NCBI RefSeq assembly: GCF_900091575.1
Contig: NZ_FMCR01000007.1
Location: forward strand, 248,001 to 312,000
DNA length: 64,000 nucleotides
Direction of reading: 5' to 3'
DNA from: Micromonospora saelicesensis
GTDB taxonomy: Bacteria; Actinomycetota; Actinomycetes; Mycobacteriales; Micromonosporaceae
Shown here: one piece after another, positions 1 through 64,000 of the stretch
How positions within the stretch are numbered: position 1 is the stretch's first letter
How the letters are laid out: every line of letters starts with the position of its first letter
Notes under the pieces: generated by a model
The model's database searches: none
Told to the model about the DNA's origin: nothing
What the model saw: the letters and a program-made list of their open reading frames with translations, nothing else
Translations under genes and position numbers: made by a program

Positions 1-1308
1 TTCGGCGCGCACTGGGACTGGTCGCGGTACCAGCAGTTCGAGCCGTACCTGCGCCGGCTCTCCGGCTCGGCGACGTACGAGGAGATCTCCTGGTGCGAGA
101 TCGAACGGACCTCGGGGCAGGTCGACTGGGCCGGGCTGGACGAGATCGCCTCGCGCAGCCGGGAGTTGGGCATCACACTGCACCTGAAGATCCGCACCGG
201 CGTGTGCTGGGCGACCGGTGGCACGGCCCGCTACACCCGGGGCGCGGCGAGCAAGACCGAGTCGGCGATGCCCACCGACCTCGGCGCGTACCAGCGGTTC
301 GTCCGCTCGGTGGTACAGCGCTACGGCCCGTACGGGGTGCGGGAGTACGCCATCGAGAACGAGGTCAACGCGCCGAGCTACTGGGCCGGCAGCCCCGAGG
401 AGTACGCGCGGCTGGTCCGCGCCGCCGCCGAGACGATCCGCGCGACCGACCCGACGGCGCGGGTGGTCGACTCCGGCATCAGCAGCGTCGCGTACGGCAT
501 GGGTGTCGCCGACCGGCTGGTGCGCGCCGGTCGGGTGCCCGAGGCCATCGCCGCCTACCAGGCGTACTTCCAACGTCGGGTCGGCACCCGGGGGCAGCAG
601 ATCCCGGCGGTGACCGGGGAGGCGCAGCTGCGCCGGGCGCTCGGCACCGAGACCAACAGCCGCAGCCTGCGCTTCCTGACGGTGACCGAGTCGCTGCTGA
701 CCGACCGCACCGTCGACGTCCGCCAGGTGCACTTCTACGAACACTTCAGCGGGGTGGCCCCGCTGCTGGACTACCTGCGCGCCACCACACCGCCGGGTAT
801 GCCGATCCAGGCGTGGGAGGTCGGGCAGTTCTGGCGCGACGGCGACGGTGACCCGGCCAGTCGGGCGGCGGAGATGGTCAAGACGGTCACCCTGCTGGTC
901 GCCGGCGGGATCGGCGAGATCAGTTGGCTGCCGTTGGCGTACAACCCGAACAACGCCGCCGGCAGCGAGGTCCGCTACGGCCTGCTCGACCCGGACGGCG
1001 CCGAACGGGACGCCGGCCGGATGCTGGCCGCCCTGGCCGACGCGGCCCGGGACGCCACCGTCACCCCGCTGCCCGCCCCGGTGGCCGGCAAACTGCACGG
1101 GGTCGCGTTCGTCCGGGGCGGGTCGAGCACGCTGGTGCTCTGGTCGGCGTCGAACACGCCGGTGACCGTGCCGGCGACACCCGGCGGACGGACCGGGGCG
1201 GTGGGTTCCCCGCTCGGCGCGGCCGGCGGCGGCACCACAGTGACCGACATCCCCGTCCTGCTCCGCGCCGACCAGCCGGTGGACCGGATCCTCGCCACCG
1301 TCCGTTAG
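1..1308 (+). CDS. Glycoside hydrolase, clan GH-A-like TIM barrel (5'-truncated by window)
   Basis: The reading frame is open from base 1, so the N-terminus lies outside the window; about 435 residues are visible. The family was judged from pattern only: an ENEVN segment (IENEVN) carries the expected acid/base glutamate of a clan GH-A (beta/alpha)8 barrel, and a later QAWEVGQFW segment carries a candidate nucleophile glutamate. A small beta-rich tail follows, as in GH39/GH5-type enzymes. It probably cleaves a polysaccharide or oligosaccharide, but the substrate cannot be read. It is convergent with the exopolysaccharide operon that follows, so a role in trimming or turnover of that polymer is possible. 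The exact GH family is uncertain. Confidence 0.75.
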   Translation, partial: FGAHWDWSRYQQFEPYLRRLSGSATYEEISWCEIERTSGQVDWAGLDEIASRSRELGITLHLKIRTGVCWATGGTARYTRGAASKTESAMPTDLGAYQRFVRSVVQRYGPYGVREYAIENEVNAPSYWAGSPEEYARLVRAAAETIRATDPTARVVDSGISSVAYGMGVADRLVRAGRVPEAIAAYQAYFQRRVGTRGQQIPAVTGEAQLRRALGTETNSRSLRFLTVTESLLTDRTVDVRQVHFYEHFSGVAPLLDYLRATTPPGMPIQAWEVGQFWRDGDGDPASRAAEMVKTVTLLVAGGIGEISWLPLAYNPNNAAGSEVRYGLLDPDGAERDAGRMLAALADAARDATVTPLPAPVAGKLHGVAFVRGGSSTLVLWSASNTPVTVPATPGGRTGAVGSPLGAAGGGTTVTDIPVLLRADQPVDRILATVR

Positions 1309-1335
1309 CGACCCCCAGCGTGCGCTCGCTGGCCC

Positions 1336-1437
1336 GCATGTCGATGTGCCGAGCAGCGGTATACCTCAGAGGTATAAATATGCCTCTGAGGTATACCGCT
1401 CATTGCCGTGTCCGTCCTCGGCGGCGGTGACCGACGG
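1336..1437. repeat. Dispersed ~100-bp intergenic repeat, copy 1
   Basis: This sequence aligns almost without gaps to 42525-42625. Its centre has 18-bp inverted arms at 1355-1372 and 1383-1400. The left arm contains the shorter palindrome TATACCTCAGAGGTATA, and the right arm contains a near-copy. Flanks are also conserved (GCATGTCGATGTGC on the left, GACCGACGG on the right), so the unit is more than a chance hairpin. It lies between two convergent genes. A REP-like element, a bidirectional terminator or a transposable operator are all possible. Confidence 0.85.
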
Positions 1438-1450
1438 CGACCGCCGTGCC

Positions 1451-2302
1451 CTAGCCGGGCCAGGGTTCGGGCCAGCCCAGCAGGGCGGTCAGGCGGGCGT
1501 TGTGCGGCGCGAAGTGCTCGCCGAGACGCTCGCGCAGAGCCGGGGTCAACTGCGAGACGCCGTGGTCGACGCGACGGGTGTGCCGGGTGAACGCCTCGGG
1601 GGTGAAGGCCGGCAGGCCGAGGAAGCGCAGCATGTCGCCGTACGTGCCGGCCGGGTCGGTGTGCAGGTCTTCGGTCCGGGTGACGTGGATCCGCTCCCGC
1701 GGGACCTGCGCGAACCACCGGTCCAACTGCTCGGCATAGCGACCCCGGGCCGCGTACGAGTAATTGCGCAACGCCCTGTGCGCGGCGGCGCTGTCCGGGC
1801 CACCGCGCGTCGCCCGGGCCAGCCGCTCCTCCTCCGCGTCGAGCGCGTCGGCGAAGGACAGCGGCTCCAGGCCGTACGAGCGGGTGTGCAGGTAGTGCGA
1901 GTAGGCCCGCTGCACCGGATCGCGCAGCAGGACGACGAAGCGGGCCTGCGGCAGGGTCGCCGCGACCCGGGCCGGCACACTCGGGTGGAACAGGTAGTAG
2001 GGGCTCGCCTCGAACGTGCGCTCACCCGGGGCGAGGCGAGGGAAGTGCCCCCGGTACCACCGCGCCCCCCGACCGTGGTGGACGCTGAAGTACTGCAACT
2101 CCTTGCCGCTGGCCACCCGGACCTGGGGATGCGCGGCGAGATGGTGGTACAGCGACGTGGTGCCGCAGCGCTGCGCACCGATCACCAGGAAGTCGGGCAG
2201 CGGACCGGGCTCTCCCGGCCGGACCGCACGCCCCCAGGCCCGCGCCGCGCGTACCCCCCGACGCAGCCGGTCGGTGACCTGACGCCGCGCGACGCCGGTC
2301 AC
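1451..2302 (-). CDS. PAPS-dependent sulfotransferase
   Basis: A 283-residue soluble sulfotransferase. It should transfer sulfate from 3'-phosphoadenosine-5'-phosphosulfate to a hydroxyl of a sugar or other acceptor. The PAPS 5'-phosphate loop is visible as QRCGTTSL at residues 44-51. A 3'-phosphate-binding segment of the form RDPVQRAYSHYLH follows near residue 120. The GTG start overlaps the TGA of the upstream flippase (GTGA), which fixes the start and indicates translational coupling. As the last gene of the exopolysaccharide operon, its likely acceptor is the glycan or a lipid-linked repeat unit; that is inference from context. Confidence 0.9.
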   Translation of the reverse strand: MTGVARRQVTDRLRRGVRAARAWGRAVRPGEPGPLPDFLVIGAQRCGTTSLYHHLAAHPQVRVASGKELQYFSVHHGRGARWYRGHFPRLAPGERTFEASPYYLFHPSVPARVAATLPQARFVVLLRDPVQRAYSHYLHTRSYGLEPLSFADALDAEEERLARATRGGPDSAAAHRALRNYSYAARGRYAEQLDRWFAQVPRERIHVTRTEDLHTDPAGTYGDMLRFLGLPAFTPEAFTRHTRRVDHGVSQLTPALRERLGEHFAPHNARLTALLGWPEPWPG

Positions 2303-3897
2303 GAGCGGACCACGGGGCGACCGGCGCCCACACCGGCACCGTCGGCGGGGCCGGCGGGGTCGGCCGGGGCACGTCGACCACCTCGGCGGGTCACCGAGCG
2401 CAACACCATGACGTCCTCCCGACTGAGCCCGAGGGCGAGCACCACGGCGAGGTACGCCGCCACGATCGCGGCCAGACCGACCACCAGCTGCCCGGTCCCG
2501 CCCCCGACCAGCCACCGCACACCGAACCCGACGCCCATCGCGACCAGCGCGGCGGCCAGGCCCTTGACCATGCCCGCCGTCACCGGCACGGTGTGCACCT
2601 GCGCGCGCACCTGCCAGACCCGTGCGACGTTCACCGCAGCCAACGACACCGCCCAGGCCACCGCCGCGCCGAGAATGCCGTACGCCGGGATGAGCCACAG
2701 GTTGAGCAGGACGTTGAGCAGCAGGGCCGCGAGGTTGTCCACCATGTTGACCGAGACCCGGCCGGACATGTTCAGCAGCGTCCCGCAGGGCCCGGTGGCG
2801 GCGTTGACGAGTTGGCCGAGCGCCAGCACCACCGTCACCGCCGCACCGCCGGCCAGACCCGGCCCGCCGACCAGCCGCAGCAACTGCTCCGGGAAGACCA
2901 GCAACGCCACGAAGGCCGGCAACGACAGCCGGAGCACCCAACCGGTGGCGACCCGGTAGATCCGGCGGACCTCGTCCAGTCGACCCTGGTGGTAGAGGTG
3001 CGCCAGGTGCGGACCGAACGAGGCGTTCACCGGTGCCAGCACGAACACCGCGATCGTGACCAGCCTTGTCGCCACGTGGTAGACGCCGATCGCGTCGGGA
3101 CCGTAGTCGAAGAAGCCGAGCAGCAACGCGTCCACCCAGATCAACCCGGTGGACGACAGCGAGGAGACCCAGCTGACGGTGGAGAACCGGAACAGCTCGC
3201 CCGGCCGGTACGCGGGCCGGGCGGCGGGCACCCGGCGCACCATCCGGGCGAGCGCCACGAGGGCGAGTCCGGCGGCGCTCCAGCTCGCCGCGACCAACGC
3301 CCAGAACGCGCCGGTGAGGCCCGCCCCGAGGACGAGCGCCAGCGCGGTGAGCACCAGCCGGGCGGCCGGCTCGTAGACCTGGCCGATGAGCGCGTAGGCC
3401 CGTTGCGTGCGCCACCCCCGGGTGGCCGCGAGCGCGGCCTCGCAGATGGTCGCGGCGGGCAGGCAGAGCGCCGCCAACCTCAGCCCGGTGGTGAGCTGCG
3501 GGTCGTGCAGGGCGTCGGCAAGCCACGGCGCGCCGACCGCCAGACCGAGGGCGATCACTGTGGACGCCACGGCCGAGATGCCGATCCCGAGGCGGATCGC
3601 GCCCCGGAGGGCGGCCGGCTCGTCGTCGGCGAGGTGCACCGCCACGAACCGGGTCAGCCCGGCCCGGAAACCGGAGAGCGAGAGCAGCCCCAGCAGCGAC
3701 AGCACGGCGTAGACCTGGGCGTACCGGCCGAGTTCGCGTACACCCAGGACCCGGGCCAGCAACAGCATGACCAGGAAGAGGGCCACCTGGCTGAGCACGG
3801 CGCTGCCCAGGTTCAGCACACCGCCGCGGGCCATGCCGCGTACCTGCTGGTCGCCCGCCTCCGGCGCGGCCGGCGACCGACCGGTCACCTCGCGCAC
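2299..3897 (-). CDS. Wzx/MATE-type polysaccharide flippase
   Basis: A 532-residue polytopic membrane protein of the oligosaccharide flippase/MATE superfamily, expected to move undecaprenyl-linked repeat units across the membrane. About 12-14 hydrophobic segments are spread over the length, with a typical N-terminal block (GSAVLSQVALFLVMLLLARV) and polar inter-helix loops. It lies between the Wzz-like gene (22-nt gap) and the sulfotransferase gene (4-nt overlap). The GTG start at 3897 has only a weak ribosome binding site. An internal ATG 21 codons downstream, just before the first hydrophobic helix, is a reasonable alternative. Confidence 0.88.
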   Translation of the reverse strand: MREVTGRSPAAPEAGDQQVRGMARGGVLNLGSAVLSQVALFLVMLLLARVLGVRELGRYAQVYAVLSLLGLLSLSGFRAGLTRFVAVHLADDEPAALRGAIRLGIGISAVASTVIALGLAVGAPWLADALHDPQLTTGLRLAALCLPAATICEAALAATRGWRTQRAYALIGQVYEPAARLVLTALALVLGAGLTGAFWALVAASWSAAGLALVALARMVRRVPAARPAYRPGELFRFSTVSWVSSLSSTGLIWVDALLLGFFDYGPDAIGVYHVATRLVTIAVFVLAPVNASFGPHLAHLYHQGRLDEVRRIYRVATGWVLRLSLPAFVALLVFPEQLLRLVGGPGLAGGAAVTVVLALGQLVNAATGPCGTLLNMSGRVSVNMVDNLAALLLNVLLNLWLIPAYGILGAAVAWAVSLAAVNVARVWQVRAQVHTVPVTAGMVKGLAAALVAMGVGFGVRWLVGGGTGQLVVGLAAIVAAYLAVVLALGLSREDVMVLRSVTRRGGRRAPADPAGPADGAGVGAGRPVVRS

Positions 3898-3919
3898 CCG
3901 GCGGCCCGTTTCCCGACGG

Positions 3920-4927
3920 TCACGGCCGTGCCGCGGTCACGGCCTCCGCCGGCACCGAGGGGGCCGCGGTGGTCGCCGCCGCCGGGCGGGCCGCGGCACG
4001 ACCCCGCGACAGCAGTTCGAGTACGCCCACCAGCAGCACGCCGAGCAGCAGACCCGCGCCGCCCACCGGCAGGGCGGTGCGCACCAGCTCCGTCATCCGG
4101 CTCACCTCGTGCGCCTCGCCGATACTGGTCACCTGCTTTGGATCGGCGGCCTGGGCCTGCGCCCGCGCCGCCTGCAACCCTTCCCGCGCCTGGGACAGGG
4201 CGTTGGTCGCCGCGTCCCGCTGGGCGAGCAGGGCCTGGTAGTCGGGAAGCTTCGGCCCCAGCTCGTCGAGCTTCCTCTGGGCGGCGGTGATCGCGGCGGT
4301 CGCCGCGTCGACACCTCGGCCGTTGCCGACCGCCTGCATGGAGAGCTGCTGCTGGCGCAGGCTGGTCAGCTCGCCCAGCGTGGCCTGGTAGATCCGGTCC
4401 GGCTGGGAGACCTTGTTCGTCTTCTCCCACTCACCGATCGCCTTGGTCGCCGCGGTGACGTCGGCGTTGGCCGCCTCGACCTCACCGGTGGCGATGCCGA
4501 CCTGGGAGGAGAAGAGGAAGGCCAGCGCCCGGGTGGTGGTCGCGGTCAGCACCGGCGCGACAGTCGCCCGGTCGCCGGCGGTGTACGTCACCTCCAACTG
4601 GCTGCTCGCGCCGACCTGGGTGATGGCGAGCCCGTCGCGCAACCGCTCCGGCGGCACCCCGGTGTCAACGGCCACGTCGGCGAGGACGCGAGGCGAGGTG
4701 ACCGCCGCGCCGAACGCCGCGACGAACTGGTTCGCCGCCTGCGTACCGGTGTACTGCGTCCCGGCCGCGCCGCCCACCAGCGCCGGCGCCGCCACGTACG
4801 CGGTCCCGCTGAACTGCTGTGGCGCGAACAGGACGATGGCGGCCGCGGCGCCGGTGGCGAGCACCGGCACCCCCACGAGTACCCAGAGGCGCCGCCGGGC
4901 GACCCGCAGGTAGTCGACGATCTCCAC
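3920..4927 (-). CDS. Wzz-like polysaccharide co-polymerase / chain length determinant
   Basis: A 335-residue protein with Wzz-like topology: a short cytoplasmic start (MEIVDYLRVARRRLW), TM1 at about residues 15-36, a large extracytoplasmic domain with long helices rich in Ala/Gln, and TM2 near residues 283-304 before a low-complexity Ala/Pro tail. Such proteins set chain length or organise polymerisation and export of surface glycans. No C-terminal BY-kinase domain is present, so any tyrosine-kinase partner would be encoded elsewhere. The GTG start is 24 nt from the upstream polymerase gene; GGGG just upstream may serve as ribosome binding site. Confidence 0.85.
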   Translation of the reverse strand: MEIVDYLRVARRRLWVLVGVPVLATGAAAAIVLFAPQQFSGTAYVAAPALVGGAAGTQYTGTQAANQFVAAFGAAVTSPRVLADVAVDTGVPPERLRDGLAITQVGASSQLEVTYTAGDRATVAPVLTATTTRALAFLFSSQVGIATGEVEAANADVTAATKAIGEWEKTNKVSQPDRIYQATLGELTSLRQQQLSMQAVGNGRGVDAATAAITAAQRKLDELGPKLPDYQALLAQRDAATNALSQAREGLQAARAQAQAADPKQVTSIGEAHEVSRMTELVRTALPVGGAGLLLGVLLVGVLELLSRGRAAARPAAATTAAPSVPAEAVTAARP

Positions 4928-4951
4928 TTTTTCCCCAATGCTGTCGTTCAG

Positions 4952-6376
4952 TCAAACCGGGACGGACGTGCCTCGTGGCTGCTCGCCGGTCAGGTTCGGA
5001 GCCGGTTGGCGGGCGATCACGCTGGCCGCCGCGGCGAACGCGACGAAGTACCAGAGGGTGACCACGTTGGAAATGACGTTGGACGCGGCGCTGACCGCCA
5101 CGAACGCGGCGGCGCAGCCGGTGAACCCGACGGCGACGCCGCGCTCGAAGCTGCCCGGAGGCGCGCGCCGCAGCGCGGTCCGGGCGGTGTACAGAAAGGC
5201 CAACAGCATCAGCAGGTACGCCCCGAGACCGAGCAGCCCGGTCTCCACGTACGCCCGCAGGAAGTCGTTGTGCGGCTTCTTCGCCTCGTCGGTCTCGCGC
5301 TGGGTCATGTTCGGCCCGATGCCGGTCACCGGGTTCCGGTCGGCGAGCGTCACGATCTCGGTCCAGTAGCCGATCCGCCAGGCCAGGGTGTTTCCGGTCG
5401 GGTCTCCGCCGACCGCGCGCGACGTTCCGAGTTGGGCGAAGCGTTCGCCGACGGCGGGCACCAGTGCCACCCCGGCGACCGCCACCACGCAGAGGGTGAC
5501 CAGCATCCGCTTGCTGCGGTGCAGTGCCGCGACCACCACCAGGCCGATAGCCGCGCCGAGCAGGGCGCTACGGGTGTTGGTGAGCAGCAGGAACAGCAGC
5601 GAGAGCGCGAGCAGCACCCCGAGCGACGCCCGCAGGCGACGATCCAGGAAGCGGTACACGGCGAACCCGAAGATCACCATGAACATCAGGTAGCGGCCGA
5701 ACGTGGTCGACTGGCTGAACGTGCCGCTGATCCGGGTGAAGTCGCCCTTCACCTCGGCTGGCGGGTTGCCCAGCAGCGACAGCACGACGGTGTAGCCCAG
5801 CGCCAGCACCAGCGAGGCGTAGCAGGCGAGCAGGACCCGGCGGATCGCCGCGGTGTCCGGCATGAGCTGTTCCAGCACCACGAACATCACCACCACGGTG
5901 AGGATCCGCAGCGCCTCCAACAGGCTGTTCGCCGGCCGGCTGGCACCGAGGGCGCTGACCACGCTGCTGGCTCCCACGAGCAGCATGGCCCAGCTGAGTG
6001 GGGAGCCGCGCAGCCGCCCGTGCCGGTTGAGCTGCGCGGCCAGCCAGAGCCCTGCGGCGAGGAGAAACAGCACCGCGAGCAGGGTGGAGGGGTCCACCGC
6101 CCGGGCCGTCCCGGCGGATTCGGCCTGGCCGGCGCTCGGGCCGGTCAGCTTGAACAGGTCGACGCAGGAGCGCACCGCGAGCATCAGCAGCACGTACCCG
6201 GCGAACCGGGTCAGCGCGAGGACGGCCACCGCGATCCCCGCGACCGCCGCGAGCGGCAGCACCATGCCCCTGCGGTCACCGGCCGCCATGGAGATGCCCG
6301 CTACCACCGCCACGACCGCGGCGGCCAGCGCCGCTGCGCCGGTGAGCAGGCGGGTCGGGTCGAACCGCCTGGTCAT
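4952..6376 (-). CDS. O-antigen ligase/Wzy-type polymerase
   Basis: A 474-residue membrane protein with about ten TM segments. The Wzy_C/O-antigen ligase signature is clear in the last third, where NPVTGIGPNMTQ is followed by KKPHNDFLRAYVETGLLGL; the HN dipeptide in a large periplasmic loop is typical of the family. It should polymerise lipid-linked repeats or ligate them. The ATG at 6376 (MTRRFDP) was chosen because residues upstream look non-coding. A GTG eleven codons further upstream (VEQHTQQ) is a possible start, and neither has a strong ribosome binding site. Confidence 0.88.
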   Translation of the reverse strand: MTRRFDPTRLLTGAAALAAAVVAVVAGISMAAGDRRGMVLPLAAVAGIAVAVLALTRFAGYVLLMLAVRSCVDLFKLTGPSAGQAESAGTARAVDPSTLLAVLFLLAAGLWLAAQLNRHGRLRGSPLSWAMLLVGASSVVSALGASRPANSLLEALRILTVVVMFVVLEQLMPDTAAIRRVLLACYASLVLALGYTVVLSLLGNPPAEVKGDFTRISGTFSQSTTFGRYLMFMVIFGFAVYRFLDRRLRASLGVLLALSLLFLLLTNTRSALLGAAIGLVVVAALHRSKRMLVTLCVVAVAGVALVPAVGERFAQLGTSRAVGGDPTGNTLAWRIGYWTEIVTLADRNPVTGIGPNMTQRETDEAKKPHNDFLRAYVETGLLGLGAYLLMLLAFLYTARTALRRAPPGSFERGVAVGFTGCAAAFVAVSAASNVISNVVTLWYFVAFAAAASVIARQPAPNLTGEQPRGTSVPV

Positions 6377-6589
6377 GAGCGGAGTGACCTGCTGCGTGTG
6401 TTGTTCCACTGATCCCACTGAACTGAATCGGCGCTGCCCGGCCGCTGCCGGGCGCGGCCAACCGATGTCCTCCCGGCACAAGATCGGTTCAATCTAGTCC
6501 TGTCACCTCGGCAGCAGAAGGGGCCATTGCACCGACTGCTCCGTCCCCCGGGGGGCCGACCCGACACTCCCCCGGCTGACGCCGGCCGG

Positions 6590-7882
6590 TCAGTCGACGG
6601 CCCCCGTGGGTCGTGCCCTGGCCCGTCGACCCGGCTCCAGAGCCAGCCGGAGATAGAGCTGCTCCAACTCGCGGGCGGCGGTGTCCCAGCTGTACCTGTT
6701 GGTGATCTGCTCTCCCAGCGCAACCGCACCGGCCCGTTCAGCCGGCAGGTCGGCGAGCAGCGACGTCAACACCCGGACCAGGTCGTCCTCGTCGCCGTCG
6801 CGGAACAACCGCCCGCCGGCGGTGTCGGACTTGAGTACCTCGACGTGCGGCGCGATGTCGCTGGCGACCACCGGCAGCCCGTACGCGGCCGCCTCCAGCA
6901 ACGTCAACGGCAGTCCCTCCAATCGGGACGGTTGAACGAAGCCGGCGGCACTGGCGTACAGCTCGGCGAGCAGGTCGCCGTAGGCGAACCCGGTGAAGAC
7001 GATCCGGTCGTCGGCGCCGGCTTCCCGGCGCAGCCGGTCCACGAAGTCGTCGGTGAACGACGACCCGCCGACGATCGCCAGGCGCATCGGGGTCTCGGTT
7101 CGGCGGAAGGCCCGGATTAGCAGGTCGGCCGCCTTTTCCGGCACCAGCCGACCGACCAGCAGCAGGTAGCCGCCGGGGGTCAGCCCGAACCGTTCCTGGA
7201 TCTGGCGGGTCCGCGTCGGCCGGGCCGGGTTCACGCCGTTCGGGATGTAGGTCGTCGGACGGCCGAACCGGGCAGAGTAGTGGGCGGCGAGCCCCTGGGA
7301 GACCGCCACCCGCTGGTGTGGGACGTACCCGCTGAACCAGTGGGCGCTGCCCAGCACCGCCCGCGCGCCGAGCCCCCACTTGCCCCGCTGGTTGTCCAGC
7401 CCGTGCACGGTCAGCACCACGCGCGCCCGGGACAGGGCACGCGGAAGTGGGGCGACCAGGGCCGGCCCGAGCCCGTGGTAGTGCACGATGTCGGGCCGCG
7501 CGGCCATCGCCGCCATGGTCGAGGTCGCCGCGTGCACGATGGCGTCGAGGTGCTTGCTTGCGATCGTGTGGGTCTGGCGCAGCCGTACGCCCCGGTAGCC
7601 GTCGGCGGGTGTCTCGCCGTAGCTCCGGCGGCAGTAGACGGTGACCTCGTGGCCGTAGCTGGCGAGCCGGCTGGCCATCTCCTCCACGTGCCGTTCGATC
7701 CCGCCGTAGGTCGCCGGCATCCCCTTCTGGCCGATCATCGCGATCCGCAGCGGACGCCAGGCGATGCCGGTGTCGGCGGCGCTCGCTCCGGGCGCCCGGG
7801 TGGAGACCGCCCGCTGCCGGGGAATCGCAGGGCTTCCGGCGTGCTGGTCCACATCCTCGGCCTGCAGGTTGGGATGGCCCAC
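6590..7882 (-). CDS. GT4-type glycosyltransferase (exopolysaccharide)
   Basis: A 430-residue GT-B glycosyltransferase of the GT4 type. The N-terminal half has the IGQKGMPATYGGIERHVEE segment common in rhamnosyl/mannosyl-type transferases of surface polysaccharide clusters. The C-terminal half has the nucleotide-sugar motif E-x7-E (RLEGLPLTLLEAAAYG). A GTG start at 7882 is supported by GGGAG five bases upstream; the first 40 or so residues are low-complexity. It is the first gene of the minus-strand exopolysaccharide operon, with a 213-nt gap before the polymerase gene. Donor and acceptor are not predictable. Confidence 0.9.
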   Translation of the reverse strand: MGHPNLQAEDVDQHAGSPAIPRQRAVSTRAPGASAADTGIAWRPLRIAMIGQKGMPATYGGIERHVEEMASRLASYGHEVTVYCRRSYGETPADGYRGVRLRQTHTIASKHLDAIVHAATSTMAAMAARPDIVHYHGLGPALVAPLPRALSRARVVLTVHGLDNQRGKWGLGARAVLGSAHWFSGYVPHQRVAVSQGLAAHYSARFGRPTTYIPNGVNPARPTRTRQIQERFGLTPGGYLLLVGRLVPEKAADLLIRAFRRTETPMRLAIVGGSSFTDDFVDRLRREAGADDRIVFTGFAYGDLLAELYASAAGFVQPSRLEGLPLTLLEAAAYGLPVVASDIAPHVEVLKSDTAGGRLFRDGDEDDLVRVLTSLLADLPAERAGAVALGEQITNRYSWDTAARELEQLYLRLALEPGRRARARPTGAVD

Positions 7883-8008
7883 GTTGACTCCCGCGTGACT
7901 AGGTCCGCGCCCGCCGCCCGGGCAGATCAACACCTTGCCATGAACGGGCCCGTTCGCCAGCTGATCAACTGGATAAAAAATTCATCCATGGGATTCGTTG
8001 GACGGGAA

Positions 8009-8030
8009 ATGTCATCCCGATGACATCGGG
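8009..8030. promoter_or_regulatory. Overlapping palindromes upstream of the exopolysaccharide operon
   Basis: ATGTCAT-cccg-ATGACAT (8009-8026) is a perfect 7-bp inverted repeat. It overlaps a second perfect one, CCCGATG-A-CATCGGG (8016-8030); the two hairpins are mutually exclusive. They lie about 130 bp upstream of the glycosyltransferase start and about 30 bp beyond the stop of the TauE gene. They could be an operator for the polysaccharide operon or a terminator for the sulfur operon. Confidence 0.4.
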
Positions 8031-8058
8031 GTGGACCGTGATGGCGCCGGGCGAGACC

Positions 8059-8937
8059 TCAGCGGGAGGCCGGCTCACCCTGCGTCCGCACCTTGCTCCG
8101 GCCCCTCAGCACGGCCAGCGCGACGGAGATCGCTGCGGCGACACCGATGCCGGTCCACAACAGCGGGTCGGTCCGCGGTTCCGTGGGCAGTTGCTGGACG
8201 AGGACGAGGACGCCCATCACCACGACGAACCAGCCGAACGACTTGCGCAGGACGTCGGCGGGGATCCGACCGGCGAGCCGCCCGCCGGCAACGCTGCCGA
8301 CGACGGCGGCGAGGGTGACCGCTGCCGCGAGGTTCCAGTCAATGCTTACGCTGGACAGGTAGCCGGCGAGGCCGGCGAACGACTTCATCGCGATGACCAC
8401 CAGCGAGGTTCCGACCGCGACCGGCATCGGGAGTCCACCGAGCAGGGCCAGGGCGGGCACCACCAGGAAGCCGCCGCCGGCACCGACCAGGCCGGTCACC
8501 AGTCCGACCACCAGACCGTCGAGGATCACCCGCAGCATCGGCAGTTCGTGCGGCACTGCCCTGCCCTTGGTGTCCCGCCGACCGCGAATCATCGTGACCG
8601 CGGTGGCCAGCATCATCACGGCGAACCCACTGAGCAGAAACGCCGCCGGGATGAACCCGGCCAGGCGTCCGCCGATGTAGGCACCGACCATGCCGGCGAA
8701 ACCGAAGATCAGGCCGGTACGCCAGCGCACCCGGTTGGCCCGAGCGTGCGGCAGGACACCCACCACGCTGGTGGCGCCGACAACGAGCAGCGAGGTCGCG
8801 ATGGCCTCTTTCGTGGGTAGGTCGGCAACGTAGACCAGCAGCGGCACGGCGAGGATCGATCCGCCGCCGCCGAGCATCCCGAGGCTGACGCCGATCAGCA
8901 CGGCCAGCCCGACGGTCAGCGCCAGGGTCGGTGTCAT
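8059..8937 (-). CDS. TauE/SafE family sulfite/sulfur-compound exporter
   Basis: A 292-residue membrane protein with eight to nine TM helices in two related halves. The glycine-rich helices GVSLGMLGGGGSILAVPLL and GLVGAGGGFLVVPAL mark the TauE/SafE (DUF81) family, which moves sulfite, sulfoacetate or related sulfur anions. Its start overlaps the stop of the rhodanese-DUF2892 gene by 4 nt (ATGA). It is the last gene of a reactive-sulfur operon (MBL-rhodanese, rhodanese, exporter), so export of sulfite or thiosulfate made by the upstream enzymes is the likely job. Confidence 0.92.
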   Translation of the reverse strand: MTPTLALTVGLAVLIGVSLGMLGGGGSILAVPLLVYVADLPTKEAIATSLLVVGATSVVGVLPHARANRVRWRTGLIFGFAGMVGAYIGGRLAGFIPAAFLLSGFAVMMLATAVTMIRGRRDTKGRAVPHELPMLRVILDGLVVGLVTGLVGAGGGFLVVPALALLGGLPMPVAVGTSLVVIAMKSFAGLAGYLSSVSIDWNLAAAVTLAAVVGSVAGGRLAGRIPADVLRKSFGWFVVVMGVLVLVQQLPTEPRTDPLLWTGIGVAAAISVALAVLRGRSKVRTQGEPASR

Positions 8938-9533
8938 GCGCGTTCACCGGTGCTGTCACGCAACTGGCCCATGATGGTGTCCAGGTCACAGGTGGCGCTC
9001 CGGTTGTACGGCAGTCTGCCGAGCACCATGCCCATGGCGCAGGTGTTGGTGACAGCGGCGACGGTGAGGCCGACGCCGATGAGTCCGGCCACCCACTTCA
9101 ACTGCGGCACGAACACCGAGCCGAGGACGCTGACCAGCACGATCGAGCCGGCGACGAGGCGGACCTGGCGTTCGAGGTCCCACCGGGGTGCACCCTGCCT
9201 GATCGGCGCGTTGGCCGCCTGCCAGGCCAGGATGCCACCGTCGAGGACCTTCAGGTTCGGCAGACCGACGCCGGCCAGGGTCTGCTCGGCTTGAGTGGCG
9301 CGAGCACCGGAGCGACAGATCAGCACGACGTCCTCGTCCAGGTGGCGGCGCAGCTCTTCACGGTGCTCCTTGAGCAGGTCGAGCGGCACGTTGTAGGAAC
9401 CGGGGATGTGCGACGTCTCGAACTCCGCCGGGGTACGCACGTCCAGCAGGCGCGGCGCGTGGCCGGAGTCGATCAACTCCCGCAGCCCGGTGGCATCGAG
9501 GGTGGCGGGGCGGGCGGTCTCGGAAGGGCTCAT
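8934..9533 (-). CDS. Rhodanese with C-terminal DUF2892 membrane domain
   Basis: A 199-residue protein. A rhodanese domain occupies residues about 12-112, with the persulfide-forming cysteine at C73 in LICRSGARAT. A DUF2892 (YgaP-type) domain follows with two hydrophobic helices (about 128-166) and the NTCAMGMVLGRLPYN motif. It should carry sulfane sulfur near the membrane. The ATG at 9533 was chosen because GAGGAGAA sits directly upstream. A 92-nt gap separates it from the MBL-rhodanese gene, and the exporter gene overlaps its end. Confidence 0.92.
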   Translation of the reverse strand: MSPSETARPATLDATGLRELIDSGHAPRLLDVRTPAEFETSHIPGSYNVPLDLLKEHREELRRHLDEDVVLICRSGARATQAEQTLAGVGLPNLKVLDGGILAWQAANAPIRQGAPRWDLERQVRLVAGSIVLVSVLGSVFVPQLKWVAGLIGVGLTVAAVTNTCAMGMVLGRLPYNRSATCDLDTIMGQLRDSTGERA

Positions 9534-9625
9534 TTCTCCTCTTTCACGGGCAGGTCGCAACACACATGGCAGGGGGCATCCGACCGACACCTGCACGGCG
9601 CCGGCCGGTGGTCCGTTCTGTTGGG

Positions 9626-11026
9626 TCAGGCGTCGGTGGCCATCGCCACGCCAGCGCGCTCGGCCTGGTCGAACGTGTCGTCGATGACGACCACCTCGCG
9701 GCCGGCGTTCGCCAGCAGCGACGCCGCCGCGGTGGCCCGGTAGCCGGAGCCGCAGTGCACCCAGACGGCGCCGACCGGCACCTCGGCCAGCCGCATGGGC
9801 AGTTCAGGCAGCGGGATGTGCAGGGCGCCGTCGATGTGACTGGTCCGCCACTCGTTGGTCATGCGCACGTCGAGGACCACGTCCGCGGCGGGGAGGCCGG
9901 CAGGGACATGCCCGGCGCGGCCCACCGCGAGGGCCCGGAAGTCAGTCATCCGCAGTTCTCGCAGCTGACCGGGCTCGGCCGCCCACCGCTCCACCTCGCC
10001 GGTCACCTGTGCGGCCGGACGGTCGATGCCGATCCGGACCAGCTCACGCTGGGCATCGGCGACCTGTCCCGGAGTCTCGGCGAGCAGGGTGATCGGCACC
10101 CCCCAGTCGATCAGCCAACCGAGCCAGGTGGACATCGGGCCGTCCAGGCCGAGGCTGACCGTGCCGGCCAGGTGCAGGGCGGCGTACGCCTTACGGTGCC
10201 TCAGGTCCACCACCCACTGCCCGTCAGCCATCCGCTCGCGCAGTTCGGCCGCATCGGCGCGGCTCACCGGGGTGAGGTCGACCGGGGCCGGTCCGGCGAA
10301 GTTCTCCACGCCCATGTGGGCGTAGTACGCCGGGTAGGCGTCCAGACCGGCGAGGGTCTCCGTGACGAAGTCGTCCGCGGCAAGCCGCAGGACCTGATTC
10401 TTCGCCTTCTCCCGGCCGATCGTCGACTCCGGGGCGTCCGATTGACTGGCTGAGCAGAAGCTGCCGAACCCGTGCGTCGGCCACACCTCGGCCCCGTCGG
10501 GCAGCAGATCCGCCAGCCGCCTCGCCGAGGCGTGCTGGTGGTGGGCCAACTCGTGGGCGTACTGCTTGCCCAGCAGGTCGGTGCGGCCCGTCGTGCCGAA
10601 CAGCAGTGATCCGCCGGTGAAGACACCGACCGGCCGCCAATCGCCGTCGATGGCCTCGTCCAGCACGTACGACAGGTGGTGGAAGGTGTGACCGGGTGTG
10701 CCGATCACCCGCAGTCGTAGCGAGTCGGAGACGGTCACCTGGTCGCCGTCGGAGATTGGCGTCCGCTCGAATCGGACGTCGTCTGCCGCGGCCACCAGAT
10801 AGTGGGCGCCGGTGATCCGGGCAAGATCCAGCCCTCCGGAGACGTAGTCGTTGTGGACGTGCGTTTCCAAGACGTGGGTGATGCGGACGCCCAATGCCCC
10901 AGCGAGGTACATCACGCGGTCGATGTCGCGCTGGGGGTCGACCACGATCGCCACCTGACCGTCGGAGGCGAGGTAGCTGCGGTCGCCGAGGGATGACGTC
11001 TCAACGACGGAAACCTCAACTGTCAT
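9626..11026 (-). CDS. MBL-fold persulfide dioxygenase-type protein with tandem rhodanese domains (CstB-like)
   Basis: A 466-residue protein in three parts. The N-terminal metallo-beta-lactamase fold has THVHNDYVSGG (H-x-H-x-D) and a later GTPGHTFHHLSY segment, as in ETHE1/persulfide dioxygenases. A degenerate rhodanese domain without cysteine (VVDLRHRKAYAALHLAG) follows. The last domain is a rhodanese with active cysteine (WVHCGSGYRA). This order matches CstB of Staphylococcus, which oxidises persulfides to thiosulfate or sulfite. The ATG at 11026 is preceded by AAGGAG; the longer open frame upstream runs through the operator. The operator at 11056-11073 points to control by the CstR-like repressor. 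Confidence 0.92.
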   Translation of the reverse strand: MTVEVSVVETSSLGDRSYLASDGQVAIVVDPQRDIDRVMYLAGALGVRITHVLETHVHNDYVSGGLDLARITGAHYLVAAADDVRFERTPISDGDQVTVSDSLRLRVIGTPGHTFHHLSYVLDEAIDGDWRPVGVFTGGSLLFGTTGRTDLLGKQYAHELAHHQHASARRLADLLPDGAEVWPTHGFGSFCSASQSDAPESTIGREKAKNQVLRLAADDFVTETLAGLDAYPAYYAHMGVENFAGPAPVDLTPVSRADAAELRERMADGQWVVDLRHRKAYAALHLAGTVSLGLDGPMSTWLGWLIDWGVPITLLAETPGQVADAQRELVRIGIDRPAAQVTGEVERWAAEPGQLRELRMTDFRALAVGRAGHVPAGLPAADVVLDVRMTNEWRTSHIDGALHIPLPELPMRLAEVPVGAVWVHCGSGYRATAAASLLANAGREVVVIDDTFDQAERAGVAMATDA

Positions 11027-11055
11027 GTCCACTCCTTCAAGTTCGACAAAGCACT

Positions 11056-11073
11056 CATACCCCGGGGGGTATG
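11056..11073. promoter_or_regulatory. CstR/CsoR-type operator upstream of the sulfur operon
   Basis: CATACCCCGGGGGGTATG is a near-perfect palindrome of the G-tract type bound by the CsoR/CstR family (ATACCCC...GGGGTAT). It begins 30 bp upstream of the MBL-rhodanese start. The same box occurs in front of the repressor gene itself at 11459-11474. Confidence 0.85.
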
Positions 11074-11167
11074 CAAATGACACACTGCTGCCGTCTTCTT
11101 TTCACCTGCACGCTGCCGCCAACACCCACCCGCGCCGCAGCTACGGCGCGGGTGGGTCAGTGCCGCC

Positions 11168-11443
11168 TCAGGCCAGGGCCAGGAAGAGCTTCTCCAGCTC
11201 CTCCTCGGTCATCTCCGGCTCCTCGCCACGTTCACGCGCGGCCCCGCAGTGCCGCATCCCCGAAGCAATGATCTTGAAACCCGCTCGGTCGATCGCTTTG
11301 GACACCGCGGCGAGCTGAGTCAGCGCCTCGCGGCAGTCCTGACCGCTCTCCATCATCTCGATAACCGCGTTGAGCTGACCGCGAGCCCGCTTGAGCCTGG
11401 TCAGCGCATCCGACGTCATCTCCGGTCGAAGCTTCATCGACAC
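11168..11443 (-). CDS. cstR: CstR-like persulfide-sensing repressor (CsoR family)
   Basis: A 91-residue all-helical repressor of the CsoR/FrmR/RcnR family. Cysteines C37 and C66 keep the 29-residue spacing of CsoR. The position of the copper-ligating histidine (residue 62) is glycine, although a histidine sits at 65. Loss of that ligand with both cysteines kept is the pattern of CstR persulfide sensors. Gene context agrees: rhodanese, MBL-rhodanese and TauE genes are adjacent, and no copper ATPase or copper chaperone is. The perfect palindrome at 11459-11474, just upstream of the start, implies autoregulation. The gene is transcribed in the same direction as the sulfur operon, 141 bp upstream of it. 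Confidence 0.88.
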   Translation of the reverse strand: MSMKLRPEMTSDALTRLKRARGQLNAVIEMMESGQDCREALTQLAAVSKAIDRAGFKIIASGMRHCGAARERGEEPEMTEEELEKLFLALA

Positions 11444-11458
11444 CTCCTGCGTTCGACT

Positions 11459-11474
11459 ATACCCCCGGGGGTAT
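11459..11474. promoter_or_regulatory. CstR/CsoR-type operator, autoregulatory copy
   Basis: ATACCCCCGGGGGTAT is a perfect 16-bp palindrome 15 bp upstream of the repressor start. It shares the ATACCCC-GGGGTAT arms with the site at 11056-11073. Confidence 0.87.
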
Positions 11475-11533
11475 CAAGTCTCCAGTGATGCTCCGATCGG
11501 CCAGCGTGCAACTGGCCACAGCCGTGCAAAGCC

Positions 11534-11577
11534 GACGAGCCCCGGCCAATCCCCTGAAGGATCGGCCGGGGCTCGTC
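11534..11577 (-). terminator. Hairpin downstream of katG
   Basis: GACGAGCCCCGGCC (11534-11547) pairs perfectly with GGCCGGGGCTCGTC (11564-11577) across a 16-nt loop. It starts 11 nt past the katG stop. There is no U-tract, as is common in high-GC actinobacteria. Confidence 0.75.
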
Positions 11578-11588
11578 AGTGGTACCCG

Positions 11589-14314
<2,726 letters not shown>

Positions 14315-14435
14315 CACGGGTACGAACACTAGCTCACTATTTTGGAACGAATCAAGTTTTGCGCCGCCCGAGGTGCCCCGACGGCGGACGATTCACCCGA
14401 GGTTAACCTGCGGGAGGAAAAAAATCGGACAGCCA

Positions 14436-14462
14436 TGTCGAGAAGTGCCGACCGGCTTCGTC
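14436..14462 (+). promoter_or_regulatory. ECF42-type promoter (TGTCGA-N17-CGTC)
   Basis: TGTCGA at 14436-14441 and CGTC at 14459-14462 are separated by 17 nt and lie 54-80 bp upstream of the DGPF gene. From memory of published work on Streptomyces ECF42, its promoters carry TGTCGA at -35 and CGTC/CGAC-like -10 elements upstream of DGPF genes. The match therefore suggests autoregulation by the sigma factor encoded next door. Confidence 0.7.
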
Positions 14463-14515
14463 CCCGGAGTGAACGTGACCACGATGGGTCACAGCCAGCA
14501 CCGAGGAGCATCACG

Positions 14516-14923
14516 ATGGCGAAGTACCTGCTGCTCAAGCACTACCGGGGCGGCCCGGCCGCGGTCAACGACGTGCCGATGGACCAGTGGACCCCGGCGG
14601 AGATCTCGGCCCACATGCAGTACATGCGCGACTTCGCGGCCCGGCTCGAGGGCACCGGAGAGTTCGTCGACGGTCAGGCACTCGCCCCGGAGGGGACGTT
14701 CGTCCGGTACGACGGCGAGGGCCGCCCGCCGGTCACCGACGGCCCCTTCGCCGAGACCAAGGACCTCATCGCCGGCTGGATGGTGATCGACGTCGACAGC
14801 TACGACCGGGCCGTCGATCTGGCCGGTGAGCTGTCGGCCGCTCCCGGGGCGGGCGGGAAGCCGATCCACGAGTGGCTGGAGCTGCGCCCGTTCCTGAGCG
14901 AGCCCCCCACCATCACGGAGTGA
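14516..14923 (+). CDS. DGPF/YCII-domain protein, ECF42 partner
   Basis: A 135-residue protein of the YCII-related/DGPF family. The diagnostic motif is visible as VTDGPFAETKDLIAGW near residues 74-89. Members have a ferredoxin-like fold and unknown chemistry, but genes for them are strongly linked to ECF42 sigma factors. The ATG at 14516 has GAGGAG seven bases upstream. The stop is 8 nt before the sigma start (or overlaps its alternative GTG), so the two are co-transcribed. The upstream promoter matches the ECF42 consensus. Confidence 0.92.
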   Translation: MAKYLLLKHYRGGPAAVNDVPMDQWTPAEISAHMQYMRDFAARLEGTGEFVDGQALAPEGTFVRYDGEGRPPVTDGPFAETKDLIAGWMVIDVDSYDRAVDLAGELSAAPGAGGKPIHEWLELRPFLSEPPTITE

Positions 14924-14931
14924 CGGCTCCG

Positions 14932-16077
14932 ATGGACGAGACGCTGCTGCGGAGCCTCACGCCAAGCGTCCTCGGGATCCTCGTCCGCCGCGGAATCGAC
15001 TTCGCGGCGGCCGAGGACGCCGTGCAGGACGCCCTGGTCGAGGCGGTCCGGGTCTGGCCGGCCGACCCGCCGCGTGACCCGAAGGGCTGGCTGACCACTG
15101 TGGCGTGGCGACGGTTCCTCGACGCGGCGCGGGCCGACGCCGCTCGCCGTCGGCGGGAGGATCTCGTGGACGAGGAGCCGGCGCCAGGGCCCGCTCCCAC
15201 GGTGGACGACACGCTCCAGCTCTACTTCCTGTGCGCCCACCCGTCGCTGACGCCGTCGTCAGCGGTCGCGCTCACGCTGCGCGCCGTCGGCGGGCTGACC
15301 ACCCGGCAGATCGCCCACGCCTACCTGGTGCCCGAGGCGACCATGGCGCAGCGCATCAGCAGGGCCAAGCGCACCGTCTCCGGGCTGCGCTTCGACCGAC
15401 CCGGTGACGTCGCCACCGTGCTGCGCGTCCTCTACCTGGTCTTCAACGAGGGCTACTCCGGTGACGTGGACCTCGCCGCCGAGGCCATCCGGCTCACCCG
15501 GCAGCTCGCGGCCGCGATCGACCACCCCGAGGTGGCGGGGCTGCTCGCCCTCATGCTGTTGCACCACGCCCGGCGCGCCGCCCGGACCGCGCCCGACGGC
15601 AGCCTGGTACCGCTCGCCGAGCAGGACCGCAGCCGCTGGGACACCCGGTCCATCGCCGAGGGTGTCGAGATCCTGCAGGCGGCCCTGGCCCGCGACCAAC
15701 TGGGCGAGTTCCAGGCCCAGGCCGCCATCGCGGCGCTGCACGCCGACGCGCCGACCGCCGCCGAGACCGACTGGGTGCAGATCGTGGAGTGGTACGACGA
15801 ACTCGCGCGCCTGACCGCGAACCCGGTCGTCCGACTCAACCGCGCGGTGGCGGTCGGTGAGGCCGACGGCCCCCGGGCCGGCCTGACAGCGCTCGCGGCG
15901 GTGGACGACGCGCTGCCCCGGTACACGGCGGTGGCGGCGTACCTCCACGAGCGCGACGGCGATCCGGCAACGGCGGCGCGGCTGTACGCCGAGGCCGCCC
16001 AGCAGGCCCCCAACCTCGCCGAACGCGACCATCTGACCCGCCAGGCCGCCCGGCTCAACGCCCTGCGGCGTCGCTGA
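14932..16077 (+). CDS. ECF42 group sigma factor (with C-terminal TPR-like extension)
   Basis: A 381-residue RNA polymerase sigma factor. Sigma region 2 is in the first 70 residues (ILVRRGIDFAAAEDAVQDALVEAV and GWLTTVAWRRFLDA). Region 4 lies near 120-150 (LTLRAVGGLTTRQIAHAYLVPEATMAQRISRAKRTV). A long alpha-helical C-terminal extension of more than 200 residues (DUF6596 type) defines the ECF42 group and is needed for activity in characterised members. No anti-sigma gene is adjacent. The ATG at 14932 was chosen with GGAG eleven bases upstream. A GTG at 14920 that overlaps the upstream stop (GTGA) is equally possible. Confidence 0.93.
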   Translation: MDETLLRSLTPSVLGILVRRGIDFAAAEDAVQDALVEAVRVWPADPPRDPKGWLTTVAWRRFLDAARADAARRRREDLVDEEPAPGPAPTVDDTLQLYFLCAHPSLTPSSAVALTLRAVGGLTTRQIAHAYLVPEATMAQRISRAKRTVSGLRFDRPGDVATVLRVLYLVFNEGYSGDVDLAAEAIRLTRQLAAAIDHPEVAGLLALMLLHHARRAARTAPDGSLVPLAEQDRSRWDTRSIAEGVEILQAALARDQLGEFQAQAAIAALHADAPTAAETDWVQIVEWYDELARLTANPVVRLNRAVAVGEADGPRAGLTALAAVDDALPRYTAVAAYLHERDGDPATAARLYAEAAQQAPNLAERDHLTRQAARLNALRRR

Positions 16078-16507
16078 CCGCTCGGGCAACGGGAGCGTCT
16101 GCCCGTGCCACTGGCCACGGCCGGACACCTGGTCCGGAAAGTCTCCGGAACTTCCGGCACCCCCCACCCCGACCGATGTTCGGCTGTTGCGACGCCGCAG
16201 TGACCGCCCCGGACTCTGATCGACTACTGACCTGGATGGATGCCGCTCCGGCGATGACGGCGGTGTTGCCACGCTGTTTCCGGAAATTGTTGACAAGTCG
16301 ACGGCTGGGTTAATACGGTCGCCATCGACGGCGCTCGATTGTCGTCAGCACCAGCCACCACGACCCCCTTCTCCGGTCGTCGTGCAGGACGACCGGCCCA
16401 CCACCACCGAGCGGTACGACGCCGTGGCTGTCACCCGACCACCGGCAGCCTGCCGAGGCGTACCGCGCCGCTGGCCCCCGCCAGCCGTCAGAGGAGGCAA
16501 CAGTTCC
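16078..16507. other. 430-bp intergenic region upstream of the xylanase gene
   Basis: No gene was found here. The region carries two TTCCGGAA-type palindromes (CCGGAA-C-TTCCGG at 16145-16157 and TTTCCGGAAA at 16277-16286), the second immediately before a TTGACA box. A weak 6-bp hairpin after the sigma gene (16083-16105) may be its terminator. Confidence 0.6.
16290..16319 (+). promoter_or_regulatory. Candidate sigma70-type promoter of the xylanase gene
   Basis: TTGACA at 16290-16295 is followed after 18 nt by TACGGT (16314-16319), or after 15 nt by TAATAC. The 18-nt option fits the actinobacterial vegetative pattern. The transcript would have a leader of about 185 nt. The palindrome TTTCCGGAAA ends 3 bp upstream of the -35 box. 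Confidence 0.5.
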
Positions 16508-17533
16508 ATGACCGACACCAGCCACACCAAACCGAGAGGCCGCGGCCGCATCCGGTTGCTCATGGGCGCCGCATGCGCCGCCGTCGTGGCCGTCGCCGGC
16601 ACGATGACGGCCACCAACGCGTACGCCGAGGCCGACCGGACCCTCACGTCGAACCTCACCGGCACGCACAACGGGTACTACTTCTCGTTCTGGAAGGACA
16701 GCGGCAACGCCAGCATGACGCTGCGCGCCGACGGCCGATACACCAGCAGTTGGGACAGGAGCACCAACAACTGGGTCGGCGGCAAGGGTTGGGCCACCGG
16801 CAACCGTCGGACGGTCACCTACTCGGGCAGCTACAACCCGGGTAACAACAACACCTACCTCGCCCTGTACGGATGGACGCGCAACCCGCTCATCGAGTAC
16901 TACGTGGTGGAGAACTTCGGCAGCTACAACCCGAGCAGCGGCGCCACCCGGATGGGCACGGTCACCACTGACGGCGGCACCTACGACATCCTCCGCAGCC
17001 AGCGGGTCAACGCCCCGTCGATCGACGGCAACCAGACGTTCTACCAGTTCTGGAGCGTCCGCCAGCAGAAGCGCTCGAGTGGCACCATCACCACCGCCAA
17101 TCACTTCGACGCCTGGGCCCGGGCCGGTCTGAACCTCGGCACCAACCACAGCTACCAGGTCATGGCCACCGAGGGTTACCAGAGCAGCGGAAGCTCCGAC
17201 ATCACCGTCCGGGAGGGCAGCGGCGGTGGCAACCCGACCACCCCGCCTCCCACCGGCAACCCGGGGACCGGAAACTGCAACGCGACGCTCTCCGCCGGCC
17301 AGCAGTGGGGTGACCGGTTCAACCTCAACGTCGCTGTCAGCGGCACCAACAACTGGGTCGTCAGCCTCGGCCTCGGTGGCGGCCAGAGCATTCAGAACAG
17401 CTGGAACGCCGCCGTCAACGGCAACAGCGGCACCGTCACCGCGACGCCGAACGGCAACGGCAACAACTTCGGCGTAACGATCATGGCCAACGGCAACTGG
17501 AACTGGCCGACGATCACCTGTCGCACCAGTTGA
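16508..17533 (+). CDS. Secreted GH11 endo-1,4-beta-xylanase with CBM2
   Basis: A 341-residue secreted xylanase. A signal peptide spans residues 1-40 with cleavage after AYA. The GH11 beta-jelly-roll covers about 42-236, with nucleophile E130 in [10 protein letters not shown] and acid/base E222 in [13 protein letters not shown] short Gly/Pro/Thr linker leads to a CBM2 (about 257-341) with a terminal cysteine pair (NCNATLS and TITC) and conserved tryptophans for binding cellulose or xylan. GAGGAGG lies 10 bases before the ATG at 16508. It is a monocistronic unit and should act with the GH62 and GH67 enzymes of this window on glucuronoarabinoxylan. Confidence 0.96.
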
Positions 17534-17559
17534 CGCCGATCAGTTCCTGACATCGCACC

Positions 17560-17591
17560 ACTGGCGTGGCGGCCTCGGTCGTCACGCCAGT
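17560..17591 (+). terminator. Hairpin downstream of the GH11 xylanase
   Basis: ACTGGCGTG (17560-17568) and CACGCCAGT (17583-17591) form a perfect 9-bp stem with a 14-nt loop, beginning 27 nt after the xylanase stop. Confidence 0.6.
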
Positions 17592-17660
17592 CTGCGTTGC
17601 GCAGGCAACCGCCGTCCGTCTCGGCGTCCATGACGGCCTCGGGCCGACCCCGCTCGACGT

Positions 17661-17736
17661 GCCCTTTGCTCTGCACCCGCCGAGGCACCACCGGCCTACA
17701 GCTGGATGGCGCTTCCGCAGGTGCAGAGCAAAGGGC
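17661..17736. repeat. 17-bp perfect inverted repeat pair with 42-bp spacer
   Basis: GCCCTTTGCTCTGCACC at 17661-17677 is the exact reverse complement of 17720-17736. Four of the next six inner positions also pair. The lower-GC, non-coding character and long spacer differ from the short-loop terminators elsewhere in the window. It lies between the xylanase (plus) and the kinase (minus) genes. The pair could be the ends of a very small element or a cruciform-forming site; no gene lies inside. Confidence 0.7.
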
Positions 17737-17787
17737 GGATCTTGCGGCCCGGCCCAGTCACAAGACCGGGGTCGCCGCCGCCGTCCG

Positions 17788-19242
17788 CTACGCCTGCGGC
17801 ACCGCGGTCTCTCCTCCGGCCGTCGATTCCTCCGCCGTCGATTCCTCCGCCGTCGGTTCCGACGTTGAGTCCGCCGCCGGGTCCTCCGTCGTCTCCTCAG
17901 TCGGTTGCGCTGTCGTTCCGCCCGTCGGGGCTGCTGTCGGGGCCTCCGTCGGCTCCGCAGGAGCGCTCTCGGACGCGGTGGGATCGGGCGCATCCCCAGT
18001 GCTCCCGCCGGACGGCGTCGACGGATCCACCGTCCCCTCGGCTCGGGTGGGCGTCGGGGTCGGGGAGCCGGACGCTCGGACCGGCAGGCCCGCGGAACTG
18101 CGGGTGGCTGGTTCACCGCCGCCGACGCCGGGGCCTGGTTCCCGCTGCGGCGGCACCGTTGGCGACACCGCGGGTGGCACCACGGGAGGCGTCGACGGGC
18201 GCCCGGTCGGGCCGGGCATGATCCCGATGGGATCGGCGAGCACCAGGACGGCAGCCGCGGCGGCCAGGGATCCGAGAAGCACCGCGAGCGCTCTGGGCCC
18301 AGGAGTGACGGCCCGGCTCACCGTGCCGCCCGGGGCCGACCGCCGGGCACCCGTGACCTCGGTCCGCACCCCGATCTCGGTCGCCCCGGTCGCGGTGGCC
18401 AGCAGGTGGTCGGACGGGGCCGCGAGTGCCTGCGCCGCCCCGGCCATGGCCGCTGCCGTCGGAAAGCGGTCTGCGGGCTCCTTGGCCATCGCGGTGGCGA
18501 CCACACGCCGGACCTCCGCCGGAATGTCCTCGGGCAGCGGCGACGGTTCCTCTTCGAGATGCCGCAGCGCCACCGCGACGGCATTGTCGCCCTGGTGCGG
18601 CGGTCGACCGGCGAGGCAGTGGTAGACGACAGCCCCCAGCGCGTAGATGTCGATCGCCGGTGTGGTCTCGTTCTTCGCGACCTGCTCGGGTGCCATGTAC
18701 AGGGCGGTGCCGACGATCTGGTTCGCTGCGGTCAGGCTCGTCGCTTCCCGCGTCACCGCAACACCGAAATCGACGAGTACGACGTGTCCGTCCGGCTCGA
18801 TGATCAGATTGCTGGGTTTGACGTCACGGTGGACGACACCGGCGTCATGCGCGGCCTGCAGGGCACGGGCGGCCTGCGCGGCGATCGACATCGTCTCGGC
18901 CACGTCCAGCCGGCCGACCTCGGCGATCCGCTCCGACAAGGGCTGCCCCTGCACGCATTCCATCACGATGTAGGCGAGGACCGGCGCTCCGGACCGAGAC
19001 ACCTCACCGTAGTCGTAGACCTGAGCGACACCTGGGTGACGCAGGGCTGCCATGGCCCGCGCCTCGCGCCGGAAGCGCTCACCGAAGCCGCCGTCGGTGG
19101 CCAACCGAGGTTGCAGCATCTTGACCGCCACGCAGCGGTCGAGGGTTTCGTCGACCGCCCGCCACACGTCACCCATTCCGCCGCTGGCGATGCTTTCGAC
19201 CAGGCGGTAACGGTCTCCGATGACTTGCCCTACATTCGGCAT
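17788..19242 (-). CDS. PknB-type transmembrane Ser/Thr protein kinase
   Basis: A 484-residue receptor-like kinase. The catalytic domain covers about residues 10-275, with glycine loop ASGGMGDVW (19-27), ATP lysine K41, HRDVKPSN (138-145), DFG (158-160) and APEQ (184-187). One TM helix spans about 317-337. The external part is not a PASTA domain but a disordered Pro/Thr/Ser/Glu-rich tail with short tandem repeats (EESTA), so ligand sensing is unclear and cell-wall association is possible. The ATG at 19242 gives a standard kinase N-terminus but lacks a clear ribosome binding site. The frame remains open to a GTG at 19299. Confidence 0.93.
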   Translation of the reverse strand: MPNVGQVIGDRYRLVESIASGGMGDVWRAVDETLDRCVAVKMLQPRLATDGGFGERFRREARAMAALRHPGVAQVYDYGEVSRSGAPVLAYIVMECVQGQPLSERIAEVGRLDVAETMSIAAQAARALQAAHDAGVVHRDVKPSNLIIEPDGHVVLVDFGVAVTREATSLTAANQIVGTALYMAPEQVAKNETTPAIDIYALGAVVYHCLAGRPPHQGDNAVAVALRHLEEEPSPLPEDIPAEVRRVVATAMAKEPADRFPTAAAMAGAAQALAAPSDHLLATATGATEIGVRTEVTGARRSAPGGTVSRAVTPGPRALAVLLGSLAAAAAVLVLADPIGIMPGPTGRPSTPPVVPPAVSPTVPPQREPGPGVGGGEPATRSSAGLPVRASGSPTPTPTRAEGTVDPSTPSGGSTGDAPDPTASESAPAEPTEAPTAAPTGGTTAQPTEETTEDPAADSTSEPTAEESTAEESTAGGETAVPQA

Positions 19243-19317
19243 AGCTTTCGGTACCCCGGACTCCTCGATCTCAAGCACAGCGAGTCTGGGCACCGCCACG
19301 GCGCATCGCAGGAGTGA

Positions 19318-19345
19318 CCCGCCCCGCCGCTGCCGGCGGGGCGGG
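19318..19345 (-). terminator. Hairpin downstream of the SGNH lipase gene
   Basis: CCCGCCCCGCCG (19318-19329) pairs with CGGCGGGGCGGG (19334-19345) around a 4-nt loop, 20 nt past the lipase stop. It would insulate the kinase gene from the lipase transcript. Confidence 0.75.
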
Positions 19346-19365
19346 CTCGGCCGTTCACGGCTCGG

Positions 19366-20259
19366 TCAGCTGTTCAGCCTGGCAATCAGGGCGGTGGCCA
19401 TGCCCTGCTCACCTCGGGCGTTGGGGTGGAACGGCGCGGCCGAGTTCTGCGGCACCAGACCCTCGACCCACCGGGTGCCGCTGCCCTTGCACGCGTCGCG
19501 GCCGATCGACGGGGTGTAGACATCGGCGTAGGTGGCGCCGTTGGCGCTCGCGACGCTGGCCAGCATCGCGTTGAGCGACTTCTCGACACCACGCAGGTAC
19601 GGCACGTCCTGGTAGGCGATCGGAACGACCGGCCAGCAGCCGTAACCGCTGTCCGGCAGGATCGCCGGATAGCCGAGCACCACGACCCGCGCGCCCGGTG
19701 CGGCCTGCCGGACCGCCTGGAGCACAGCGGTGATCTTCGGCGTGGCGGCGACGATCCTCGCCTGCAACTGGTCGACACCTCCGGCGGTGTACCGGTTCTT
19801 GCACGGGGATCCGAGCGGGCTGCTGACGCTCGCCTCCGCGCAGTCGCCGATGATGCCGGAGAAACCGATGTCGTTGCCGCCGATCTGCACCGTCACCAGC
19901 GACGTGTTCGACGTGACCGCGTTGAGCTGCGGCGGCAACGTGATGCCCAGTTGGCCACTACCGCCGTAGAGGATGTCCTCCGTGGTGGCGCCGGAGCAGC
20001 TCACGTCGGCGAACGACGACGAGCCGGCGGACGCCGCCACCAGCGACGGGTAGTTCCGGTTGGACCGCAGACAGTTGAGGTCGACCTGGGTGGGGATCAG
20101 AGGACCTGCGGTGTACGAGTCGCCCAGCGCGACGTAACGGCCGGTGGGCACAGCGGCGCTGGCGGGGGTGGCGACGGTGAGCAGCACGCCGGCGGTGGCC
20201 AGCGCGAGTGCGGCCAACCGGGTGGCTGCCCGCAGGCGGGGCAGGCGGGGACGGGTCAT
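19366..20259 (-). CDS. Secreted SGNH/GDSL lipase-esterase
   Basis: A 297-residue secreted hydrolase. A signal peptide occupies about 1-36 (cleavage after ASA). Block I is GDSYTAG with catalytic S48; block III is IGGNDIGF; the catalytic histidine lies in PFHPNARGEQGMA near the C-terminus. Six cysteines are visible, fitting the disulfide-stabilised Streptomyces GDSL lipase type. GGGAGG precedes the ATG at 20259. It is monocistronic, followed by a GC-rich hairpin. Likely acts on short- or long-chain esters outside the cell; the specific substrate is not evident. Confidence 0.94.
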   Translation of the reverse strand: MTRPRLPRLRAATRLAALALATAGVLLTVATPASAAVPTGRYVALGDSYTAGPLIPTQVDLNCLRSNRNYPSLVAASAGSSSFADVSCSGATTEDILYGGSGQLGITLPPQLNAVTSNTSLVTVQIGGNDIGFSGIIGDCAEASVSSPLGSPCKNRYTAGGVDQLQARIVAATPKITAVLQAVRQAAPGARVVVLGYPAILPDSGYGCWPVVPIAYQDVPYLRGVEKSLNAMLASVASANGATYADVYTPSIGRDACKGSGTRWVEGLVPQNSAAPFHPNARGEQGMATALIARLNS

Positions 20260-20387
20260 GGCGCCTCCCAGGAGGGATCAGGGGTGGTGGTGCCCGAGAT
20301 CCTGTCGCCGTCGACGCCCACCGTCAATATCGATGGACCTCACTAAATGCCGGTCCGAAGTGTGGGATGAATCGGTGGTGGTCAATT

Positions 20388-20405
20388 CGGTGGTGCGTAC
20401 CACCG
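20388..20405. promoter_or_regulatory. Short palindrome upstream of the lipase gene
   Basis: CGGTGGT-gcgt-ACCACCG is a perfect 7-bp inverted repeat lying 129 bp upstream of the lipase start and 57 bp beyond the end of the DHFR-like gene. It could be an operator or a terminator stem. Confidence 0.3.
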
Positions 20406-20461
20406 GGCGCCGGTGACCCGGATCCGGGAGCGGCCGGCGCAGCGGCCGTCCCGAAGCGCGT

Positions 20462-21076
20462 CTAGTTTCCGGCTGGCACCTGGTCCTTGATTTCGTCGTA
20501 GCCGACCGGAGTCGGTGCCGTGCCCGGCGCGTAGATCACGCGGAGGACGCCGGTCGGGAACGCCTCCGAAGTCACCAGTCGCAGGTGGTACGCCACGTCG
20601 CCATCGTCGAACAGCTTGCGGCCCTTGCGCGCGGCCACCGGATGCACGAGCAGACGCAGCTCGTCGACCAGGCCGGCGGCGAGCAGTTGCTGCACCACGG
20701 AGATCGACCCGGGGATGAGGACTCCCCGGACGCCGGCATCGGCCTTGAGCGCGGTGACGGCGTCGAGGAGGTCCCCGTTGATCAGCTCCGAGTTGCGCCA
20801 GGAGAACTCCAGCGGCTGGCGCGACGCGACGACCTTGCGCATGTCGCCGAGTTGCTTGGCGAACGGCGCGTCGTCGCCACCCGCGGCCTCCCGCTCGGGC
20901 CAGGCCCCGGCGAAGCTGTCGTACGTCTCGCGGCCGATGAGCAGCACATCGGCGGCGTCATAGTCCTCGGTGACTGCGCGGCCCATGTTCTCGTCGAAGT
21001 ACGGGAAGTGCCAGTCAGGGTCGATCTCGGCCACACCGTCGGCCGAGATGAACAGCGTGGAGATGACCTTTGCCAT
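20462..21076 (-). CDS. DHFR/RibD-family reductase
   Basis: A 204-residue dihydrofolate reductase/RibD C-terminal-like protein. The N-terminus (MAKVISTLFISADGV), the LLIGRETYDSFAGAWP segment and the late GGS-like loop (VLIPGSISVVQQLLAAGLVDELRLLVHPV) are typical of the actinobacterial family. Members bind NADPH but their substrates are mostly unknown; this is not the housekeeping folate enzyme. AGGGATCC precedes the ATG. The acetyltransferase gene lies upstream on the opposite side of a 110-bp gap and could be co-regulated. Confidence 0.9.
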   Translation of the reverse strand: MAKVISTLFISADGVAEIDPDWHFPYFDENMGRAVTEDYDAADVLLIGRETYDSFAGAWPEREAAGGDDAPFAKQLGDMRKVVASRQPLEFSWRNSELINGDLLDAVTALKADAGVRGVLIPGSISVVQQLLAAGLVDELRLLVHPVAARKGRKLFDDGDVAYHLRLVTSEAFPTGVLRVIYAPGTAPTPVGYDEIKDQVPAGN

Positions 21077-21185
21077 CGCGAGGGATCCCTTCGAGTCGGG
21101 TGATGTCGGTAGGTCGACCGGCGCATCGTCCCAAACTCGTCAGCCTCAGGCCGCCCCGAATGGTGCGTGTCGTATCCCGTGATTG

Positions 21186-21743
21186 TCAGCCAGACGTCAC
21201 GGGAGCGATCCAATGCCACGTTTCGAGCAGCTTTGGCTGCCCCAACCCATTCGTCCTCTCGACGACGTCATCGTCGCTCCGGACGTATCCGGCGGACTCA
21301 GCGACCCGCTGCGAGGGCACATTGCCCTGCACGATGCTCAGCCGCAGCCGGGTGAAGCCAAGTTCTTCGTGGCAGAAGGTCGTCATCAACCGCAGAGAAC
21401 GCGACGCCAGGCCTCGGCCGCGGTGCGCGGGGCCGATGGCGTACCCCAGCACCCCGCTCGCCACGTGCAGTGCGACGAGGCCACGCGGCTCCCCGTCGTC
21501 GCGCGTCACGGCCAGGTCGACAATGTCCTGGGCGCGGCGCCGCCGGATTCTGACCAGAAAGGCGTCCGCGTCGAATGGAGAGGGAATATCGGTGTTCGCG
21601 GCGATGTCCGGCGCGTCGAAGAGGCCCGGCATGTGCGGCAGATCGGCGTCGAGCCAGTCCCGCAGCACAATCCCCTCCCCTTCCAGCACGAGAGGGGAGG
21701 CGATTGGATCGACCGCCGACGAAATTGTTGACTCACAGCTCAC
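21186..21743 (-). CDS. GNAT-family N-acetyltransferase (RimJ-like)
   Basis: A 185-residue GCN5-related acetyltransferase. The acetyl-CoA pyrophosphate loop is visible as HRGRGLASRSLRLM, preceded by beta-4 (VLGYAIGPA). A later segment (VQGNVPSQRVAESAGYV) matches the RimJ/RimL subfamily that acetylates protein N-termini or small amines. The target is unknown. A weak hairpin (21176-21182 with 21197-21203) spans its stop codon and may terminate transcription. Confidence 0.9.
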   Translation of the reverse strand: MSCESTISSAVDPIASPLVLEGEGIVLRDWLDADLPHMPGLFDAPDIAANTDIPSPFDADAFLVRIRRRRAQDIVDLAVTRDDGEPRGLVALHVASGVLGYAIGPAHRGRGLASRSLRLMTTFCHEELGFTRLRLSIVQGNVPSQRVAESAGYVRSDDDVVERTNGLGQPKLLETWHWIAPVTSG

Positions 21744-21867
21744 ACGACATCCTTACACGGACGCCGCCGGCGGCCTCAGCGCTGCCGTTGCTTGATCGAC
21801 TCGCGTTCAAGAAAGTCGCGGCGTCAGGACGACCGGGATACCGCGACTTCCATGAACCCGAGTGGTG

Positions 21868-21900
21868 CGGGCGGGCTCGGCGTGACGCCGAGCCCGCCCG
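21868..21900 (-). terminator. Hairpin downstream of the GH62 gene
   Basis: CGGGCGGGCTCGGCG (21868-21882) and its exact complement at 21886-21900 form a 15-bp stem with a TGA loop, 20 nt past the GH62 stop. Confidence 0.85.
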
Positions 21901-21920
21901 TCGGGGTCAGTCGAGCGTGA

Positions 21921-23333
21921 TCAGACCGGGCGCTGCAGGGTCAGCAGGCCCGGCCGGTACGGCAGGAGGCCGTAGTCGCCGCCGGAGCTGGGGGAACGGC
22001 CCTGGTAGAGCAGTTGCAGGTTGCAGGGGTTGACGGTCATCGTCTGGTCGGCGTTGGTGCGCAGCAGTTCGCCGTGACTGATGTCGTTGGTCCAGGTGGC
22101 GCCGCTGTTGGCCTTGCCGGCGAACGGGTTGCTCTCGCTGGTGGCCTGCGGCGTCCACGAGCCGCCGAGGCTGGTGGCCGTGAACGAGCGGAAGTAGCGG
22201 CCCTGCGAACCGATCGCCTCGACGATCATGAGATAACGGGTCTGGCCCTGGAGCTTGTAGACCTGAACGGCCTCGAAGAGGTTGTTCGTGGTGTCGCTCA
22301 TGATGGTCGTGTAGTTGGAGCCGAAGCTGCCGGGGAAGTTCCCGATCGGCATGCTGGCCCGGTAGATCTTGCCGTTGTCACCGGCGAAGAACAGGTACAT
22401 GTTCTGGTCGTCACCGATGACCGCCTGGTCGATCGGACCGGTGCCCGAACCGGTGATGCTTCCGCTGAACAGGGTCTGCGCCGCCGACCAGCCGTTCGGA
22501 TTGGTGGGGTTGGTCGAGGTCCGGTAGGAGAACGCGGGCCCACCCCACTGGTAGGCGAGCACCCAGATGTTCTTCGGCGCGAAGTAGAACAGTGACGGCG
22601 CGACGGTAGCGTTGTTCATCGCGTTCTGGCTGGCCGAGGCCATCTGCGAGTAGTTCGTGAAGAGGCCGAAGTTCATCGAGCCCCACCGGGTGCCGTTGTC
22701 GTGGGTGGTGGCGTAGACGAGTTGCTGGCCGTTGTAGGGGGCGACGGTGAAGTCCTTGAGTGACACCCAGCCCGACCTCGGGGTCGCCAACACCCCGGTG
22801 GAGGACCACCGGTACGTCGACGGAAGGTTGCACGTCGGCGGATCGGTCGGTGGGTCCGTCGGTGGGTCCGTCGGCGGATCGGTCGGCGGGTCGGTCGGCG
22901 GGTCGGTCGGCGTCGTGCCACCGGTGCAGGTGACACCGTTCAGGGCGAAGCTCGCCGGTGCTGGGTTGCTGCCCGTCCAGGACCCGTTGAACCCGAACGA
23001 CACCGTGCCGTTGGTCGGGACCGCACCGTTGTAGCTCACGTTCTTCGCCGTCACCGCCGACCCGCTCTGCGTCAGCGACGTGTTCCAGGCCTGCGTCACC
23101 GTCTGCCCGGCGCCGTACGACCAGGTCAACGTCCAACTGCTCAACGGATCACCCAGGTTCGTGATCGCCACGTTGGCGCCGAAGCCGCCCTGCCACTGCG
23201 ACGACACTGCGTAGTTCACCGAACAACCCTCAGCCGCGGCACCAGCTGGCAGCGCCGCGACAACTGTCGACGACAGCAGTAAGCCGACGCCGGCCGCAAC
23301 CAGACCAACATTGGTGGCTCTGGATCTGGTCAT
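21921..23333 (-). CDS. Secreted CBM2-GH62 alpha-L-arabinofuranosidase
   Basis: A 470-residue secreted debranching enzyme that removes arabinofuranose from arabinoxylan. A signal peptide covers about 1-34. An N-terminal CBM2 (about 37-137) runs from GCSVNY to VTCTG. A Thr-Asp-Pro-Pro repeat linker follows. The GH62 five-bladed propeller covers 167-470, with base D in WVSLKDFT, the pKa-modulating D in GPIDQAV and the acid E in LFEAVQVYK. The ATG at 23333 has GGAGGG upstream. A CelR/CebR-type operator lies about 100 bp upstream, implying repression lifted by cello- or xylo-oligosaccharides. Confidence 0.95.
22834..22912. repeat. 12-bp tandem repeat encoding the TDPP linker
   Basis: Six full 12-bp units (GTCGGCGGATCG, GTCGGTGGGTCC and variants) plus a partial one lie inside the GH62 gene and encode a (TDPP)n spacer between CBM2 and catalytic domain. 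Such repeats change length by slippage. Confidence 0.9.
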
Positions 23334-23429
23334 GTAGCACCCTCCTCGCGGGACGGCGGCCCATGCATTGGTGGTGGTCATTGTGCGGTGACCGGTTGTG
23401 AGCGTTAACAGGCCGCGTCAGGTATGTTA

Positions 23430-23443
23430 CGGGAGCGCTCCCA
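23430..23443. promoter_or_regulatory. CelR/CebR-type LacI operator upstream of GH62
   Basis: On the minus strand the site reads TGGGAGCGCTCCCG, 13 of 14 positions of the TGGGAGCGCTCCCA box bound by Thermobifida CelR and Streptomyces CebR. It lies 97-110 bp upstream of the GH62 start in an otherwise gene-free gap. Confidence 0.8.
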
Positions 23444-23519
23444 TACCCTCAACAGCATCTATCCCTCGTTCTCGCTTACGTCGACTTCGCCGCTGCGGCT
23501 GACCCGGCAGGCACCTTCC

Positions 23520-24605
23520 TCAGACGACGGTGAGGGTGAGGACACCGAACTGGTTGGCCCGCTGCACGTAGTGCGGCAGATACAACTTCCACGTCACGCT
23601 CAGCTCACGCCCGGCCCGCATCGAGGCCGGCACCTCGGCGACCATTTCGAAGACGGCACTGCCGCCGGCGGGGATCTGCGGGAGCGCGCGGCAGTTCAGC
23701 CGGTACAGCTGGGCCGAGTTCACCGCGTCGTTCGTCGCGTCGCCGAGAGAGAACCGTTCCATCAGGTAGCCCGGGCAGGGGTCCAGCGCGAGAGGGCCGT
23801 CGGTCGGGTTGCCCAGCGTCACCCGGTAGGTGAGCCGCGACCCGGCGACGGCCGTCGCCGGCCCCTGGACGGCGACGGTGAGCTTTTCGAGCGGCGAGGA
23901 CGGGGGCTTCGACACCGCCACCGGCTCGGTGAACCCACTCGCGGACAGCGTCCCCCGCGCGCGGGGATGGACCCCCTCCCCCTGCGGACAGCCCGGGCGC
24001 TCGTCGGCGGTGACAGGTGCGCGCAACCTGCCGCCATCGTGCGGCAGCTCGATCGCGAGCTCCAACGACCCCTTCACGGGCTGACAGAACGGCCCGGACC
24101 AGTCCAGGCGCAGGCTGGCGTGGCCGCCGGCCGGCACGGCGACCACCCGGGTGCGGCCCTCCTCGTCGATGCCGTGGGTGTAGAGCATCGGGATCTCACG
24201 GCCACCGGCGAGCATGGTCGTGGGCACCTCGCCCTGCAGCGTGCACTCGACAGTCGACGAGTTCCGCACGTCCACTTCGCCGATGAGCTTGCCGATGGCG
24301 GCGTCGAAACCCCGAGGCGTCTCACCACCGGTGCCGGGCCGCGTCCAGGTGGTCAGGCGGCCGGTCAGCTGCTCCGCCCGGCACGGTTCGCTGCCGGCGG
24401 CCGGCGTTCTCGGCGCGGCGGGGCGGCCGTTGAGGTCCTCGCCGGTGATCTTCAGGTCGGCCCAGGGCACGCTGCCGTCGGCGAGCAGTTCGGTGGGTGC
24501 CGGCTCCGCGACCGTCGGGTCCGAGCGACCCGGCTGGGCGTTCGGGTCGGCGCACGCCGCCACCACGGTGAGGACGATCAGCAGTGGCACCAGTAGTCGA
24601 CGCAT
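23520..24605 (-). CDS. Secreted lipoprotein, possible DUF4232-type domains
   Basis: A 361-residue predicted lipoprotein. The signal peptide ends in a lipobox with C18 (VVAAC). The mature part has two beta-rich halves with conserved cysteines (SEPCRAEQL, STVECTLQGE, LDPCPGYL, LNCRAL) and resembles DUF4232-like proteins of actinobacteria; that family assignment is tentative. It lies 57 nt downstream of the OsmC gene in the same direction and may be the last gene of the redox operon. Function unknown; the extracellular, membrane-anchored location is the firm inference. Confidence 0.8.
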   Translation of the reverse strand: MRRLLVPLLIVLTVVAACADPNAQPGRSDPTVAEPAPTELLADGSVPWADLKITGEDLNGRPAAPRTPAAGSEPCRAEQLTGRLTTWTRPGTGGETPRGFDAAIGKLIGEVDVRNSSTVECTLQGEVPTTMLAGGREIPMLYTHGIDEEGRTRVVAVPAGGHASLRLDWSGPFCQPVKGSLELAIELPHDGGRLRAPVTADERPGCPQGEGVHPRARGTLSASGFTEPVAVSKPPSSPLEKLTVAVQGPATAVAGSRLTYRVTLGNPTDGPLALDPCPGYLMERFSLGDATNDAVNSAQLYRLNCRALPQIPAGGSAVFEMVAEVPASMRAGRELSVTWKLYLPHYVQRANQFGVLTLTVV

Positions 24606-24662
24606 GCCGTCACCCTCACATGAACGAACCGCACGGGCCTGAGTAGCCGTGCTCAGCGCCGA

Positions 24663-25106
24663 TCAGTCTCCGGCGGGCCCGGGGCCCTCGGCGATCGCGA
24701 CGGGAGTGCCGAGCTCGACGGTACGGGAGACCGTGCACAACCGATCGTGCGACTGCTGCAACGACCGGGGCAGCGCCGCACGGGCCGCGTCGCCCTCCGC
24801 GCCCTCCGGGAACGTCACGGTGAACTCGACCCGCAGGTTCTGCATCCGGTTTCCGCCGGCCTCGTCCCGGATCTTGTCACCGGTGACGGCGACGGCGAAC
24901 TCGGTCGGCTCGGCACGACGACTGGTGATGTGGTCCACGTCCACTGCGGTGCAGCCGCCGATGGCGGCCAGCAGCAACTCCACCGGCGTGAAACTGTCGT
25001 CCTCGCCCGTGCCCAACGACACCGACCCACCACGGGAGTTCCGCACGACGTAGTTGCCCAGGCTGGTGCGCTCGATCGCCACCGAACGGAAGGTGTCCTC
25101 AGTCAT
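24663..25106 (-). CDS. OsmC/Ohr-family protein
   Basis: A 147-residue OsmC-like thiol peroxidase candidate. The two redox cysteines of the family are present: C52 in AAIGGCTAVDV and C124 in DRLCTVSRT. OsmC proteins reduce organic hydroperoxides or fatty-acid peroxides. It lies 25 nt downstream of the multicopper oxidase gene and reads the same way, so it probably belongs to the redox operon that starts at 28326. No clear ribosome binding site precedes the ATG. Confidence 0.9.
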   Translation of the reverse strand: MTEDTFRSVAIERTSLGNYVVRNSRGGSVSLGTGEDDSFTPVELLLAAIGGCTAVDVDHITSRRAEPTEFAVAVTGDKIRDEAGGNRMQNLRVEFTVTFPEGAEGDAARAALPRSLQQSHDRLCTVSRTVELGTPVAIAEGPGPAGD

Positions 25107-25131
25107 GACAGAAAACTACAGGCCTCCGCGA

Positions 25132-26871
25132 TCACGAGTACATGAGATGCAGCGTCATCCCGGCATCGGCGTGCGCCAGGTTGTGGCAGTGGTTGGCCCA
25201 CATTCCCGGGTTGTCGGCCCGGAACGCCACCTCCCACACCTCGCCCGGACGGACGTCGAACGAATCCAGCCACAGCGGGCTTCCGGCCGCCAGCTCGCCA
25301 TCGCGGGCCAGCACCAGGACGTGGTGGCCGTGCAGGTGCCACGGGTGCACGATCTGCGACCGGTTGACGATGGTGAACCGTACGACGTCACCCCGGCGTA
25401 CGACCTGCGGTGGGATGTCGGGATCAGCCTTGCCGTTGACGGTGTGGGCGTACCGCGGTAGCAGTCCGCGCAGGTCGAGGCCGCGATCGAGGACGAGCGT
25501 GAACGTCTTGTCGAACCGGGACCAGGGCACCGCAGCGGTCGCGCCGTAGCCGAGCGGATCGAGTACCGGCCAGGCGCCGGTAGCCGTCGACACCGGGCCG
25601 GTCGAGTAGACCGCCCGCCCGTCGACGAACAGCGCCACCGGGGTCGCCGGCGCGTCGAAGACCAGGTCGTAGCGGCCCCCGGCCGGGATCAGCACTGCGG
25701 TGTCCACCAGCGGCGTCGGGCCGCGCAGGTCGACGCCGTCGATCGCGGCCACCCGGAACGCGGTCCCGGCCAGAGCGTACCGGTGCGTCGTGCTGTCGGT
25801 GTTGATCAGCCGCAACCGCACCGGCAGGCCGGCCTCGACCTTCTCCACCTTCGGCGCGGGCAACGGACGGCCCGCCAGGGTGTGCACCGGCACTGCGACG
25901 TCGAGGCCGGTCACCGGGCCCGGTCGCACCACCAGCACGCCGTAGAGACCCATCCGCACGCCGACGTCGGAGGCCGAATGCGTGTGGTACCAGTACGTTC
26001 CGGCCTGGTCGGCGCGGAACCGGTAGACGAACTCCTGCCCGGGCCGCACCGCCGCCTGCGTCACCCCGGGTACCCCGTCCTGATCGTTCGGCACGTCGTA
26101 CCCGTGCCAGTGCACTGTGACGCCGCGCCCGATGTCCCGGTTGCGCAGCGTCACCTCCACCACGTCGCCGACGGTGGCGGTCAGTTCCGGTCCGGGGACC
26201 TGCCCGTTGAACGCCCACGCCGCGACGTTCCGGCCGCCCGCGTCCACCGTGGCGGTTGCGGCGGTCAGTGTGAACCGCCGGGTGGGTTCGTCGGCGATCC
26301 GGGCCGCCGGGAGACCATGATCATGCGGTACGGCGGGCGCGGCACCCGGGGCGACGGTCAGCCCGGTTCCGGTCAGCAGCGCCGCGACCGCCACCACGAG
26401 GGCCGCTCGGGACACCGTCCGGGACGGGCGCGCACCGAGCGCACGTCCCGAGATCACCGTGGCCGCCGCGACTCCGGCGACTGCGAGCAGCCCCGCGCCG
26501 GCCGACGCCGGATAGCCCTGCAGGATCGTCACGAGCAGGGCGCTGCTCGTGGCGTACCCGGCGAAGAGCAGCGGAACCGCGACGGCCCGGATGTCGCCCG
26601 GGGCCCGCAGCAACCGCGGACCGGCGACGCCCAGCGCCGCGAGCGACAGTGGGGCCGCGATGAGGACCTTCTCCGCGGCGAACCACCAGCCGGCGCGGGC
26701 GAGGGCGGTGATCGTGATCGCGCGGGCGAGCGTGGCGAGCAGGGCGACGGCCGCCAGTCCCAGCGCGAGCGGGCGGCGGCGGGCGGCGGACGCGGCGCCA
26801 CCGCCCAGCCAGGCGGCGGCCGCGAGGACCGCGATCACGAGGTCGGCCACGAGCAGCGACCCGGTGGTCAC
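25132..26871 (-). CDS. Multicopper oxidase with N-terminal membrane domain
   Basis: A 579-residue protein in two parts. Residues 1-190 form five or six TM helices (for example ALGLAAVALLATLARAITIT). Residues about 195-579 are a multicopper oxidase. Copper motifs are complete: HWHG, HTHS, HPWHLHGH and HCHNLAHADAGM, the last placing a methionine as axial ligand of the type 1 copper. The oxidase part should face outward and reduce oxygen with an unknown reductant (metal ion, phenol or membrane donor). The GTG start overlaps the stop of the DUF6220-like gene (GTGA). Fusion to a polytopic domain is uncommon for this class and suggests a membrane electron donor. Confidence 0.9.
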   Translation of the reverse strand: MTTGSLLVADLVIAVLAAAAWLGGGAASAARRRPLALGLAAVALLATLARAITITALARAGWWFAAEKVLIAAPLSLAALGVAGPRLLRAPGDIRAVAVPLLFAGYATSSALLVTILQGYPASAGAGLLAVAGVAAATVISGRALGARPSRTVSRAALVVAVAALLTGTGLTVAPGAAPAVPHDHGLPAARIADEPTRRFTLTAATATVDAGGRNVAAWAFNGQVPGPELTATVGDVVEVTLRNRDIGRGVTVHWHGYDVPNDQDGVPGVTQAAVRPGQEFVYRFRADQAGTYWYHTHSASDVGVRMGLYGVLVVRPGPVTGLDVAVPVHTLAGRPLPAPKVEKVEAGLPVRLRLINTDSTTHRYALAGTAFRVAAIDGVDLRGPTPLVDTAVLIPAGGRYDLVFDAPATPVALFVDGRAVYSTGPVSTATGAWPVLDPLGYGATAAVPWSRFDKTFTLVLDRGLDLRGLLPRYAHTVNGKADPDIPPQVVRRGDVVRFTIVNRSQIVHPWHLHGHHVLVLARDGELAAGSPLWLDSFDVRPGEVWEVAFRADNPGMWANHCHNLAHADAGMTLHLMYS

Positions 26872-27320
26872 GCCGGCTCTCCTTCCCGCGTGACCAGCCG
26901 GGCCGCGCCGGCGGGAACCGGGGCGGCCAGCTGTCGCGCCGCCCGATGGACGCCGACCACGACGTGCACCGCGATGATTCCGTTGAGCGCGTGCAACCCA
27001 CCGATGGTCAGGCCGAGCGGGGTGCTGACACCCGACGCGTCGGTGGACGCCTCGGCCAGCATGGCGATGAGCGGCTGGAGGACGACGAGGCCGATCGGCA
27101 GGATCGCCAGGCCGACGATCTTTCCCGGCGCCTTCGCCAGCGCGGCGAACACTGCGGTGAGCACTGTGAGAATCGGGATGACCGCCATGCCGTTGACGCT
27201 GTGCAGCGCGTACGCGTCGTCGCCGGCGGGTCTGGTGAACCCGCCCACGGCGGCGAGGACGAACTGCACGGCGAACGCGACGAGCAGTACGGCGCTGACG
27301 ATGACGAGAGCCTTGCGCAT
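26868..27320 (-). CDS. DUF6220-like four-TM membrane protein
   Basis: A 150-residue membrane protein with four predicted helices. Histidines occur within or beside the helices (ALHSVNGMAV, and GLHALNGIIAVHVVVGVH near the C-terminus), which would allow heme or quinone contact; that is inference. The ATG is preceded by a strong AGGAGG. It overlaps the multicopper oxidase start by 4 nt and lies 10 nt from the AhpD-like gene, so the three are one transcription unit. The family assignment rests on pattern memory. Confidence 0.8.
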   Translation of the reverse strand: MRKALVIVSAVLLVAFAVQFVLAAVGGFTRPAGDDAYALHSVNGMAVIPILTVLTAVFAALAKAPGKIVGLAILPIGLVVLQPLIAMLAEASTDASGVSTPLGLTIGGLHALNGIIAVHVVVGVHRAARQLAAPVPAGAARLVTREGEPA

Positions 27321-27330
27321 GGGTTACCTC

Positions 27331-28326
27331 CTAGAGGCGCGCCGAGGCGAGGGCCCGGGCGACGTGATCGGTGGCCGTGATCGCCCCGTACGCGACCAAC
27401 CGCACGAGGTCGGCGTCGGCGGGGTGGGAGAGCCGCCAGAGAGCGACGTCGCCCGGGCTGATCGCGCTGGGCGCGAACGCCGCCAGCAACGCGATCCGCG
27501 TCCCGATGCGGTCCGTGCCCGGCACGTCCCGCACCAGGTCGACGGCCCAGTCCGCGGGCCGGGCCGGGAACCGCCCGTCCTCCCAGCGCACGGTGGCCGT
27601 GACGGTCTGGCGCGCCACGTCGCCCAGCAGCAGGTCCCCACCCCGGGCGGCGGCGTCCCGCAGTGACGCGTAGGCGATGCCCACCGGGCTGTCCCCCGCC
27701 CAGGCGGGAGGTGATGCCGTCGGGTCGGCGTCGAGGAGCGGGAGGCTTCGGCCGGGCTCCTTCGACTCCCGGGCCGCCTTGGCGTAGAGCCGGCCCCCGA
27801 CCGAGCGCACCAGTGGGGAGCGTTGCAGGCCGCCGGGGAGCAGGTCGGGGTCGAGCAACGCGGAGACGACCCGGTTGATGAAGTGGAAGGCGAGCAGGGT
27901 GCCGGTGATCTCCGGGCCGTGGGTGCTGGTCCAGTCGGCGGCTCTGGGGCTGCGGCTCGCCTGCGCCCAGCCGACGAGCTGGGCGTGCCTCGGCTCGGTG
28001 GGCGTCTCGCCTCGGGCGACGGCCTCGGCCAGCTTCGGTGCGCCCAGCGCGTGCAGCAGCAGCACGTGGGCGTCGACGCAGAACTGACAGTGGTTGGCCC
28101 GGGACACCGCTGCCGCGACGAGTTCGCGCTCGACCCGGGGCGCGTCGCCGGCGAGCAGCGCCTCCCGCATCAGCGCCCAGGTCGCGGCCAGCACCTCCGG
28201 CACGGCCGAGAGCGCCTGGAAGGTCGGCAACGGCCCGAGAAAGTCGTCGCGCATCTGTTGGTAGACGGCCGCGGTATGGCCGGTGGCCGCCCTCGTCGGC
28301 GTGGGAGTGAAGAAGCGGTATGTCAT
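27331..28326 (-). CDS. AhpD-like (carboxymuconolactone decarboxylase fold) protein
   Basis: A 331-residue protein whose first half has the AhpD/CMD signature NHCQFCVDAH (C80-x2-C83-x3-H87), a peroxidase or thiol-disulfide centre. The second half is a related helical repeat without the cysteine pair. It probably acts in peroxide or aldehyde detoxification. The ATG at 28326 was picked because the residues upstream look non-coding. It is the first gene of a possible five-gene redox operon and is divergent from the histidine kinase gene. Confidence 0.87.
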   Translation of the reverse strand: MTYRFFTPTPTRAATGHTAAVYQQMRDDFLGPLPTFQALSAVPEVLAATWALMREALLAGDAPRVERELVAAAVSRANHCQFCVDAHVLLLHALGAPKLAEAVARGETPTEPRHAQLVGWAQASRSPRAADWTSTHGPEITGTLLAFHFINRVVSALLDPDLLPGGLQRSPLVRSVGGRLYAKAARESKEPGRSLPLLDADPTASPPAWAGDSPVGIAYASLRDAAARGGDLLLGDVARQTVTATVRWEDGRFPARPADWAVDLVRDVPGTDRIGTRIALLAAFAPSAISPGDVALWRLSHPADADLVRLVAYGAITATDHVARALASARL

Positions 28327-28403
28327 GGGCTCGATGCTTGTTCCGGCGGGCCGGGAAAACGTCGTGCCGCCGCAGACACTTGCCCCGCCGCTCATACCGC
28401 GTC

Positions 28404-28426
28404 CGTGGTACGCCGCAGGTACCACG
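28404..28426. promoter_or_regulatory. 8-bp inverted repeat in the divergent AhpD/two-component promoter
   Basis: CGTGGTAC (28404-28411) and GTACCACG (28419-28426) are perfect inverted arms with a 7-nt spacer. They lie midway between the two divergent starts (28326 and 28471). The geometry fits a dimer of a NarL-type response regulator. Confidence 0.55.
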
Positions 28427-28470
28427 CGCGCGGGATGCTCCACCGACGACGGCCGTTCTACAGTGCGACC

Positions 28471-29601
28471 ATGCGCCGCGACCTCCCGTACGCCCTCGGC
28501 GGTCTCGCCCTCGGCGTCCTCCTGCTCGGCAACGCCGTGCTCACCCCGGACGCCGCGCCGGTCGAGGTGCTCGACGTCGCCCTGGTCCTCGCCACTGTGG
28601 TGGCCCTGGCGGCGTGCCGGCGCTACCCGGTGGTGGCGCTGGGCGTGGTCACCGTCGCCATGCTGGCCGTTCACGTCCGGGTGCACCCCGGGGTGTCCGC
28701 CGCGTTCCCCGTCCTCTGCGCGGTCTACGTGAGCGCCTGGCAGGGACACCGGTCGGCCGCCGCGGTGGCCAGCCTCGCCTTCCTCGGTAGCTTCCTGGCC
28801 CGCGACATCTCGATGGCGCCGGCCGGCCGACCAGGCCAACTGGTCGCCGAGCGGACGGCCCTGCTGCTCGGCTGGTTCGTGGCGGCCAACGTCGCCGGGC
28901 TCGTCGCGCGGCAGCGCCGGGCGTACCTGGAGCAGGTCGAGCAGCGGGCGATCGAGGCCGAACGCACCCGCGAGGAGATGGCGTTGCGGCGCGCCGGGGA
29001 GGAGCGCCTGCGCATCGCCCGCGACCTGCACGACTCCCTGACCCACAGCATCTCGGTGATCAAGGTGCAGGCCGGGATCGCCGTGCACCTGGCCCGCAAA
29101 CACGGCGAGGAGCCGTCGGCCACGCTGCTGGCGATCCAGGAGGCCAGCGGCGCCGCGATGCGGGAACTCCGTACGACCCTCGACGTCCTCCGGGCGCCGA
29201 CCGACGGCGATCGGGTCGGGCTGGCCCGGGTGGACGAGCTGGCCGAGCGGACCCGGGCGGTCGGCGTGCCGGTGCAGGTGACCGTCACCGGCCAGCGCGG
29301 GGACCTGCCCGACGAGGTCGACCAGGCCGGGTACCGGGTCATCCAGGAGGCCCTCACCAACGTGGCCCGCCACGCCGGGCCCGCGACAGCGCACATCCAG
29401 GTGGAGTACGCCCCGGCGGGGCTGACCGTCGCGGTCACCGACGACGGTCAGGCGTCGCCGGCTGAGCCGCTGACCCCGGGCGTGGGCCTACGCGGCATGC
29501 GGGAGCGGGTCAGCGCCCTGGGCGGCACGCTGCGGACCGCCGCGCACGACGACCACGGGTTCACCGTACGGGCCACCTTCCCGCTGGACGGCCCGCGATG
29601 A
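28471..29601 (+). CDS. NarL/DesK-type sensor histidine kinase
   Basis: A 376-residue sensor kinase. Four or five TM helices occupy residues 5-148, with almost no external loop, so it may sense membrane state or an internal signal. A coiled linker leads to HisKA_3 with phospho-acceptor H187 in RIARDLHDSLTHS. The HATPase_c domain follows (VIQEALTNVARHAG, then VTDDG and GLRGMRERV). The ATG at 28471 starts directly at the first helix. The response regulator gene begins 25 nt after its stop. Confidence 0.94.
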   Translation: MRRDLPYALGGLALGVLLLGNAVLTPDAAPVEVLDVALVLATVVALAACRRYPVVALGVVTVAMLAVHVRVHPGVSAAFPVLCAVYVSAWQGHRSAAAVASLAFLGSFLARDISMAPAGRPGQLVAERTALLLGWFVAANVAGLVARQRRAYLEQVEQRAIEAERTREEMALRRAGEERLRIARDLHDSLTHSISVIKVQAGIAVHLARKHGEEPSATLLAIQEASGAAMRELRTTLDVLRAPTDGDRVGLARVDELAERTRAVGVPVQVTVTGQRGDLPDEVDQAGYRVIQEALTNVARHAGPATAHIQVEYAPAGLTVAVTDDGQASPAEPLTPGVGLRGMRERVSALGGTLRTAAHDDHGFTVRATFPLDGPR

Positions 29602-29626
29602 CCTCCCGCAGCGGGAAGGAGCCGGG

Positions 29627-30289
29627 ATGATCCGGGTGCTGCTCGCCGACGACCAGGCGCTGATGCGAGCCGGCTTCCGGGCACTGCTCGACGCCGAGGA
29701 CCACCTGGAGGTCGTCGGCGAGGCGACCGACGGCACCTCGGCCGTCCACCTGTCGCGGTGTCTGCGCCCGGACGTCGTGCTGATGGACGTGCAGATGCCG
29801 GGCCTCGACGGCATCGAGGCCACCCGGCGCATCGCCGCCGATCCCGACCTCGCCGCGGTCCGCGTGCTCATCCTCACCAACTACGGGCTCGACTCCTATG
29901 TGTTCGCCGCCCTCCGCGCGGGCGCCAGCGGCTTTCTCCTGAAGGACGCCGACCCCGCCGACCTGCTGCACGCCGTCACCGTCGTCGCACGCGGTGACGC
30001 GCTGCTCGCGCCGACCGTCACCCGCACACTGATCAGCGAGTTCGTGGCCGGTCCACCGCCGGCCGTGCCGACGGCCGGACGCGACGTGCTGACCGCCCGG
30101 GAGCAGGAGATCGTCGAGCTGGTCGCCCGTGGGCTGACCAACGACGAAATCGCCGCGCGCATGGTGATCAGCCCGCTGACCGCCAAGACACACGTCAACC
30201 GGGCCATGACGAAGCTGCACTGCCGCGACCGGGCGCAGCTGGTCGTGTGGGCGTACGAGTCGGGGCTGATCACGCCGCGTCGGCGGTGA
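29627..30289 (+). CDS. NarL-family response regulator
   Basis: A 220-residue response regulator. The receiver domain has acidic residues D8-D9 and phospho-acceptor D54 in VVLMDVQMPG. The LuxR-type HTH lies at about 150-213 (TAREQEIVELVARGLTNDEIAARM). GGGAAGGAG precedes the ATG. It is the partner of the kinase upstream. The palindrome in the divergent promoter (28404-28426) is a candidate site for it, which would tie the pair to the AhpD-MCO-OsmC genes. Confidence 0.95.
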   Translation: MIRVLLADDQALMRAGFRALLDAEDHLEVVGEATDGTSAVHLSRCLRPDVVLMDVQMPGLDGIEATRRIAADPDLAAVRVLILTNYGLDSYVFAALRAGASGFLLKDADPADLLHAVTVVARGDALLAPTVTRTLISEFVAGPPPAVPTAGRDVLTAREQEIVELVARGLTNDEIAARMVISPLTAKTHVNRAMTKLHCRDRAQLVVWAYESGLITPRRR

Positions 30290-30396
30290 TCGCCGTCTCC
30301 GAGGCAGGAGTCGATCAACCCCCCTTGGGAACATGAGGGAGGGTCGACGCACTAGCATTGCCGCCGTCCGCGACGGCTCTGCTGAATCGAGGCGAC

Positions 30397-31110
30397 ATGC
30401 GTTGGCTCCGTCGATTGCTGGGCGGTAGGAAGGTCCAGCTCGACCCGGGACGCCAGCAGGCGCTGCTGCACGACGTCCAGTCCCGGTACGGCCCCCACGC
30501 GCGGATCCGGTTCAACGAACAGGTCGAGGCGCTCACCGGTTCGCTCGACAGTGACGACGGCCTGGTGGTGGCGACCCGGATCGTGAGTCAGGTCGCCGAT
30601 GAGGCCCACGTGGACCTTCAGGCCCAGGCCCAGGAGATCCACCGACGGACGGGCCGGCGACTGCTGGTGCACCGCCGTAACTACCGGCCGCTGTGGAAGG
30701 AGGCGGGCCCGGCCCTGCGCTGGCCGCTGTTCGCGTTGCCGTGCGGCTTCCACCCGTACGCGCAGGTGGCCGCCGCCGTCACCGTGGTCGGCAACCGGGC
30801 TCCCCGGCTCGACCGGGTGACCGACCCGAACCCGCTGGTGACCCGCGTGTTCGAGGTGCTCGACCTGACCACCTCCGGTTGGGAGTACGGCCGGGTGCGG
30901 GTGGACACCGACGCCGCCACCCTGGCCGATCGACTGATCGTCAGTGCCGGGCAGGTCCTCGCGGCCATGGACGACCCGCCGCGACTGCCGCCCGCGGTCC
31001 GTGAGCTGATGCGTCGCAACAACACCGTCGCCGTGCACGACCCGTCCGGCCCACGGGCGGTGGGCGGGATCAACCTGGGCGCGCGGATGCGGGAGCAGTT
31101 TCTGGTCTGA
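30397..31110 (+). CDS. Protein of unknown function
   Basis: A 237-residue soluble protein that I do not recognise. It has no signal peptide, TM helix or known motif. The N-terminus is basic (MRWLRRLLGGRK). The middle is a mixed alpha/beta region with a Trp/Tyr/Pro-rich stretch (HRRNYRPLWKEAGPALRWPLF), and the C-terminus is helical. GAGGCGAC just upstream supports the ATG at 30397 rather than one 13 codons earlier. It is convergent with the methyltransferase gene. Confidence 0.7.
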   Translation: MRWLRRLLGGRKVQLDPGRQQALLHDVQSRYGPHARIRFNEQVEALTGSLDSDDGLVVATRIVSQVADEAHVDLQAQAQEIHRRTGRRLLVHRRNYRPLWKEAGPALRWPLFALPCGFHPYAQVAAAVTVVGNRAPRLDRVTDPNPLVTRVFEVLDLTTSGWEYGRVRVDTDAATLADRLIVSAGQVLAAMDDPPRLPPAVRELMRRNNTVAVHDPSGPRAVGGINLGARMREQFLV

Positions 31111-31123
31111 GCGCCCTCGGGGG

Positions 31124-31891
31124 CTAGTGCTCGGGGCGTCGACGCGCGAGATGCACGATGACGTCGGCGGAAAGCTCGACCGTCTCGGGCAGGACCTGTT
31201 CGATCTGGGCGAAGACCTGCTCCTGCTTCGAGGTCGGCAGCTCGAGATACGCCGAGATCGTCGACAGATGCCCGACGTAGTCGCGTGCACTCATCGTCAG
31301 CCGACGCTCGATCACGGTCTGCTGCACATCGGTGAACCACTCGGCCCGTTGAAGCTCGGTGCCCGGCCACTGCATGGCCTGTCCCGGGGGTGTGCCATCG
31401 GGAGAGGGAATCTCGTCGCTGTCCAGGAAGGGTGCCCGGGCGACGCGGACAGCGTCCGCCACCGCCGGGTCAACCAGCTGGGTCGGTCCACCGAACGAGG
31501 CGAACACTCCGCCGGGTTCCAGCAGCGCGGCCACCCGTGACCATCGCCCCTCCGGTTTCGTCCAGTGCAGTGCCGCTGCCGCGTAGACCAGGTGGTACCT
31601 CGCGCCCGGCCGCAGGTCCTCGAATGCGGCCCGCACGGTCCGGACGCCTGCTGGCACGTGCCTGCGCAGCTCGGCGAGCATGGCCCCGTCCGGCTCGGTC
31701 GCGGTGACCGTGACGCCCGCTCCGGTGAACAGCCGGGTCGCCTTGCCGGTGCCGGCGCCGATCTCCAGCGCCGATCGAATGGGCCGACCCGCGTACGTCA
31801 GCACCAGGTCGACAAGCTCGGCGGGGTAGCCCGGTCGGTGCCGCTCGTATCGTTGGGCCACCATCCCAAAGCTGAGTGCGCGAGCTGGCAT
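31124..31891 (-). CDS. Class I SAM-dependent methyltransferase
   Basis: A 255-residue methyltransferase with Rossmann motif I (SALEIGAGTGKATRLF), an acidic residue after beta-2 (TEPDGAM) and a motif IV region (YAAAALHWT). The Methyltransf_11/trans-aconitate-methyltransferase-like type fits. The substrate is unknown. The ATG at 31891 has an AGGA eight bases upstream; the longer frame to 31942 looks non-coding. It is divergent from the FGGY kinase gene. Confidence 0.9.
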   Translation of the reverse strand: MPARALSFGMVAQRYERHRPGYPAELVDLVLTYAGRPIRSALEIGAGTGKATRLFTGAGVTVTATEPDGAMLAELRRHVPAGVRTVRAAFEDLRPGARYHLVYAAAALHWTKPEGRWSRVAALLEPGGVFASFGGPTQLVDPAVADAVRVARAPFLDSDEIPSPDGTPPGQAMQWPGTELQRAEWFTDVQQTVIERRLTMSARDYVGHLSTISAYLELPTSKQEQVFAQIEQVLPETVELSADVIVHLARRRPEH

Positions 31892-32023
31892 GCCGACAAT
31901 CCTGTCACCCCGCACGTCGGTGATGCCTGATCTTCCAGGCAAACGGGTCGGCTACGCGCAGCCGTGACGACAACTGCGCGCAACCGCTTGCCGGCCCGCC
32001 GAACACCGCTCGACCATGTGCGG

Positions 32024-33550
32024 ATGGGGCCGGAGCGTCGGGTGATCGTCGGAGTCGACGTGGGCACCACTGCCGTGCGGGCTGTCGCGTTCGCGTTGGA
32101 CGGCACCGCACGACACGTCGCGACGCGGGAGTACCCACTGCTTGAGCCGATGCCCGGCTGGCAGGTGCAGGAGCCGGACGTGCTGATGGCGGCCACAGTG
32201 GCGGCGATGTCCGCGTGTGTGGCCGGCACCGCCGGGGCGGAGGTGGTCGCCGTCGCGCTGAGCTCCGCCAGGTACGGGCTGATCGGGCTGGACGCGGCCA
32301 TGGCGCCGGTGACGCCGCTGCTGACCCGGCGCGACGCGCGGTCGTCGGAGGCGGCCCGTGAGTTGCGGTCGTCCGGCCAGAGCCGGGAGCTGCACCGGTT
32401 GACGGGCACACCCGTGCACCCGATGAACCCGCTCTGCAAGCTCCTGTGGTTCGCCCGCCATGAGCCGTACCTCTGCACGGCGACACGGTGGTGGATCGGC
32501 CTCAAGGACTACGTGGTCCATCGGCTCACCGGGATGTTGGTGACCGAGTTGTCCTCGGCGTCCGGCACCGGGATGTTCGACGTGCACCGTCGGCTGTGGA
32601 GTCCCGCCGTACTCGATCTTGCCGGGGTGTCCGAGAGTCAGCTTCCCCCGGTGCTGCCCACGACGGCGGTGTTGCGGTTGTCGCCGGCGGCCGGGCGCGC
32701 GGTCGGCCTGCCCTCCGGCACACCGGTCGTCGTCGGCGCGGGAGACGGTCCGTTGCGTAGTCTGGGCGCGGCGGCGATCGACCCCACCGTCGGTGGCCTG
32801 ACGCTCGGGGCCACCGCGGCCCTGCGGACGGTCGTCGGGGCTCCCCTCACCGACCCGGCGGAGACCTTCTCCTGCGGTGCGCTGACCGACGACGCCTGGG
32901 TCGTCGGCGGCGCGCTCAGCAACGGCGGCAACGTCGTACGGTGGGCGGGACGCGTCCTCGGTGACGACCGCGCCGCACCCGCTCTCCTGGATCTCGCCGA
33001 GCGGATCGCACCAGGCAGCGACGGTCTCGTGATGCTGCCCTACCTGCGGGCCGACGAGGCCCCGCCGCAGGGCTGCGCCCCGCCGGGCGCGTTCCTGGGC
33101 CTGCGCAGCGAGCACTCGCGCGGCCACCTGGTCCGGGCCGCCGTGGAGGGCGTCTGCCTGCAACTCGCTGGTGTCCGTGACCGGCTGGCCGAGCTGACGC
33201 CGATCGACAGCGTCCGCCTGACCGGCGGCGCCTTCGGGTCGCCGCTGTGGCGCGAGGTGATGGCGGCGGTGCTGGACTGCCCGGTCCGCATCGCGGGTGT
33301 GGCCGACCACGTCACCCTCGGCGCGGCGACCCTCGGGCTCTTCGCGATCGGGCACACCGCCGATCTTCAGGAGGCGGTCACCCAGCTCGATCCCGAGGTC
33401 GCCGGAGGCGAGCCTGTCGCTGTGGACCCGGCTCTCGCCGCGGCCTACCGCGGTCTGCGGACGAGGCTGCCCGCGCTCCTCACCGTCGCGGGTCGCCTGG
33501 GCGAGATCCTCGACGCCAGCACCGGCCTCAGTGCTCCGGCTCGTCCTTGA
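32024..33550 (+). CDS. FGGY-family carbohydrate kinase (gluconokinase-like)
   Basis: A 508-residue sugar kinase with two actin-like domains. The N-terminal phosphate loop is VIVGVDVGTTAVRAVAF. The middle segment PMNPLCKLLW...RWWIGLKDYVVHRLTG and SSASGTGMFD resembles FGGY gluconate kinases. The C-terminal adenosine loop is LTGGAFGSPLWREVMA. It should phosphorylate gluconate or another sugar acid or sugar. The ATG at 32024 was chosen for family length; a GTG at 31964 is in frame. Its last 23 bases overlap, in convergent orientation, the end of the ABC permease gene. It may serve the sugars released by the enzymes of this region. Confidence 0.9.
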   Translation: MGPERRVIVGVDVGTTAVRAVAFALDGTARHVATREYPLLEPMPGWQVQEPDVLMAATVAAMSACVAGTAGAEVVAVALSSARYGLIGLDAAMAPVTPLLTRRDARSSEAARELRSSGQSRELHRLTGTPVHPMNPLCKLLWFARHEPYLCTATRWWIGLKDYVVHRLTGMLVTELSSASGTGMFDVHRRLWSPAVLDLAGVSESQLPPVLPTTAVLRLSPAAGRAVGLPSGTPVVVGAGDGPLRSLGAAAIDPTVGGLTLGATAALRTVVGAPLTDPAETFSCGALTDDAWVVGGALSNGGNVVRWAGRVLGDDRAAPALLDLAERIAPGSDGLVMLPYLRADEAPPQGCAPPGAFLGLRSEHSRGHLVRAAVEGVCLQLAGVRDRLAELTPIDSVRLTGGAFGSPLWREVMAAVLDCPVRIAGVADHVTLGAATLGLFAIGHTADLQEAVTQLDPEVAGGEPVAVDPALAAAYRGLRTRLPALLTVAGRLGEILDASTGLSAPARP

Positions 33551-34418
33551 CCTGGGCCACCAGTTGGGTCGGGTTGACGTAGCGCAGCGCGACGACGAGC
33601 AGGACCAGCATCATCGAGGTGTAGATGACCGCCATGGCGTCGACCGACTGCTGAGCCCTGATCCCGGACGCGGACATCGAGTAGTAGAGCGCCACCACAA
33701 GGGTCTGCGAGTCCGGCCCCGCGGTCAGGAAGGTGAGTTCGAACATGCCCACGGTCCGGACCAGCACGAGGATCGCGGAGGCGAGGATGCCCGGCACGAG
33801 CAGCGGCGTGAGGACCCGGAGGAACACCGTCCGCAGGCCCGCGCCGCACATGCGCGCGGCGCTCTCGATCCTCGGGTCGATCTGCTCGATGAACGGGGTC
33901 ATGGTCAGGATGACGAAGGGCACCGACGGCACGAGGTTGGCGAGCACCACGCCGGACATGTGCCCGGCCAGGCCGAACTTGTAGAGGACTGTCGCCAGCG
34001 GGATGCCGTACGTGATCGGGGGCATCAGAATGGGCAGCAGGAACACCAGGAAGATCAGCCGTTTGCCCGGGAACGAGCGCCGCGCGAGGGCGTAGGCGGC
34101 CGGCACGCCGATCACCAGCGAGAGACCCACGACGAGTACGGAGACCTCCAGCGTCACGACGATGACCTGCAGGAGCGCGAACTCGTCCCAGGCTCGGGCG
34201 TACCAGCTGGTGGTGTAGCCGTCCGGGAGCCAGGTGTCGAACCAGCGCTGGCCGAACGAGCTGACCAGCACGGACGCCACGACGCCCAGCAGGTTGAGGA
34301 AGAAGAAGATGACGACGCCCCACACGATCCAGGCGGCCGGGCGCGCGGCGATGCGCCGCCGCCGGTCGGTGCTGGTGGCGGGGGGCCGCGCTGGTGGGGC
34401 CTGGGTGGTCGTTGCCAT
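33528..34418 (-). CDS. ABC transporter permease 2
   Basis: A 296-residue permease with six TM helices and the cytoplasmic EAA-type loop (ESAARMCGAGLRTVFLRVLTP). Start and preceding stop overlap by one base (TGATG), so translation is coupled to permease 1. It belongs to the binding-protein-dependent (PotC/CysW-like) class. The last gene of the ATPase-first operon order SBP, ATPase, permease 1, permease 2. Confidence 0.93.
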   Translation of the reverse strand: MATTTQAPPARPPATSTDRRRRIAARPAAWIVWGVVIFFFLNLLGVVASVLVSSFGQRWFDTWLPDGYTTSWYARAWDEFALLQVIVVTLEVSVLVVGLSLVIGVPAAYALARRSFPGKRLIFLVFLLPILMPPITYGIPLATVLYKFGLAGHMSGVVLANLVPSVPFVILTMTPFIEQIDPRIESAARMCGAGLRTVFLRVLTPLLVPGILASAILVLVRTVGMFELTFLTAGPDSQTLVVALYYSMSASGIRAQQSVDAMAVIYTSMMLVLLVVALRYVNPTQLVAQVKDEPEH

Positions 34419-35317
34419 CAGCCCTTGCCTCCCGTGGAGCCGGTGTAGAAGCGGCTACGAGCGGCCAGTACCACCGCGATGACGACCAGCTCGACGAAGC
34501 CCATGATCATGGCGATCGCCGACGCGTACGGGTAGTCGTACTGCTCGTAGGCCGCCTGGTAGGCGGCGAGGGAGATGACCCGGGTCTCGCCGGCCGGGTT
34601 GCCGACCAGAACGGCCGACGGGAACACGCTGAACGCCAGGACAAATGTCAGGCAGAAGGTCGTGGCGAGGCCGGGCATCAGCAGCGGCAGGGTGATCCGG
34701 GTGAACCGACGACGCCAGTCCGCGCCCAGCGTCGCGGCCGCTCGTTCCAGGGTCGGGTCGATGCCGGACAGGTACGAGAGCACCAGCAGGAACGCGAACG
34801 GAAAGCCGGTGATCACCAGCGAGAAGAACACGCCCCAGTAGTTGTGGGTGAGCCGAACCGGCTCGTCGACGAGGTTGCTGGCCAACAGGATCCGGTTGAA
34901 CCAGCCGGTCGGGCCGAGGAAGTTCAGCAACCCCTGTGCGGTGAGGACCGTGCCGAGCGTGATCGGCACGACCAGCAGCGTGGTGACCAGCCGCTTGCCC
35001 CGGAACCGGCCGCGCATCCGGTAGGCGATCGGCACCGCCGCGAGGACGTTCAGCAGCGCCGCGGGCAACGCGATCCGCAGCGTGATCCAGATCGTGCCCC
35101 GCTCGTAGGAGTCGGAGAAGAACCGGGCGTAGTCGCTGAACGGCCCGCCAGTGGTCGGCTGGAACGAGAGCGTCAGGCCGTAGAAGAACGGGTAGAGGAA
35201 CAGGGCGATGACGAAGACCAGGGCCGGGACCAGCAACCAGAGCTGACGATCGACGCCCCGTTCGGCGAGACGGTGCTGCCAGTGCGCCAGCGGCCTCCCG
35301 GGCCCGGCGCCGCTCAC
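34418..35317 (-). CDS. ABC transporter permease 1
   Basis: A 299-residue permease with six TM helices and an EAA-type loop (LERAAATLGADWRRRFTRITLP). The GTG start at 35317 overlaps the ATPase stop (GTGA). The first TM (LWLLVPALVFVIALFLYPFFYGL) is typical of PotB/MalF-type proteins. Together with permease 2 it forms the membrane channel of the importer. Confidence 0.93.
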   Translation of the reverse strand: MSGAGPGRPLAHWQHRLAERGVDRQLWLLVPALVFVIALFLYPFFYGLTLSFQPTTGGPFSDYARFFSDSYERGTIWITLRIALPAALLNVLAAVPIAYRMRGRFRGKRLVTTLLVVPITLGTVLTAQGLLNFLGPTGWFNRILLASNLVDEPVRLTHNYWGVFFSLVITGFPFAFLLVLSYLSGIDPTLERAAATLGADWRRRFTRITLPLLMPGLATTFCLTFVLAFSVFPSAVLVGNPAGETRVISLAAYQAAYEQYDYPYASAIAMIMGFVELVVIAVVLAARSRFYTGSTGGKG

Positions 35318-36426
35318 CGCGTCGCCCCCGGGGCGTCGGCGAGGCGGTCGGGCTGCGTCGACGCGTCGGCGGGATAGACGAGCAACCGCTGCGGGTCGAC
35401 GGCGAGCTTGACCTGGTCGCCCGGCGCGATCCGCTGCTCGGTCCGCAGGTGCAGCAGCAGCCCGCTGTCGGTGCGGGCCTCGGCGGCCAACTCGCGGCCC
35501 TGGTACTCCACCACCTCGACCGTCGCCGACATGGCGTTGCGGGTCTCGCCGGGCCCGTCGACGCGGATGTCCTCGGGGCGTACCGCGACCACGGCGTCCG
35601 CCCCGGGCTGGAGGCCCCCCACCACCTCGCCGAGCAGGCGATGGCCGGACGACTCGACGGTGGCCCGGGCGCCTTCGGACTGCTCCACCCGCCCCCGCCA
35701 CAGGTTGCGGTAGCCCATGAAGTCCGCGACGTGCCAGTTCGCAGGTCGGGTGTGCAGCTCACGCGGCGAGCCGATCTGCTGCACCCGCCCCTCCCGCAGC
35801 ACCACCAGTCGGTCGGCCAGGGACAGCGCCTCCTCCTGGTCGTGGGTCACGTAGACGGTGGTGAGCCCCAACGACTGGTGCAGCCGGCGGATCTCGGTCC
35901 GCATCTCCAGGCGCAGTTTGGCGTCGAGGTTGCTCAACGGCTCGTCCATCAACACCAGGGACGGCTCGAACACGACGGCACGGGCGATGGCGACGCGTTG
36001 CTGCTGGCCACCCGAGAGCTGACCGGGCAGCTTGTCGACGTGGTCCTCCAGTCGCACCAGCCGCACCGCCTCCTCCGTACGCCGGCGCGTCTCCTCCTTG
36101 GGCAGCCGCCGCATCCGCAGTCCGAAGGCGATGTTCGCCCGGACCGTCAGGTGCGGAAAGAGGGCGTAGCTCTGGAACACCATGCCGAAGCCGCGCCGCT
36201 CCGGTGGGAGCGTGTCGATACGGCGCTCGTCCTGCCAGATGCTCCCCTCCGTCAACGGCAGCAGCCCGGCCAGGCAGTTCAACGCCGTCGACTTGCCGCA
36301 GCCGGACGGGCCGAGCAGGGCGATGAACTCCCCCGCCTCGATCGTCAGGTCCAGCTCGGTGAGCGCGGCCTGGCCACCGAACCGGCGGGACACCCCGTCC
36401 AGCCGCAGCTGGGTGAAGGCGCTCAT
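35314..36426 (-). CDS. ABC transporter ATP-binding protein (PotA/UgpC-type)
   Basis: A 370-residue ATPase. Walker A GPSGCGKST, Q-loop FQSYALFPHL, signature LSGGQQQR, Walker B VLMDEPLSNLDAK and H-loop YVTHDQEEA are intact in residues 1-235. A C-terminal TOBE_2 domain (about 240-350) is present as in the carbohydrate/polyamine/iron CUT1-MOI group. It overlaps its neighbours on both sides (ATGA and GTGA). It energises the importer whose binding protein is encoded immediately upstream. Confidence 0.95.
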   Translation of the reverse strand: MSAFTQLRLDGVSRRFGGQAALTELDLTIEAGEFIALLGPSGCGKSTALNCLAGLLPLTEGSIWQDERRIDTLPPERRGFGMVFQSYALFPHLTVRANIAFGLRMRRLPKEETRRRTEEAVRLVRLEDHVDKLPGQLSGGQQQRVAIARAVVFEPSLVLMDEPLSNLDAKLRLEMRTEIRRLHQSLGLTTVYVTHDQEEALSLADRLVVLREGRVQQIGSPRELHTRPANWHVADFMGYRNLWRGRVEQSEGARATVESSGHRLLGEVVGGLQPGADAVVAVRPEDIRVDGPGETRNAMSATVEVVEYQGRELAAEARTDSGLLLHLRTEQRIAPGDQVKLAVDPQRLLVYPADASTQPDRLADAPGATR

Positions 36427-37643
36427 CCCTGCTTGACCTTGCCGCCGCCGATCTCACGGTCCCAGCGGCTGAACGCCGCCACCAGGCTCTTCGCGTCGAG
36501 CGGGACCTCGGTCGGGTTTCCGGCGATCAGCGCGTCGTACTCGGGGCGACCGAACTCCCGGATCGCGTCCTGGCTCTTCTGCGGCGCAGACGAGAGCTGG
36601 ACCTCCTTGATCGCCGGGCCCGGGTAGAAGTAACCCTCGTCGTACGCCTTCGCCTGCTGTTCAGGGGTGAGCATGAACGCCAGCAGGGCCAGCACCGCGG
36701 CCTGGGTGTCGGTCGACACGCCCTTGGGCAGGACGGCGTAGTGCGCGTCGGTGACCCAGTGGAAGCCGTCGATCGGGGTGATCCTGGCCTCCTTGGGCAC
36801 CGTGCCGAGCACCCGCGGGTTGATGTCCCAACCGGTCGTGCTGACGATCAGGTGCGCGGTGCCGTTGGCGAGGTTCTTCATCGTCTCGGTGGTGCCGGAC
36901 GGGTAGTAGTCGACGTACTGGCCCAACTCCTTGAGGAAGGCCCACGTCTTGTCCCAGCCCGCCGTGGGGTCCTTGGGGTTCGAGTCGCCCAGGATGTAGG
37001 GCAGACCCATCAGGAACGTCCGGCCCGGGCCGGAGTTGGCCGGCCGGGCGTACTGGAATTTCCTGGGGTTGGCTCTGGCCCAGGCGAGCAGCGCGTCCGC
37101 GCTGGTGGGTGGCGTCGCCAGGCGGGACGGCAGATATTCGAGCAGCGGACCCGACGGGTAGTAGGTGACGGTGACGCCCGCGTTGCCGGCGAGCTTCTGC
37201 ATCGCGGCGGCCGGCTCCAGGTAGTTGCTCATGCCGCCGAGACGGTCCTGGAAGGTCGGCAACACGTCGATCCAGAGCCCCTGCTCGATCCCGGCGGCCA
37301 GGCCGTCGACGCCGGTCAGCACGAGACCGATGTCCACCCGGTCCGCCCCCTGCTGGGCCTTGATCTTCCCGGCCAGCTCGGGCGCCGGCGCCTTCGAATA
37401 GGTCACCCGGGAGATCACGTCGGGGTTCTTCGAGACGAACTCGTCGATCATCCCTTGGGTCAGCTGGAGGTTGCCCGCCACGTCGAGGACGTTGAGCGTG
37501 ACGGCCTTACCGGGCCGCTGTGGCACCTCACCGGTGCTGTCGCCCTTGTTGTCGCCGGGGGCCTCGGGTGCCCCACACCCGACAGTGCCCACCAGGAGCG
37601 ACGATGCCGTGACCAGGAGAGCGCCGCGCCGCGAGATACCCAT
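36423..37643 (-). CDS. ABC transporter solute-binding lipoprotein
   Basis: A 406-residue extracellular binding protein. An RR-containing N-terminus (MGISRRGALLV) and lipobox LVGTVGC predict export and lipid anchoring at C23. The body is of the SBP family 1/PotD type with helical hinge segments. The ligand cannot be read; the neighbouring LacI and GH67 genes suggest a sugar acid or oligosaccharide, whereas the ATPase/permease class also serves polyamines and iron. GGAGGGAA precedes the ATG at 37643. A LacI-type palindrome lies 60 bp upstream. Confidence 0.92.
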   Translation of the reverse strand: MGISRRGALLVTASSLLVGTVGCGAPEAPGDNKGDSTGEVPQRPGKAVTLNVLDVAGNLQLTQGMIDEFVSKNPDVISRVTYSKAPAPELAGKIKAQQGADRVDIGLVLTGVDGLAAGIEQGLWIDVLPTFQDRLGGMSNYLEPAAAMQKLAGNAGVTVTYYPSGPLLEYLPSRLATPPTSADALLAWARANPRKFQYARPANSGPGRTFLMGLPYILGDSNPKDPTAGWDKTWAFLKELGQYVDYYPSGTTETMKNLANGTAHLIVSTTGWDINPRVLGTVPKEARITPIDGFHWVTDAHYAVLPKGVSTDTQAAVLALLAFMLTPEQQAKAYDEGYFYPGPAIKEVQLSSAPQKSQDAIREFGRPEYDALIAGNPTEVPLDAKSLVAAFSRWDREIGGGKVKQG

Positions 37644-37702
37644 GAGCCGTTCCCTCCGCCAGGTGTCATCAGTGCTGATTGAGGCAGCCGGCGCGCCACG
37701 GC

Positions 37703-37716
37703 GGCAACGGGTTGCC
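37703..37716. promoter_or_regulatory. Candidate LacI operator 1 (GGCAACGGGTTGCC)
   Basis: A perfect palindrome of two GGCAAC arms with a GG centre in the divergent region between the binding-protein gene (start 37643) and the LacI gene (start 37829). The same half-sites recur upstream of the GH67 gene. Confidence 0.7.
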
Positions 37717-37828
37717 ATGTATTGCCTCGCGCGAATGTGATCGGGCTGCCGGATTGTTGCGGGGGCATTGCCGAGTATTCACGGCCGCCATACCATGATC
37801 ACGGCGCGTAGCCGGGAGGAGCATGCAG

Positions 37829-38911
37829 ATGCCCGACCACATCAGGCCGCCGGGACAGCGAGTCACGATCTACGACGTCGCCCTTGAGGCGGACGTTTCA
37901 CCGTCCACGGTGTCCCGCGCCTTCTCCCGACCGAGTCGCGTCAACTCCGAGACCGCCGAACGGATCCGGCAGGTCGCCGAGCGGTTGGGCTACCGGACCA
38001 ACCCCCTCGCTCGCGCCCTCACCACGTCGCGCACGCAGATGATCGCGCTGGTCATCGCCGACATCACCAACCCGGTGTACGCCGAGATCGTGCGCGGCGC
38101 GCAGGAGGTGGCGGCCGACGGCGAATACACCACTGTGCTGATCGACGCCCAGGAGTCCGACCGGCTGGAACGGGCGGCTGTCGAACGCACCATGTCGACA
38201 GTCGACGGCATCGTGCTGGCCAGCAGCCGGATGTCCGACTCGGCCATCCGGATGGTCGCCAAGCAGCGGCCGGTGGTGGTCCTCAACCGCGCTCTCGCCG
38301 ACGTGCCGTGCGTCGTCACTGACGACCCTCGTGGGGTGCGGCGGGCCGCCGAGCACTTAGGCGAGTTGGGGCACGACCACATCACCTACGTCGCGGGGCC
38401 GCAGGCGTCCTGGCCCAATGGTGTGCGCTGGCGCTCGCTGCTCGAGGCGGGCATGGAGCTGGAGATCAAGGTTCGCCAGATCGGGCCGTTCAGCCCCACC
38501 CTGGCGGGCGGTGAGCGGGCCGCGCAGGAGCTGTGCGCGCGTCCCGCGACGGCGGTCCTGGCCTTCAACGACCAGATGGCCATCGGGATCATCCGCGGTC
38601 TCAGCCGGATGGGCGTCAACGTTCCGGGCGACGTCAGCGTCGTGGGCTTCGACAACATCCTCGCCGCCGACATCGTCACGCCCGGTCTCACCACCGTCGC
38701 GGCACCGCTCTACGCGGAGGGCTCGGCCGCTACCCGGCACCTGCTCACGATGATCGAGGGGGCACCCGGGCACACCGGTCGGCCGATGGTCCTGCCGGTA
38801 CGCCTCGTGGTCCGCGACTCGACGGCCGTGCGCAACCCGAGCCCCGGTCGGGCCCGACCAGCGTGGGTACGGCAGCGGCCCGTTCCCGGCCCGGCGGCCC
38901 ACCTGCCGTGA
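37829..38911 (+). CDS. LacI-family transcriptional regulator
   Basis: A 360-residue repressor. The N-terminal HTH is TIYDVALEADVSPSTVSRAFS, followed by the hinge helix (NPLARALTT) and a periplasmic-binding-like sugar domain to about residue 335. The GGGAGGA eight bases upstream favours the ATG at 37829 over the one at 37823. One leucine (residue 177, codon at 38357) is encoded by the rare TTA codon, so translation could depend on the bldA-type tRNA. The palindromes at 37703, 38939 and 38995 are candidate sites, which would link the ABC importer and the GH67 gene. Confidence 0.95.
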   Translation: MPDHIRPPGQRVTIYDVALEADVSPSTVSRAFSRPSRVNSETAERIRQVAERLGYRTNPLARALTTSRTQMIALVIADITNPVYAEIVRGAQEVAADGEYTTVLIDAQESDRLERAAVERTMSTVDGIVLASSRMSDSAIRMVAKQRPVVVLNRALADVPCVVTDDPRGVRRAAEHLGELGHDHITYVAGPQASWPNGVRWRSLLEAGMELEIKVRQIGPFSPTLAGGERAAQELCARPATAVLAFNDQMAIGIIRGLSRMGVNVPGDVSVVGFDNILAADIVTPGLTTVAAPLYAEGSAATRHLLTMIEGAPGHTGRPMVLPVRLVVRDSTAVRNPSPGRARPAWVRQRPVPGPAAHLP

Positions 38912-38938
38912 GGGCCGAGCGGCCCCGCGACAAGAAAC

Positions 38939-38952
38939 GACAACTCGTTGCC
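38939..38952 (+). promoter_or_regulatory. Candidate LacI operator 2 (GACAACTCGTTGCC)
   Basis: It matches operator 1 in both half-sites except one base (GACAAC versus GGCAAC), with the same 2-nt centre. It lies about 110 bp upstream of the GH67 start. Confidence 0.65.
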
Positions 38953-38994
38953 GGGGCGGAGCCACGCCGGGAAGGATCGACGCGCATCCATCCA

Positions 38995-39007
38995 GCAACG
39001 TCGTTGC
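38995..39007 (+). promoter_or_regulatory. Candidate LacI operator 3 (GCAACGTCGTTGC)
   Basis: GCAAC and GTTGC arms separated by three bases, 43 bp after operator 2 and 52 bp before the GH67 start. The spacing is one base longer than in operators 1 and 2, so binding could be weaker. Confidence 0.5.
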
Positions 39008-39058
39008 GCTCGCGGGACGGGCCGAACGGCGTCCCAGTGAACGAACGAGGAGATGGTG

Positions 39059-42000
39059 ATGAACCGAGCTTCGGTGCCCCGGCTACGGCGAACCCTCATC
39101 GTGCTGGGCACGGCACTGGCCACCGTCGCGGCTACCCTCACTGTCGCCACCACCACGCCGGTCGCCGCGGCCCCGTCGCCGGACGACTACAACGGCTCCG
39201 ACCTGTGGCTGCGGTACGTGCCGGTCGACGACGCGAAGCTGCTGCGTGACTACCGCCGCGCGGCCACGGCGATCGTGGTCGAGAACGCCGACGCCACGAA
39301 AGCCCACCGGCACACGAGCGACCTCGCCATGGCCCCCGATTCGAGCGAGAAGCTCGTCGAGACCACGCTGGGCGCCGCCCGGGACGAACTGGTCCGCGGT
39401 CTGGGCGGGCTGCTCGGTCAACCGACACCCGTGGCGACGGTCGACGGCGGCACGGTCCCGGACGGCGCGGTCGTGGTGGGCACGCCGACGAGTTCGCCGC
39501 TGGTGGGCCGCACCGTCGCGACCCGCGACCTGGCCAAAGTAGGCGACGAGGGCTACCTCGTCCGGTCGGTGTCGAAGGGCAGGGCACGCTTCACCGTCAT
39601 CGCCGGCAACACCGACCTCGGCGCGCTGTACGGCACCTTCGCCTTCCTCCGGCTGCTGCAGACCCAGAAACCCATCGACCACCTCCGTGTCGCGGAGTCA
39701 CCGAAGATCAAGCATCGGTTGCTGAACAACTGGGAGACCGAGCGTCTCTACGCGGGCAACAACGCCTCCGGTATCGGCGGGCTGAACGGGGAGAGCGGGG
39801 CGATCTTCAACTTCGCCGCCACCGGTGCCAGCGCCGGCCGGAACCTGCCCGTCATACTCGACCGCTACCTCGTCATGGCCCGCGCGCTGGCGTCGCTGGG
39901 CATCAACGGCATCACCATCAACAACGTCAACGCCGACAACGCGTACCTGACGAGCACCCGCATCGCGCAGGAGGCGGCCCTCGCCGACGCGCTGCGTCCG
40001 TACGGCATCAGGCTGGGTCTGTCGATCCGCTACACCGCGCCCACCGACAGCCGGTTCGCGCCCGACACGCTGACCAACAGCCAGCTCGATCCGTACGGGG
40101 CGGATTTCCGGGGCTGGTGGCACCGCCGGGCCCAGCAGATCCAGGCCGCGATCCCGGACTTCATGGGCCTCACCGTCAAGGCCAACTCCGAGGGCCAGCC
40201 GGGGCCACAGGACTTCGGGTACGACCACGGTGACGGCGCCAACGCCATCGCCGCGGCGGTGGCGCCGCTCGGGATGACGGTGCACTGGCGGACGTTCGTC
40301 TACAACGCGGAGGTCGACAACGACCGGCTCAAGCGGGCCTACCTGGAGTTCGGGCCGATCGACGACGAGGTCCAGGCGGACGGCAGCCGGGGGCGCTTCG
40401 CCGACAACGTGTTCCTCCAGACCAAGAACGGGCCACTGGACTTCCAGGCCCGGGAGCCCATCCACCCGATGTTCGGCCGGATGGAGAACACCAACCAGGC
40501 CCTGGAACTCCAGATCACGCAGGAGTACACCGGCCAGAACTGGATGCTGGCCTACCTCGGCCCGATGTACGAGGAGATCCTCAAGACCGACACGTACGCG
40601 ACCGACGCGAACGGGAAGCTGCTCAAGAAGCGCCTGGTCGGCAACATCGTCGACGGGACCGCCCAGCACCACCCGGACACCGCCATCGTGGGTGTCGCCA
40701 ACCTCGGCAACGCGGACAACCTGACCGGGCACCACTTCTCCCAGGCGAACCTGTTCGCCTTCGGACGTCAGGCGTGGGACTGGACGCTCGACTCGGCGGA
40801 CATCGCGACCGACTGGACGCGGATGACCTGGAGCAACGACCGGCGCGTCGTCGACACCATCCGCGCGATGATGATGGGCTCGTGGGAGTCGCTGGTCAGC
40901 TACCAGACGCCGCTGGGCATCGGCCACCAGTTCGCCGAGGGCGCCCACTACCGTCCCGACCCCGCCGACTGGGCGGGCCGTGACGACTGGAGCCCGATCT
41001 ACTACAACAAGGCCGACAGCGTCGGTCTGGGCTTCGACCGCTCCCCCACCGGCAGCAACCTGGCCGCCCAGTACTTCCCCCGGTTGCAGCAGCGCTACGG
41101 GAACATCAACTCGGTCCCGGAGAACCTGCTGATGTGGTTCCACCACGTGCCGTGGGGCCATCGGATGGACAGCGGCCGGACGTTCTGGGACGAGCTGGTC
41201 TACCGCTACCAGATGGGCGTCCAGTACGTGACCTGGATGCGGGAAACCTGGGACGCACTCCAACCCGACATCGACGCACGCCGGTTCGCTGAGGTACGCG
41301 CCAAGCTGGCGGTGCACGAGGCGGACGCCGCCGACTGGCGGGACACCTCGGTGAACTACTGGAAGGAGTTCAGCGGGCGGGACATCCCGGTCGACGACGC
41401 GCCACTGTCGGCGACGATCGTGGTGAACGGGAAGAGGTTCGGCGGCTTTAACCTGTCGGACACCTCGTACACCATCCCGGTGCCGGCCGGGGCGTCGCCG
41501 ACCATCACGAAGGTGCGGACGGCCGACCGGAAGGCCCGCTACGAGATCATCTCCCAGGCGGCCGGCGTACCCGGTCAGGCGGTCGTCAAGGTCACGACGG
41601 AGAGCTTCTTCGGCCCCCTGGTGAAGAACTACGTCTTCAACCTGGTGCCCGACACGACGCTGACGGCAGTGCGCGTCGACGGTAAGCGTCTGGAGTCCTT
41701 CGCACCGACGGTGCTGCGCTACAACGCCCTCACGCCGGCCGGCACCACGACAGTGCCGACGGTCACCGCCAGCGCCGCCGACCCCGCCGCAACGGTCACG
41801 GTCGAGCAGGCGACCAGCCCCACCGGGCAGGCCCGGGTCACCGTCACCAACGGCGGAGCCTCGTCGGTCTACACCGTGGACCTGAACACCACCATCACCG
41901 GCAGCGACGAGTTCGACTCGGCTCAGCTCGGCCCGCAGTGGCAGTGGGTCCGGCCGGACGAGAGCAGCCGGCGTCTGGCCGACGGGTCCCTGGTCATCAC

Positions 42001-42520
42001 CGCGCAGCAGGGCGACCTCCAGGGCACCGCCAACACCGCGAGGAACCTGACCCTGCAGGACGTCGACGGCGACTGGACGGCCGAGTCCCGTGTCGTTTTC
42101 TCCCGCCCACTCGCCACCAACAACGAGCAGGGCGGAGTGCTCGGGTACGCGGACGACAACAACTACGTGAAGCTCGCCTGGGAGATGGGCAACGCGACCG
42201 CGGCCGTCAACAAGACCCGGATCGTCTTCCTGCGCGAGCAGAACGGCACGGCGTCCACCCTGGAGATCACCGGAGCCGACGCCCAGCGGATCGTCGGGGC
42301 CGACGGCGCCATCTGGCTGCGACTGACCAAGATCGGGGACAGCTACCGCGCCTACTACTCCACCGACGGAAGTGTCTACCGCTACATCGGCTCCCAGACG
42401 CTGAACGTCGAGCCGACGAAGGCCGGGCTGCTGGCCTTCAACCGGGCCGGCACCTCCACCGACCTCGACGTCGCCTTCGACTACTTCCGGATCGAGAGCC
42501 GCGGCGAACGTATCCGCTGA
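39059..42520 (+). CDS. Secreted GH67 alpha-glucuronidase, large multidomain form
   Basis: A 1153-residue secreted enzyme. After a signal peptide (about 1-40), the GH67 core begins with DLWLRYVPV. Catalytic segments are visible: acid E near 378 in ANSEGQPGP, D near 459 in NGPLDFQ and E near 487 in LQITQEYTG. The core ends near residue 780. It is followed by a beta-sandwich (about 780-870), a linker domain and a C-terminal concanavalin-like/DUF1349-type domain from about residue 950 (DEFDSAQLGPQWQW). Typical GH67 proteins have about 700 residues and are intracellular or periplasmic. It should release 4-O-methylglucuronic acid from aldouronic acids. GAGGAG six bases upstream favours the ATG at 39059. 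Confidence 0.93.
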   Translation: MNRASVPRLRRTLIVLGTALATVAATLTVATTTPVAAAPSPDDYNGSDLWLRYVPVDDAKLLRDYRRAATAIVVENADATKAHRHTSDLAMAPDSSEKLVETTLGAARDELVRGLGGLLGQPTPVATVDGGTVPDGAVVVGTPTSSPLVGRTVATRDLAKVGDEGYLVRSVSKGRARFTVIAGNTDLGALYGTFAFLRLLQTQKPIDHLRVAESPKIKHRLLNNWETERLYAGNNASGIGGLNGESGAIFNFAATGASAGRNLPVILDRYLVMARALASLGINGITINNVNADNAYLTSTRIAQEAALADALRPYGIRLGLSIRYTAPTDSRFAPDTLTNSQLDPYGADFRGWWHRRAQQIQAAIPDFMGLTVKANSEGQPGPQDFGYDHGDGANAIAAAVAPLGMTVHWRTFVYNAEVDNDRLKRAYLEFGPIDDEVQADGSRGRFADNVFLQTKNGPLDFQAREPIHPMFGRMENTNQALELQITQEYTGQNWMLAYLGPMYEEILKTDTYATDANGKLLKKRLVGNIVDGTAQHHPDTAIVGVANLGNADNLTGHHFSQANLFAFGRQAWDWTLDSADIATDWTRMTWSNDRRVVDTIRAMMMGSWESLVSYQTPLGIGHQFAEGAHYRPDPADWAGRDDWSPIYYNKADSVGLGFDRSPTGSNLAAQYFPRLQQRYGNINSVPENLLMWFHHVPWGHRMDSGRTFWDELVYRYQMGVQYVTWMRETWDALQPDIDARRFAEVRAKLAVHEADAADWRDTSVNYWKEFSGRDIPVDDAPLSATIVVNGKRFGGFNLSDTSYTIPVPAGASPTITKVRTADRKARYEIISQAAGVPGQAVVKVTTESFFGPLVKNYVFNLVPDTTLTAVRVDGKRLESFAPTVLRYNALTPAGTTTVPTVTASAADPAATVTVEQATSPTGQARVTVTNGGASSVYTVDLNTTITGSDEFDSAQLGPQWQWVRPDESSRRLADGSLVITAQQGDLQGTANTARNLTLQDVDGDWTAESRVVFSRPLATNNEQGGVLGYADDNNYVKLAWEMGNATAAVNKTRIVFLREQNGTASTLEITGADAQRIVGADGAIWLRLTKIGDSYRAYYSTDGSVYRYIGSQTLNVEPTKAGLLAFNRAGTSTDLDVAFDYFRIESRGERIR

Positions 42521-42524
42521 ACCG

Positions 42525-42625
42525 GCATGTCGATGTGCTGTTGAGCGGTATACCTCAGAGTCATATTCATACCTCTGAGGTATACCGCTCAATACCGCGT
42601 CCGCCCCGACGAAGGCGACCGACGG
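42525..42625. repeat. Dispersed ~100-bp intergenic repeat, copy 2
   Basis: It aligns to 1336-1437 with the same flanks and a one-base gap. Here the arms are 20 bp and perfect (42541-42560 with 42573-42592, core GCGGTATACCTCAGAG). It again lies between convergent genes (GH67 plus, GH95 minus), immediately before a separate GC-rich terminator hairpin. Confidence 0.87.
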
Positions 42626-42652
42626 TCAGGACCACCGCAGCACCGAAAGCCG

Positions 42653-42689
42653 CGACCGGGCCCGTCCCCGGTGGGGACGGGCCCGGTCG
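42653..42689 (-). terminator. Hairpin downstream of the GH95 gene
   Basis: CGACCGGGCCCGTCCCC (42653-42669) pairs perfectly with 42673-42689 around a 3-nt loop, 27 nt past the GH95 stop. Confidence 0.88.
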
Positions 42690-42716
42690 TGCTCCCCCGA
42701 GCAGGATCCGTTGCTG

Positions 42717-45716
42717 TCAGCCCCCGATCGCGATGGCGAAGATGTGCATGGTCGGCACGTTCGTCGCGGGCCGGGCGCTGATGTTGGGCAACACGACCGA
42801 GGCCACCGCCTTGCTCTGCAACGCGACACCAACGTAGTAGATGCAGGCGGCGGTGGCCTGGCGGACGTTGTTGGGCCGGTTCTGGTACGCCGACACGATG
42901 GCCGCGGTGCCCCCGGAGTGCGGCCCGCCGTACCAGTCGGGCGTGCTCAACGTGAACGTCTGGCGGGTGCCGTCGGCGTAGACCACGGTGCCGGTCCCCG
43001 ACACCGCGCCGTAGGTGCCGGTCAGCAGGAAGCCGAGCGTGCTGCCGGTGCCGGTAACGCCGATGGTCTGGCCCGAGGCGATGGCGTTGTCGGCGGCCCC
43101 GGAGCTGACGTTGGGCCAGCGGAAGTTGACGCCGTTGCGGCTCACCGTGCCGCCCGGGCTGGCACCGGCCTGCGCCAGGGCCTGCGCGGAGAGCGAGGCC
43201 CCGCCGCCGTCGAAGTTCCCGACGTTGGTGTTGCTGTCGCTGGTGATGCCGACGTTGCTGAAGCTCTGCTCCAGCGTCGGCGTGGTGGCACCGGAACCGG
43301 TGACCCGGTAGGTGCGTCCGGCCTGCACTGTGACGTCGATCAGGTCGGACTCGATCCGGGTGGTCCGGGCCGCCGTACCGTCGGCGGTGTCGACCACCGT
43401 GACGGTGCCGGTCAGGATCCGGGAGCGCAGGCGGACGGTGCCGGCCCGGTCCGGTCGGATGAGGATCTCGGTGGCCACACCGCTCGCCCAGGTGATGCCG
43501 ACCGTGTGCCCACCCCGACCGCGCAGGCCGGTCACCCGACCGCTCGGCCAGGCCGGGGGCAGCGCGGGCAGGACGTGCAGCTCCCCGGTGTGGCTCTGCA
43601 ACAGCATCTCGGCGATGCCGGCGGTGGCGCCGAAGTTGCCGTCGATCTGGAACGGCGGGTGCAGGTCGAACATGTTGGGCGCGAGCCGCGCGGTGGTGGC
43701 GAGGTAGCGGATCAGGTCGTGGGCCCGCTTGCCCTCCTCCATCCGAGCCCAGAAGTTGATTTTCCAGGCCAGCGACCAGCCCGTGCCGTCGTCGCCGCGC
43801 AGCGCCAGGGTCCGCCGGGCCGCCTCGAACAGCTGCGGAGTGCCGCGCTTGGTGATCTGGTTGCTGGGGGCCAGCCCGTACAGGTGCGAGATGTGCCGGT
43901 GGTTGGGTTCGGTCTCCACCCAGTCGTAGAGCCACTCCATGATGTTGCCGCGCGAGCCGATCTTCATGGGCGGGAGCCGGTCCCGGGTGGCGCGAACCTG
44001 CGCCCGGAAGGTGCTGTCCACGTTGAGGATCTCGCTGGCCCGGGCGCACGCGTCGAACAGGTCCCGCAGGATCTGGTTGTCCATGGTGGGGCCGGCGCAC
44101 ACGCTGGCGTTCGCGTGGTGGCTCAGCTCTGGCGAGTTCGACGGGTTGGTCACCAGGTAACCGAGGGTCGGCTCGGTCACCAGGGTGTTGAGGAAGAACT
44201 GCGCCGCGCCCTTCATGGCCGGGTAGTTCGTCCGCAGGAACTCGATGTCGCCGTTGAACAGGTAGTGGTCCCAGATCAACGTGGACAGCCAGGCGCCGCC
44301 GGTCTGCCACATGCCCCAGAACGCCCCGTCCACCACCGCGGTGGCCCGCCACGCGTCGGTGTTGTGGTGGGTGACCCAGCCACTGGCGGCGCCGTACTGC
44401 ACCTGGGCGGTGCGCGCTCCGGCGACGGCGAGATCTCTGACCATGTCGAAGACCGGGTTGTGGCACTCGGCCAGGTTTGTGGTGTTGGCCGGCCAGTAGT
44501 TCATCGGCAGGTTGGCGTTGATCGTGTATTTCGAGTCCCACGCCGGGGCCAGCGAGTCGTTCCAGATGCCCTGGAGGTTGGCCGGTTGGGTGCCGGGCCG
44601 CGAGGACGAGATCAGCAGGTAGCGGCCGTATTGGAACAGCAGCGTGGAGAACTGCGGGTCGTTGACGCTGTTGTGCTGGGCGATCCGGACATCCGTCGTC
44701 TGGTCGGCCGCGGACGTGCGGCCCAGATCGAGAGTGACCCGGCCGAACAGCGCCTGGTAGTCGGCCACGTGCCGGCTGCGCAGCTGGTCGTAGCTGCTGG
44801 CCCGCGCGGCGGTGAGGCGCTGCCGGGCGATGCCCTGGTAGTCGCCGCCGACGTTGCGGTAGTTGACGTAGCTGGAGCCGATGGAGATCAGCAGGGTCAC
44901 GCTGTTGGCGTTGGTCACCCGCAGGGTGCCGCCGGAGCTGGACACGCTGCCGCCGCTGACTGTCGCGTTGGCCAGGGCCAGGAAGCGGACCGCGCCGGTG
45001 ACGCCCTCCATGTTTCCGGAGACGCCGTCGAGGCCGATCGTGGTGCCGTCCGGGCTGGAGACCGTGGTGCGCTGCGGGCTGTCGAAGGTGGCGGTGAAGC
45101 TGATCGAGCCGGTCCGGTCGGCGGTCAGTCGCATCGCGATGACCTGGTCGGGCGCGCTGGCGAACACCTCCCGCTGGTGACGAACGCCGTTCAGCACGTA
45201 CGTCGTCGTGACGGTGGCGGTGGTGAGGTCGAGCGTCCGGTCGTACTGTGACGCTCCGCTGGCGGAACCGAAGGCGAGCCGCAGGTTGCCGACGGTCTGG
45301 TAGGCCAACTGGCCGCCGGGGTTGCCCATCATGGTCTGGTTGATCAGATCCTGGGCCTGGGTCCACTGGTTCGCGTTGACCAGCCGTCGGATCTCCGCGA
45401 GCGCTCCCGCGCCTCTGGGATTGCTGGGATCGTGCGGCCCACCGGCCCAGACGGTGTCCTCATTGAGCTGAAGTCGCTCGGTGTCGACGTTGCCGAAGAC
45501 CATGGCGCCGAGCCGGCCGTTGCCGATCGGCAGCGCCCGCAGCCAGTCGGTCCCGGCCCCTTCGTCGTACCAGAGGGCGAGGTCCCCGGCGGCCAACACC
45601 TGCGGCGGCGCCACCGAGTCCGCTCGTGCCACGGCGGTCCAGGGCACCGGCAGGAGAGCACCACCCGCGCCGGCTGCGCCGATCTTGAGGGCCTGCCGTC
45701 GGGTCAGGTCTGACAT
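42717..45716 (-). CDS. Secreted GH95 alpha-L-fucosidase/galactosidase with accessory domain
   Basis: A 999-residue secreted enzyme. The twin-arginine signal TRRQALKIGAAGAGG implies Tat export. The GH95 N-terminal beta domain starts at PIGNGRLGAMVFG. The (alpha/alpha)6 barrel contains TINANLPMNYW (catalytic asparagines) and DLHPPFQIDGNFGATAG (general acid/base region). A C-terminal beta-sandwich of about 140 residues (FSNVGITSDSNTNVGNFDGGG) is common on actinobacterial glycosidases. It should release alpha-1,2-fucose or alpha-L-galactose from plant or host glycans such as xyloglucan. TTTGGAGGATCG precedes the ATG at 45716; the longer frame upstream is unlikely. An ACATC-N-GATGT palindrome lies 132 bp upstream. 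Confidence 0.94.
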   Translation of the reverse strand: MSDLTRRQALKIGAAGAGGALLPVPWTAVARADSVAPPQVLAAGDLALWYDEGAGTDWLRALPIGNGRLGAMVFGNVDTERLQLNEDTVWAGGPHDPSNPRGAGALAEIRRLVNANQWTQAQDLINQTMMGNPGGQLAYQTVGNLRLAFGSASGASQYDRTLDLTTATVTTTYVLNGVRHQREVFASAPDQVIAMRLTADRTGSISFTATFDSPQRTTVSSPDGTTIGLDGVSGNMEGVTGAVRFLALANATVSGGSVSSSGGTLRVTNANSVTLLISIGSSYVNYRNVGGDYQGIARQRLTAARASSYDQLRSRHVADYQALFGRVTLDLGRTSAADQTTDVRIAQHNSVNDPQFSTLLFQYGRYLLISSSRPGTQPANLQGIWNDSLAPAWDSKYTINANLPMNYWPANTTNLAECHNPVFDMVRDLAVAGARTAQVQYGAASGWVTHHNTDAWRATAVVDGAFWGMWQTGGAWLSTLIWDHYLFNGDIEFLRTNYPAMKGAAQFFLNTLVTEPTLGYLVTNPSNSPELSHHANASVCAGPTMDNQILRDLFDACARASEILNVDSTFRAQVRATRDRLPPMKIGSRGNIMEWLYDWVETEPNHRHISHLYGLAPSNQITKRGTPQLFEAARRTLALRGDDGTGWSLAWKINFWARMEEGKRAHDLIRYLATTARLAPNMFDLHPPFQIDGNFGATAGIAEMLLQSHTGELHVLPALPPAWPSGRVTGLRGRGGHTVGITWASGVATEILIRPDRAGTVRLRSRILTGTVTVVDTADGTAARTTRIESDLIDVTVQAGRTYRVTGSGATTPTLEQSFSNVGITSDSNTNVGNFDGGGASLSAQALAQAGASPGGTVSRNGVNFRWPNVSSGAADNAIASGQTIGVTGTGSTLGFLLTGTYGAVSGTGTVVYADGTRQTFTLSTPDWYGGPHSGGTAAIVSAYQNRPNNVRQATAACIYYVGVALQSKAVASVVLPNISARPATNVPTMHIFAIAIGG

Positions 45717-46186
45717 CGATCCTCCAAACGGTGACCAGTCCGGCCACCCCGAAGCGTGACAACTATGGGACCCGACACGGGGATCCGCTTGGTGGGGCCA
45801 ACCGGGCCCCTGCCTGAGCAGGCCGACGCCGGGCCTTGGCGAGCCAGACATCTGATGTGTTTCGGGAAGGTTACTCCGAGGCCACAGAATAGGCAACGGT
45901 CGATCGATCGATGGTCGCGGCGCCACTCCGGCCGGTCAGCAAGATATACGGGCGGATGAGCAGCGGCGTAGCGACGTGGCACAGCACGCCGATCCGCCAG
46001 AATCACGCCGCCGACCACCCACCCCGACGGGCATACATCAGATGTACGCGGGCGGGCAGCGGAGCCAGCCGCGCACCAGCTCCCACGTGCGCCCCGAAGC
46101 GGCTGAGGACTGCGGTTCCCGTACGCAATCGGGTTGTTCTCCGCCGGCGCACGGGTGACCATGGGCGGCATGGCGGGAGCTCGCGG
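45717..46186. other. 470-bp divergent intergenic region (GH95 / DUF3800)
   Basis: No gene was found. The region holds two ACATC-N-GATGT palindromes, at 45848-45858 (ACATCTGATGT) and 46034-46046 (TACATCAGATGTA). Each is about 130-150 bp upstream of one of the two divergent genes. A short CGAT tandem run occurs near 45901-45911. Confidence 0.6.
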
Positions 46187-47191
46187 GTGAGATCGCCTCT
46201 TCAGGGTGGACTACCGCCGGGCGGCGCGGTGGTGGTCGGGGCCGTCGTGGAGATCGCCTGCGACGAGTCGGGTTTCTCGGGCACGAACCTGCTGCACTCG
46301 ACCGCCCCGGTGATCACGCACGCGAGCGTCGACCTGGCCGTCGACGAGGCGGTCGCGCTCATCACCGCCCTGCGGTCCAGGTTCCGGTTCGCGCCGCACG
46401 AGCTCAAGTCCGGCCGGTTCCTGCGCGGCTCGGGTGCGCAAGAGGCACTGGAGTGGTTCCTGGCGGCGCTGTCCGGCCGTGCGCACGTCCACCTCATCGA
46501 CAAGGAGTTCTTCCTCGTCACCCGGATCGTGGACTTCCTGCTGGCCGAGCCGTCGTACGCGGCGGGCACCCGCCTGGCTCGCGAGCACCATCCGACGGCC
46601 CTCGCCCTGCACGAGGCCGGACGCTCGACCGGAGGCGACTGGGGCGCCTTCCTGTCGGCGTTCGTCGACCTGGTCCGGATGAAGCGGCGACTGCCGGTCG
46701 ACCAGACCGTGCGGCGGTTCTTCCAGGCGCGGGACGCGCTGCGGCGACACGGCCTCGGCACGGTGGCCGACGCCGTCCTCGACGAGCTCAGCCCGAGCCA
46801 GGTGCGGGCCGTGGTGGCCAGGCTCGACATCGACGACCGCACTGTCCCTCCTCCACTGGAACCGCTGCTGCCGGCGCTGGCGGAGACGGTCCTGTCCTGG
46901 AGCGGCGGCCAGCGGCAGGTGCTGGTGACCCACGACGAGCAGAGCGCCCTGACGGCCGACCGGCTGACCCGCCTCCAGCGGGTGTTGGCCGACGGCGACG
47001 CGTCGGCGGCCGGCGTCCACCGGGCCGGGGCGTTGCCGAACGGGGTGTCGCCCCTGGCGGGGCTGGTGGTTGTCGACTCCCGTGACGATCCGCGCGTCCA
47101 GGTCGCGGATCTCCTCGCCGGAGTGGCCCGACGGATGCCCGGCATCATCGACGACGCGCTCCGTCAGCCGCCGCCCGTTCCCACCGGGTGA
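46187..47191 (+). CDS. DUF3800 domain protein
   Basis: A 334-residue protein. The DUF3800 signature begins with IACDESGFSGTN near residue 26, and the late segment VVDSRDDPRVQVADLLAGV carries the second conserved acidic cluster. The fold is RNase H-like and often found near mobile or defence genes, but its activity here is not established. The GTG at 46187 has GGGAG seven bases upstream; the longer open frame to 45911 reads through the palindromes and is unlikely. The gene appears monocistronic. Confidence 0.82.
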   Translation: MRSPLQGGLPPGGAVVVGAVVEIACDESGFSGTNLLHSTAPVITHASVDLAVDEAVALITALRSRFRFAPHELKSGRFLRGSGAQEALEWFLAALSGRAHVHLIDKEFFLVTRIVDFLLAEPSYAAGTRLAREHHPTALALHEAGRSTGGDWGAFLSAFVDLVRMKRRLPVDQTVRRFFQARDALRRHGLGTVADAVLDELSPSQVRAVVARLDIDDRTVPPPLEPLLPALAETVLSWSGGQRQVLVTHDEQSALTADRLTRLQRVLADGDASAAGVHRAGALPNGVSPLAGLVVVDSRDDPRVQVADLLAGVARRMPGIIDDALRQPPPVPTG

Positions 47192-47206
47192 CGGCAGCGG
47201 CGCTGG

Positions 47207-48010
47207 TCACGAGTCGGCGCGGGCTCGGAGGGCTTGCGTGGTCGCCGCGTCAGCGGGAAAGAACGCCTCGACGGCCAACCCGGCAACTGTGACCTCGCGC
47301 GGCGTACCGAAGAGGGTCGTGGTGCTGACGAGGGACAACTCCTGGTCACCGTGCCGGTAGCGCAGCGGGACGAGAACACGTGAGAGGGCATCGCTTGTCG
47401 GTGTCGTGTCGACGTCGCCACCGGGATAGCCGCGAAGCTCCTCGTGCAGGTCGTACAGGATCGGGTCGTTTGTTGTCGCCGCCTGCTGGCGCAGCCGTTT
47501 CAGCAGGTGGGCACGCCACTCGGGCAGGTTGACGATGCGCGGCGCCAGACCGTCGGGGTGCAGGCTGAGGCGCAGCACGTTGATCGGTGGGGTGAGCAGG
47601 TGGGGCTGCGCGTCCATGGTGAACAGGGCGACGGCAGGGTTGGCATCGACGAGGTGCCAGTGCTGGTCCACGAGCAGCGCGGGGTACGGGCTGTGACCGG
47701 CGAGGATCTGCCGTACGGCCGCCCGTACCGGTGCCAGCTCGGGGTCGCTCAGTTCATGGCGGGGGTAGGCGGGCGCGTAGCCGCCGGCCAGCAGCACCGT
47801 GTTGCGCTCGGCCAGCGGCATCTCCAGGTGTTCGGCCAGCCGCAGGATGAGGTCGGGGCTCGGCCGGGATCGCCCGGTCTCGACGAAGCTCAGGTGCCGG
47901 GCCGACACTCCCGCCTCGATCGACAGGTCGAGCTGGCTCATTCCGCGAGTCCGGCGCCAGTCGCGCAGCAACTCCCCCACTGGTCGCCCGTGCCGGGTCG
48001 AGATCGTCAC
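47207..48010 (-). CDS. XRE-family regulator with MmyB-like ligand-binding domain
   Basis: A 267-residue regulator. The N-terminal HTH is RGMSQLDLSIEAGVSARHLSFVETGRSRPS (about residues 22-51, shortened here). The C-terminal MmyB-like PAS-related domain (from about residue 95, LVDQHWHLVDANPAVALF) may bind a fatty acid or other small molecule. It is divergent from a DUF1330 gene. The palindrome ATTACCTCAGAGGTAAT lies 35 bp upstream of its start, so autoregulation and control of the DUF1330 and hydrolase genes are likely. It starts with GTG. Confidence 0.92.
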   Translation of the reverse strand: MTISTRHGRPVGELLRDWRRTRGMSQLDLSIEAGVSARHLSFVETGRSRPSPDLILRLAEHLEMPLAERNTVLLAGGYAPAYPRHELSDPELAPVRAAVRQILAGHSPYPALLVDQHWHLVDANPAVALFTMDAQPHLLTPPINVLRLSLHPDGLAPRIVNLPEWRAHLLKRLRQQAATTNDPILYDLHEELRGYPGGDVDTTPTSDALSRVLVPLRYRHGDQELSLVSTTTLFGTPREVTVAGLAVEAFFPADAATTQALRARADS

Positions 48011-48044
48011 TCGCCGACCCTAGTTCCGCACCGACAGCCGGGCC

Positions 48045-48061
48045 ATTACCTCAGAGGTAAT
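48045..48061. promoter_or_regulatory. Candidate operator of the XRE regulator
   Basis: ATTACCTC-A-GAGGTAAT is a perfect palindrome in the divergent promoter between the XRE gene and the DUF1330 gene. Its ACCTCAGAGGT core is identical to the core of the dispersed repeat at 1336 and 42525. Confidence 0.7.
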
Positions 48062-48177
48062 CGACAGCCCACCACGACGCGGGAAAGATCGCTTCCGGAA
48101 CGACCGATCCGGTGCCGTGAGGCGTCGGCCACCACCGCGACCCACGTCAGAGAACCAGACCCGAAGGACGGACAATC

Positions 48178-48522
48178 ATGACCGCGTACGCGCTCGCACA
48201 CCTCCGCAAGGCACCCGTCCACGCCGAGGTGCTGACGTACCTGGAGCGAATCGACGCCATCCTCGCGCCTTTCGGGGGCCGGTTCATCGTCCACGGCGGT
48301 GCCATCGACGTCCTGGAGGGCGACTGGCCCGGCGACGTGATCGTCATTGAGTTTCCCGACTTGCAGCAGGCCCGCTCCTGGTACCAGTCCAGCGATTATC
48401 AGGAGATCAAGCCCTTGCGGACGAGGCACCTCACCGGCGAGGTGATTCTCGTCGACGGAGTCGAGTCCGGGCAGGACTCGTCGCAGCTGGCCGCGGCCAT
48501 TCGCCGCGCCACCGATCGGTAG
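48178..48522 (+). CDS. DUF1330 family protein
   Basis: A 114-residue ferredoxin-like alpha/beta protein of the DUF1330 family. The segment GDVIVIEFPDLQQARSWYQSSDYQEIKPLR is typical. The family has no established reaction. GAAGGA lies upstream of the ATG. It is divergent from the XRE regulator and precedes an alpha/beta hydrolase gene on the same strand (105-nt gap). The pair probably forms the regulated target set. Confidence 0.9.
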   Translation: MTAYALAHLRKAPVHAEVLTYLERIDAILAPFGGRFIVHGGAIDVLEGDWPGDVIVIEFPDLQQARSWYQSSDYQEIKPLRTRHLTGEVILVDGVESGQDSSQLAAAIRRATDR

Positions 48523-48627
48523 CACCTGACCTTCTCCCCGCCAGGGCACCAGCGCCGTCCCGAAGAACCGATGGCTCGCCGCCCGCACGGCACCCTGACA
48601 CGGGTCAGCCGGCCGTAGTCTCATCGG

Positions 48628-49503
48628 ATGCAGGACATCCAGACGCACACCCTGGCTATTCCCGGCGTCGACCTGGTCTACGACGTCCGCGGCCCGCTAC
48701 CTCCCACTGGCGCCCATCGTGCGCTACTCATGATCGGCCAGCCGATGGCGGCGGAGGGCTTCACCGCGCTCGCCCCGCACTTCACGGACCGCACGGTCCT
48801 CACCTACGACCCGCGTGGTCTGGGCCGAAGCGTCCGCAAGGACGGTCGGTCCGACCACACGCCGCAGCAGCAGGCCGCCGACCTGCACGCGCTCGTTCAG
48901 GCGCTCGAGGTCGGTCCGGTCGACGTGTTCGCCAGCAGCGGCGGCGCAGTGACCGCACTCGAGCTGGTCGCCACCCACCCCGGCGACGTCGCCACCCTGG
49001 TGGCGCACGAACCGCCGATCAACGCGGTGCTCCCCGACGCCACGGCCGCCGAGCGCGCCCGAGCCGGCTTCTACGAGGCGTACCAGGCGAAGGGCTCGGG
49101 TGCGGGAATGGCCGCGTTCATCGCCATGACGTCCTGGCAGGGCGAGTTCACCGATGCCTACTTCGCCCAGCCCGCTCCCGATCCGGCGATGTTCGGCATG
49201 GCCGCCGACGACGATGGCACCCGGGACGATCCGCTGCTGTCGCAGAACTCGTGGGCGATCACCGACTACCGTCCCGACGCGAGCGTGCTCACCGCCGCGC
49301 CCACCCGGATCGTGGTCGCTGTCGGCGAGGAGTCGGCCGGCACGTACACCGCTCGCACCGCCCTGGGCCTCGCGGCGCTGCTCGGCCAGGAGGCCGTGGT
49401 GTTCCCGAGCCACCACGGCGGGTTCCTCGGCGGCGAGTTCGGCTACGCGGGTAAGCCCGAGGAGTTCGCCGCGCGACTGCGGGAGGTACTGGACGCGGGC
49501 TGA
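48628..49503 (+). CDS. Alpha/beta hydrolase
   Basis: A 291-residue alpha/beta hydrolase. The nucleophile elbow reads FASSGGAV (small-x-Ser-x-small, with alanine in place of the first glycine). The oxyanion region is LMIGQPMAAEGF and the catalytic histidine lies in FPSHHGGFLGG. DPRGLGRS marks the usual strand-4 loop. Substrate unknown; it could be an esterase or a detoxifying hydrolase. It lies downstream of the DUF1330 gene. Confidence 0.92.
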   Translation: MQDIQTHTLAIPGVDLVYDVRGPLPPTGAHRALLMIGQPMAAEGFTALAPHFTDRTVLTYDPRGLGRSVRKDGRSDHTPQQQAADLHALVQALEVGPVDVFASSGGAVTALELVATHPGDVATLVAHEPPINAVLPDATAAERARAGFYEAYQAKGSGAGMAAFIAMTSWQGEFTDAYFAQPAPDPAMFGMAADDDGTRDDPLLSQNSWAITDYRPDASVLTAAPTRIVVAVGEESAGTYTARTALGLAALLGQEAVVFPSHHGGFLGGEFGYAGKPEEFAARLREVLDAG

Positions 49504-49670
49504 CGCCGGTGCCGGCGACAGCGGCCTCGCACCCGCGTTTCGACATCGCTCAGGTATGGACGGACCTGGCCACGATCGGTCTCAGGTGGCCGACCAGCCG
49601 TATCGTGAGACGCGGAGACGACGATCCGCCGTCTTCGATGAACGCCACCGCAGCGGTCGAGGAGAACGAG

Positions 49671-50069
49671 ATGACTGGTCTGGCGACCATCGGCGCAATC
49701 GTGGGCGTCCTGCTCGTCGGTCTCGTGGTCCTGGTCCGCAAGCCGGCCAACACCCGGTCGGTGCTCAGATGGTCGGCCCTGGCGATCACCGCGCTGGTGG
49801 CCGCCGTGCTGGCTCCCTTCACCGTGGACGACTCGGGCAGCGCGGCCAGTTATCTGCTCGGCGTTCCCGTTGTCGCGGCACTGCTGCCCGTTCTCGCGCA
49901 GCGGATCGGTCGACTGACAGTGGTCGCCGATCTGGTGGCCGCGCTCATCCTCACCGGATGGGGTCTGCTGCTCGGGCTGGGCATCGGTGTCGCGTTCCTA
50001 CCAGCGGTGTTACTCCTGATCGCCAGCGCGGCGGGCACCTGGGCACCGCGACCGTCCACCACCACGTGA
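49671..50069 (+). CDS. Small four-TM membrane protein
   Basis: A 132-residue membrane protein with four hydrophobic helices and few charged residues. I do not recognise a family. GAGGAG six bases upstream supports the ATG at 49671. One TTA leucine codon occurs at 50010. It is convergent with another small membrane protein gene 15 nt away. Confidence 0.72.
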   Translation: MTGLATIGAIVGVLLVGLVVLVRKPANTRSVLRWSALAITALVAAVLAPFTVDDSGSAASYLLGVPVVAALLPVLAQRIGRLTVVADLVAALILTGWGLLLGLGIGVAFLPAVLLLIASAAGTWAPRPSTTT

Positions 50070-50084
50070 CCTGGTCACTCGCGA

Positions 50085-50474
50085 TCAGCCGTCCGGGGTG
50101 AACAGCCCCTGGACGCCGACGACGATGGCGATGAGGCCAAAGATCGCGAGCAACAGCCGGACCCCGGTGGCACCGTCCGACTGATCGGCGCGCGGCGTCG
50201 ACCGCCCGGTCAACCGGCCCCACAGCAGGGCGAGCCCCACACCGATCCCCACCACCTCGAAGTGGAACACCCGGGGCCCGGAGAGCATGTGGACGATGAG
50301 GTAGTAACCGCCGGTCACCAACGCCACGAGGCCGACCACCCACGCGATCGGGGTGGCCCGGCCGGCGAGGCGGCCCAGGTCGTCGCCGACCCGCGGCAGC
50401 AGCCGCAGCACCGCCACGGCGAGCAGGAAGCCACCGACGATGTTGGCGAGGTCGAGCAGCAGAGCCATTATCAC
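50085..50474 (-). CDS. Small membrane protein
   Basis: A 129-residue membrane protein with three or four predicted TM helices and a polar loop near residues 85-105 (GRLTGRSTPRADQSDGATG). I do not recognise a family. GGAG seven bases upstream supports the GTG at 50474; an ATG two codons later is possible. Confidence 0.72.
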   Translation of the reverse strand: MIMALLLDLANIVGGFLLAVAVLRLLPRVGDDLGRLAGRATPIAWVVGLVALVTGGYYLIVHMLSGPRVFHFEVVGIGVGLALLWGRLTGRSTPRADQSDGATGVRLLLAIFGLIAIVVGVQGLFTPDG

Positions 50475-50592
50475 GGGAAGTCTCCGTCGATCGGGTGATC
50501 AGCCGGTGGGAGCGTACCCACGGACCCGCTCGGTTGAAACGGTCCGGACGGCACGCCCCCACGACGGAGTTCAGGCTTCGCCGCTCAACCCC

Positions 50593-51762
50593 TCAGCGTG
50601 TGCACCGCCATACCAGCGGCCGATACGCCTGGTTCTCGTAGACGGCCCCGACCACCGTCAGACCGTCGTCGCTGATTCCCTCGGCCGTGTACGTGCCCGC
50701 CTCGGTCGCCCGGACCTCGGGTCGACCCGGCAACCGGCGGGAGGTGCCGTCCGGGGCCACGACCAGCGGCGCACCGTCGACGACCAGCACATCACCATTG
50801 CCGGCGATGCCGCTCGCCCCCGGGAAGGGCAGCAGGCTCACCGCCCCGGTGGCGAGATTCCACCGCACCGGCAGCATCTGCACCGCGCCGCTCCGTTGGC
50901 CGCCGGGAACCATGCCGATCGCCCATTCGCCCCGCGCCGAGTCGACCGACGCCCGCGGGTAGCCGTCGGGCACTGCCAACGCCGCCCCGACGCCCCGCGG
51001 CGTCCACCGGTAGGGCCGATCGCCCACGGTGCCGACGATCGTGCCGTCCTCGGTGATCCCGGTCGCGGACGACCCCCGCTGGCCGATCAGCCGGTACTTC
51101 TGGGGGTTTTCCGTCGACCACAGCACAGCCTGGTGCGAGTCGTCGGACTTGCGGGCGGTGCCGACGATGTCGCCCCGACCGTTGACGGCGTGCACGAGCA
51201 CCGCGTCGTAGCCGGGCGGGGTGGCCAGGAAACGCAGCTTCCCGTCCCGGTACAGCCAGCCGGTGCCGTCGCCGTTGGTGCCGACCACATCGCCACGGCT
51301 GCTGACCGCGGCCGCGTGCCGCGCGGTCGCCGGCAGGACCACCGGCCGGCCGTCGGTCCACAGCACGACCCGCCCGTCCTCCCGCCCGGTGCCGATGTCG
51401 CCGACGATGTGCCGTCCGGTGGGATCGACCCCACTGGCCACCGCGACCGGACCGCCGACCGGCTGCGGCAACCACGACGCCTGGCAGGTGACCGGCGGGC
51501 GCGGGGCGGCCGACCCGGTCTCCGCCGGTGACACAGCGATCGCCGGCATGTTGGGAACCCGCGGGCTGGTGGTCCCGCCGACCTGGACGGCACCCACGAC
51601 ACCGACCCCGGCCAGCACCGTCAGCGCGGCGAGTCCGCCGACTCGGCGACGCTGGCGGCGCCGCCGGCCGTCGCGGACCGCCCGGCTCAGGTCGACCCGC
51701 GGCTCCGGTACCGGCACCGAGCGCAGCATCTCGGCGATCCGCTGATCGTCCACCGTGGTCAT
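50593..51762 (-). CDS. Anti-sigma-like membrane protein with HAF-repeat beta-propeller
   Basis: A 389-residue protein. The cytoplasmic N-terminus (about 1-40) has the short acidic/helical pattern of SigE-type anti-sigma partners, then a TM at about 43-62. The extracellular part contains repeats of the form GRGDIVGTAR and EDGTIVGTVG (HAF-like) that would build a beta-propeller. It ends with a cysteine near each end of the propeller. It follows the ECF sigma gene with an ATGA overlap, so it is likely its membrane regulator; that is inference from context. GAGGAG is six bases before the ATG. Confidence 0.8.
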   Translation of the reverse strand: MTTVDDQRIAEMLRSVPVPEPRVDLSRAVRDGRRRRQRRRVGGLAALTVLAGVGVVGAVQVGGTTSPRVPNMPAIAVSPAETGSAAPRPPVTCQASWLPQPVGGPVAVASGVDPTGRHIVGDIGTGREDGRVVLWTDGRPVVLPATARHAAAVSSRGDVVGTNGDGTGWLYRDGKLRFLATPPGYDAVLVHAVNGRGDIVGTARKSDDSHQAVLWSTENPQKYRLIGQRGSSATGITEDGTIVGTVGDRPYRWTPRGVGAALAVPDGYPRASVDSARGEWAIGMVPGGQRSGAVQMLPVRWNLATGAVSLLPFPGASGIAGNGDVLVVDGAPLVVAPDGTSRRLPGRPEVRATEAGTYTAEGISDDGLTVVGAVYENQAYRPLVWRCTR

Positions 51763-52274
51763 CTCGGGCTCCTCACTGACATCTCGGTGACGTCGAGCAC
51801 CTGGCGGACGGCCGCCAACGCCCGAGCAGTCTGCGACTTCACGTTGCCTTCGGAGCAGCCCATCGCGGCGGCCGTGTCGCTCAGCGACAGGTCGCACAGG
51901 AACCGCAGGACCAGCACCGTGCGCTGGCCGCGCGGGAGGCGGGCGAGCGCCGCGAGCAGGCTGTCCCGCTCGGCCAGGTCGTCGTGCGGCGTCACCGGCG
52001 AGCGCTCCGGCTCCGGCACCGACCCCAGCAGGCGAACCTTCGCCCAGCTCAACCGCTTCTCATCGACGAGCTTGTGCACCAGCATCCGATGTACGTACGC
52101 GTCGACGTTGTCGGCCCGGCTGACCCGGCGCCAGTTCACGTAGAGCGCCGTGACCGTCTGCTGCACCACGTCGTCGGCCAGATGGGCGTCGCCGCACATC
52201 AGGAACGCGGTCCGATGCAGGCTCGGCAGTCGCGCGGAGACGTACTCCACGAACTCACCCTCGGCATCCACCAT
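51759..52274 (-). CDS. ECF sigma factor (SigE/SigL-like actinobacterial group)
   Basis: A 171-residue extracytoplasmic-function sigma factor. Region 2 runs over about 8-80 (FLMCGDAHLADDVVQQTVTALYVNW). Region 4 covers about 107-160 (ALARLPRGQRTVLVLRFLCDLSLSDTAAAMGCSEGNVKSQTARAL). GGAGGAGGGAG precedes the ATG. The gene overlaps the HAF-repeat membrane protein gene, a likely sensor/anti-sigma partner. Confidence 0.93.
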   Translation of the reverse strand: MVDAEGEFVEYVSARLPSLHRTAFLMCGDAHLADDVVQQTVTALYVNWRRVSRADNVDAYVHRMLVHKLVDEKRLSWAKVRLLGSVPEPERSPVTPHDDLAERDSLLAALARLPRGQRTVLVLRFLCDLSLSDTAAAMGCSEGNVKSQTARALAAVRQVLDVTEMSVRSPR

Positions 52275-52641
52275 CGAGGCTCCCTCCTCCGCAAGCTCGA
52301 CGGGACCGGACCATCATCAGGTTGCGTCCCGTCGAAGAACGCTCGGAAGGCCTACCGCCCGGCCGCCGCGCGCCACGGTCTCAGCCGACGGCGCTGGTCA
52401 CCGCTGGTCTGTCCACTGTGGTCGTACCGGAAGGATTTCCGGAGACGGTTATAGCATTGACCAGCGTCTTTGTGTTTAGGATCCGCGTTCCGCTCGGAAT
52501 CAACGGCGAAAGATTGCTGCGGCTTGCGATTTCATAACCTAGGCTCCCGAATATCCACATCGACGGCCCGCCCTCACGCCGTGCCAGCCACCGACCTCGC
52601 ACGCCGGCCATCGCCACCCTCGACGCCGATTGGAGTATTCG
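52275..52641. other. 367-bp intergenic region with a lower-GC stretch
   Basis: This gap separates the sigma operon from the SMP-30 gene. The part from about 52430 to 52560 is visibly richer in A and T than its surroundings and has stops in most frames. No known gene, transposase remnant or tRNA was recognised in it; one weak ORF is listed separately. Confidence 0.6.
52381..52560 (-). CDS. Possible small ORF in the lower-GC stretch
   Basis: A 59-residue open frame on the minus strand (start MWIFGSLGYEIASRS) upstream of the sigma gene and in the same direction. It lacks a convincing ribosome binding site and matches no family known to me. The base composition differs from that of neighbours. 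It may be a fortuitous ORF in a regulatory region or a decayed fragment. Confidence 0.2.
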   Translation of the reverse strand: MWIFGSLGYEIASRSNLSPLIPSGTRILNTKTLVNAITVSGNPSGTTTVDRPAVTSAVG

Positions 52642-53688
52642 ATGACCTGGCGTCCAACCATCGCCGCACTGGCCGGCCTGTGCCTCGCGGTCACCGCCAC
52701 CCCGTTGCCTGCCGGTGCTGCCGCCGACGCTGCGCATGTCAGCGCTCACGCCGCGCTCGCCGGTCCGCCCGGCGCACCGCCCGGGGCCTGCCCGACGGGG
52801 GCCAGTTACGGTCCACCGCTGCCGGCCAGCACCGTGACGGCCCCGCGAATCCAGGGCGGGTTCACGTTCCTCGAAGGGCCGGTCTGGGTCGCCGACGGCG
52901 GCTACCTGCTGATGTCGGACATGACCGCCGGCACCGGGCCGTACAACGTCCAGCCGTCGACGATCCGCCGGTTCACCCCGCCGGCGAGCTTCGACACGTT
53001 CATCGCCGACGCCGGCAGCAACGGCCTGGCACTCAGCGCCGACGGCCAGCAACTCGTCGCAGCCACCCACGACCAGCGCAGCGTGTCCGCGTACCGGTTG
53101 AGCGACCGGGCCCGCAGCACCGTCGCGGCGAACTACCAGGGCCGGGCGTTCAACTCGCCGAACGACGTCGCGGTCCGCTCCGACGGCGTCGTCTACTTCA
53201 CCGACCCCAACTTCCAGCGCGGCAACCGCCCCGACCAGATGAGCGGACGTACCAGCGTCTTCCGCGTCTCCAACGGGCAGGTGTCGCTGGTTGACGACCG
53301 GTTGCGCCAACCCAACGGCATCTCGCTCTCGCCGGACGGGACCGCGCTGTACGTGGGCGCCTACTCCGAGAACAAGATCTACAAGTACGCGGTCCAGCCC
53401 GACGGCAGCATCGGCGCCCGCAGCGTCTTCGTGAACTACATCGGCGGCCCGGACGGCGGCACGATCGACTGCGCCGGCAACGTGTACTGGACCTCGGGCG
53501 GGGACTCCCTGGTCCATGTCTACTCCCCCACAGGCACCCAGCTCGGCACGATCCGCTCCGGCACCTCCGGCACGACCAATGTGGCGTTCGGCGGCCCCGA
53601 CCGGCAGACCCTCTTCGTCACGTCGGGCCGGTGGGGCGACTCCGGGCTGTATAGCGTGCGACTGAACGTTCCCGGATATCCGTACTGA
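52642..53688 (+). CDS. Secreted SMP-30/gluconolactonase-like beta-propeller protein
   Basis: A 348-residue secreted protein. A signal peptide covers about 1-28 (cleavage after AGA or ADA). The six-bladed propeller shows SMP-30 motifs: FLEGPVWVADGGYLLMSD (metal glutamate), NSPNDVAVRSDGVVYFTDP (asparagine and aspartate ligands) and RQPNGISLSPDGTALYVG. It probably hydrolyses a sugar lactone or related ester outside the cell. GGAG six bases upstream supports the ATG at 52642. The gene is monocistronic. Confidence 0.9.
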   Translation: MTWRPTIAALAGLCLAVTATPLPAGAAADAAHVSAHAALAGPPGAPPGACPTGASYGPPLPASTVTAPRIQGGFTFLEGPVWVADGGYLLMSDMTAGTGPYNVQPSTIRRFTPPASFDTFIADAGSNGLALSADGQQLVAATHDQRSVSAYRLSDRARSTVAANYQGRAFNSPNDVAVRSDGVVYFTDPNFQRGNRPDQMSGRTSVFRVSNGQVSLVDDRLRQPNGISLSPDGTALYVGAYSENKIYKYAVQPDGSIGARSVFVNYIGGPDGGTIDCAGNVYWTSGGDSLVHVYSPTGTQLGTIRSGTSGTTNVAFGGPDRQTLFVTSGRWGDSGLYSVRLNVPGYPY

Positions 53689-53739
53689 CCGACGGCTGGA
53701 TGGCACGCCGCTTCCGTCGTAGCCCGACGAGGCGGCGCG

Positions 53740-54378
53740 CTATCCGGCGGTCGCGGCGATGAACACCACCGCCCCGACCACCACCAGGGCGGCGGCCAGG
53801 AAGGTCTGCCGGCGGGCCCGGCGCAACGCCTCCCTGACCTGCCAGGCGTGCGCCGTGGCGAGCAGCCAGCGCAGGTACGGGTCGGTCCGGGCGATGTTGC
53901 GGCGCGCGGTGGCGAGCCCTGCGCGGAGGGCGGCCCGCTCCTGCGGCGGAGCCGTCGACAGGCGGCAGGTGATCTCCGCGGCGATCCGGCGATGACGCAG
54001 CAGACCGTCGACGTCACCGGCGTACCCGCCGAAGTGGTACCAGGGCTCGGCCTCCAGCCGCTCGCGCAGGCCGCGCAGCTCCGGCCCGGTGAGCGTCGCC
54101 GGCGTGGTCATCGGCGGGACGAGCACCTCGCTGGTCCGCCAGATCGCCCAGGCCACGCCGAGCAGCGTCACCAGCAGACCGCCGCCCGCCCACGCCGCAT
54201 GAGCCCAGTCGTTGACCTTGCCGGCGGCGATCAGCGGGCCGCCGCCGAGCAGCAGCGCGCCCACCGCGCCGGCCGAGGAGATGATCCACCGTGCCGCCGC
54301 CCGACTGTCCGCGACCGAGTCCAACGGGGACGGCAGCGCGTCCAACCCCGCGCCGCTCGTCGGCGACTCCCCGGTCAT
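53740..54378 (-). CDS. Three-TM membrane protein of the CHAT-STAND module
   Basis: A 212-residue membrane protein I cannot assign firmly. Two N-terminal TMs (about 31-51 and 61-81) are followed by an alpha-helical cytoplasmic region of about 100 residues with a Tyr/Trp segment (EPWYHFGGYAGDVDGLLRHR). A C-terminal TM spans about 190-211. The arrangement recalls SLATT-like membrane effectors of conflict systems, with an extra C-terminal helix; that is inference. Its ATG overlaps the stop of the 53-residue protein (ATGA). The two-gene unit is divergent from the CHAT protease gene. Confidence 0.8.
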   Translation of the reverse strand: MTGESPTSGAGLDALPSPLDSVADSRAAARWIISSAGAVGALLLGGGPLIAAGKVNDWAHAAWAGGGLLVTLLGVAWAIWRTSEVLVPPMTTPATLTGPELRGLRERLEAEPWYHFGGYAGDVDGLLRHRRIAAEITCRLSTAPPQERAALRAGLATARRNIARTDPYLRWLLATAHAWQVREALRRARRQTFLAAALVVVGAVVFIAATAG

Positions 54379-54536
54379 CGGGGGTCGTCGCGGAAGACGA
54401 CACCCAGCGGGCCGTTCCCGTCGTCGGGCAGATCGGTGTACGGAAGCCAGCGCTGGCCGTCGAAGAACTCCAGCTCGCCGCTGTCGTTGATCCGCACGGC
54501 GTTGACTTGCGCAAGCTCCTCAGGATCGTCAGCCAT
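54375..54536 (-). CDS. 53-residue acidic protein of the CHAT-STAND module
   Basis: A short frame read directly from the sequence on the minus strand: start MADDPEELAQVNAVRIND, middle GELEFFDGQRWLPYTDLPDD, end GPLGVVFRDDPR. It is strongly acidic and has a compact beta-like middle with Trp/Tyr/Phe. The stop overlaps the membrane protein start by 4 nt, and the start is 63 bp from the divergent CHAT gene. No ribosome binding site is evident and the start follows a TACTGTAT-like stretch, so a leaderless mRNA is possible. It could be a sensor peptide, inhibitor or protease substrate. Confidence 0.7.
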   Translation of the reverse strand: MADDPEELAQVNAVRINDSGELEFFDGQRWLPYTDLPDDGNGPLGVVFRDDPR

Positions 54537-54598
54537 GGATACAGTATCGGTCAGTCCGGCAATCCACCCCGGCGTCGGGGCGTCCGCAGGGAGCCTTC

Positions 54599-57500
54599 GT
54601 GATCCGGTTGACCGTCAGCGCGACCGACGTGGTCCTGGCCGTCCGGGACGACCGGCACCGACACCCGGTGGGCCCAGCCGATCAACGCACCGCCGACCTG
54701 CTCTGGCGGCTGCGCGGCGGCCCCTCGGTGGAGCTGTCGTACGAGGTCGGCGTCGCGCTCGGCCGCCGCTTCCTCGACGCACCCGGCCCGGCCCTGCGCG
54801 CTGAACTGGCCCGCCCCGGCCGGCACCGGCTCGGCATCGAGGTCGTCGACCCGGCCCTGGCCGATCTGCCCTGGGAGACCCTGGTGCTGCCCAGCGAGGA
54901 ACTGCCGCTGGCGCTGCACCCCGACGTCGACGTCTGCCGGACCGGCCCCGACACACCGGCACCCACGGTCCGGGTGGACGGCCCACTGCGGATGCTCGCG
55001 GCGATCGCGAGCCCGGACGACTCGACCCAGCCGCTGCTGGACCACGAGCGGGAACTCGGGCGGATCCTCGGCGCGGTGGAACCCGGGCATCGGCACGGGG
55101 TGCGGGTGCGCGTCCTGGAGTGGGGCAGTGCCGCCGCGATCCGGGCCGCCCTCACCGAGGAGCCGTTCCACGTCCTGCACGTCTCCAGTCACGCGCGCCC
55201 CGGCGCGCTGCTGCTGGAGACCCCCACCGGCACGGAGGACCGCGTGGACGCCGCGCGGTTCCTGGCCGAGGTGCTGCCGCCCGGCCGGAGCGTGCCGTTG
55301 ATCGTGCTGGCCGGCTGCTCCACCGCCCGCCAGGATCAGCGGGAGCTGCCCGGGCTGGCCGGCGCGCTGCTGACCCACGGCGCGCCGGCGGTGTTGGCGA
55401 TGAACGGGACGGTCAGCGACGGGTACACCATCGAGTTCTGCGCTCGGCTCTACGAGCGGTTGGCCGCCCACAGCGAGCCGGAGCTGTTGGCGGAGGTCTC
55501 CGCCGTACGCCGGGAGCTGGCCCCGACCGCCGCCGAGTGGTGGATGCCGACGCTGTTCCTGGCCGACCCCGGGCTGCGGCTGGCCGGCGGACGGGACGGC
55601 GCGGCCGTCGCCGCGCCGCCCGGCCAGTCGCTCGTCGGGGACGGCGTGGTGCGCGCACCCACGGACTTCGTGGGCCGCCGGGAGATCCTGCGCCGGCTCT
55701 CCCGGGGGAAGCTTCGGGTGCTCGTCCACGGCATCGGCGGGATCGGCAAGACCAGTCTCGCCGCGGAACTCGCGCGGCGGTTCCGCGACGCCTGTGGCAT
55801 CGTCGTGGCGACGCACGGCGACGCCACCGTCGACGGGATCCTGGACGAGCTGCGCCGCCAGGTGGAGAGCCGATGCGCCGGAGCGGCCCCGGACGACCCG
55901 CTGCGGCGATGGCTCGTCGCCCTCGCCGAGCCGGGCCAGGACTGGCGGCGACGGTTGGACGCGATCGGCACCGGCGACCCGCCGCTCCTGCTCGTCCTCG
56001 ACAACGCCGAGGACGCCCTGAACGCCGAGCACCGGTTGGCCGACACGGACCTGGCCGCGTTCCTCGCCGCCTGGGCGTCCCGCCACGAACTGGTCGTGAC
56101 CAGCCGGCACCCGTTCCCGGTCACCGGTCTCGAAACCTGCCACCTCGGTCCGCTCTCCTGGCAGGAGACCCGCAAGCTGCTCTGGCGGCTGCCGGGCGTG
56201 GGCCAACTGCCGCCGGCGGAACAGCAACGGATGTGGCACCGCCTGGGTGGTCACCCGCGCGCGCTGGAATACCTCGACGGCCTGCTACGTGGTGGCAGCG
56301 CCCGATCCGACGAGGTCGCCGGCCGACTGGCCGAGGCCGGCGGTGGCCGGGGCGCCGGGTCGGCGGAGGTCGGCACGCCGCTGGCCGAGGCCGGCGCGCT
56401 GGCCGCCGAGGATGTGCTGCTGCCCCGGCTGCTCGGCCGCCTGGAGGCCGTCCCGGCGGCCCGGCGGTTGCTGCTCGGTGCGGCGGTGTACCGCACCCCG
56501 GTGGACCGGACCGGCCTCGCCTGGCAGCTCGCCGACCCGGCGGACGGCGACGACCCACCACCGGAACCGGCGGGGCTGGACGAGTCGGTCGAGACGCTGT
56601 CACAGCTGGGGCTGCTCGCCCCGGTGGCCGGGGGCCACCTGGTGCACCGGTGGACGGCGGCGAGCCTGCTGCGGATCGCCGGCCGCGACGCGGTGGTCGA
56701 CGCGCACCGCCGGGCGGGCCGTTACTGGGGCTGGCGGACCCGGTCCAGCACCGACCAGCACGACTTCATCCGCCGGGCCGTCGAGGCGCGGTACCACCAC
56801 CTGGCCGCAGGCGACACCGACGAGGTCGTCACCTACTCCGAGCTGGCCTGCCAGGAGTTGCACGCGGCCGGGCACTGGGCCTGGGAGGAGAAGATCTGGC
56901 GGGAGCTGCTGCCGATGGCGCCCTCGGGCTCGGCGCGCGGGGCGAGCTTCCTGAAGGGACTCGGCGACGTGCACCTCAGCCGGGGCGAGTACCCGCAGGC
57001 GACGGAGCGCTACGAGGCGGCGCTGGCCGTCTACCGGGATCTCGGCGACGACAGCGGAGTCGGCAAGCTCCTGCACCAGTTGGGCCTGGTCGCGGACAAC
57101 CGGGGTGACCGGGCGACCGCGGACCGGCTGTTCCAGGAGGCGCTGACGATCCTGAGCGGGCTCGACGACCGCGCGGCGGTCTCCCGGACCCTGCACCAGC
57201 TCGCCGGCATCGCCCGCGGCAACGGCGACGCCGAGCTGGCCATGTCGCGTTACCTGGAGGAGCTGGCGATCGCCCGGGACCTCGACGACCTGGAGGGGAT
57301 CGCGGCGAGCCACCACCAGATCGGCGTACTCGCCTTCGAGGCCCGGGACCTCGTGAAGGCGGAGCGGTGCATCCAGGTGGCGATCACCACCTACGGCCGG
57401 TTGGGCGTCCGGGTCCAGCAGGGCAGCGGGCTGGTGATGCTCGGGCGGATCGCCCTCGCCCAGTTCGCGTACGAGACCGCCGAGGAGCGGGTCCGCGCCG

Positions 57501-58681
57501 CCCTGAAGATATTCGAGGAGGTCGGCAGCAACGGTCACATCGCGGAGTGCTCGCTGCTGCTCGGTCACCTCTCCCGCGACCTCGACGACCTCGAATTCGC
57601 CGAGAACTGCTTCGCCCGCGCCCGGACGATCGTCGCGGCCCTCGGCGAGGACCGGCTGCTGCGCCGCTGCGACGAACTGCTCGGCAGCGTCCGCACCGTC
57701 CTCGGCCGGGCCGCCGAGGCGGTGCCGCACACCCTGAACGCGATCGGCGGGGACGACGAGCCGCCGCTCCAGGCGGCCCTGGAGTGGCTGGCCGTGCAGC
57801 GCCTGGAACTGGGCGCGCAACCCTTCTCCGCCCTGCTGGCCCGGCACCTCGACCCGCGGCAGGCGGCGCAGCGGGCCGAGTGGGTCGAGGCGTACCTGCG
57901 GTTCCGGTTCGACGTCTCCCACCCGACGCCGCTCGGCAGTGGGTACGTCCTGCTCGCCATCGCCGCAGCCCAGGCGGGTGAGTTCGGCATCGCCCGGATG
58001 TGCCTGCTGCGGGCGTTGCCGATCTGCGCCGCCGCCGGCCACCGGGCGGGGGTCGCCAAGTGCCACGAGGACCTCGGCCGGGCGGCCCTGGAGACCCGCC
58101 GGCTGACCGAGGCCCGGTCCCGGTACGAGCAGGCGCTGGAGGTCTACCGCGTGCTGCGCCACGAGCCCAACCAGGCCATCGTCCTGCACCAGCTCGGCCG
58201 GGTCTGCGAGGAGCAGGAGGATCTCGCCGGCGCGGATGGGTTCTACCGCCGCTCCATCGCGATCAAGAAGCGGCTCGGGAACCGCTCGGGCGTCTCCAAC
58301 AGCACCTTCCACCTCGGCCGGGTGGCCGGCCTGCGCGGCGACCGGGCCCTGGCCGAGCGGTGCTACCGGACCTGCCTGCGAATCGACCGCGAGCAGGGCA
58401 ACTGGGAAGAGGTGGCGCTGGACCAGGTGGCGATCGGGCAGTTGCGCGTCGAACAGGGCCACCCGGCGGAGGGCATCCCGCTGATCGTCGAGGCCCTGAG
58501 CATCGACCGGCAGATCGGGTCGACGAACGCGGCGCTCGACCTCAACGCGCTGCGCGAACTGCGGGCCGGGCTCGGCGACGAGGCGTTCACGGCCATCCTC
58601 ACCGACGCCTTCGGCCCGGCCGGCGCCGTCGAGGTGCTCAACCTGATCGCGGTGCTACCGTCCACGGCCGAGCCGACCTGA
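54599..58681 (+). CDS. CHAT protease - STAND NTPase - TPR protein
   Basis: A 1360-residue intracellular protein in three parts. Residues about 1-340 are a CHAT (caspase-like) protease with catalytic H198 in HVSSHARPG and C240 in VLAGCSTA. Residues about 353-760 are an NB-ARC/STAND ATPase: P-loop HGIGGIGKTS with K384, Walker B LLLVLDNAED near 467, a sensor-like LVVTSRH and LGGHPRALEYLDGL. Residues about 775-1335 are at least ten TPR-type repeats (for example GDRATADRLFQEALTILSGL). The TPR domain should sense a trigger, the NTPase oligomerise, and the CHAT domain cut a target. GGGAG precedes the GTG start. The divergent two-gene unit is the obvious partner. Confidence 0.92.
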   Translation: MIRLTVSATDVVLAVRDDRHRHPVGPADQRTADLLWRLRGGPSVELSYEVGVALGRRFLDAPGPALRAELARPGRHRLGIEVVDPALADLPWETLVLPSEELPLALHPDVDVCRTGPDTPAPTVRVDGPLRMLAAIASPDDSTQPLLDHERELGRILGAVEPGHRHGVRVRVLEWGSAAAIRAALTEEPFHVLHVSSHARPGALLLETPTGTEDRVDAARFLAEVLPPGRSVPLIVLAGCSTARQDQRELPGLAGALLTHGAPAVLAMNGTVSDGYTIEFCARLYERLAAHSEPELLAEVSAVRRELAPTAAEWWMPTLFLADPGLRLAGGRDGAAVAAPPGQSLVGDGVVRAPTDFVGRREILRRLSRGKLRVLVHGIGGIGKTSLAAELARRFRDACGIVVATHGDATVDGILDELRRQVESRCAGAAPDDPLRRWLVALAEPGQDWRRRLDAIGTGDPPLLLVLDNAEDALNAEHRLADTDLAAFLAAWASRHELVVTSRHPFPVTGLETCHLGPLSWQETRKLLWRLPGVGQLPPAEQQRMWHRLGGHPRALEYLDGLLRGGSARSDEVAGRLAEAGGGRGAGSAEVGTPLAEAGALAAEDVLLPRLLGRLEAVPAARRLLLGAAVYRTPVDRTGLAWQLADPADGDDPPPEPAGLDESVETLSQLGLLAPVAGGHLVHRWTAASLLRIAGRDAVVDAHRRAGRYWGWRTRSSTDQHDFIRRAVEARYHHLAAGDTDEVVTYSELACQELHAAGHWAWEEKIWRELLPMAPSGSARGASFLKGLGDVHLSRGEYPQATERYEAALAVYRDLGDDSGVGKLLHQLGLVADNRGDRATADRLFQEALTILSGLDDRAAVSRTLHQLAGIARGNGDAELAMSRYLEELAIARDLDDLEGIAASHHQIGVLAFEARDLVKAERCIQVAITTYGRLGVRVQQGSGLVMLGRIALAQFAYETAEERVRAALKIFEEVGSNGHIAECSLLLGHLSRDLDDLEFAENCFARARTIVAALGEDRLLRRCDELLGSVRTVLGRAAEAVPHTLNAIGGDDEPPLQAALEWLAVQRLELGAQPFSALLARHLDPRQAAQRAEWVEAYLRFRFDVSHPTPLGSGYVLLAIAAAQAGEFGIARMCLLRALPICAAAGHRAGVAKCHEDLGRAALETRRLTEARSRYEQALEVYRVLRHEPNQAIVLHQLGRVCEEQEDLAGADGFYRRSIAIKKRLGNRSGVSNSTFHLGRVAGLRGDRALAERCYRTCLRIDREQGNWEEVALDQVAIGQLRVEQGHPAEGIPLIVEALSIDRQIGSTNAALDLNALRELRAGLGDEAFTAILTDAFGPAGAVEVLNLIAVLPSTAEPT

Positions 58682-58746
58682 CCCACCCGGCCACCCGTAC
58701 ACTCGGCTCATGGCGAACCGCCCGTGGCACCAGGGTCGGTAGACCA

Positions 58747-59427
58747 GTGAGGGCGTCGACCGCAGACACCGTGATCTTCGATTTCGACGGTGTACTGCTG
58801 CGCGGCGACGCGTTCGGGCTGTTCCTGCGACGCACTGCCTTCGCGGGTGCCCGGCTGCCGCTCGCCGTCGCCGCGCTCGTTCTCCTCGCGCCCATCGCCA
58901 CCATTCGCGCCCTCCGTCCGTGGGCGGCCCGGTGGGTGAGCCGAATCGGCTTGGTGGGCCGGAACGCGGACGAGTTGCGGGCGGAGTTGGAACGCTTCGG
59001 CGCGGACCTCGGTGCGGAGCCAGGGCGGATCATCGCGCCCGGTCTGCGGATGATCCGTACCCATCTCGCCGCCGGCGACCGGGTCATCGTGGTGACCGCG
59101 TGCGAGCACACCCTGGCGCGCGCGGTGCTCGACGCGATCGGCCTCACCGGGGTCGAGCTGGTGGCCTCGCGCATTCGCGGGCCGAGGCTGATCGTGCACA
59201 ACCACGGGGCGACCAAGATGGCGCAGCTCGCCGGCCAGGGGGTGACCCCACCGTGGCGGGTGGCCTACAGCGACTCGCTGTCGGATCTGCCCATCCTCGG
59301 CGCCGCCGAGCAGCCCGTGCTGGTCAACGCGAACGCGCGTCAGGTCGCCCGGGCACGCCGGTTACTCGGCGCCCGGCTGACCACCGTCACCTGGTTGGGT
59401 GGCCAGAGCCCGGAGGTCCGCCGATGA
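58747..59427 (+). CDS. HAD-superfamily (class IB) phosphatase
   Basis: A 226-residue HAD hydrolase. Motif I is FDFDGVLLRGD, motif II VIVVTACEHT, and motif III/IV is VAYSDSLSDLPIL. The helical cap inserted after motif I marks class IB (SerB-like), and a hydrophobic segment LAVAALVLLAPIATI suggests membrane association. It is a phosphatase on an unknown small molecule, possibly a lipid or serine phosphate. The GTG at 58747 was chosen for its position just before motif I. A TTA codon occurs at 59362. The next gene overlaps its stop (ATGA). Confidence 0.87.
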   Translation: MRASTADTVIFDFDGVLLRGDAFGLFLRRTAFAGARLPLAVAALVLLAPIATIRALRPWAARWVSRIGLVGRNADELRAELERFGADLGAEPGRIIAPGLRMIRTHLAAGDRVIVVTACEHTLARAVLDAIGLTGVELVASRIRGPRLIVHNHGATKMAQLAGQGVTPPWRVAYSDSLSDLPILGAAEQPVLVNANARQVARARRLLGARLTTVTWLGGQSPEVRR

Positions 59428-60284
59428 GAGGCCGCTACGACAACCTGACCCGCACCCGTGCGCTCGACCCGGAACGCGACTACCTGGTCATCTACCAGAC
59501 CATGCTGCGCTACGAGTTTCCGTGGGACATGAAGCTCGGGCTCAACCTCGCCTTCAACCGTTCGTTCTCCATTCCCGCAATCGCCACCGTGCACACCGCC
59601 ACGGGCGAGCTGACCGAACGCACCCAGAAGCGGATCGACGACACCGGTCTGCTGATGTACGAGATGGTGCTCAATGGCTTCGACCAACCTCGGGGCCGCG
59701 AGGCGTTGCGGCGCGTCAACCAGATCCACCGCCCGTACGACATCAGCAACGACGACTTCCGCTACGTCCTCGGCTGCCTGGTCGTGATCCCCACCCGGTG
59801 GTTGCAGGAGTACGGCTGGCGCCCACCCTGCTGCCACGAACGTCACGCCACGTACCTGTTCTACCGGGAACTGGGCCGACGAATGGGCATCACCGACATC
59901 CCCGGGTCCTACGACGAGTTCGAGACCTGGTTCGACGCGTACGACGCAGCTCACCTGCGACCCAACGACGACGCGGCGGCCATCGAACGCGCCACCCGCA
60001 TGCTGATGCTCACCCGGATCCCCCGGATGCTCGCTCCGCTGGGAAACGCGCTGGTCAGCGCCCTGTACGACGCGCCGCTGCGACGCGCGACGCGGGTCGA
60101 CACGCCGGCCTGGCCGCTCCGGGCGGGGTTGCACCTGGCATTGCGGACGCGCTCACGGTTGCAGCGGTGGTTCGGGGCACCACGGACGACCGCGTTGTTC
60201 GCCGATGGGATCAAGGCCAAGAGCTACCCCGACGGGTACGAGATCAGCCAGCTCGGCCCCCACCAGGACCGCGCGCGCGAGTAG
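59424..60284 (+). CDS. DUF2236 (MpaB/oxygenase-like) protein
   Basis: A 286-residue helical protein of the DUF2236 family (MpaB, Lcp-like; latex-clearing protein fold). The conserved segment VNQIHRPYDISNDDFRYVLG with its histidine is visible, as is a later AHLRPNDD. Such proteins bind heme and some cleave polyisoprene or are oxygenases. The ATG overlaps the HAD stop (ATGA) and GGAGG lies just upstream, so the two genes are translated together. Heme binding is inference. Confidence 0.87.
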   Translation: MRGRYDNLTRTRALDPERDYLVIYQTMLRYEFPWDMKLGLNLAFNRSFSIPAIATVHTATGELTERTQKRIDDTGLLMYEMVLNGFDQPRGREALRRVNQIHRPYDISNDDFRYVLGCLVVIPTRWLQEYGWRPPCCHERHATYLFYRELGRRMGITDIPGSYDEFETWFDAYDAAHLRPNDDAAAIERATRMLMLTRIPRMLAPLGNALVSALYDAPLRRATRVDTPAWPLRAGLHLALRTRSRLQRWFGAPRTTALFADGIKAKSYPDGYEISQLGPHQDRARE

Positions 60285-60374
60285 CACGTCGGTAGTGCTG
60301 GCGTCGCCAGCTCGGACGCGCGCCGGCCCTGCGCTGCCGTGCGAGGTCATCGCGGAGAACCGGCGCGCGAGTGG

Positions 60375-60417
60375 GCCGGTCCGCCGACTGTCCTCAGGGG
60401 ACAATCGGCGGACCGGC
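60375..60417. terminator. Bidirectional hairpin between DUF2236 and GH3 genes
   Basis: GCCGGTCCGCCGA (60375-60387) pairs with TCGGCGGACCGGC (60405-60417). An inner TGTCC/GGACA pair extends the stem to about 18 base pairs with a 5-nt loop. It sits 2 nt past the GH3 stop and about 90 nt past the convergent DUF2236 stop. Confidence 0.88.
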
Positions 60418-60419
60418 TC

Positions 60420-62744
60420 TCAGCGCACGTCGGTGGTGGTCCAGCGTGGCGAGGTGGTGGTGACCGGGACGGTGTCACCGACCAGCGTGGTCACCGCCTG
60501 GGCGTCCCGCCGCGCGCTGGTGCCGACCCACAGCTCGACGTCGCCGGGCTCCACCACGCGGGTGAACGTGCGGTCGGAGAAGGCCAGACGGGTGGTGGGC
60601 ACCGTCAGCTCGACAGTGACGGACTGGCCCGGCTCCAGATGGACTCGCTGGTAGCCGAGCAGCTGCGCCACCGGCCGGGTCACCGAGGCGACCACGTCGC
60701 GACCGTAGAGCTGGACCACGTCGTCACCGGCGACCGCGCCGGTGTTCGTCACCCGCACGATCACCTGTACCGCCCCGCTGGTGGGCGCCGTGCTGGGCAC
60801 GGTGAGCTCGTCGTACGCGAATGTCGTGTAGGACAGGCCGTGGCCGAACGGCGCCACGGGCGTCGCCAGCAGGTTGGTCCCCGCGTTGCCCGCACCGAGG
60901 GTGGGGTGCAGGTAGGAGTACGGCTGCGCGCCGGCCGACCCGGGCAGGGTCACGGGCAGCCGGCCCGACGGATTGACCCGCCCGGAGAGCACCCCCGCGA
61001 TCGCCCCGGCGCCCTCCTCACCCGGGAAGAACGCCTGCACCACCGCCGCGCAGCGCGCGAGCGCCCAGCCGATGGCGTACGGCCGGCCGGTGACCAGCAC
61101 GAGGACGACCGGTGTGCCGGTCGCCAGCACCGACTCGACCAGTTCGCGCTGGACGCCGGGCAGCTCCAGGTCGTCCCGGTCGCAGCCTTCGCCGACCGTG
61201 CCGCGTCCGAAGAGGCCGGCGTGGTCGCCGACGACCAGGACGGCCACGTCCGCGCCGGAGGCCGTGGTGACGGCCTCGTCGAATCCGGACCGGTCGTCGG
61301 TGTCCACGTCGCAGCCGCGTGCCCAGGTGACGAGATCGCCGCCGAACTCGGCCCGCACGGCGTCGAGCACTGTCGGCACGTCGATGCCGGCCTCCGCGCC
61401 GGGGTGCTGGGCGAGGACGTGGTTGAGGAATGAGTAGCACCCGAAGAGCGCGCTCTGCCGGTCGGCGTTCGGGCCGATGAGGGCCACCCGTTGCCCGGTG
61501 GGCAGCGGCAGCGCGTCCCGGTTGGCGACCAGCACGATCGATTCCTCGGCGAGCCGGCGGGCGATCGAACGGTGCTCGGGCGAGTCGAGGTCGATCGCCT
61601 GGGGCGGCTCGTCGCTGAAGGTCGCGTCGAGCAGGCCCAGGTCCTGCTTCTGGCGGAGCACCCGCAGCACCGCGCGGTCGATGAGCGCCTCGTCGAGCTT
61701 GCCCGCCCGCACCGACTCCCCCAGCGTCAGATAGGCGTCGCCGGTCGGCAGTTCGACGTCGAGACCGGCGGTCAACGCCTGCCCGGCCGCGTCCGCGTGA
61801 TCGCTCGCCACGTGGTGCAGCAGGTTCAGGAACGCGACCCCGTAGTAGTCGGCCACCACTGTGCCGTCGAAGCCCCACTGGTCGCGCAGGATGCCGGTCA
61901 GCATCGTCGGGTCGGCGGCGACAGGCATCCCGTCGATCTCGGTGTACGAGTGCATGACACTGCGGGCGTCGCCGTCGATGATCGCCATCTCGAACGGGGG
62001 GAGCAGCACGTCGGCCAGTTCCCGGCGGCCGATGTGCACCGGGCCGAAGTTGCGCCCGGCGCGCGAGGCGGAGTATCCGGCGAAGTGCTTGAGGGTGGCG
62101 TGCACTCCCTGCGACTGGAGGCCACGCACGTACGACGTGCCGATGGTGCCGACCAGGTACGGGTCTTCGGCGATGCACTCGTCCACCCGGCCCCAGCGGG
62201 GGTCACGGATCACGTCGAGCACCGGTGAGAGCCCCTGGTGTACGCCCAGGGCCCGCATCGAGGAGCCGATCGCCGCGGCCATCTCGGTGACCAGTTCGGG
62301 GTCGAACGCGGCACCCCAGGCCAGTGGGGTGGGGAAGGTGGCCGCCTTCCACGCGGACAGCCCGGTGAGGCACTCCTCGTGGACGATCGCCGGGATGCCG
62401 AGCCGGGTGCCGGTGACCAGGTCGCGCTGGAACTTCCACAACCAGGCCGCGTGTTCGACCGCGTCCACGGGGCGGGTGCCGTAGGTGCGGGTGAGGTGAC
62501 CGAGCCCGTGCCGGGAGAAGTCTTCGAGTTTGAAGGCGTCGCCGAACTCCCCCTGCAACGGTGCGACGGCCTCGCCGTCCTCCTTCTCCCAGAAGCCGAC
62601 GAGCTGGGCGAGCTTCTCCTCGATCGTCATCCGGCCGAGGAGATCGCGTAGGCGGGCCTCGCCGTCGCGCCCATCCGGTCGGCCGTGCTCCCGACCTGCC
62701 TGAGCCGGCGCCGGCCCGCCCACTACCGCGTGGACCTCAGTCAT
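60420..62744 (-). CDS. GH3 beta-glycosidase (beta-glucosidase/xylosidase type)
   Basis: A 774-residue GH3 enzyme. The N-terminal barrel has nucleophile D299 in VVADYYGVAFL; KHFAGYSASRAGRN marks the substrate site. The (alpha/beta)6 sandwich follows (about 400-620), then a C-terminal fibronectin-III-like domain (about 660-760). No signal peptide is present, so it acts inside the cell on imported oligosaccharides. It overlaps no gene but follows two ABC permease genes with a 38-nt gap and a clear AGGAAGG. The pairing suggests that the transporter imports the enzyme's substrate. Confidence 0.93.
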   Translation of the reverse strand: MTEVHAVVGGPAPAQAGREHGRPDGRDGEARLRDLLGRMTIEEKLAQLVGFWEKEDGEAVAPLQGEFGDAFKLEDFSRHGLGHLTRTYGTRPVDAVEHAAWLWKFQRDLVTGTRLGIPAIVHEECLTGLSAWKAATFPTPLAWGAAFDPELVTEMAAAIGSSMRALGVHQGLSPVLDVIRDPRWGRVDECIAEDPYLVGTIGTSYVRGLQSQGVHATLKHFAGYSASRAGRNFGPVHIGRRELADVLLPPFEMAIIDGDARSVMHSYTEIDGMPVAADPTMLTGILRDQWGFDGTVVADYYGVAFLNLLHHVASDHADAAGQALTAGLDVELPTGDAYLTLGESVRAGKLDEALIDRAVLRVLRQKQDLGLLDATFSDEPPQAIDLDSPEHRSIARRLAEESIVLVANRDALPLPTGQRVALIGPNADRQSALFGCYSFLNHVLAQHPGAEAGIDVPTVLDAVRAEFGGDLVTWARGCDVDTDDRSGFDEAVTTASGADVAVLVVGDHAGLFGRGTVGEGCDRDDLELPGVQRELVESVLATGTPVVLVLVTGRPYAIGWALARCAAVVQAFFPGEEGAGAIAGVLSGRVNPSGRLPVTLPGSAGAQPYSYLHPTLGAGNAGTNLLATPVAPFGHGLSYTTFAYDELTVPSTAPTSGAVQVIVRVTNTGAVAGDDVVQLYGRDVVASVTRPVAQLLGYQRVHLEPGQSVTVELTVPTTRLAFSDRTFTRVVEPGDVELWVGTSARRDAQAVTTLVGDTVPVTTTSPRWTTTDVR

Positions 62745-62782
62745 GCTGTGCCTTCCTGTGGTTGTGCTCGTACCGCTGCCGC

Positions 62783-63649
62783 TCAGCCCTTGACCGCACC
62801 CTGCAGACCACCGACGATCTGCTTTTCCGCGAGTGTGAAGAAGAGCAGTGCCGGCAGCATCGCCAGCGAGGTGAAGGCGAGTACGCCCGCCGTGTCGGTG
62901 GTGTACTGGCTGGAGAAGTTCTGCACGCCCAGCGGCAGGGTGTGCAGGTTGACGTCGCTGAGGACGAGCAGGGGCAGCAGGAACGAGTTCCAGCTCGCCA
63001 CGAACGCCAGGACGCCAACGGTGACGAGCGCGGGCCGCGACAGCGGCATCGCGACGCGCCAGAGGAACCCGAGCCGGCTCGCACCATCGATGGCGGCGGC
63101 GTCCTCCAACTCTCTCGGGATGGCCGAGAGGAAGGGACGCAGGATCACGATCGTCAGTGGCAGTGAGAAGGCGACCTGCGGCAGGATCACCGCGTAGTAG
63201 GAGTTGATCAGGTTCAGGTCACGCAGCATGAGGTAGAGCGGCAGGATCGCCGCCCCGGCCGGAAACAGCAGACCGAGGGTGAAGAAGGTGTAGAGCCCTT
63301 CCCGCCCGCGGAAGCTGTAGCGGGCGAGCACGAACGCGGCGGCCAGTCCGAGCACGACCACGGCCAGCGTGGTGCCCAGGGCGATGACAGCACTGTTGAA
63401 CGCCTGTTGCCAGAAGTTGCTCTGGGTCAGCACCCTGGCGTAGTTGTCCCAGACGAACGGGTCGGGCAGGCCGGCCGGGTCCGCGACGATCTGGGGGGTG
63501 GTGCGGAAACCGCCGATGACCACGTAGATGACCGGGGCGATCGACACCGCAGCGATCGCGAGGGCGAGCGCGTAGGTGAGCGGCGTGCCCCAGGAGACCT
63601 GACGGCGTCCGGTGGACGGGGGGAGAACCGAGTTCACGGCCATCGTCAC
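62783..63649 (-). CDS. Carbohydrate ABC transporter permease (MalG/CUT1 type)
   Basis: A 288-residue permease with six TM helices and the EAA-type loop ELEDAAAIDGASRLGFLWRVAMPLSRPAL typical of CUT1 MalG proteins (shortened in this text). The GTG at 63649 overlaps the stop of the upstream permease (GTGA); an ATG two codons later is possible. It forms the inner-membrane channel with the partially visible MalF-type protein, and probably imports an oligosaccharide cut by the GH3 enzyme. Confidence 0.94.
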   Translation of the reverse strand: MTMAVNSVLPPSTGRRQVSWGTPLTYALALAIAAVSIAPVIYVVIGGFRTTPQIVADPAGLPDPFVWDNYARVLTQSNFWQQAFNSAVIALGTTLAVVVLGLAAAFVLARYSFRGREGLYTFFTLGLLFPAGAAILPLYLMLRDLNLINSYYAVILPQVAFSLPLTIVILRPFLSAIPRELEDAAAIDGASRLGFLWRVAMPLSRPALVTVGVLAFVASWNSFLLPLLVLSDVNLHTLPLGVQNFSSQYTTDTAGVLAFTSLAMLPALLFFTLAEKQIVGGLQGAVKG

Positions 63650-64000
63650 TTCGCCCTTCCGGTGATGGCGCCCTCGATGTCGCGGCGGAGCAGGAACCGC
63701 TGGAACAGCAGCGCCGCCACGAAGGAGATGACGAACAGGATTACCGCCACAGCGTTGCCGTAGCCCCACAGCCGGGCGAAGAACCCGTTGTCCACCATGT
63801 ATGTCGCCATGGTGGCCGACGCACCGAGGGACCGCACCGCGGGCACCGAGGTCACCCAGATCATGTCGAAGATCTGCAGCGAGCCGATCATGGACAGGAA
63901 CATCCAGATCCGGATCGTCGGGCCGAGCAGCGGGATCGTGACGTGCCGTTGGATCTGCCACCAGCTCGCGCCGTCGATGGCCGCCGCCTCGGTCAGCTCG
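63646..64000 (-). CDS. Carbohydrate ABC transporter permease (MalF type), 5'-truncated
   Basis: The visible 118 residues are the C-terminal part of a CUT1 permease. The EAA loop begins right at the window edge (ELTEAAAIDGASWW). Three TM segments follow (for example IWMFLSMIGSLQIFDMIWV and VAVILFVISFVAALLF). The start and any binding-protein gene lie beyond base 64000. Confidence 0.92.
   Translation of the reverse strand, partial: ELTEAAAIDGASWWQIQRHVTIPLLGPTIRIWMFLSMIGSLQIFDMIWVTSVPAVRSLGASATMATYMVDNGFFARLWGYGNAVAVILFVISFVAALLFQRFLLRRDIEGAITGRAK

Follow-up and report, generated by a model that had tools for sequence, protein, structure and literature searches.

A hairpin repeat of Micromonospora concentrated between convergent genes, with a subfamily best read as an IS982-type MITE

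Introduction

REP/BIME–RAYT systems consist of extragenic palindromes that are present in many copies, at 3′ ends and in convergent gaps. The "I-shaped" intrinsic terminators dispense with the U-tract; their strong stem-loop follows the stop codon and is often found in convergent gaps. To our knowledge, the terminators of high-GC actinobacteria are poorly understood. Among miniature elements, Cardinium cOegib harbors an IS982-derived MITE, a noncoding repeat about 240 bp long whose inverted ends resemble those of an IS982-family element (PMC9769881), and Streptococcus pneumoniae has the small dispersed repeats SPRITE, RUP and BOX, of which SPRITE is described as terminator-like (PMC10969869, a review of prokaryotic MITEs).

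Here we describe a repeat of Micromonospora. Like the Cardinium cOegib MITE, as presented in the part of PMC9769881 on which we draw, it is noncoding and has inverted ends resembling an IS982-family element. In Cardinium, however, the genome with the MITE also contains the parent IS, whereas the complete IS found here is in M. orduensis and the ends are carried by part of the Micromonospora family. The hairpin core, the location in convergent gaps and the stop-codon target belong to the Micromonospora repeat, and the same part of that paper makes no mention of them for the Cardinium MITE. SPRITE, RUP and BOX, which are from another host, can be likened to the repeat by their description in PMC10969869 as small and dispersed, one of them being terminator-like, and no T-run is present at the two copies analyzed first here. 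Unlike REP/BIME–RAYT systems, the Micromonospora repeat is not associated with a Y1 transposase and has a 48-bp core with four half-sites that is partly IS982-linked; unlike I-shaped terminators, its hairpin sequence is itself repeated and constrained genome-wide. We found no description of this Micromonospora repeat in the literature searched, as judged by titles and abstract openings, and no paper searched pairs Micromonospora with "miniature inverted repeat."

Results

Two Copies Lie in a 64-kb Window

The DNA that we analyzed, hereafter the window, is a stretch of 64,000 nucleotides (C7:248001-312000) from the 7.1-Mb genome of M. saelicesensis. The original prediction described two copies of a roughly 100-bp repeat in it, both between convergent genes, and the following features were identified.

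1..1308, + strand: gene upstream of copy 1, without a Pfam family for the part within the window
1305..1454, no strand: possible extent of copy 1, with putative borders running from the stop-codon TTAG to CTAG
1354..1401, no strand: copy 1 core, a 48-bp hairpin with four TATnnCTC-like half-sites (sequence, weight-matrix scan, both-strand folds)
1451..2302, − strand: sulfotransferase gene facing copy 1 (Pfam PF13469, PF00685)
39056..42520, + strand: GH67 glycosidase gene whose 3′ end immediately precedes copy 2 (Pfam)
42525..42625, no strand: copy 2 with the flanks common to a longer, IS982-linked subfamily (BLAST match, flank similarity)
42543..42590, no strand: copy 2 core, a 48-bp hairpin (sequence, weight-matrix scan, both-strand folds)
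42651..42691, no strand: separate, very strong GC-rich hairpin in the gap of copy 2, a candidate conventional terminator (hairpin scan)
42717..45716, − strand: GH95 glycosidase gene facing copy 2 (Pfam)

Much of the prediction held. A 126-bp query around copy 1 matched 42522-42625 at 81%, with 105 query bases to 104, which is the one-base length difference that had been noted, and about 100 bp, cores included, are common to both copies. Our gene calls place both between convergent genes, and the nested palindromes that had been seen correspond to four TATnnCTC-like half-sites forming two 17-bp palindromes inside one hairpin. The glycosidase neighbors are borne out at copy 2, which lies between GH67 (+) and GH95 (−) genes; at copy 1, the gene in question has no Pfam family and was not confirmed as a glycosidase.

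A weight-matrix scan of the 64-kb window located only the two hairpin cores, at 1354-1401 and 42543-42590. RNA folds of both copies, on both strands, gave −36.6 to −41.6 kcal/mol (z of −8.1 to −9.4). The scan used revealed no T-run after the stem on either strand of either copy, and Rfam at gathering thresholds had no match in the window. Neither window copy displayed a terminal repeat within 5 mismatches. To the left of copy 1, the stop codon of the + gene falls in TTAG (1305-1308), which in M. noduli (L088) is CTAG at the orthologous site, and to the right a CTAG (1451-1454) contains the stop codon of the − gene. These stop-codon TTAG and CTAG sites may represent the borders of the element, which would fit the CTAG-target pattern described below.

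About 55 Copies Share a 48-bp Hairpin Core

A 17-mer from the core, with up to 3 mismatches, had 93 matches per strand genome-wide compared to 0 for the reversed control, indicating that the repeat is not due to chance. The 126-bp query gave 76 BLAST matches in the M. saelicesensis genome, and a covariance model derived from 42 copies gave 110 matches; each of the 55 places involved is matched on both strands, and the last of them is weak. The whole-genome count that the original prediction called for thus came to about 55 copies, far beyond the two in the window. Of 48 loci retrieved, each 12 to 14 kb long, the 46 in which a core was present were retained and L076 and L078 excluded; the remaining 9 of the 55 covariance-model places are outside this 46-copy set, although some of them fall within sequence retrieved for other purposes.

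Nearly all matches to the model span 48 bases. The core alignment contains 42 rows, excised as 48-mers and therefore free of gaps, and half-site counts were taken from 41 distinct 48-mers. The consensus is, roughly, GAGCGnTATACCTCnGAGkCATATTTATGnCTCnGAGGTATAnCGCTC, a 48-bp imperfect palindrome that forms one hairpin and harbors two 17-bp palindromes 19 bp apart, with four TATnnCTC half-sites in all. The stem-loop is stable, with values of −32.9 to −48.1 kcal/mol (z of −6.6 to −10.8) in eight folds of six copies. A variant with the inner arms GAGTCATCACGATGACTC (GAGTCAT-CACG-ATGACTC) was observed in G002, G024, G028 and G034. Separately, L031, L040, L055, L063 and L074 seem by eye to have other flanks in common and may form another subfamily with distinct ends.

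The Repeat Is Restricted to the Genus

Analysis of 61 genomes with the covariance model, using survey filters that lose some weak matches, revealed the repeat in 26 of the genus's 36 other genomes and in none of the 24 from the order's other families. Copies per other species were very uneven, from 0 to at least about 41 (model matches halved). Among named genomes, a 21-nt pattern from the core matched 92 stretches; 78 of the 80 listed are from Micromonospora and the other two are MAGs. The full core is absent from both of these MAG matches and from five Micromonospora loci. Flank identity to M. noduli loci is 93 to 99%. A plasmid or phage origin was considered and rejected, as copy 2 had no match at E 1e-3; viral contigs contained one exact 21-nt match, without the full core.

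Copies Are Concentrated in Convergent Gaps

Genes were called with a purpose-written codon-usage script, not taken from annotation. On these calls, 30 of the 46 M. saelicesensis copies with gene context are convergent, 14 tandem and 2 divergent, compared to 22 convergent, 151 tandem and 94 divergent among background gaps of at least 60 bp at the same loci (n = 267). The statement that the repeat is found only in convergent gaps was therefore too strong, given the tandem and divergent copies, but it reflects a large bias; nor are the copies scattered at random inside genes, as none of the 46 lies inside a called gene. In 1.65 Mb of M. saelicesensis, sampled as the window and 80 stretches on chosen contigs, we counted 20 elements, 14 convergent, 5 tandem and 1 divergent, versus 116 convergent among 786 gaps (P = 4e-8). 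Similarly, 51 of 75 copies in relatives were convergent versus 23 of 267 gaps, once 12 of the 87 copies that lie at locus edges were excluded. In the tandem gaps of M. saelicesensis, the core is closer to the upstream stop in 12 of 14 cases.

No gene family among the 40 largest clusters, from 1220 predicted proteins around the M. saelicesensis and relatives' copies, recurs beside many copies. An acyltransferase-like protein family is present beside two M. saelicesensis copies at different sites (L032, L068), as is a small protein family of about 83 residues (L039, L062).

The Core Is Constrained Both in Pairing and in Letters

Covariation in the core follows the hairpin, with 57 double-changed cells versus 27.6 in shuffled alignments and 4 to 8 when partners were slid. 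Pairing as two separate 17-bp palindromes yielded only 1 double-changed cell and was rejected. The outer half-sites are identical to one another at 308 of 328 letters (z of 6.4), and the inner ones agree no better than shuffled. Among the M. saelicesensis copies, departure from the majority letter averages 4.3% in the 24 half-site columns compared to 29.9% in the other 16 columns (positions 5-44), a grouping that was chosen after the alignment was seen.

In 27 orthologous pairs, which are not independent (L032, L049, L051 and L060 were used repeatedly), identity is 95.1% in the core and 81.1% in the 60-bp flanks. Because the relatives had been found with the 21-nt pattern, we recounted identity in core columns outside it and obtained 500/540, or 92.6%. 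Outside this pattern, and with the same post hoc grouping of columns, changes numbered 10 of 216 at half-site columns and 20 of 180 at the others (P = 0.02). Seven pair changes in the 27 comparisons are compensated on both sides, two of them seen from L032; the 14 pairings lost and 18 gained exceed these 7. The hairpin loop is inverted in 4 of the 27 pairs (L032/L115, L049/L152, L064/L087, L070/L149), possibly a trace of cruciform processing or template switching. Thus, palindrome correction or inversion may yield part of the compensation without selection.

When sites were located by their flanking genes, with 30 loci fetched for each, the element was present at the trpA site in 3 of 21 loci giving a gap and at the plsC site in 2 of 29. 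The trpA site of G002 carries a diverged yet fully paired hairpin.

Some Members of a Longer Subfamily Carry Ends Resembling an IS982-Family Element

Longer shared flanks were detected on 59 of the 127 copies with enough flank, namely 14 of the 46 from M. saelicesensis (both window copies included, by flank similarity) and 45 from relatives, with conservation that drops outward from the core. Inverted ends like CTAGACGAGTAAGTCCTAAC, mostly about 119 bp off the hairpin center, are present on one or both sides in 21 of 133 elements, using a search that allowed 6 mismatches in 22 and gave one match elsewhere in 1.37 Mb. In a second count, with up to 7 mismatches in 20 to CTAGACGAGTAAGTCCTAAC, 31 of 117 subfamily flanks matched versus 1 of 328 control windows; copies outside the subfamily, in M. 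saelicesensis and relatives, had the ends on 0 of 143 flanks (control, 1 of 411). Where both ends are present, the copy is 217 to 265 bp long.

A 988-bp element of M. orduensis is bounded by ends that are nearly identical (19 of 20 and 18 of 20 bases), and its 297-aa ORF is an IS982-family transposase (NF033520, E of 5.8e-55, score of 186.5 versus a cut-off of 130). It is the best candidate for the type of transposase that mobilized the subfamily. The searched part of the M. saelicesensis genome contains no relative of it by tblastn at 1e-5. IS630, the target of which is CTAG, was considered as the mobilizer and dropped once the IS982 element was found. Some 2 kb away from the complete IS, at L276:2281-2300, a lone IS982-type end adjoins a gene for a LysR regulator. 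M. saelicesensis has, between genes at C4:596087-596106 (L245), an end that resembles the TIR and includes CTAG; no core was noticed there, and it is possibly a relic.

The subfamily is also distinguished by its target. The 51 recognized ends reduce to 33 distinct ones, several of them mutually orthologous, of which 23 read CTAG; in 16 of these, the CTAG coincides with the stop codon of the neighboring gene. At L118, CTAG is found at both element ends and may belong to the TIR. TAG accounts for 11 of 25 stops facing subfamily copies in M. saelicesensis and 28 of 78 in relatives, compared to a background of 189 of 1315 (P = 4e-4 and 6e-6, respectively), and the excess holds against convergent genes only (86 of 470; P = 0.004 and 8e-4). 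No TAG excess is seen at the copies outside it (5 of 49 in M. saelicesensis, 7 of 51 in relatives). No clean empty site for a TIR-bearing copy was observed among the loci examined.

Because of the TIRs, the matching ends of the M. orduensis IS and the TAG-stop excess, the longer subfamily is best read as an IS982-type MITE. Thus, the MITE that had been offered as one explanation fits the subfamily to which both window copies belong, some members of which have TIRs matching IS982 ends, but not the other copies, with 0 of 143 flanks. The latter may be either an older generation with lost borders or descendants of a hairpin that existed first and was then captured by IS982 ends; the missing TAG excess outside the subfamily favors the second possibility.

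CTAG Target Choice and Second Hairpins

Of 274 CTAGs in 1.25 Mb, 42 are inside genes, 55 at stops and 177 between genes, and this rarity inside genes means that landing on CTAG favors gene ends. CTAGs in gaps, however, number 41 convergent, 98 tandem and 66 divergent, a bias too weak for CTAG insertion alone to have placed two thirds of the copies in convergent gaps. Five of 249 convergent pairs share one CTAG stop.

With respect to intrinsic-terminator features, the repeat has a stable stem-loop after a stop codon and, at the two window copies, no T-run. A second strong hairpin (score of at least 33) is present in 8 of 30 element-bearing convergent gaps compared to 27 of 53 element-free ones of 100 to 500 bp (P = 0.04; coding windows, 1 of 183), as though the element were able to replace the usual hairpin. 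At a stricter score (at least 39) the counts are 7 of 30 and 16 of 53 and the difference is nearly gone, so the support that this comparison gives is weak.

Discussion

Our data lead us to suggest, tentatively and at somewhat short of an even chance, that the repeat is a genus-restricted, bidirectional 3′-end hairpin, one subfamily of which spread as an IS982 MITE, with a putative role as a terminator or 3′ barrier. Transcription from either side would produce a 20-24 bp RNA stem, by which the transcripts of two convergent genes would be stopped or bounded. An IS982-family transposase acting on CTAGACGAGTAAGTCC ends would have spread the subfamily, both window copies included, as a MITE. Landing on CTAG, often that of a TAG stop codon, would leave the gene intact; selection would purge copies inside operons or promoters; and copies in convergent gaps would be retained, their hairpin core kept while the flanks decayed. 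Several findings count against a 3′-end role. By the scan used, no T-run follows either window copy. In the gap of copy 2 and in seven other element-bearing convergent gaps there is a second strong hairpin, and many species lack the element between the corresponding genes, as at the trpA and plsC sites. The half-site letters are constrained, though a plain terminator requires no conserved sequence. In addition, the subfamily copy L130 adjoins a GC-rich hairpin that M. saelicesensis also has without the element.

The main rival is a purely selfish MITE family, in part of IS982 type, the position of which reflects target choice (CTAG, gene ends) and the removal of harmful insertions and the hairpin of which has no host function. 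We consider this a serious possibility, although one we would not bet on. The TIRs, the IS982 element and the TAG-stop association all speak for such a family, as do a target that is scarce inside genes (42 of 274 CTAGs), copy numbers that are very uneven between species, sites that vary between species (trpA, plsC) and a second-hairpin difference that fades at the stricter score. It is harder to reconcile with the gap CTAG counts (41/98/66), which fall short of two thirds convergent unless purging was strong, with the copies lacking a TIR, still 19 of 32 convergent outside the longer subfamily in M. saelicesensis, and with a core that changes less than its flanks and in which some pairs are compensated. 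A REP/BIME element mobilized by a RAYT (Y1 HUH transposase), which the original prediction had listed, shares the hairpin, the extragenic 3′ position and the many copies, and M. saelicesensis has a single Y1 transposase gene (PF01797; C4:660446-660798, L079 and L080), split over two overlapping frames. Presence of PF01797 in M. saelicesensis and 60 relatives, however, does not track copy number: 8 of the 10 other genomes with at least 40 model matches have no Y1 match, and Y1 is present in 4 genomes of the genus without the repeat. Moreover, the 5′ tetranucleotide of REPs is GTAG, and by eye no common tetranucleotide lies beside the stem outside the subfamily, the GAGC/GCTC adjoining the core being part of the stem. 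This explanation is therefore highly improbable.

A bolder rival is a protein-bound barrier. The four TATnnCTC half-sites, arranged as two 17-bp palindromes about two helical turns apart, could be a protein-binding site that acts as an insulator, roadblock or chromosome-organising site. The half-site columns vary far less than the others (4.3% versus 29.9%) and change less at orthologous sites, and nearly all model matches span exactly the same length. The two 17-bp palindromes do not covary, however, covariation following the hairpin instead, and the 40 largest protein clusters include no family beside many copies and offer no candidate protein. We therefore regard a protein-binding site as unlikely. 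More improbable still is the fuller version, a new kind of dispersed element at gene borders, in which a 48-bp cruciform-capable site is a two-way transcription barrier between convergent genes that is read by a Micromonospora protein and was captured by an IS982 MITE, which delivers it onto TAG stops with no harm to the gene. The movable operator first proposed may apply, since the constraint on half-site letters goes beyond what pairing requires, but the copies are mostly found at 3′ ends and not at promoters.

Repeated hairpins at gene ends are often dismissed as junk or as terminators, and one family here shows both sides, with a mobile subfamily often located on stop codons and a core that persists in structure and letters at orthologous sites. 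The bidirectional 3′-end hairpin that we tentatively favor would provide a specific case, open to experiment, in which transposons supply the 3′ ends of genes of a high-GC actinobacterium.
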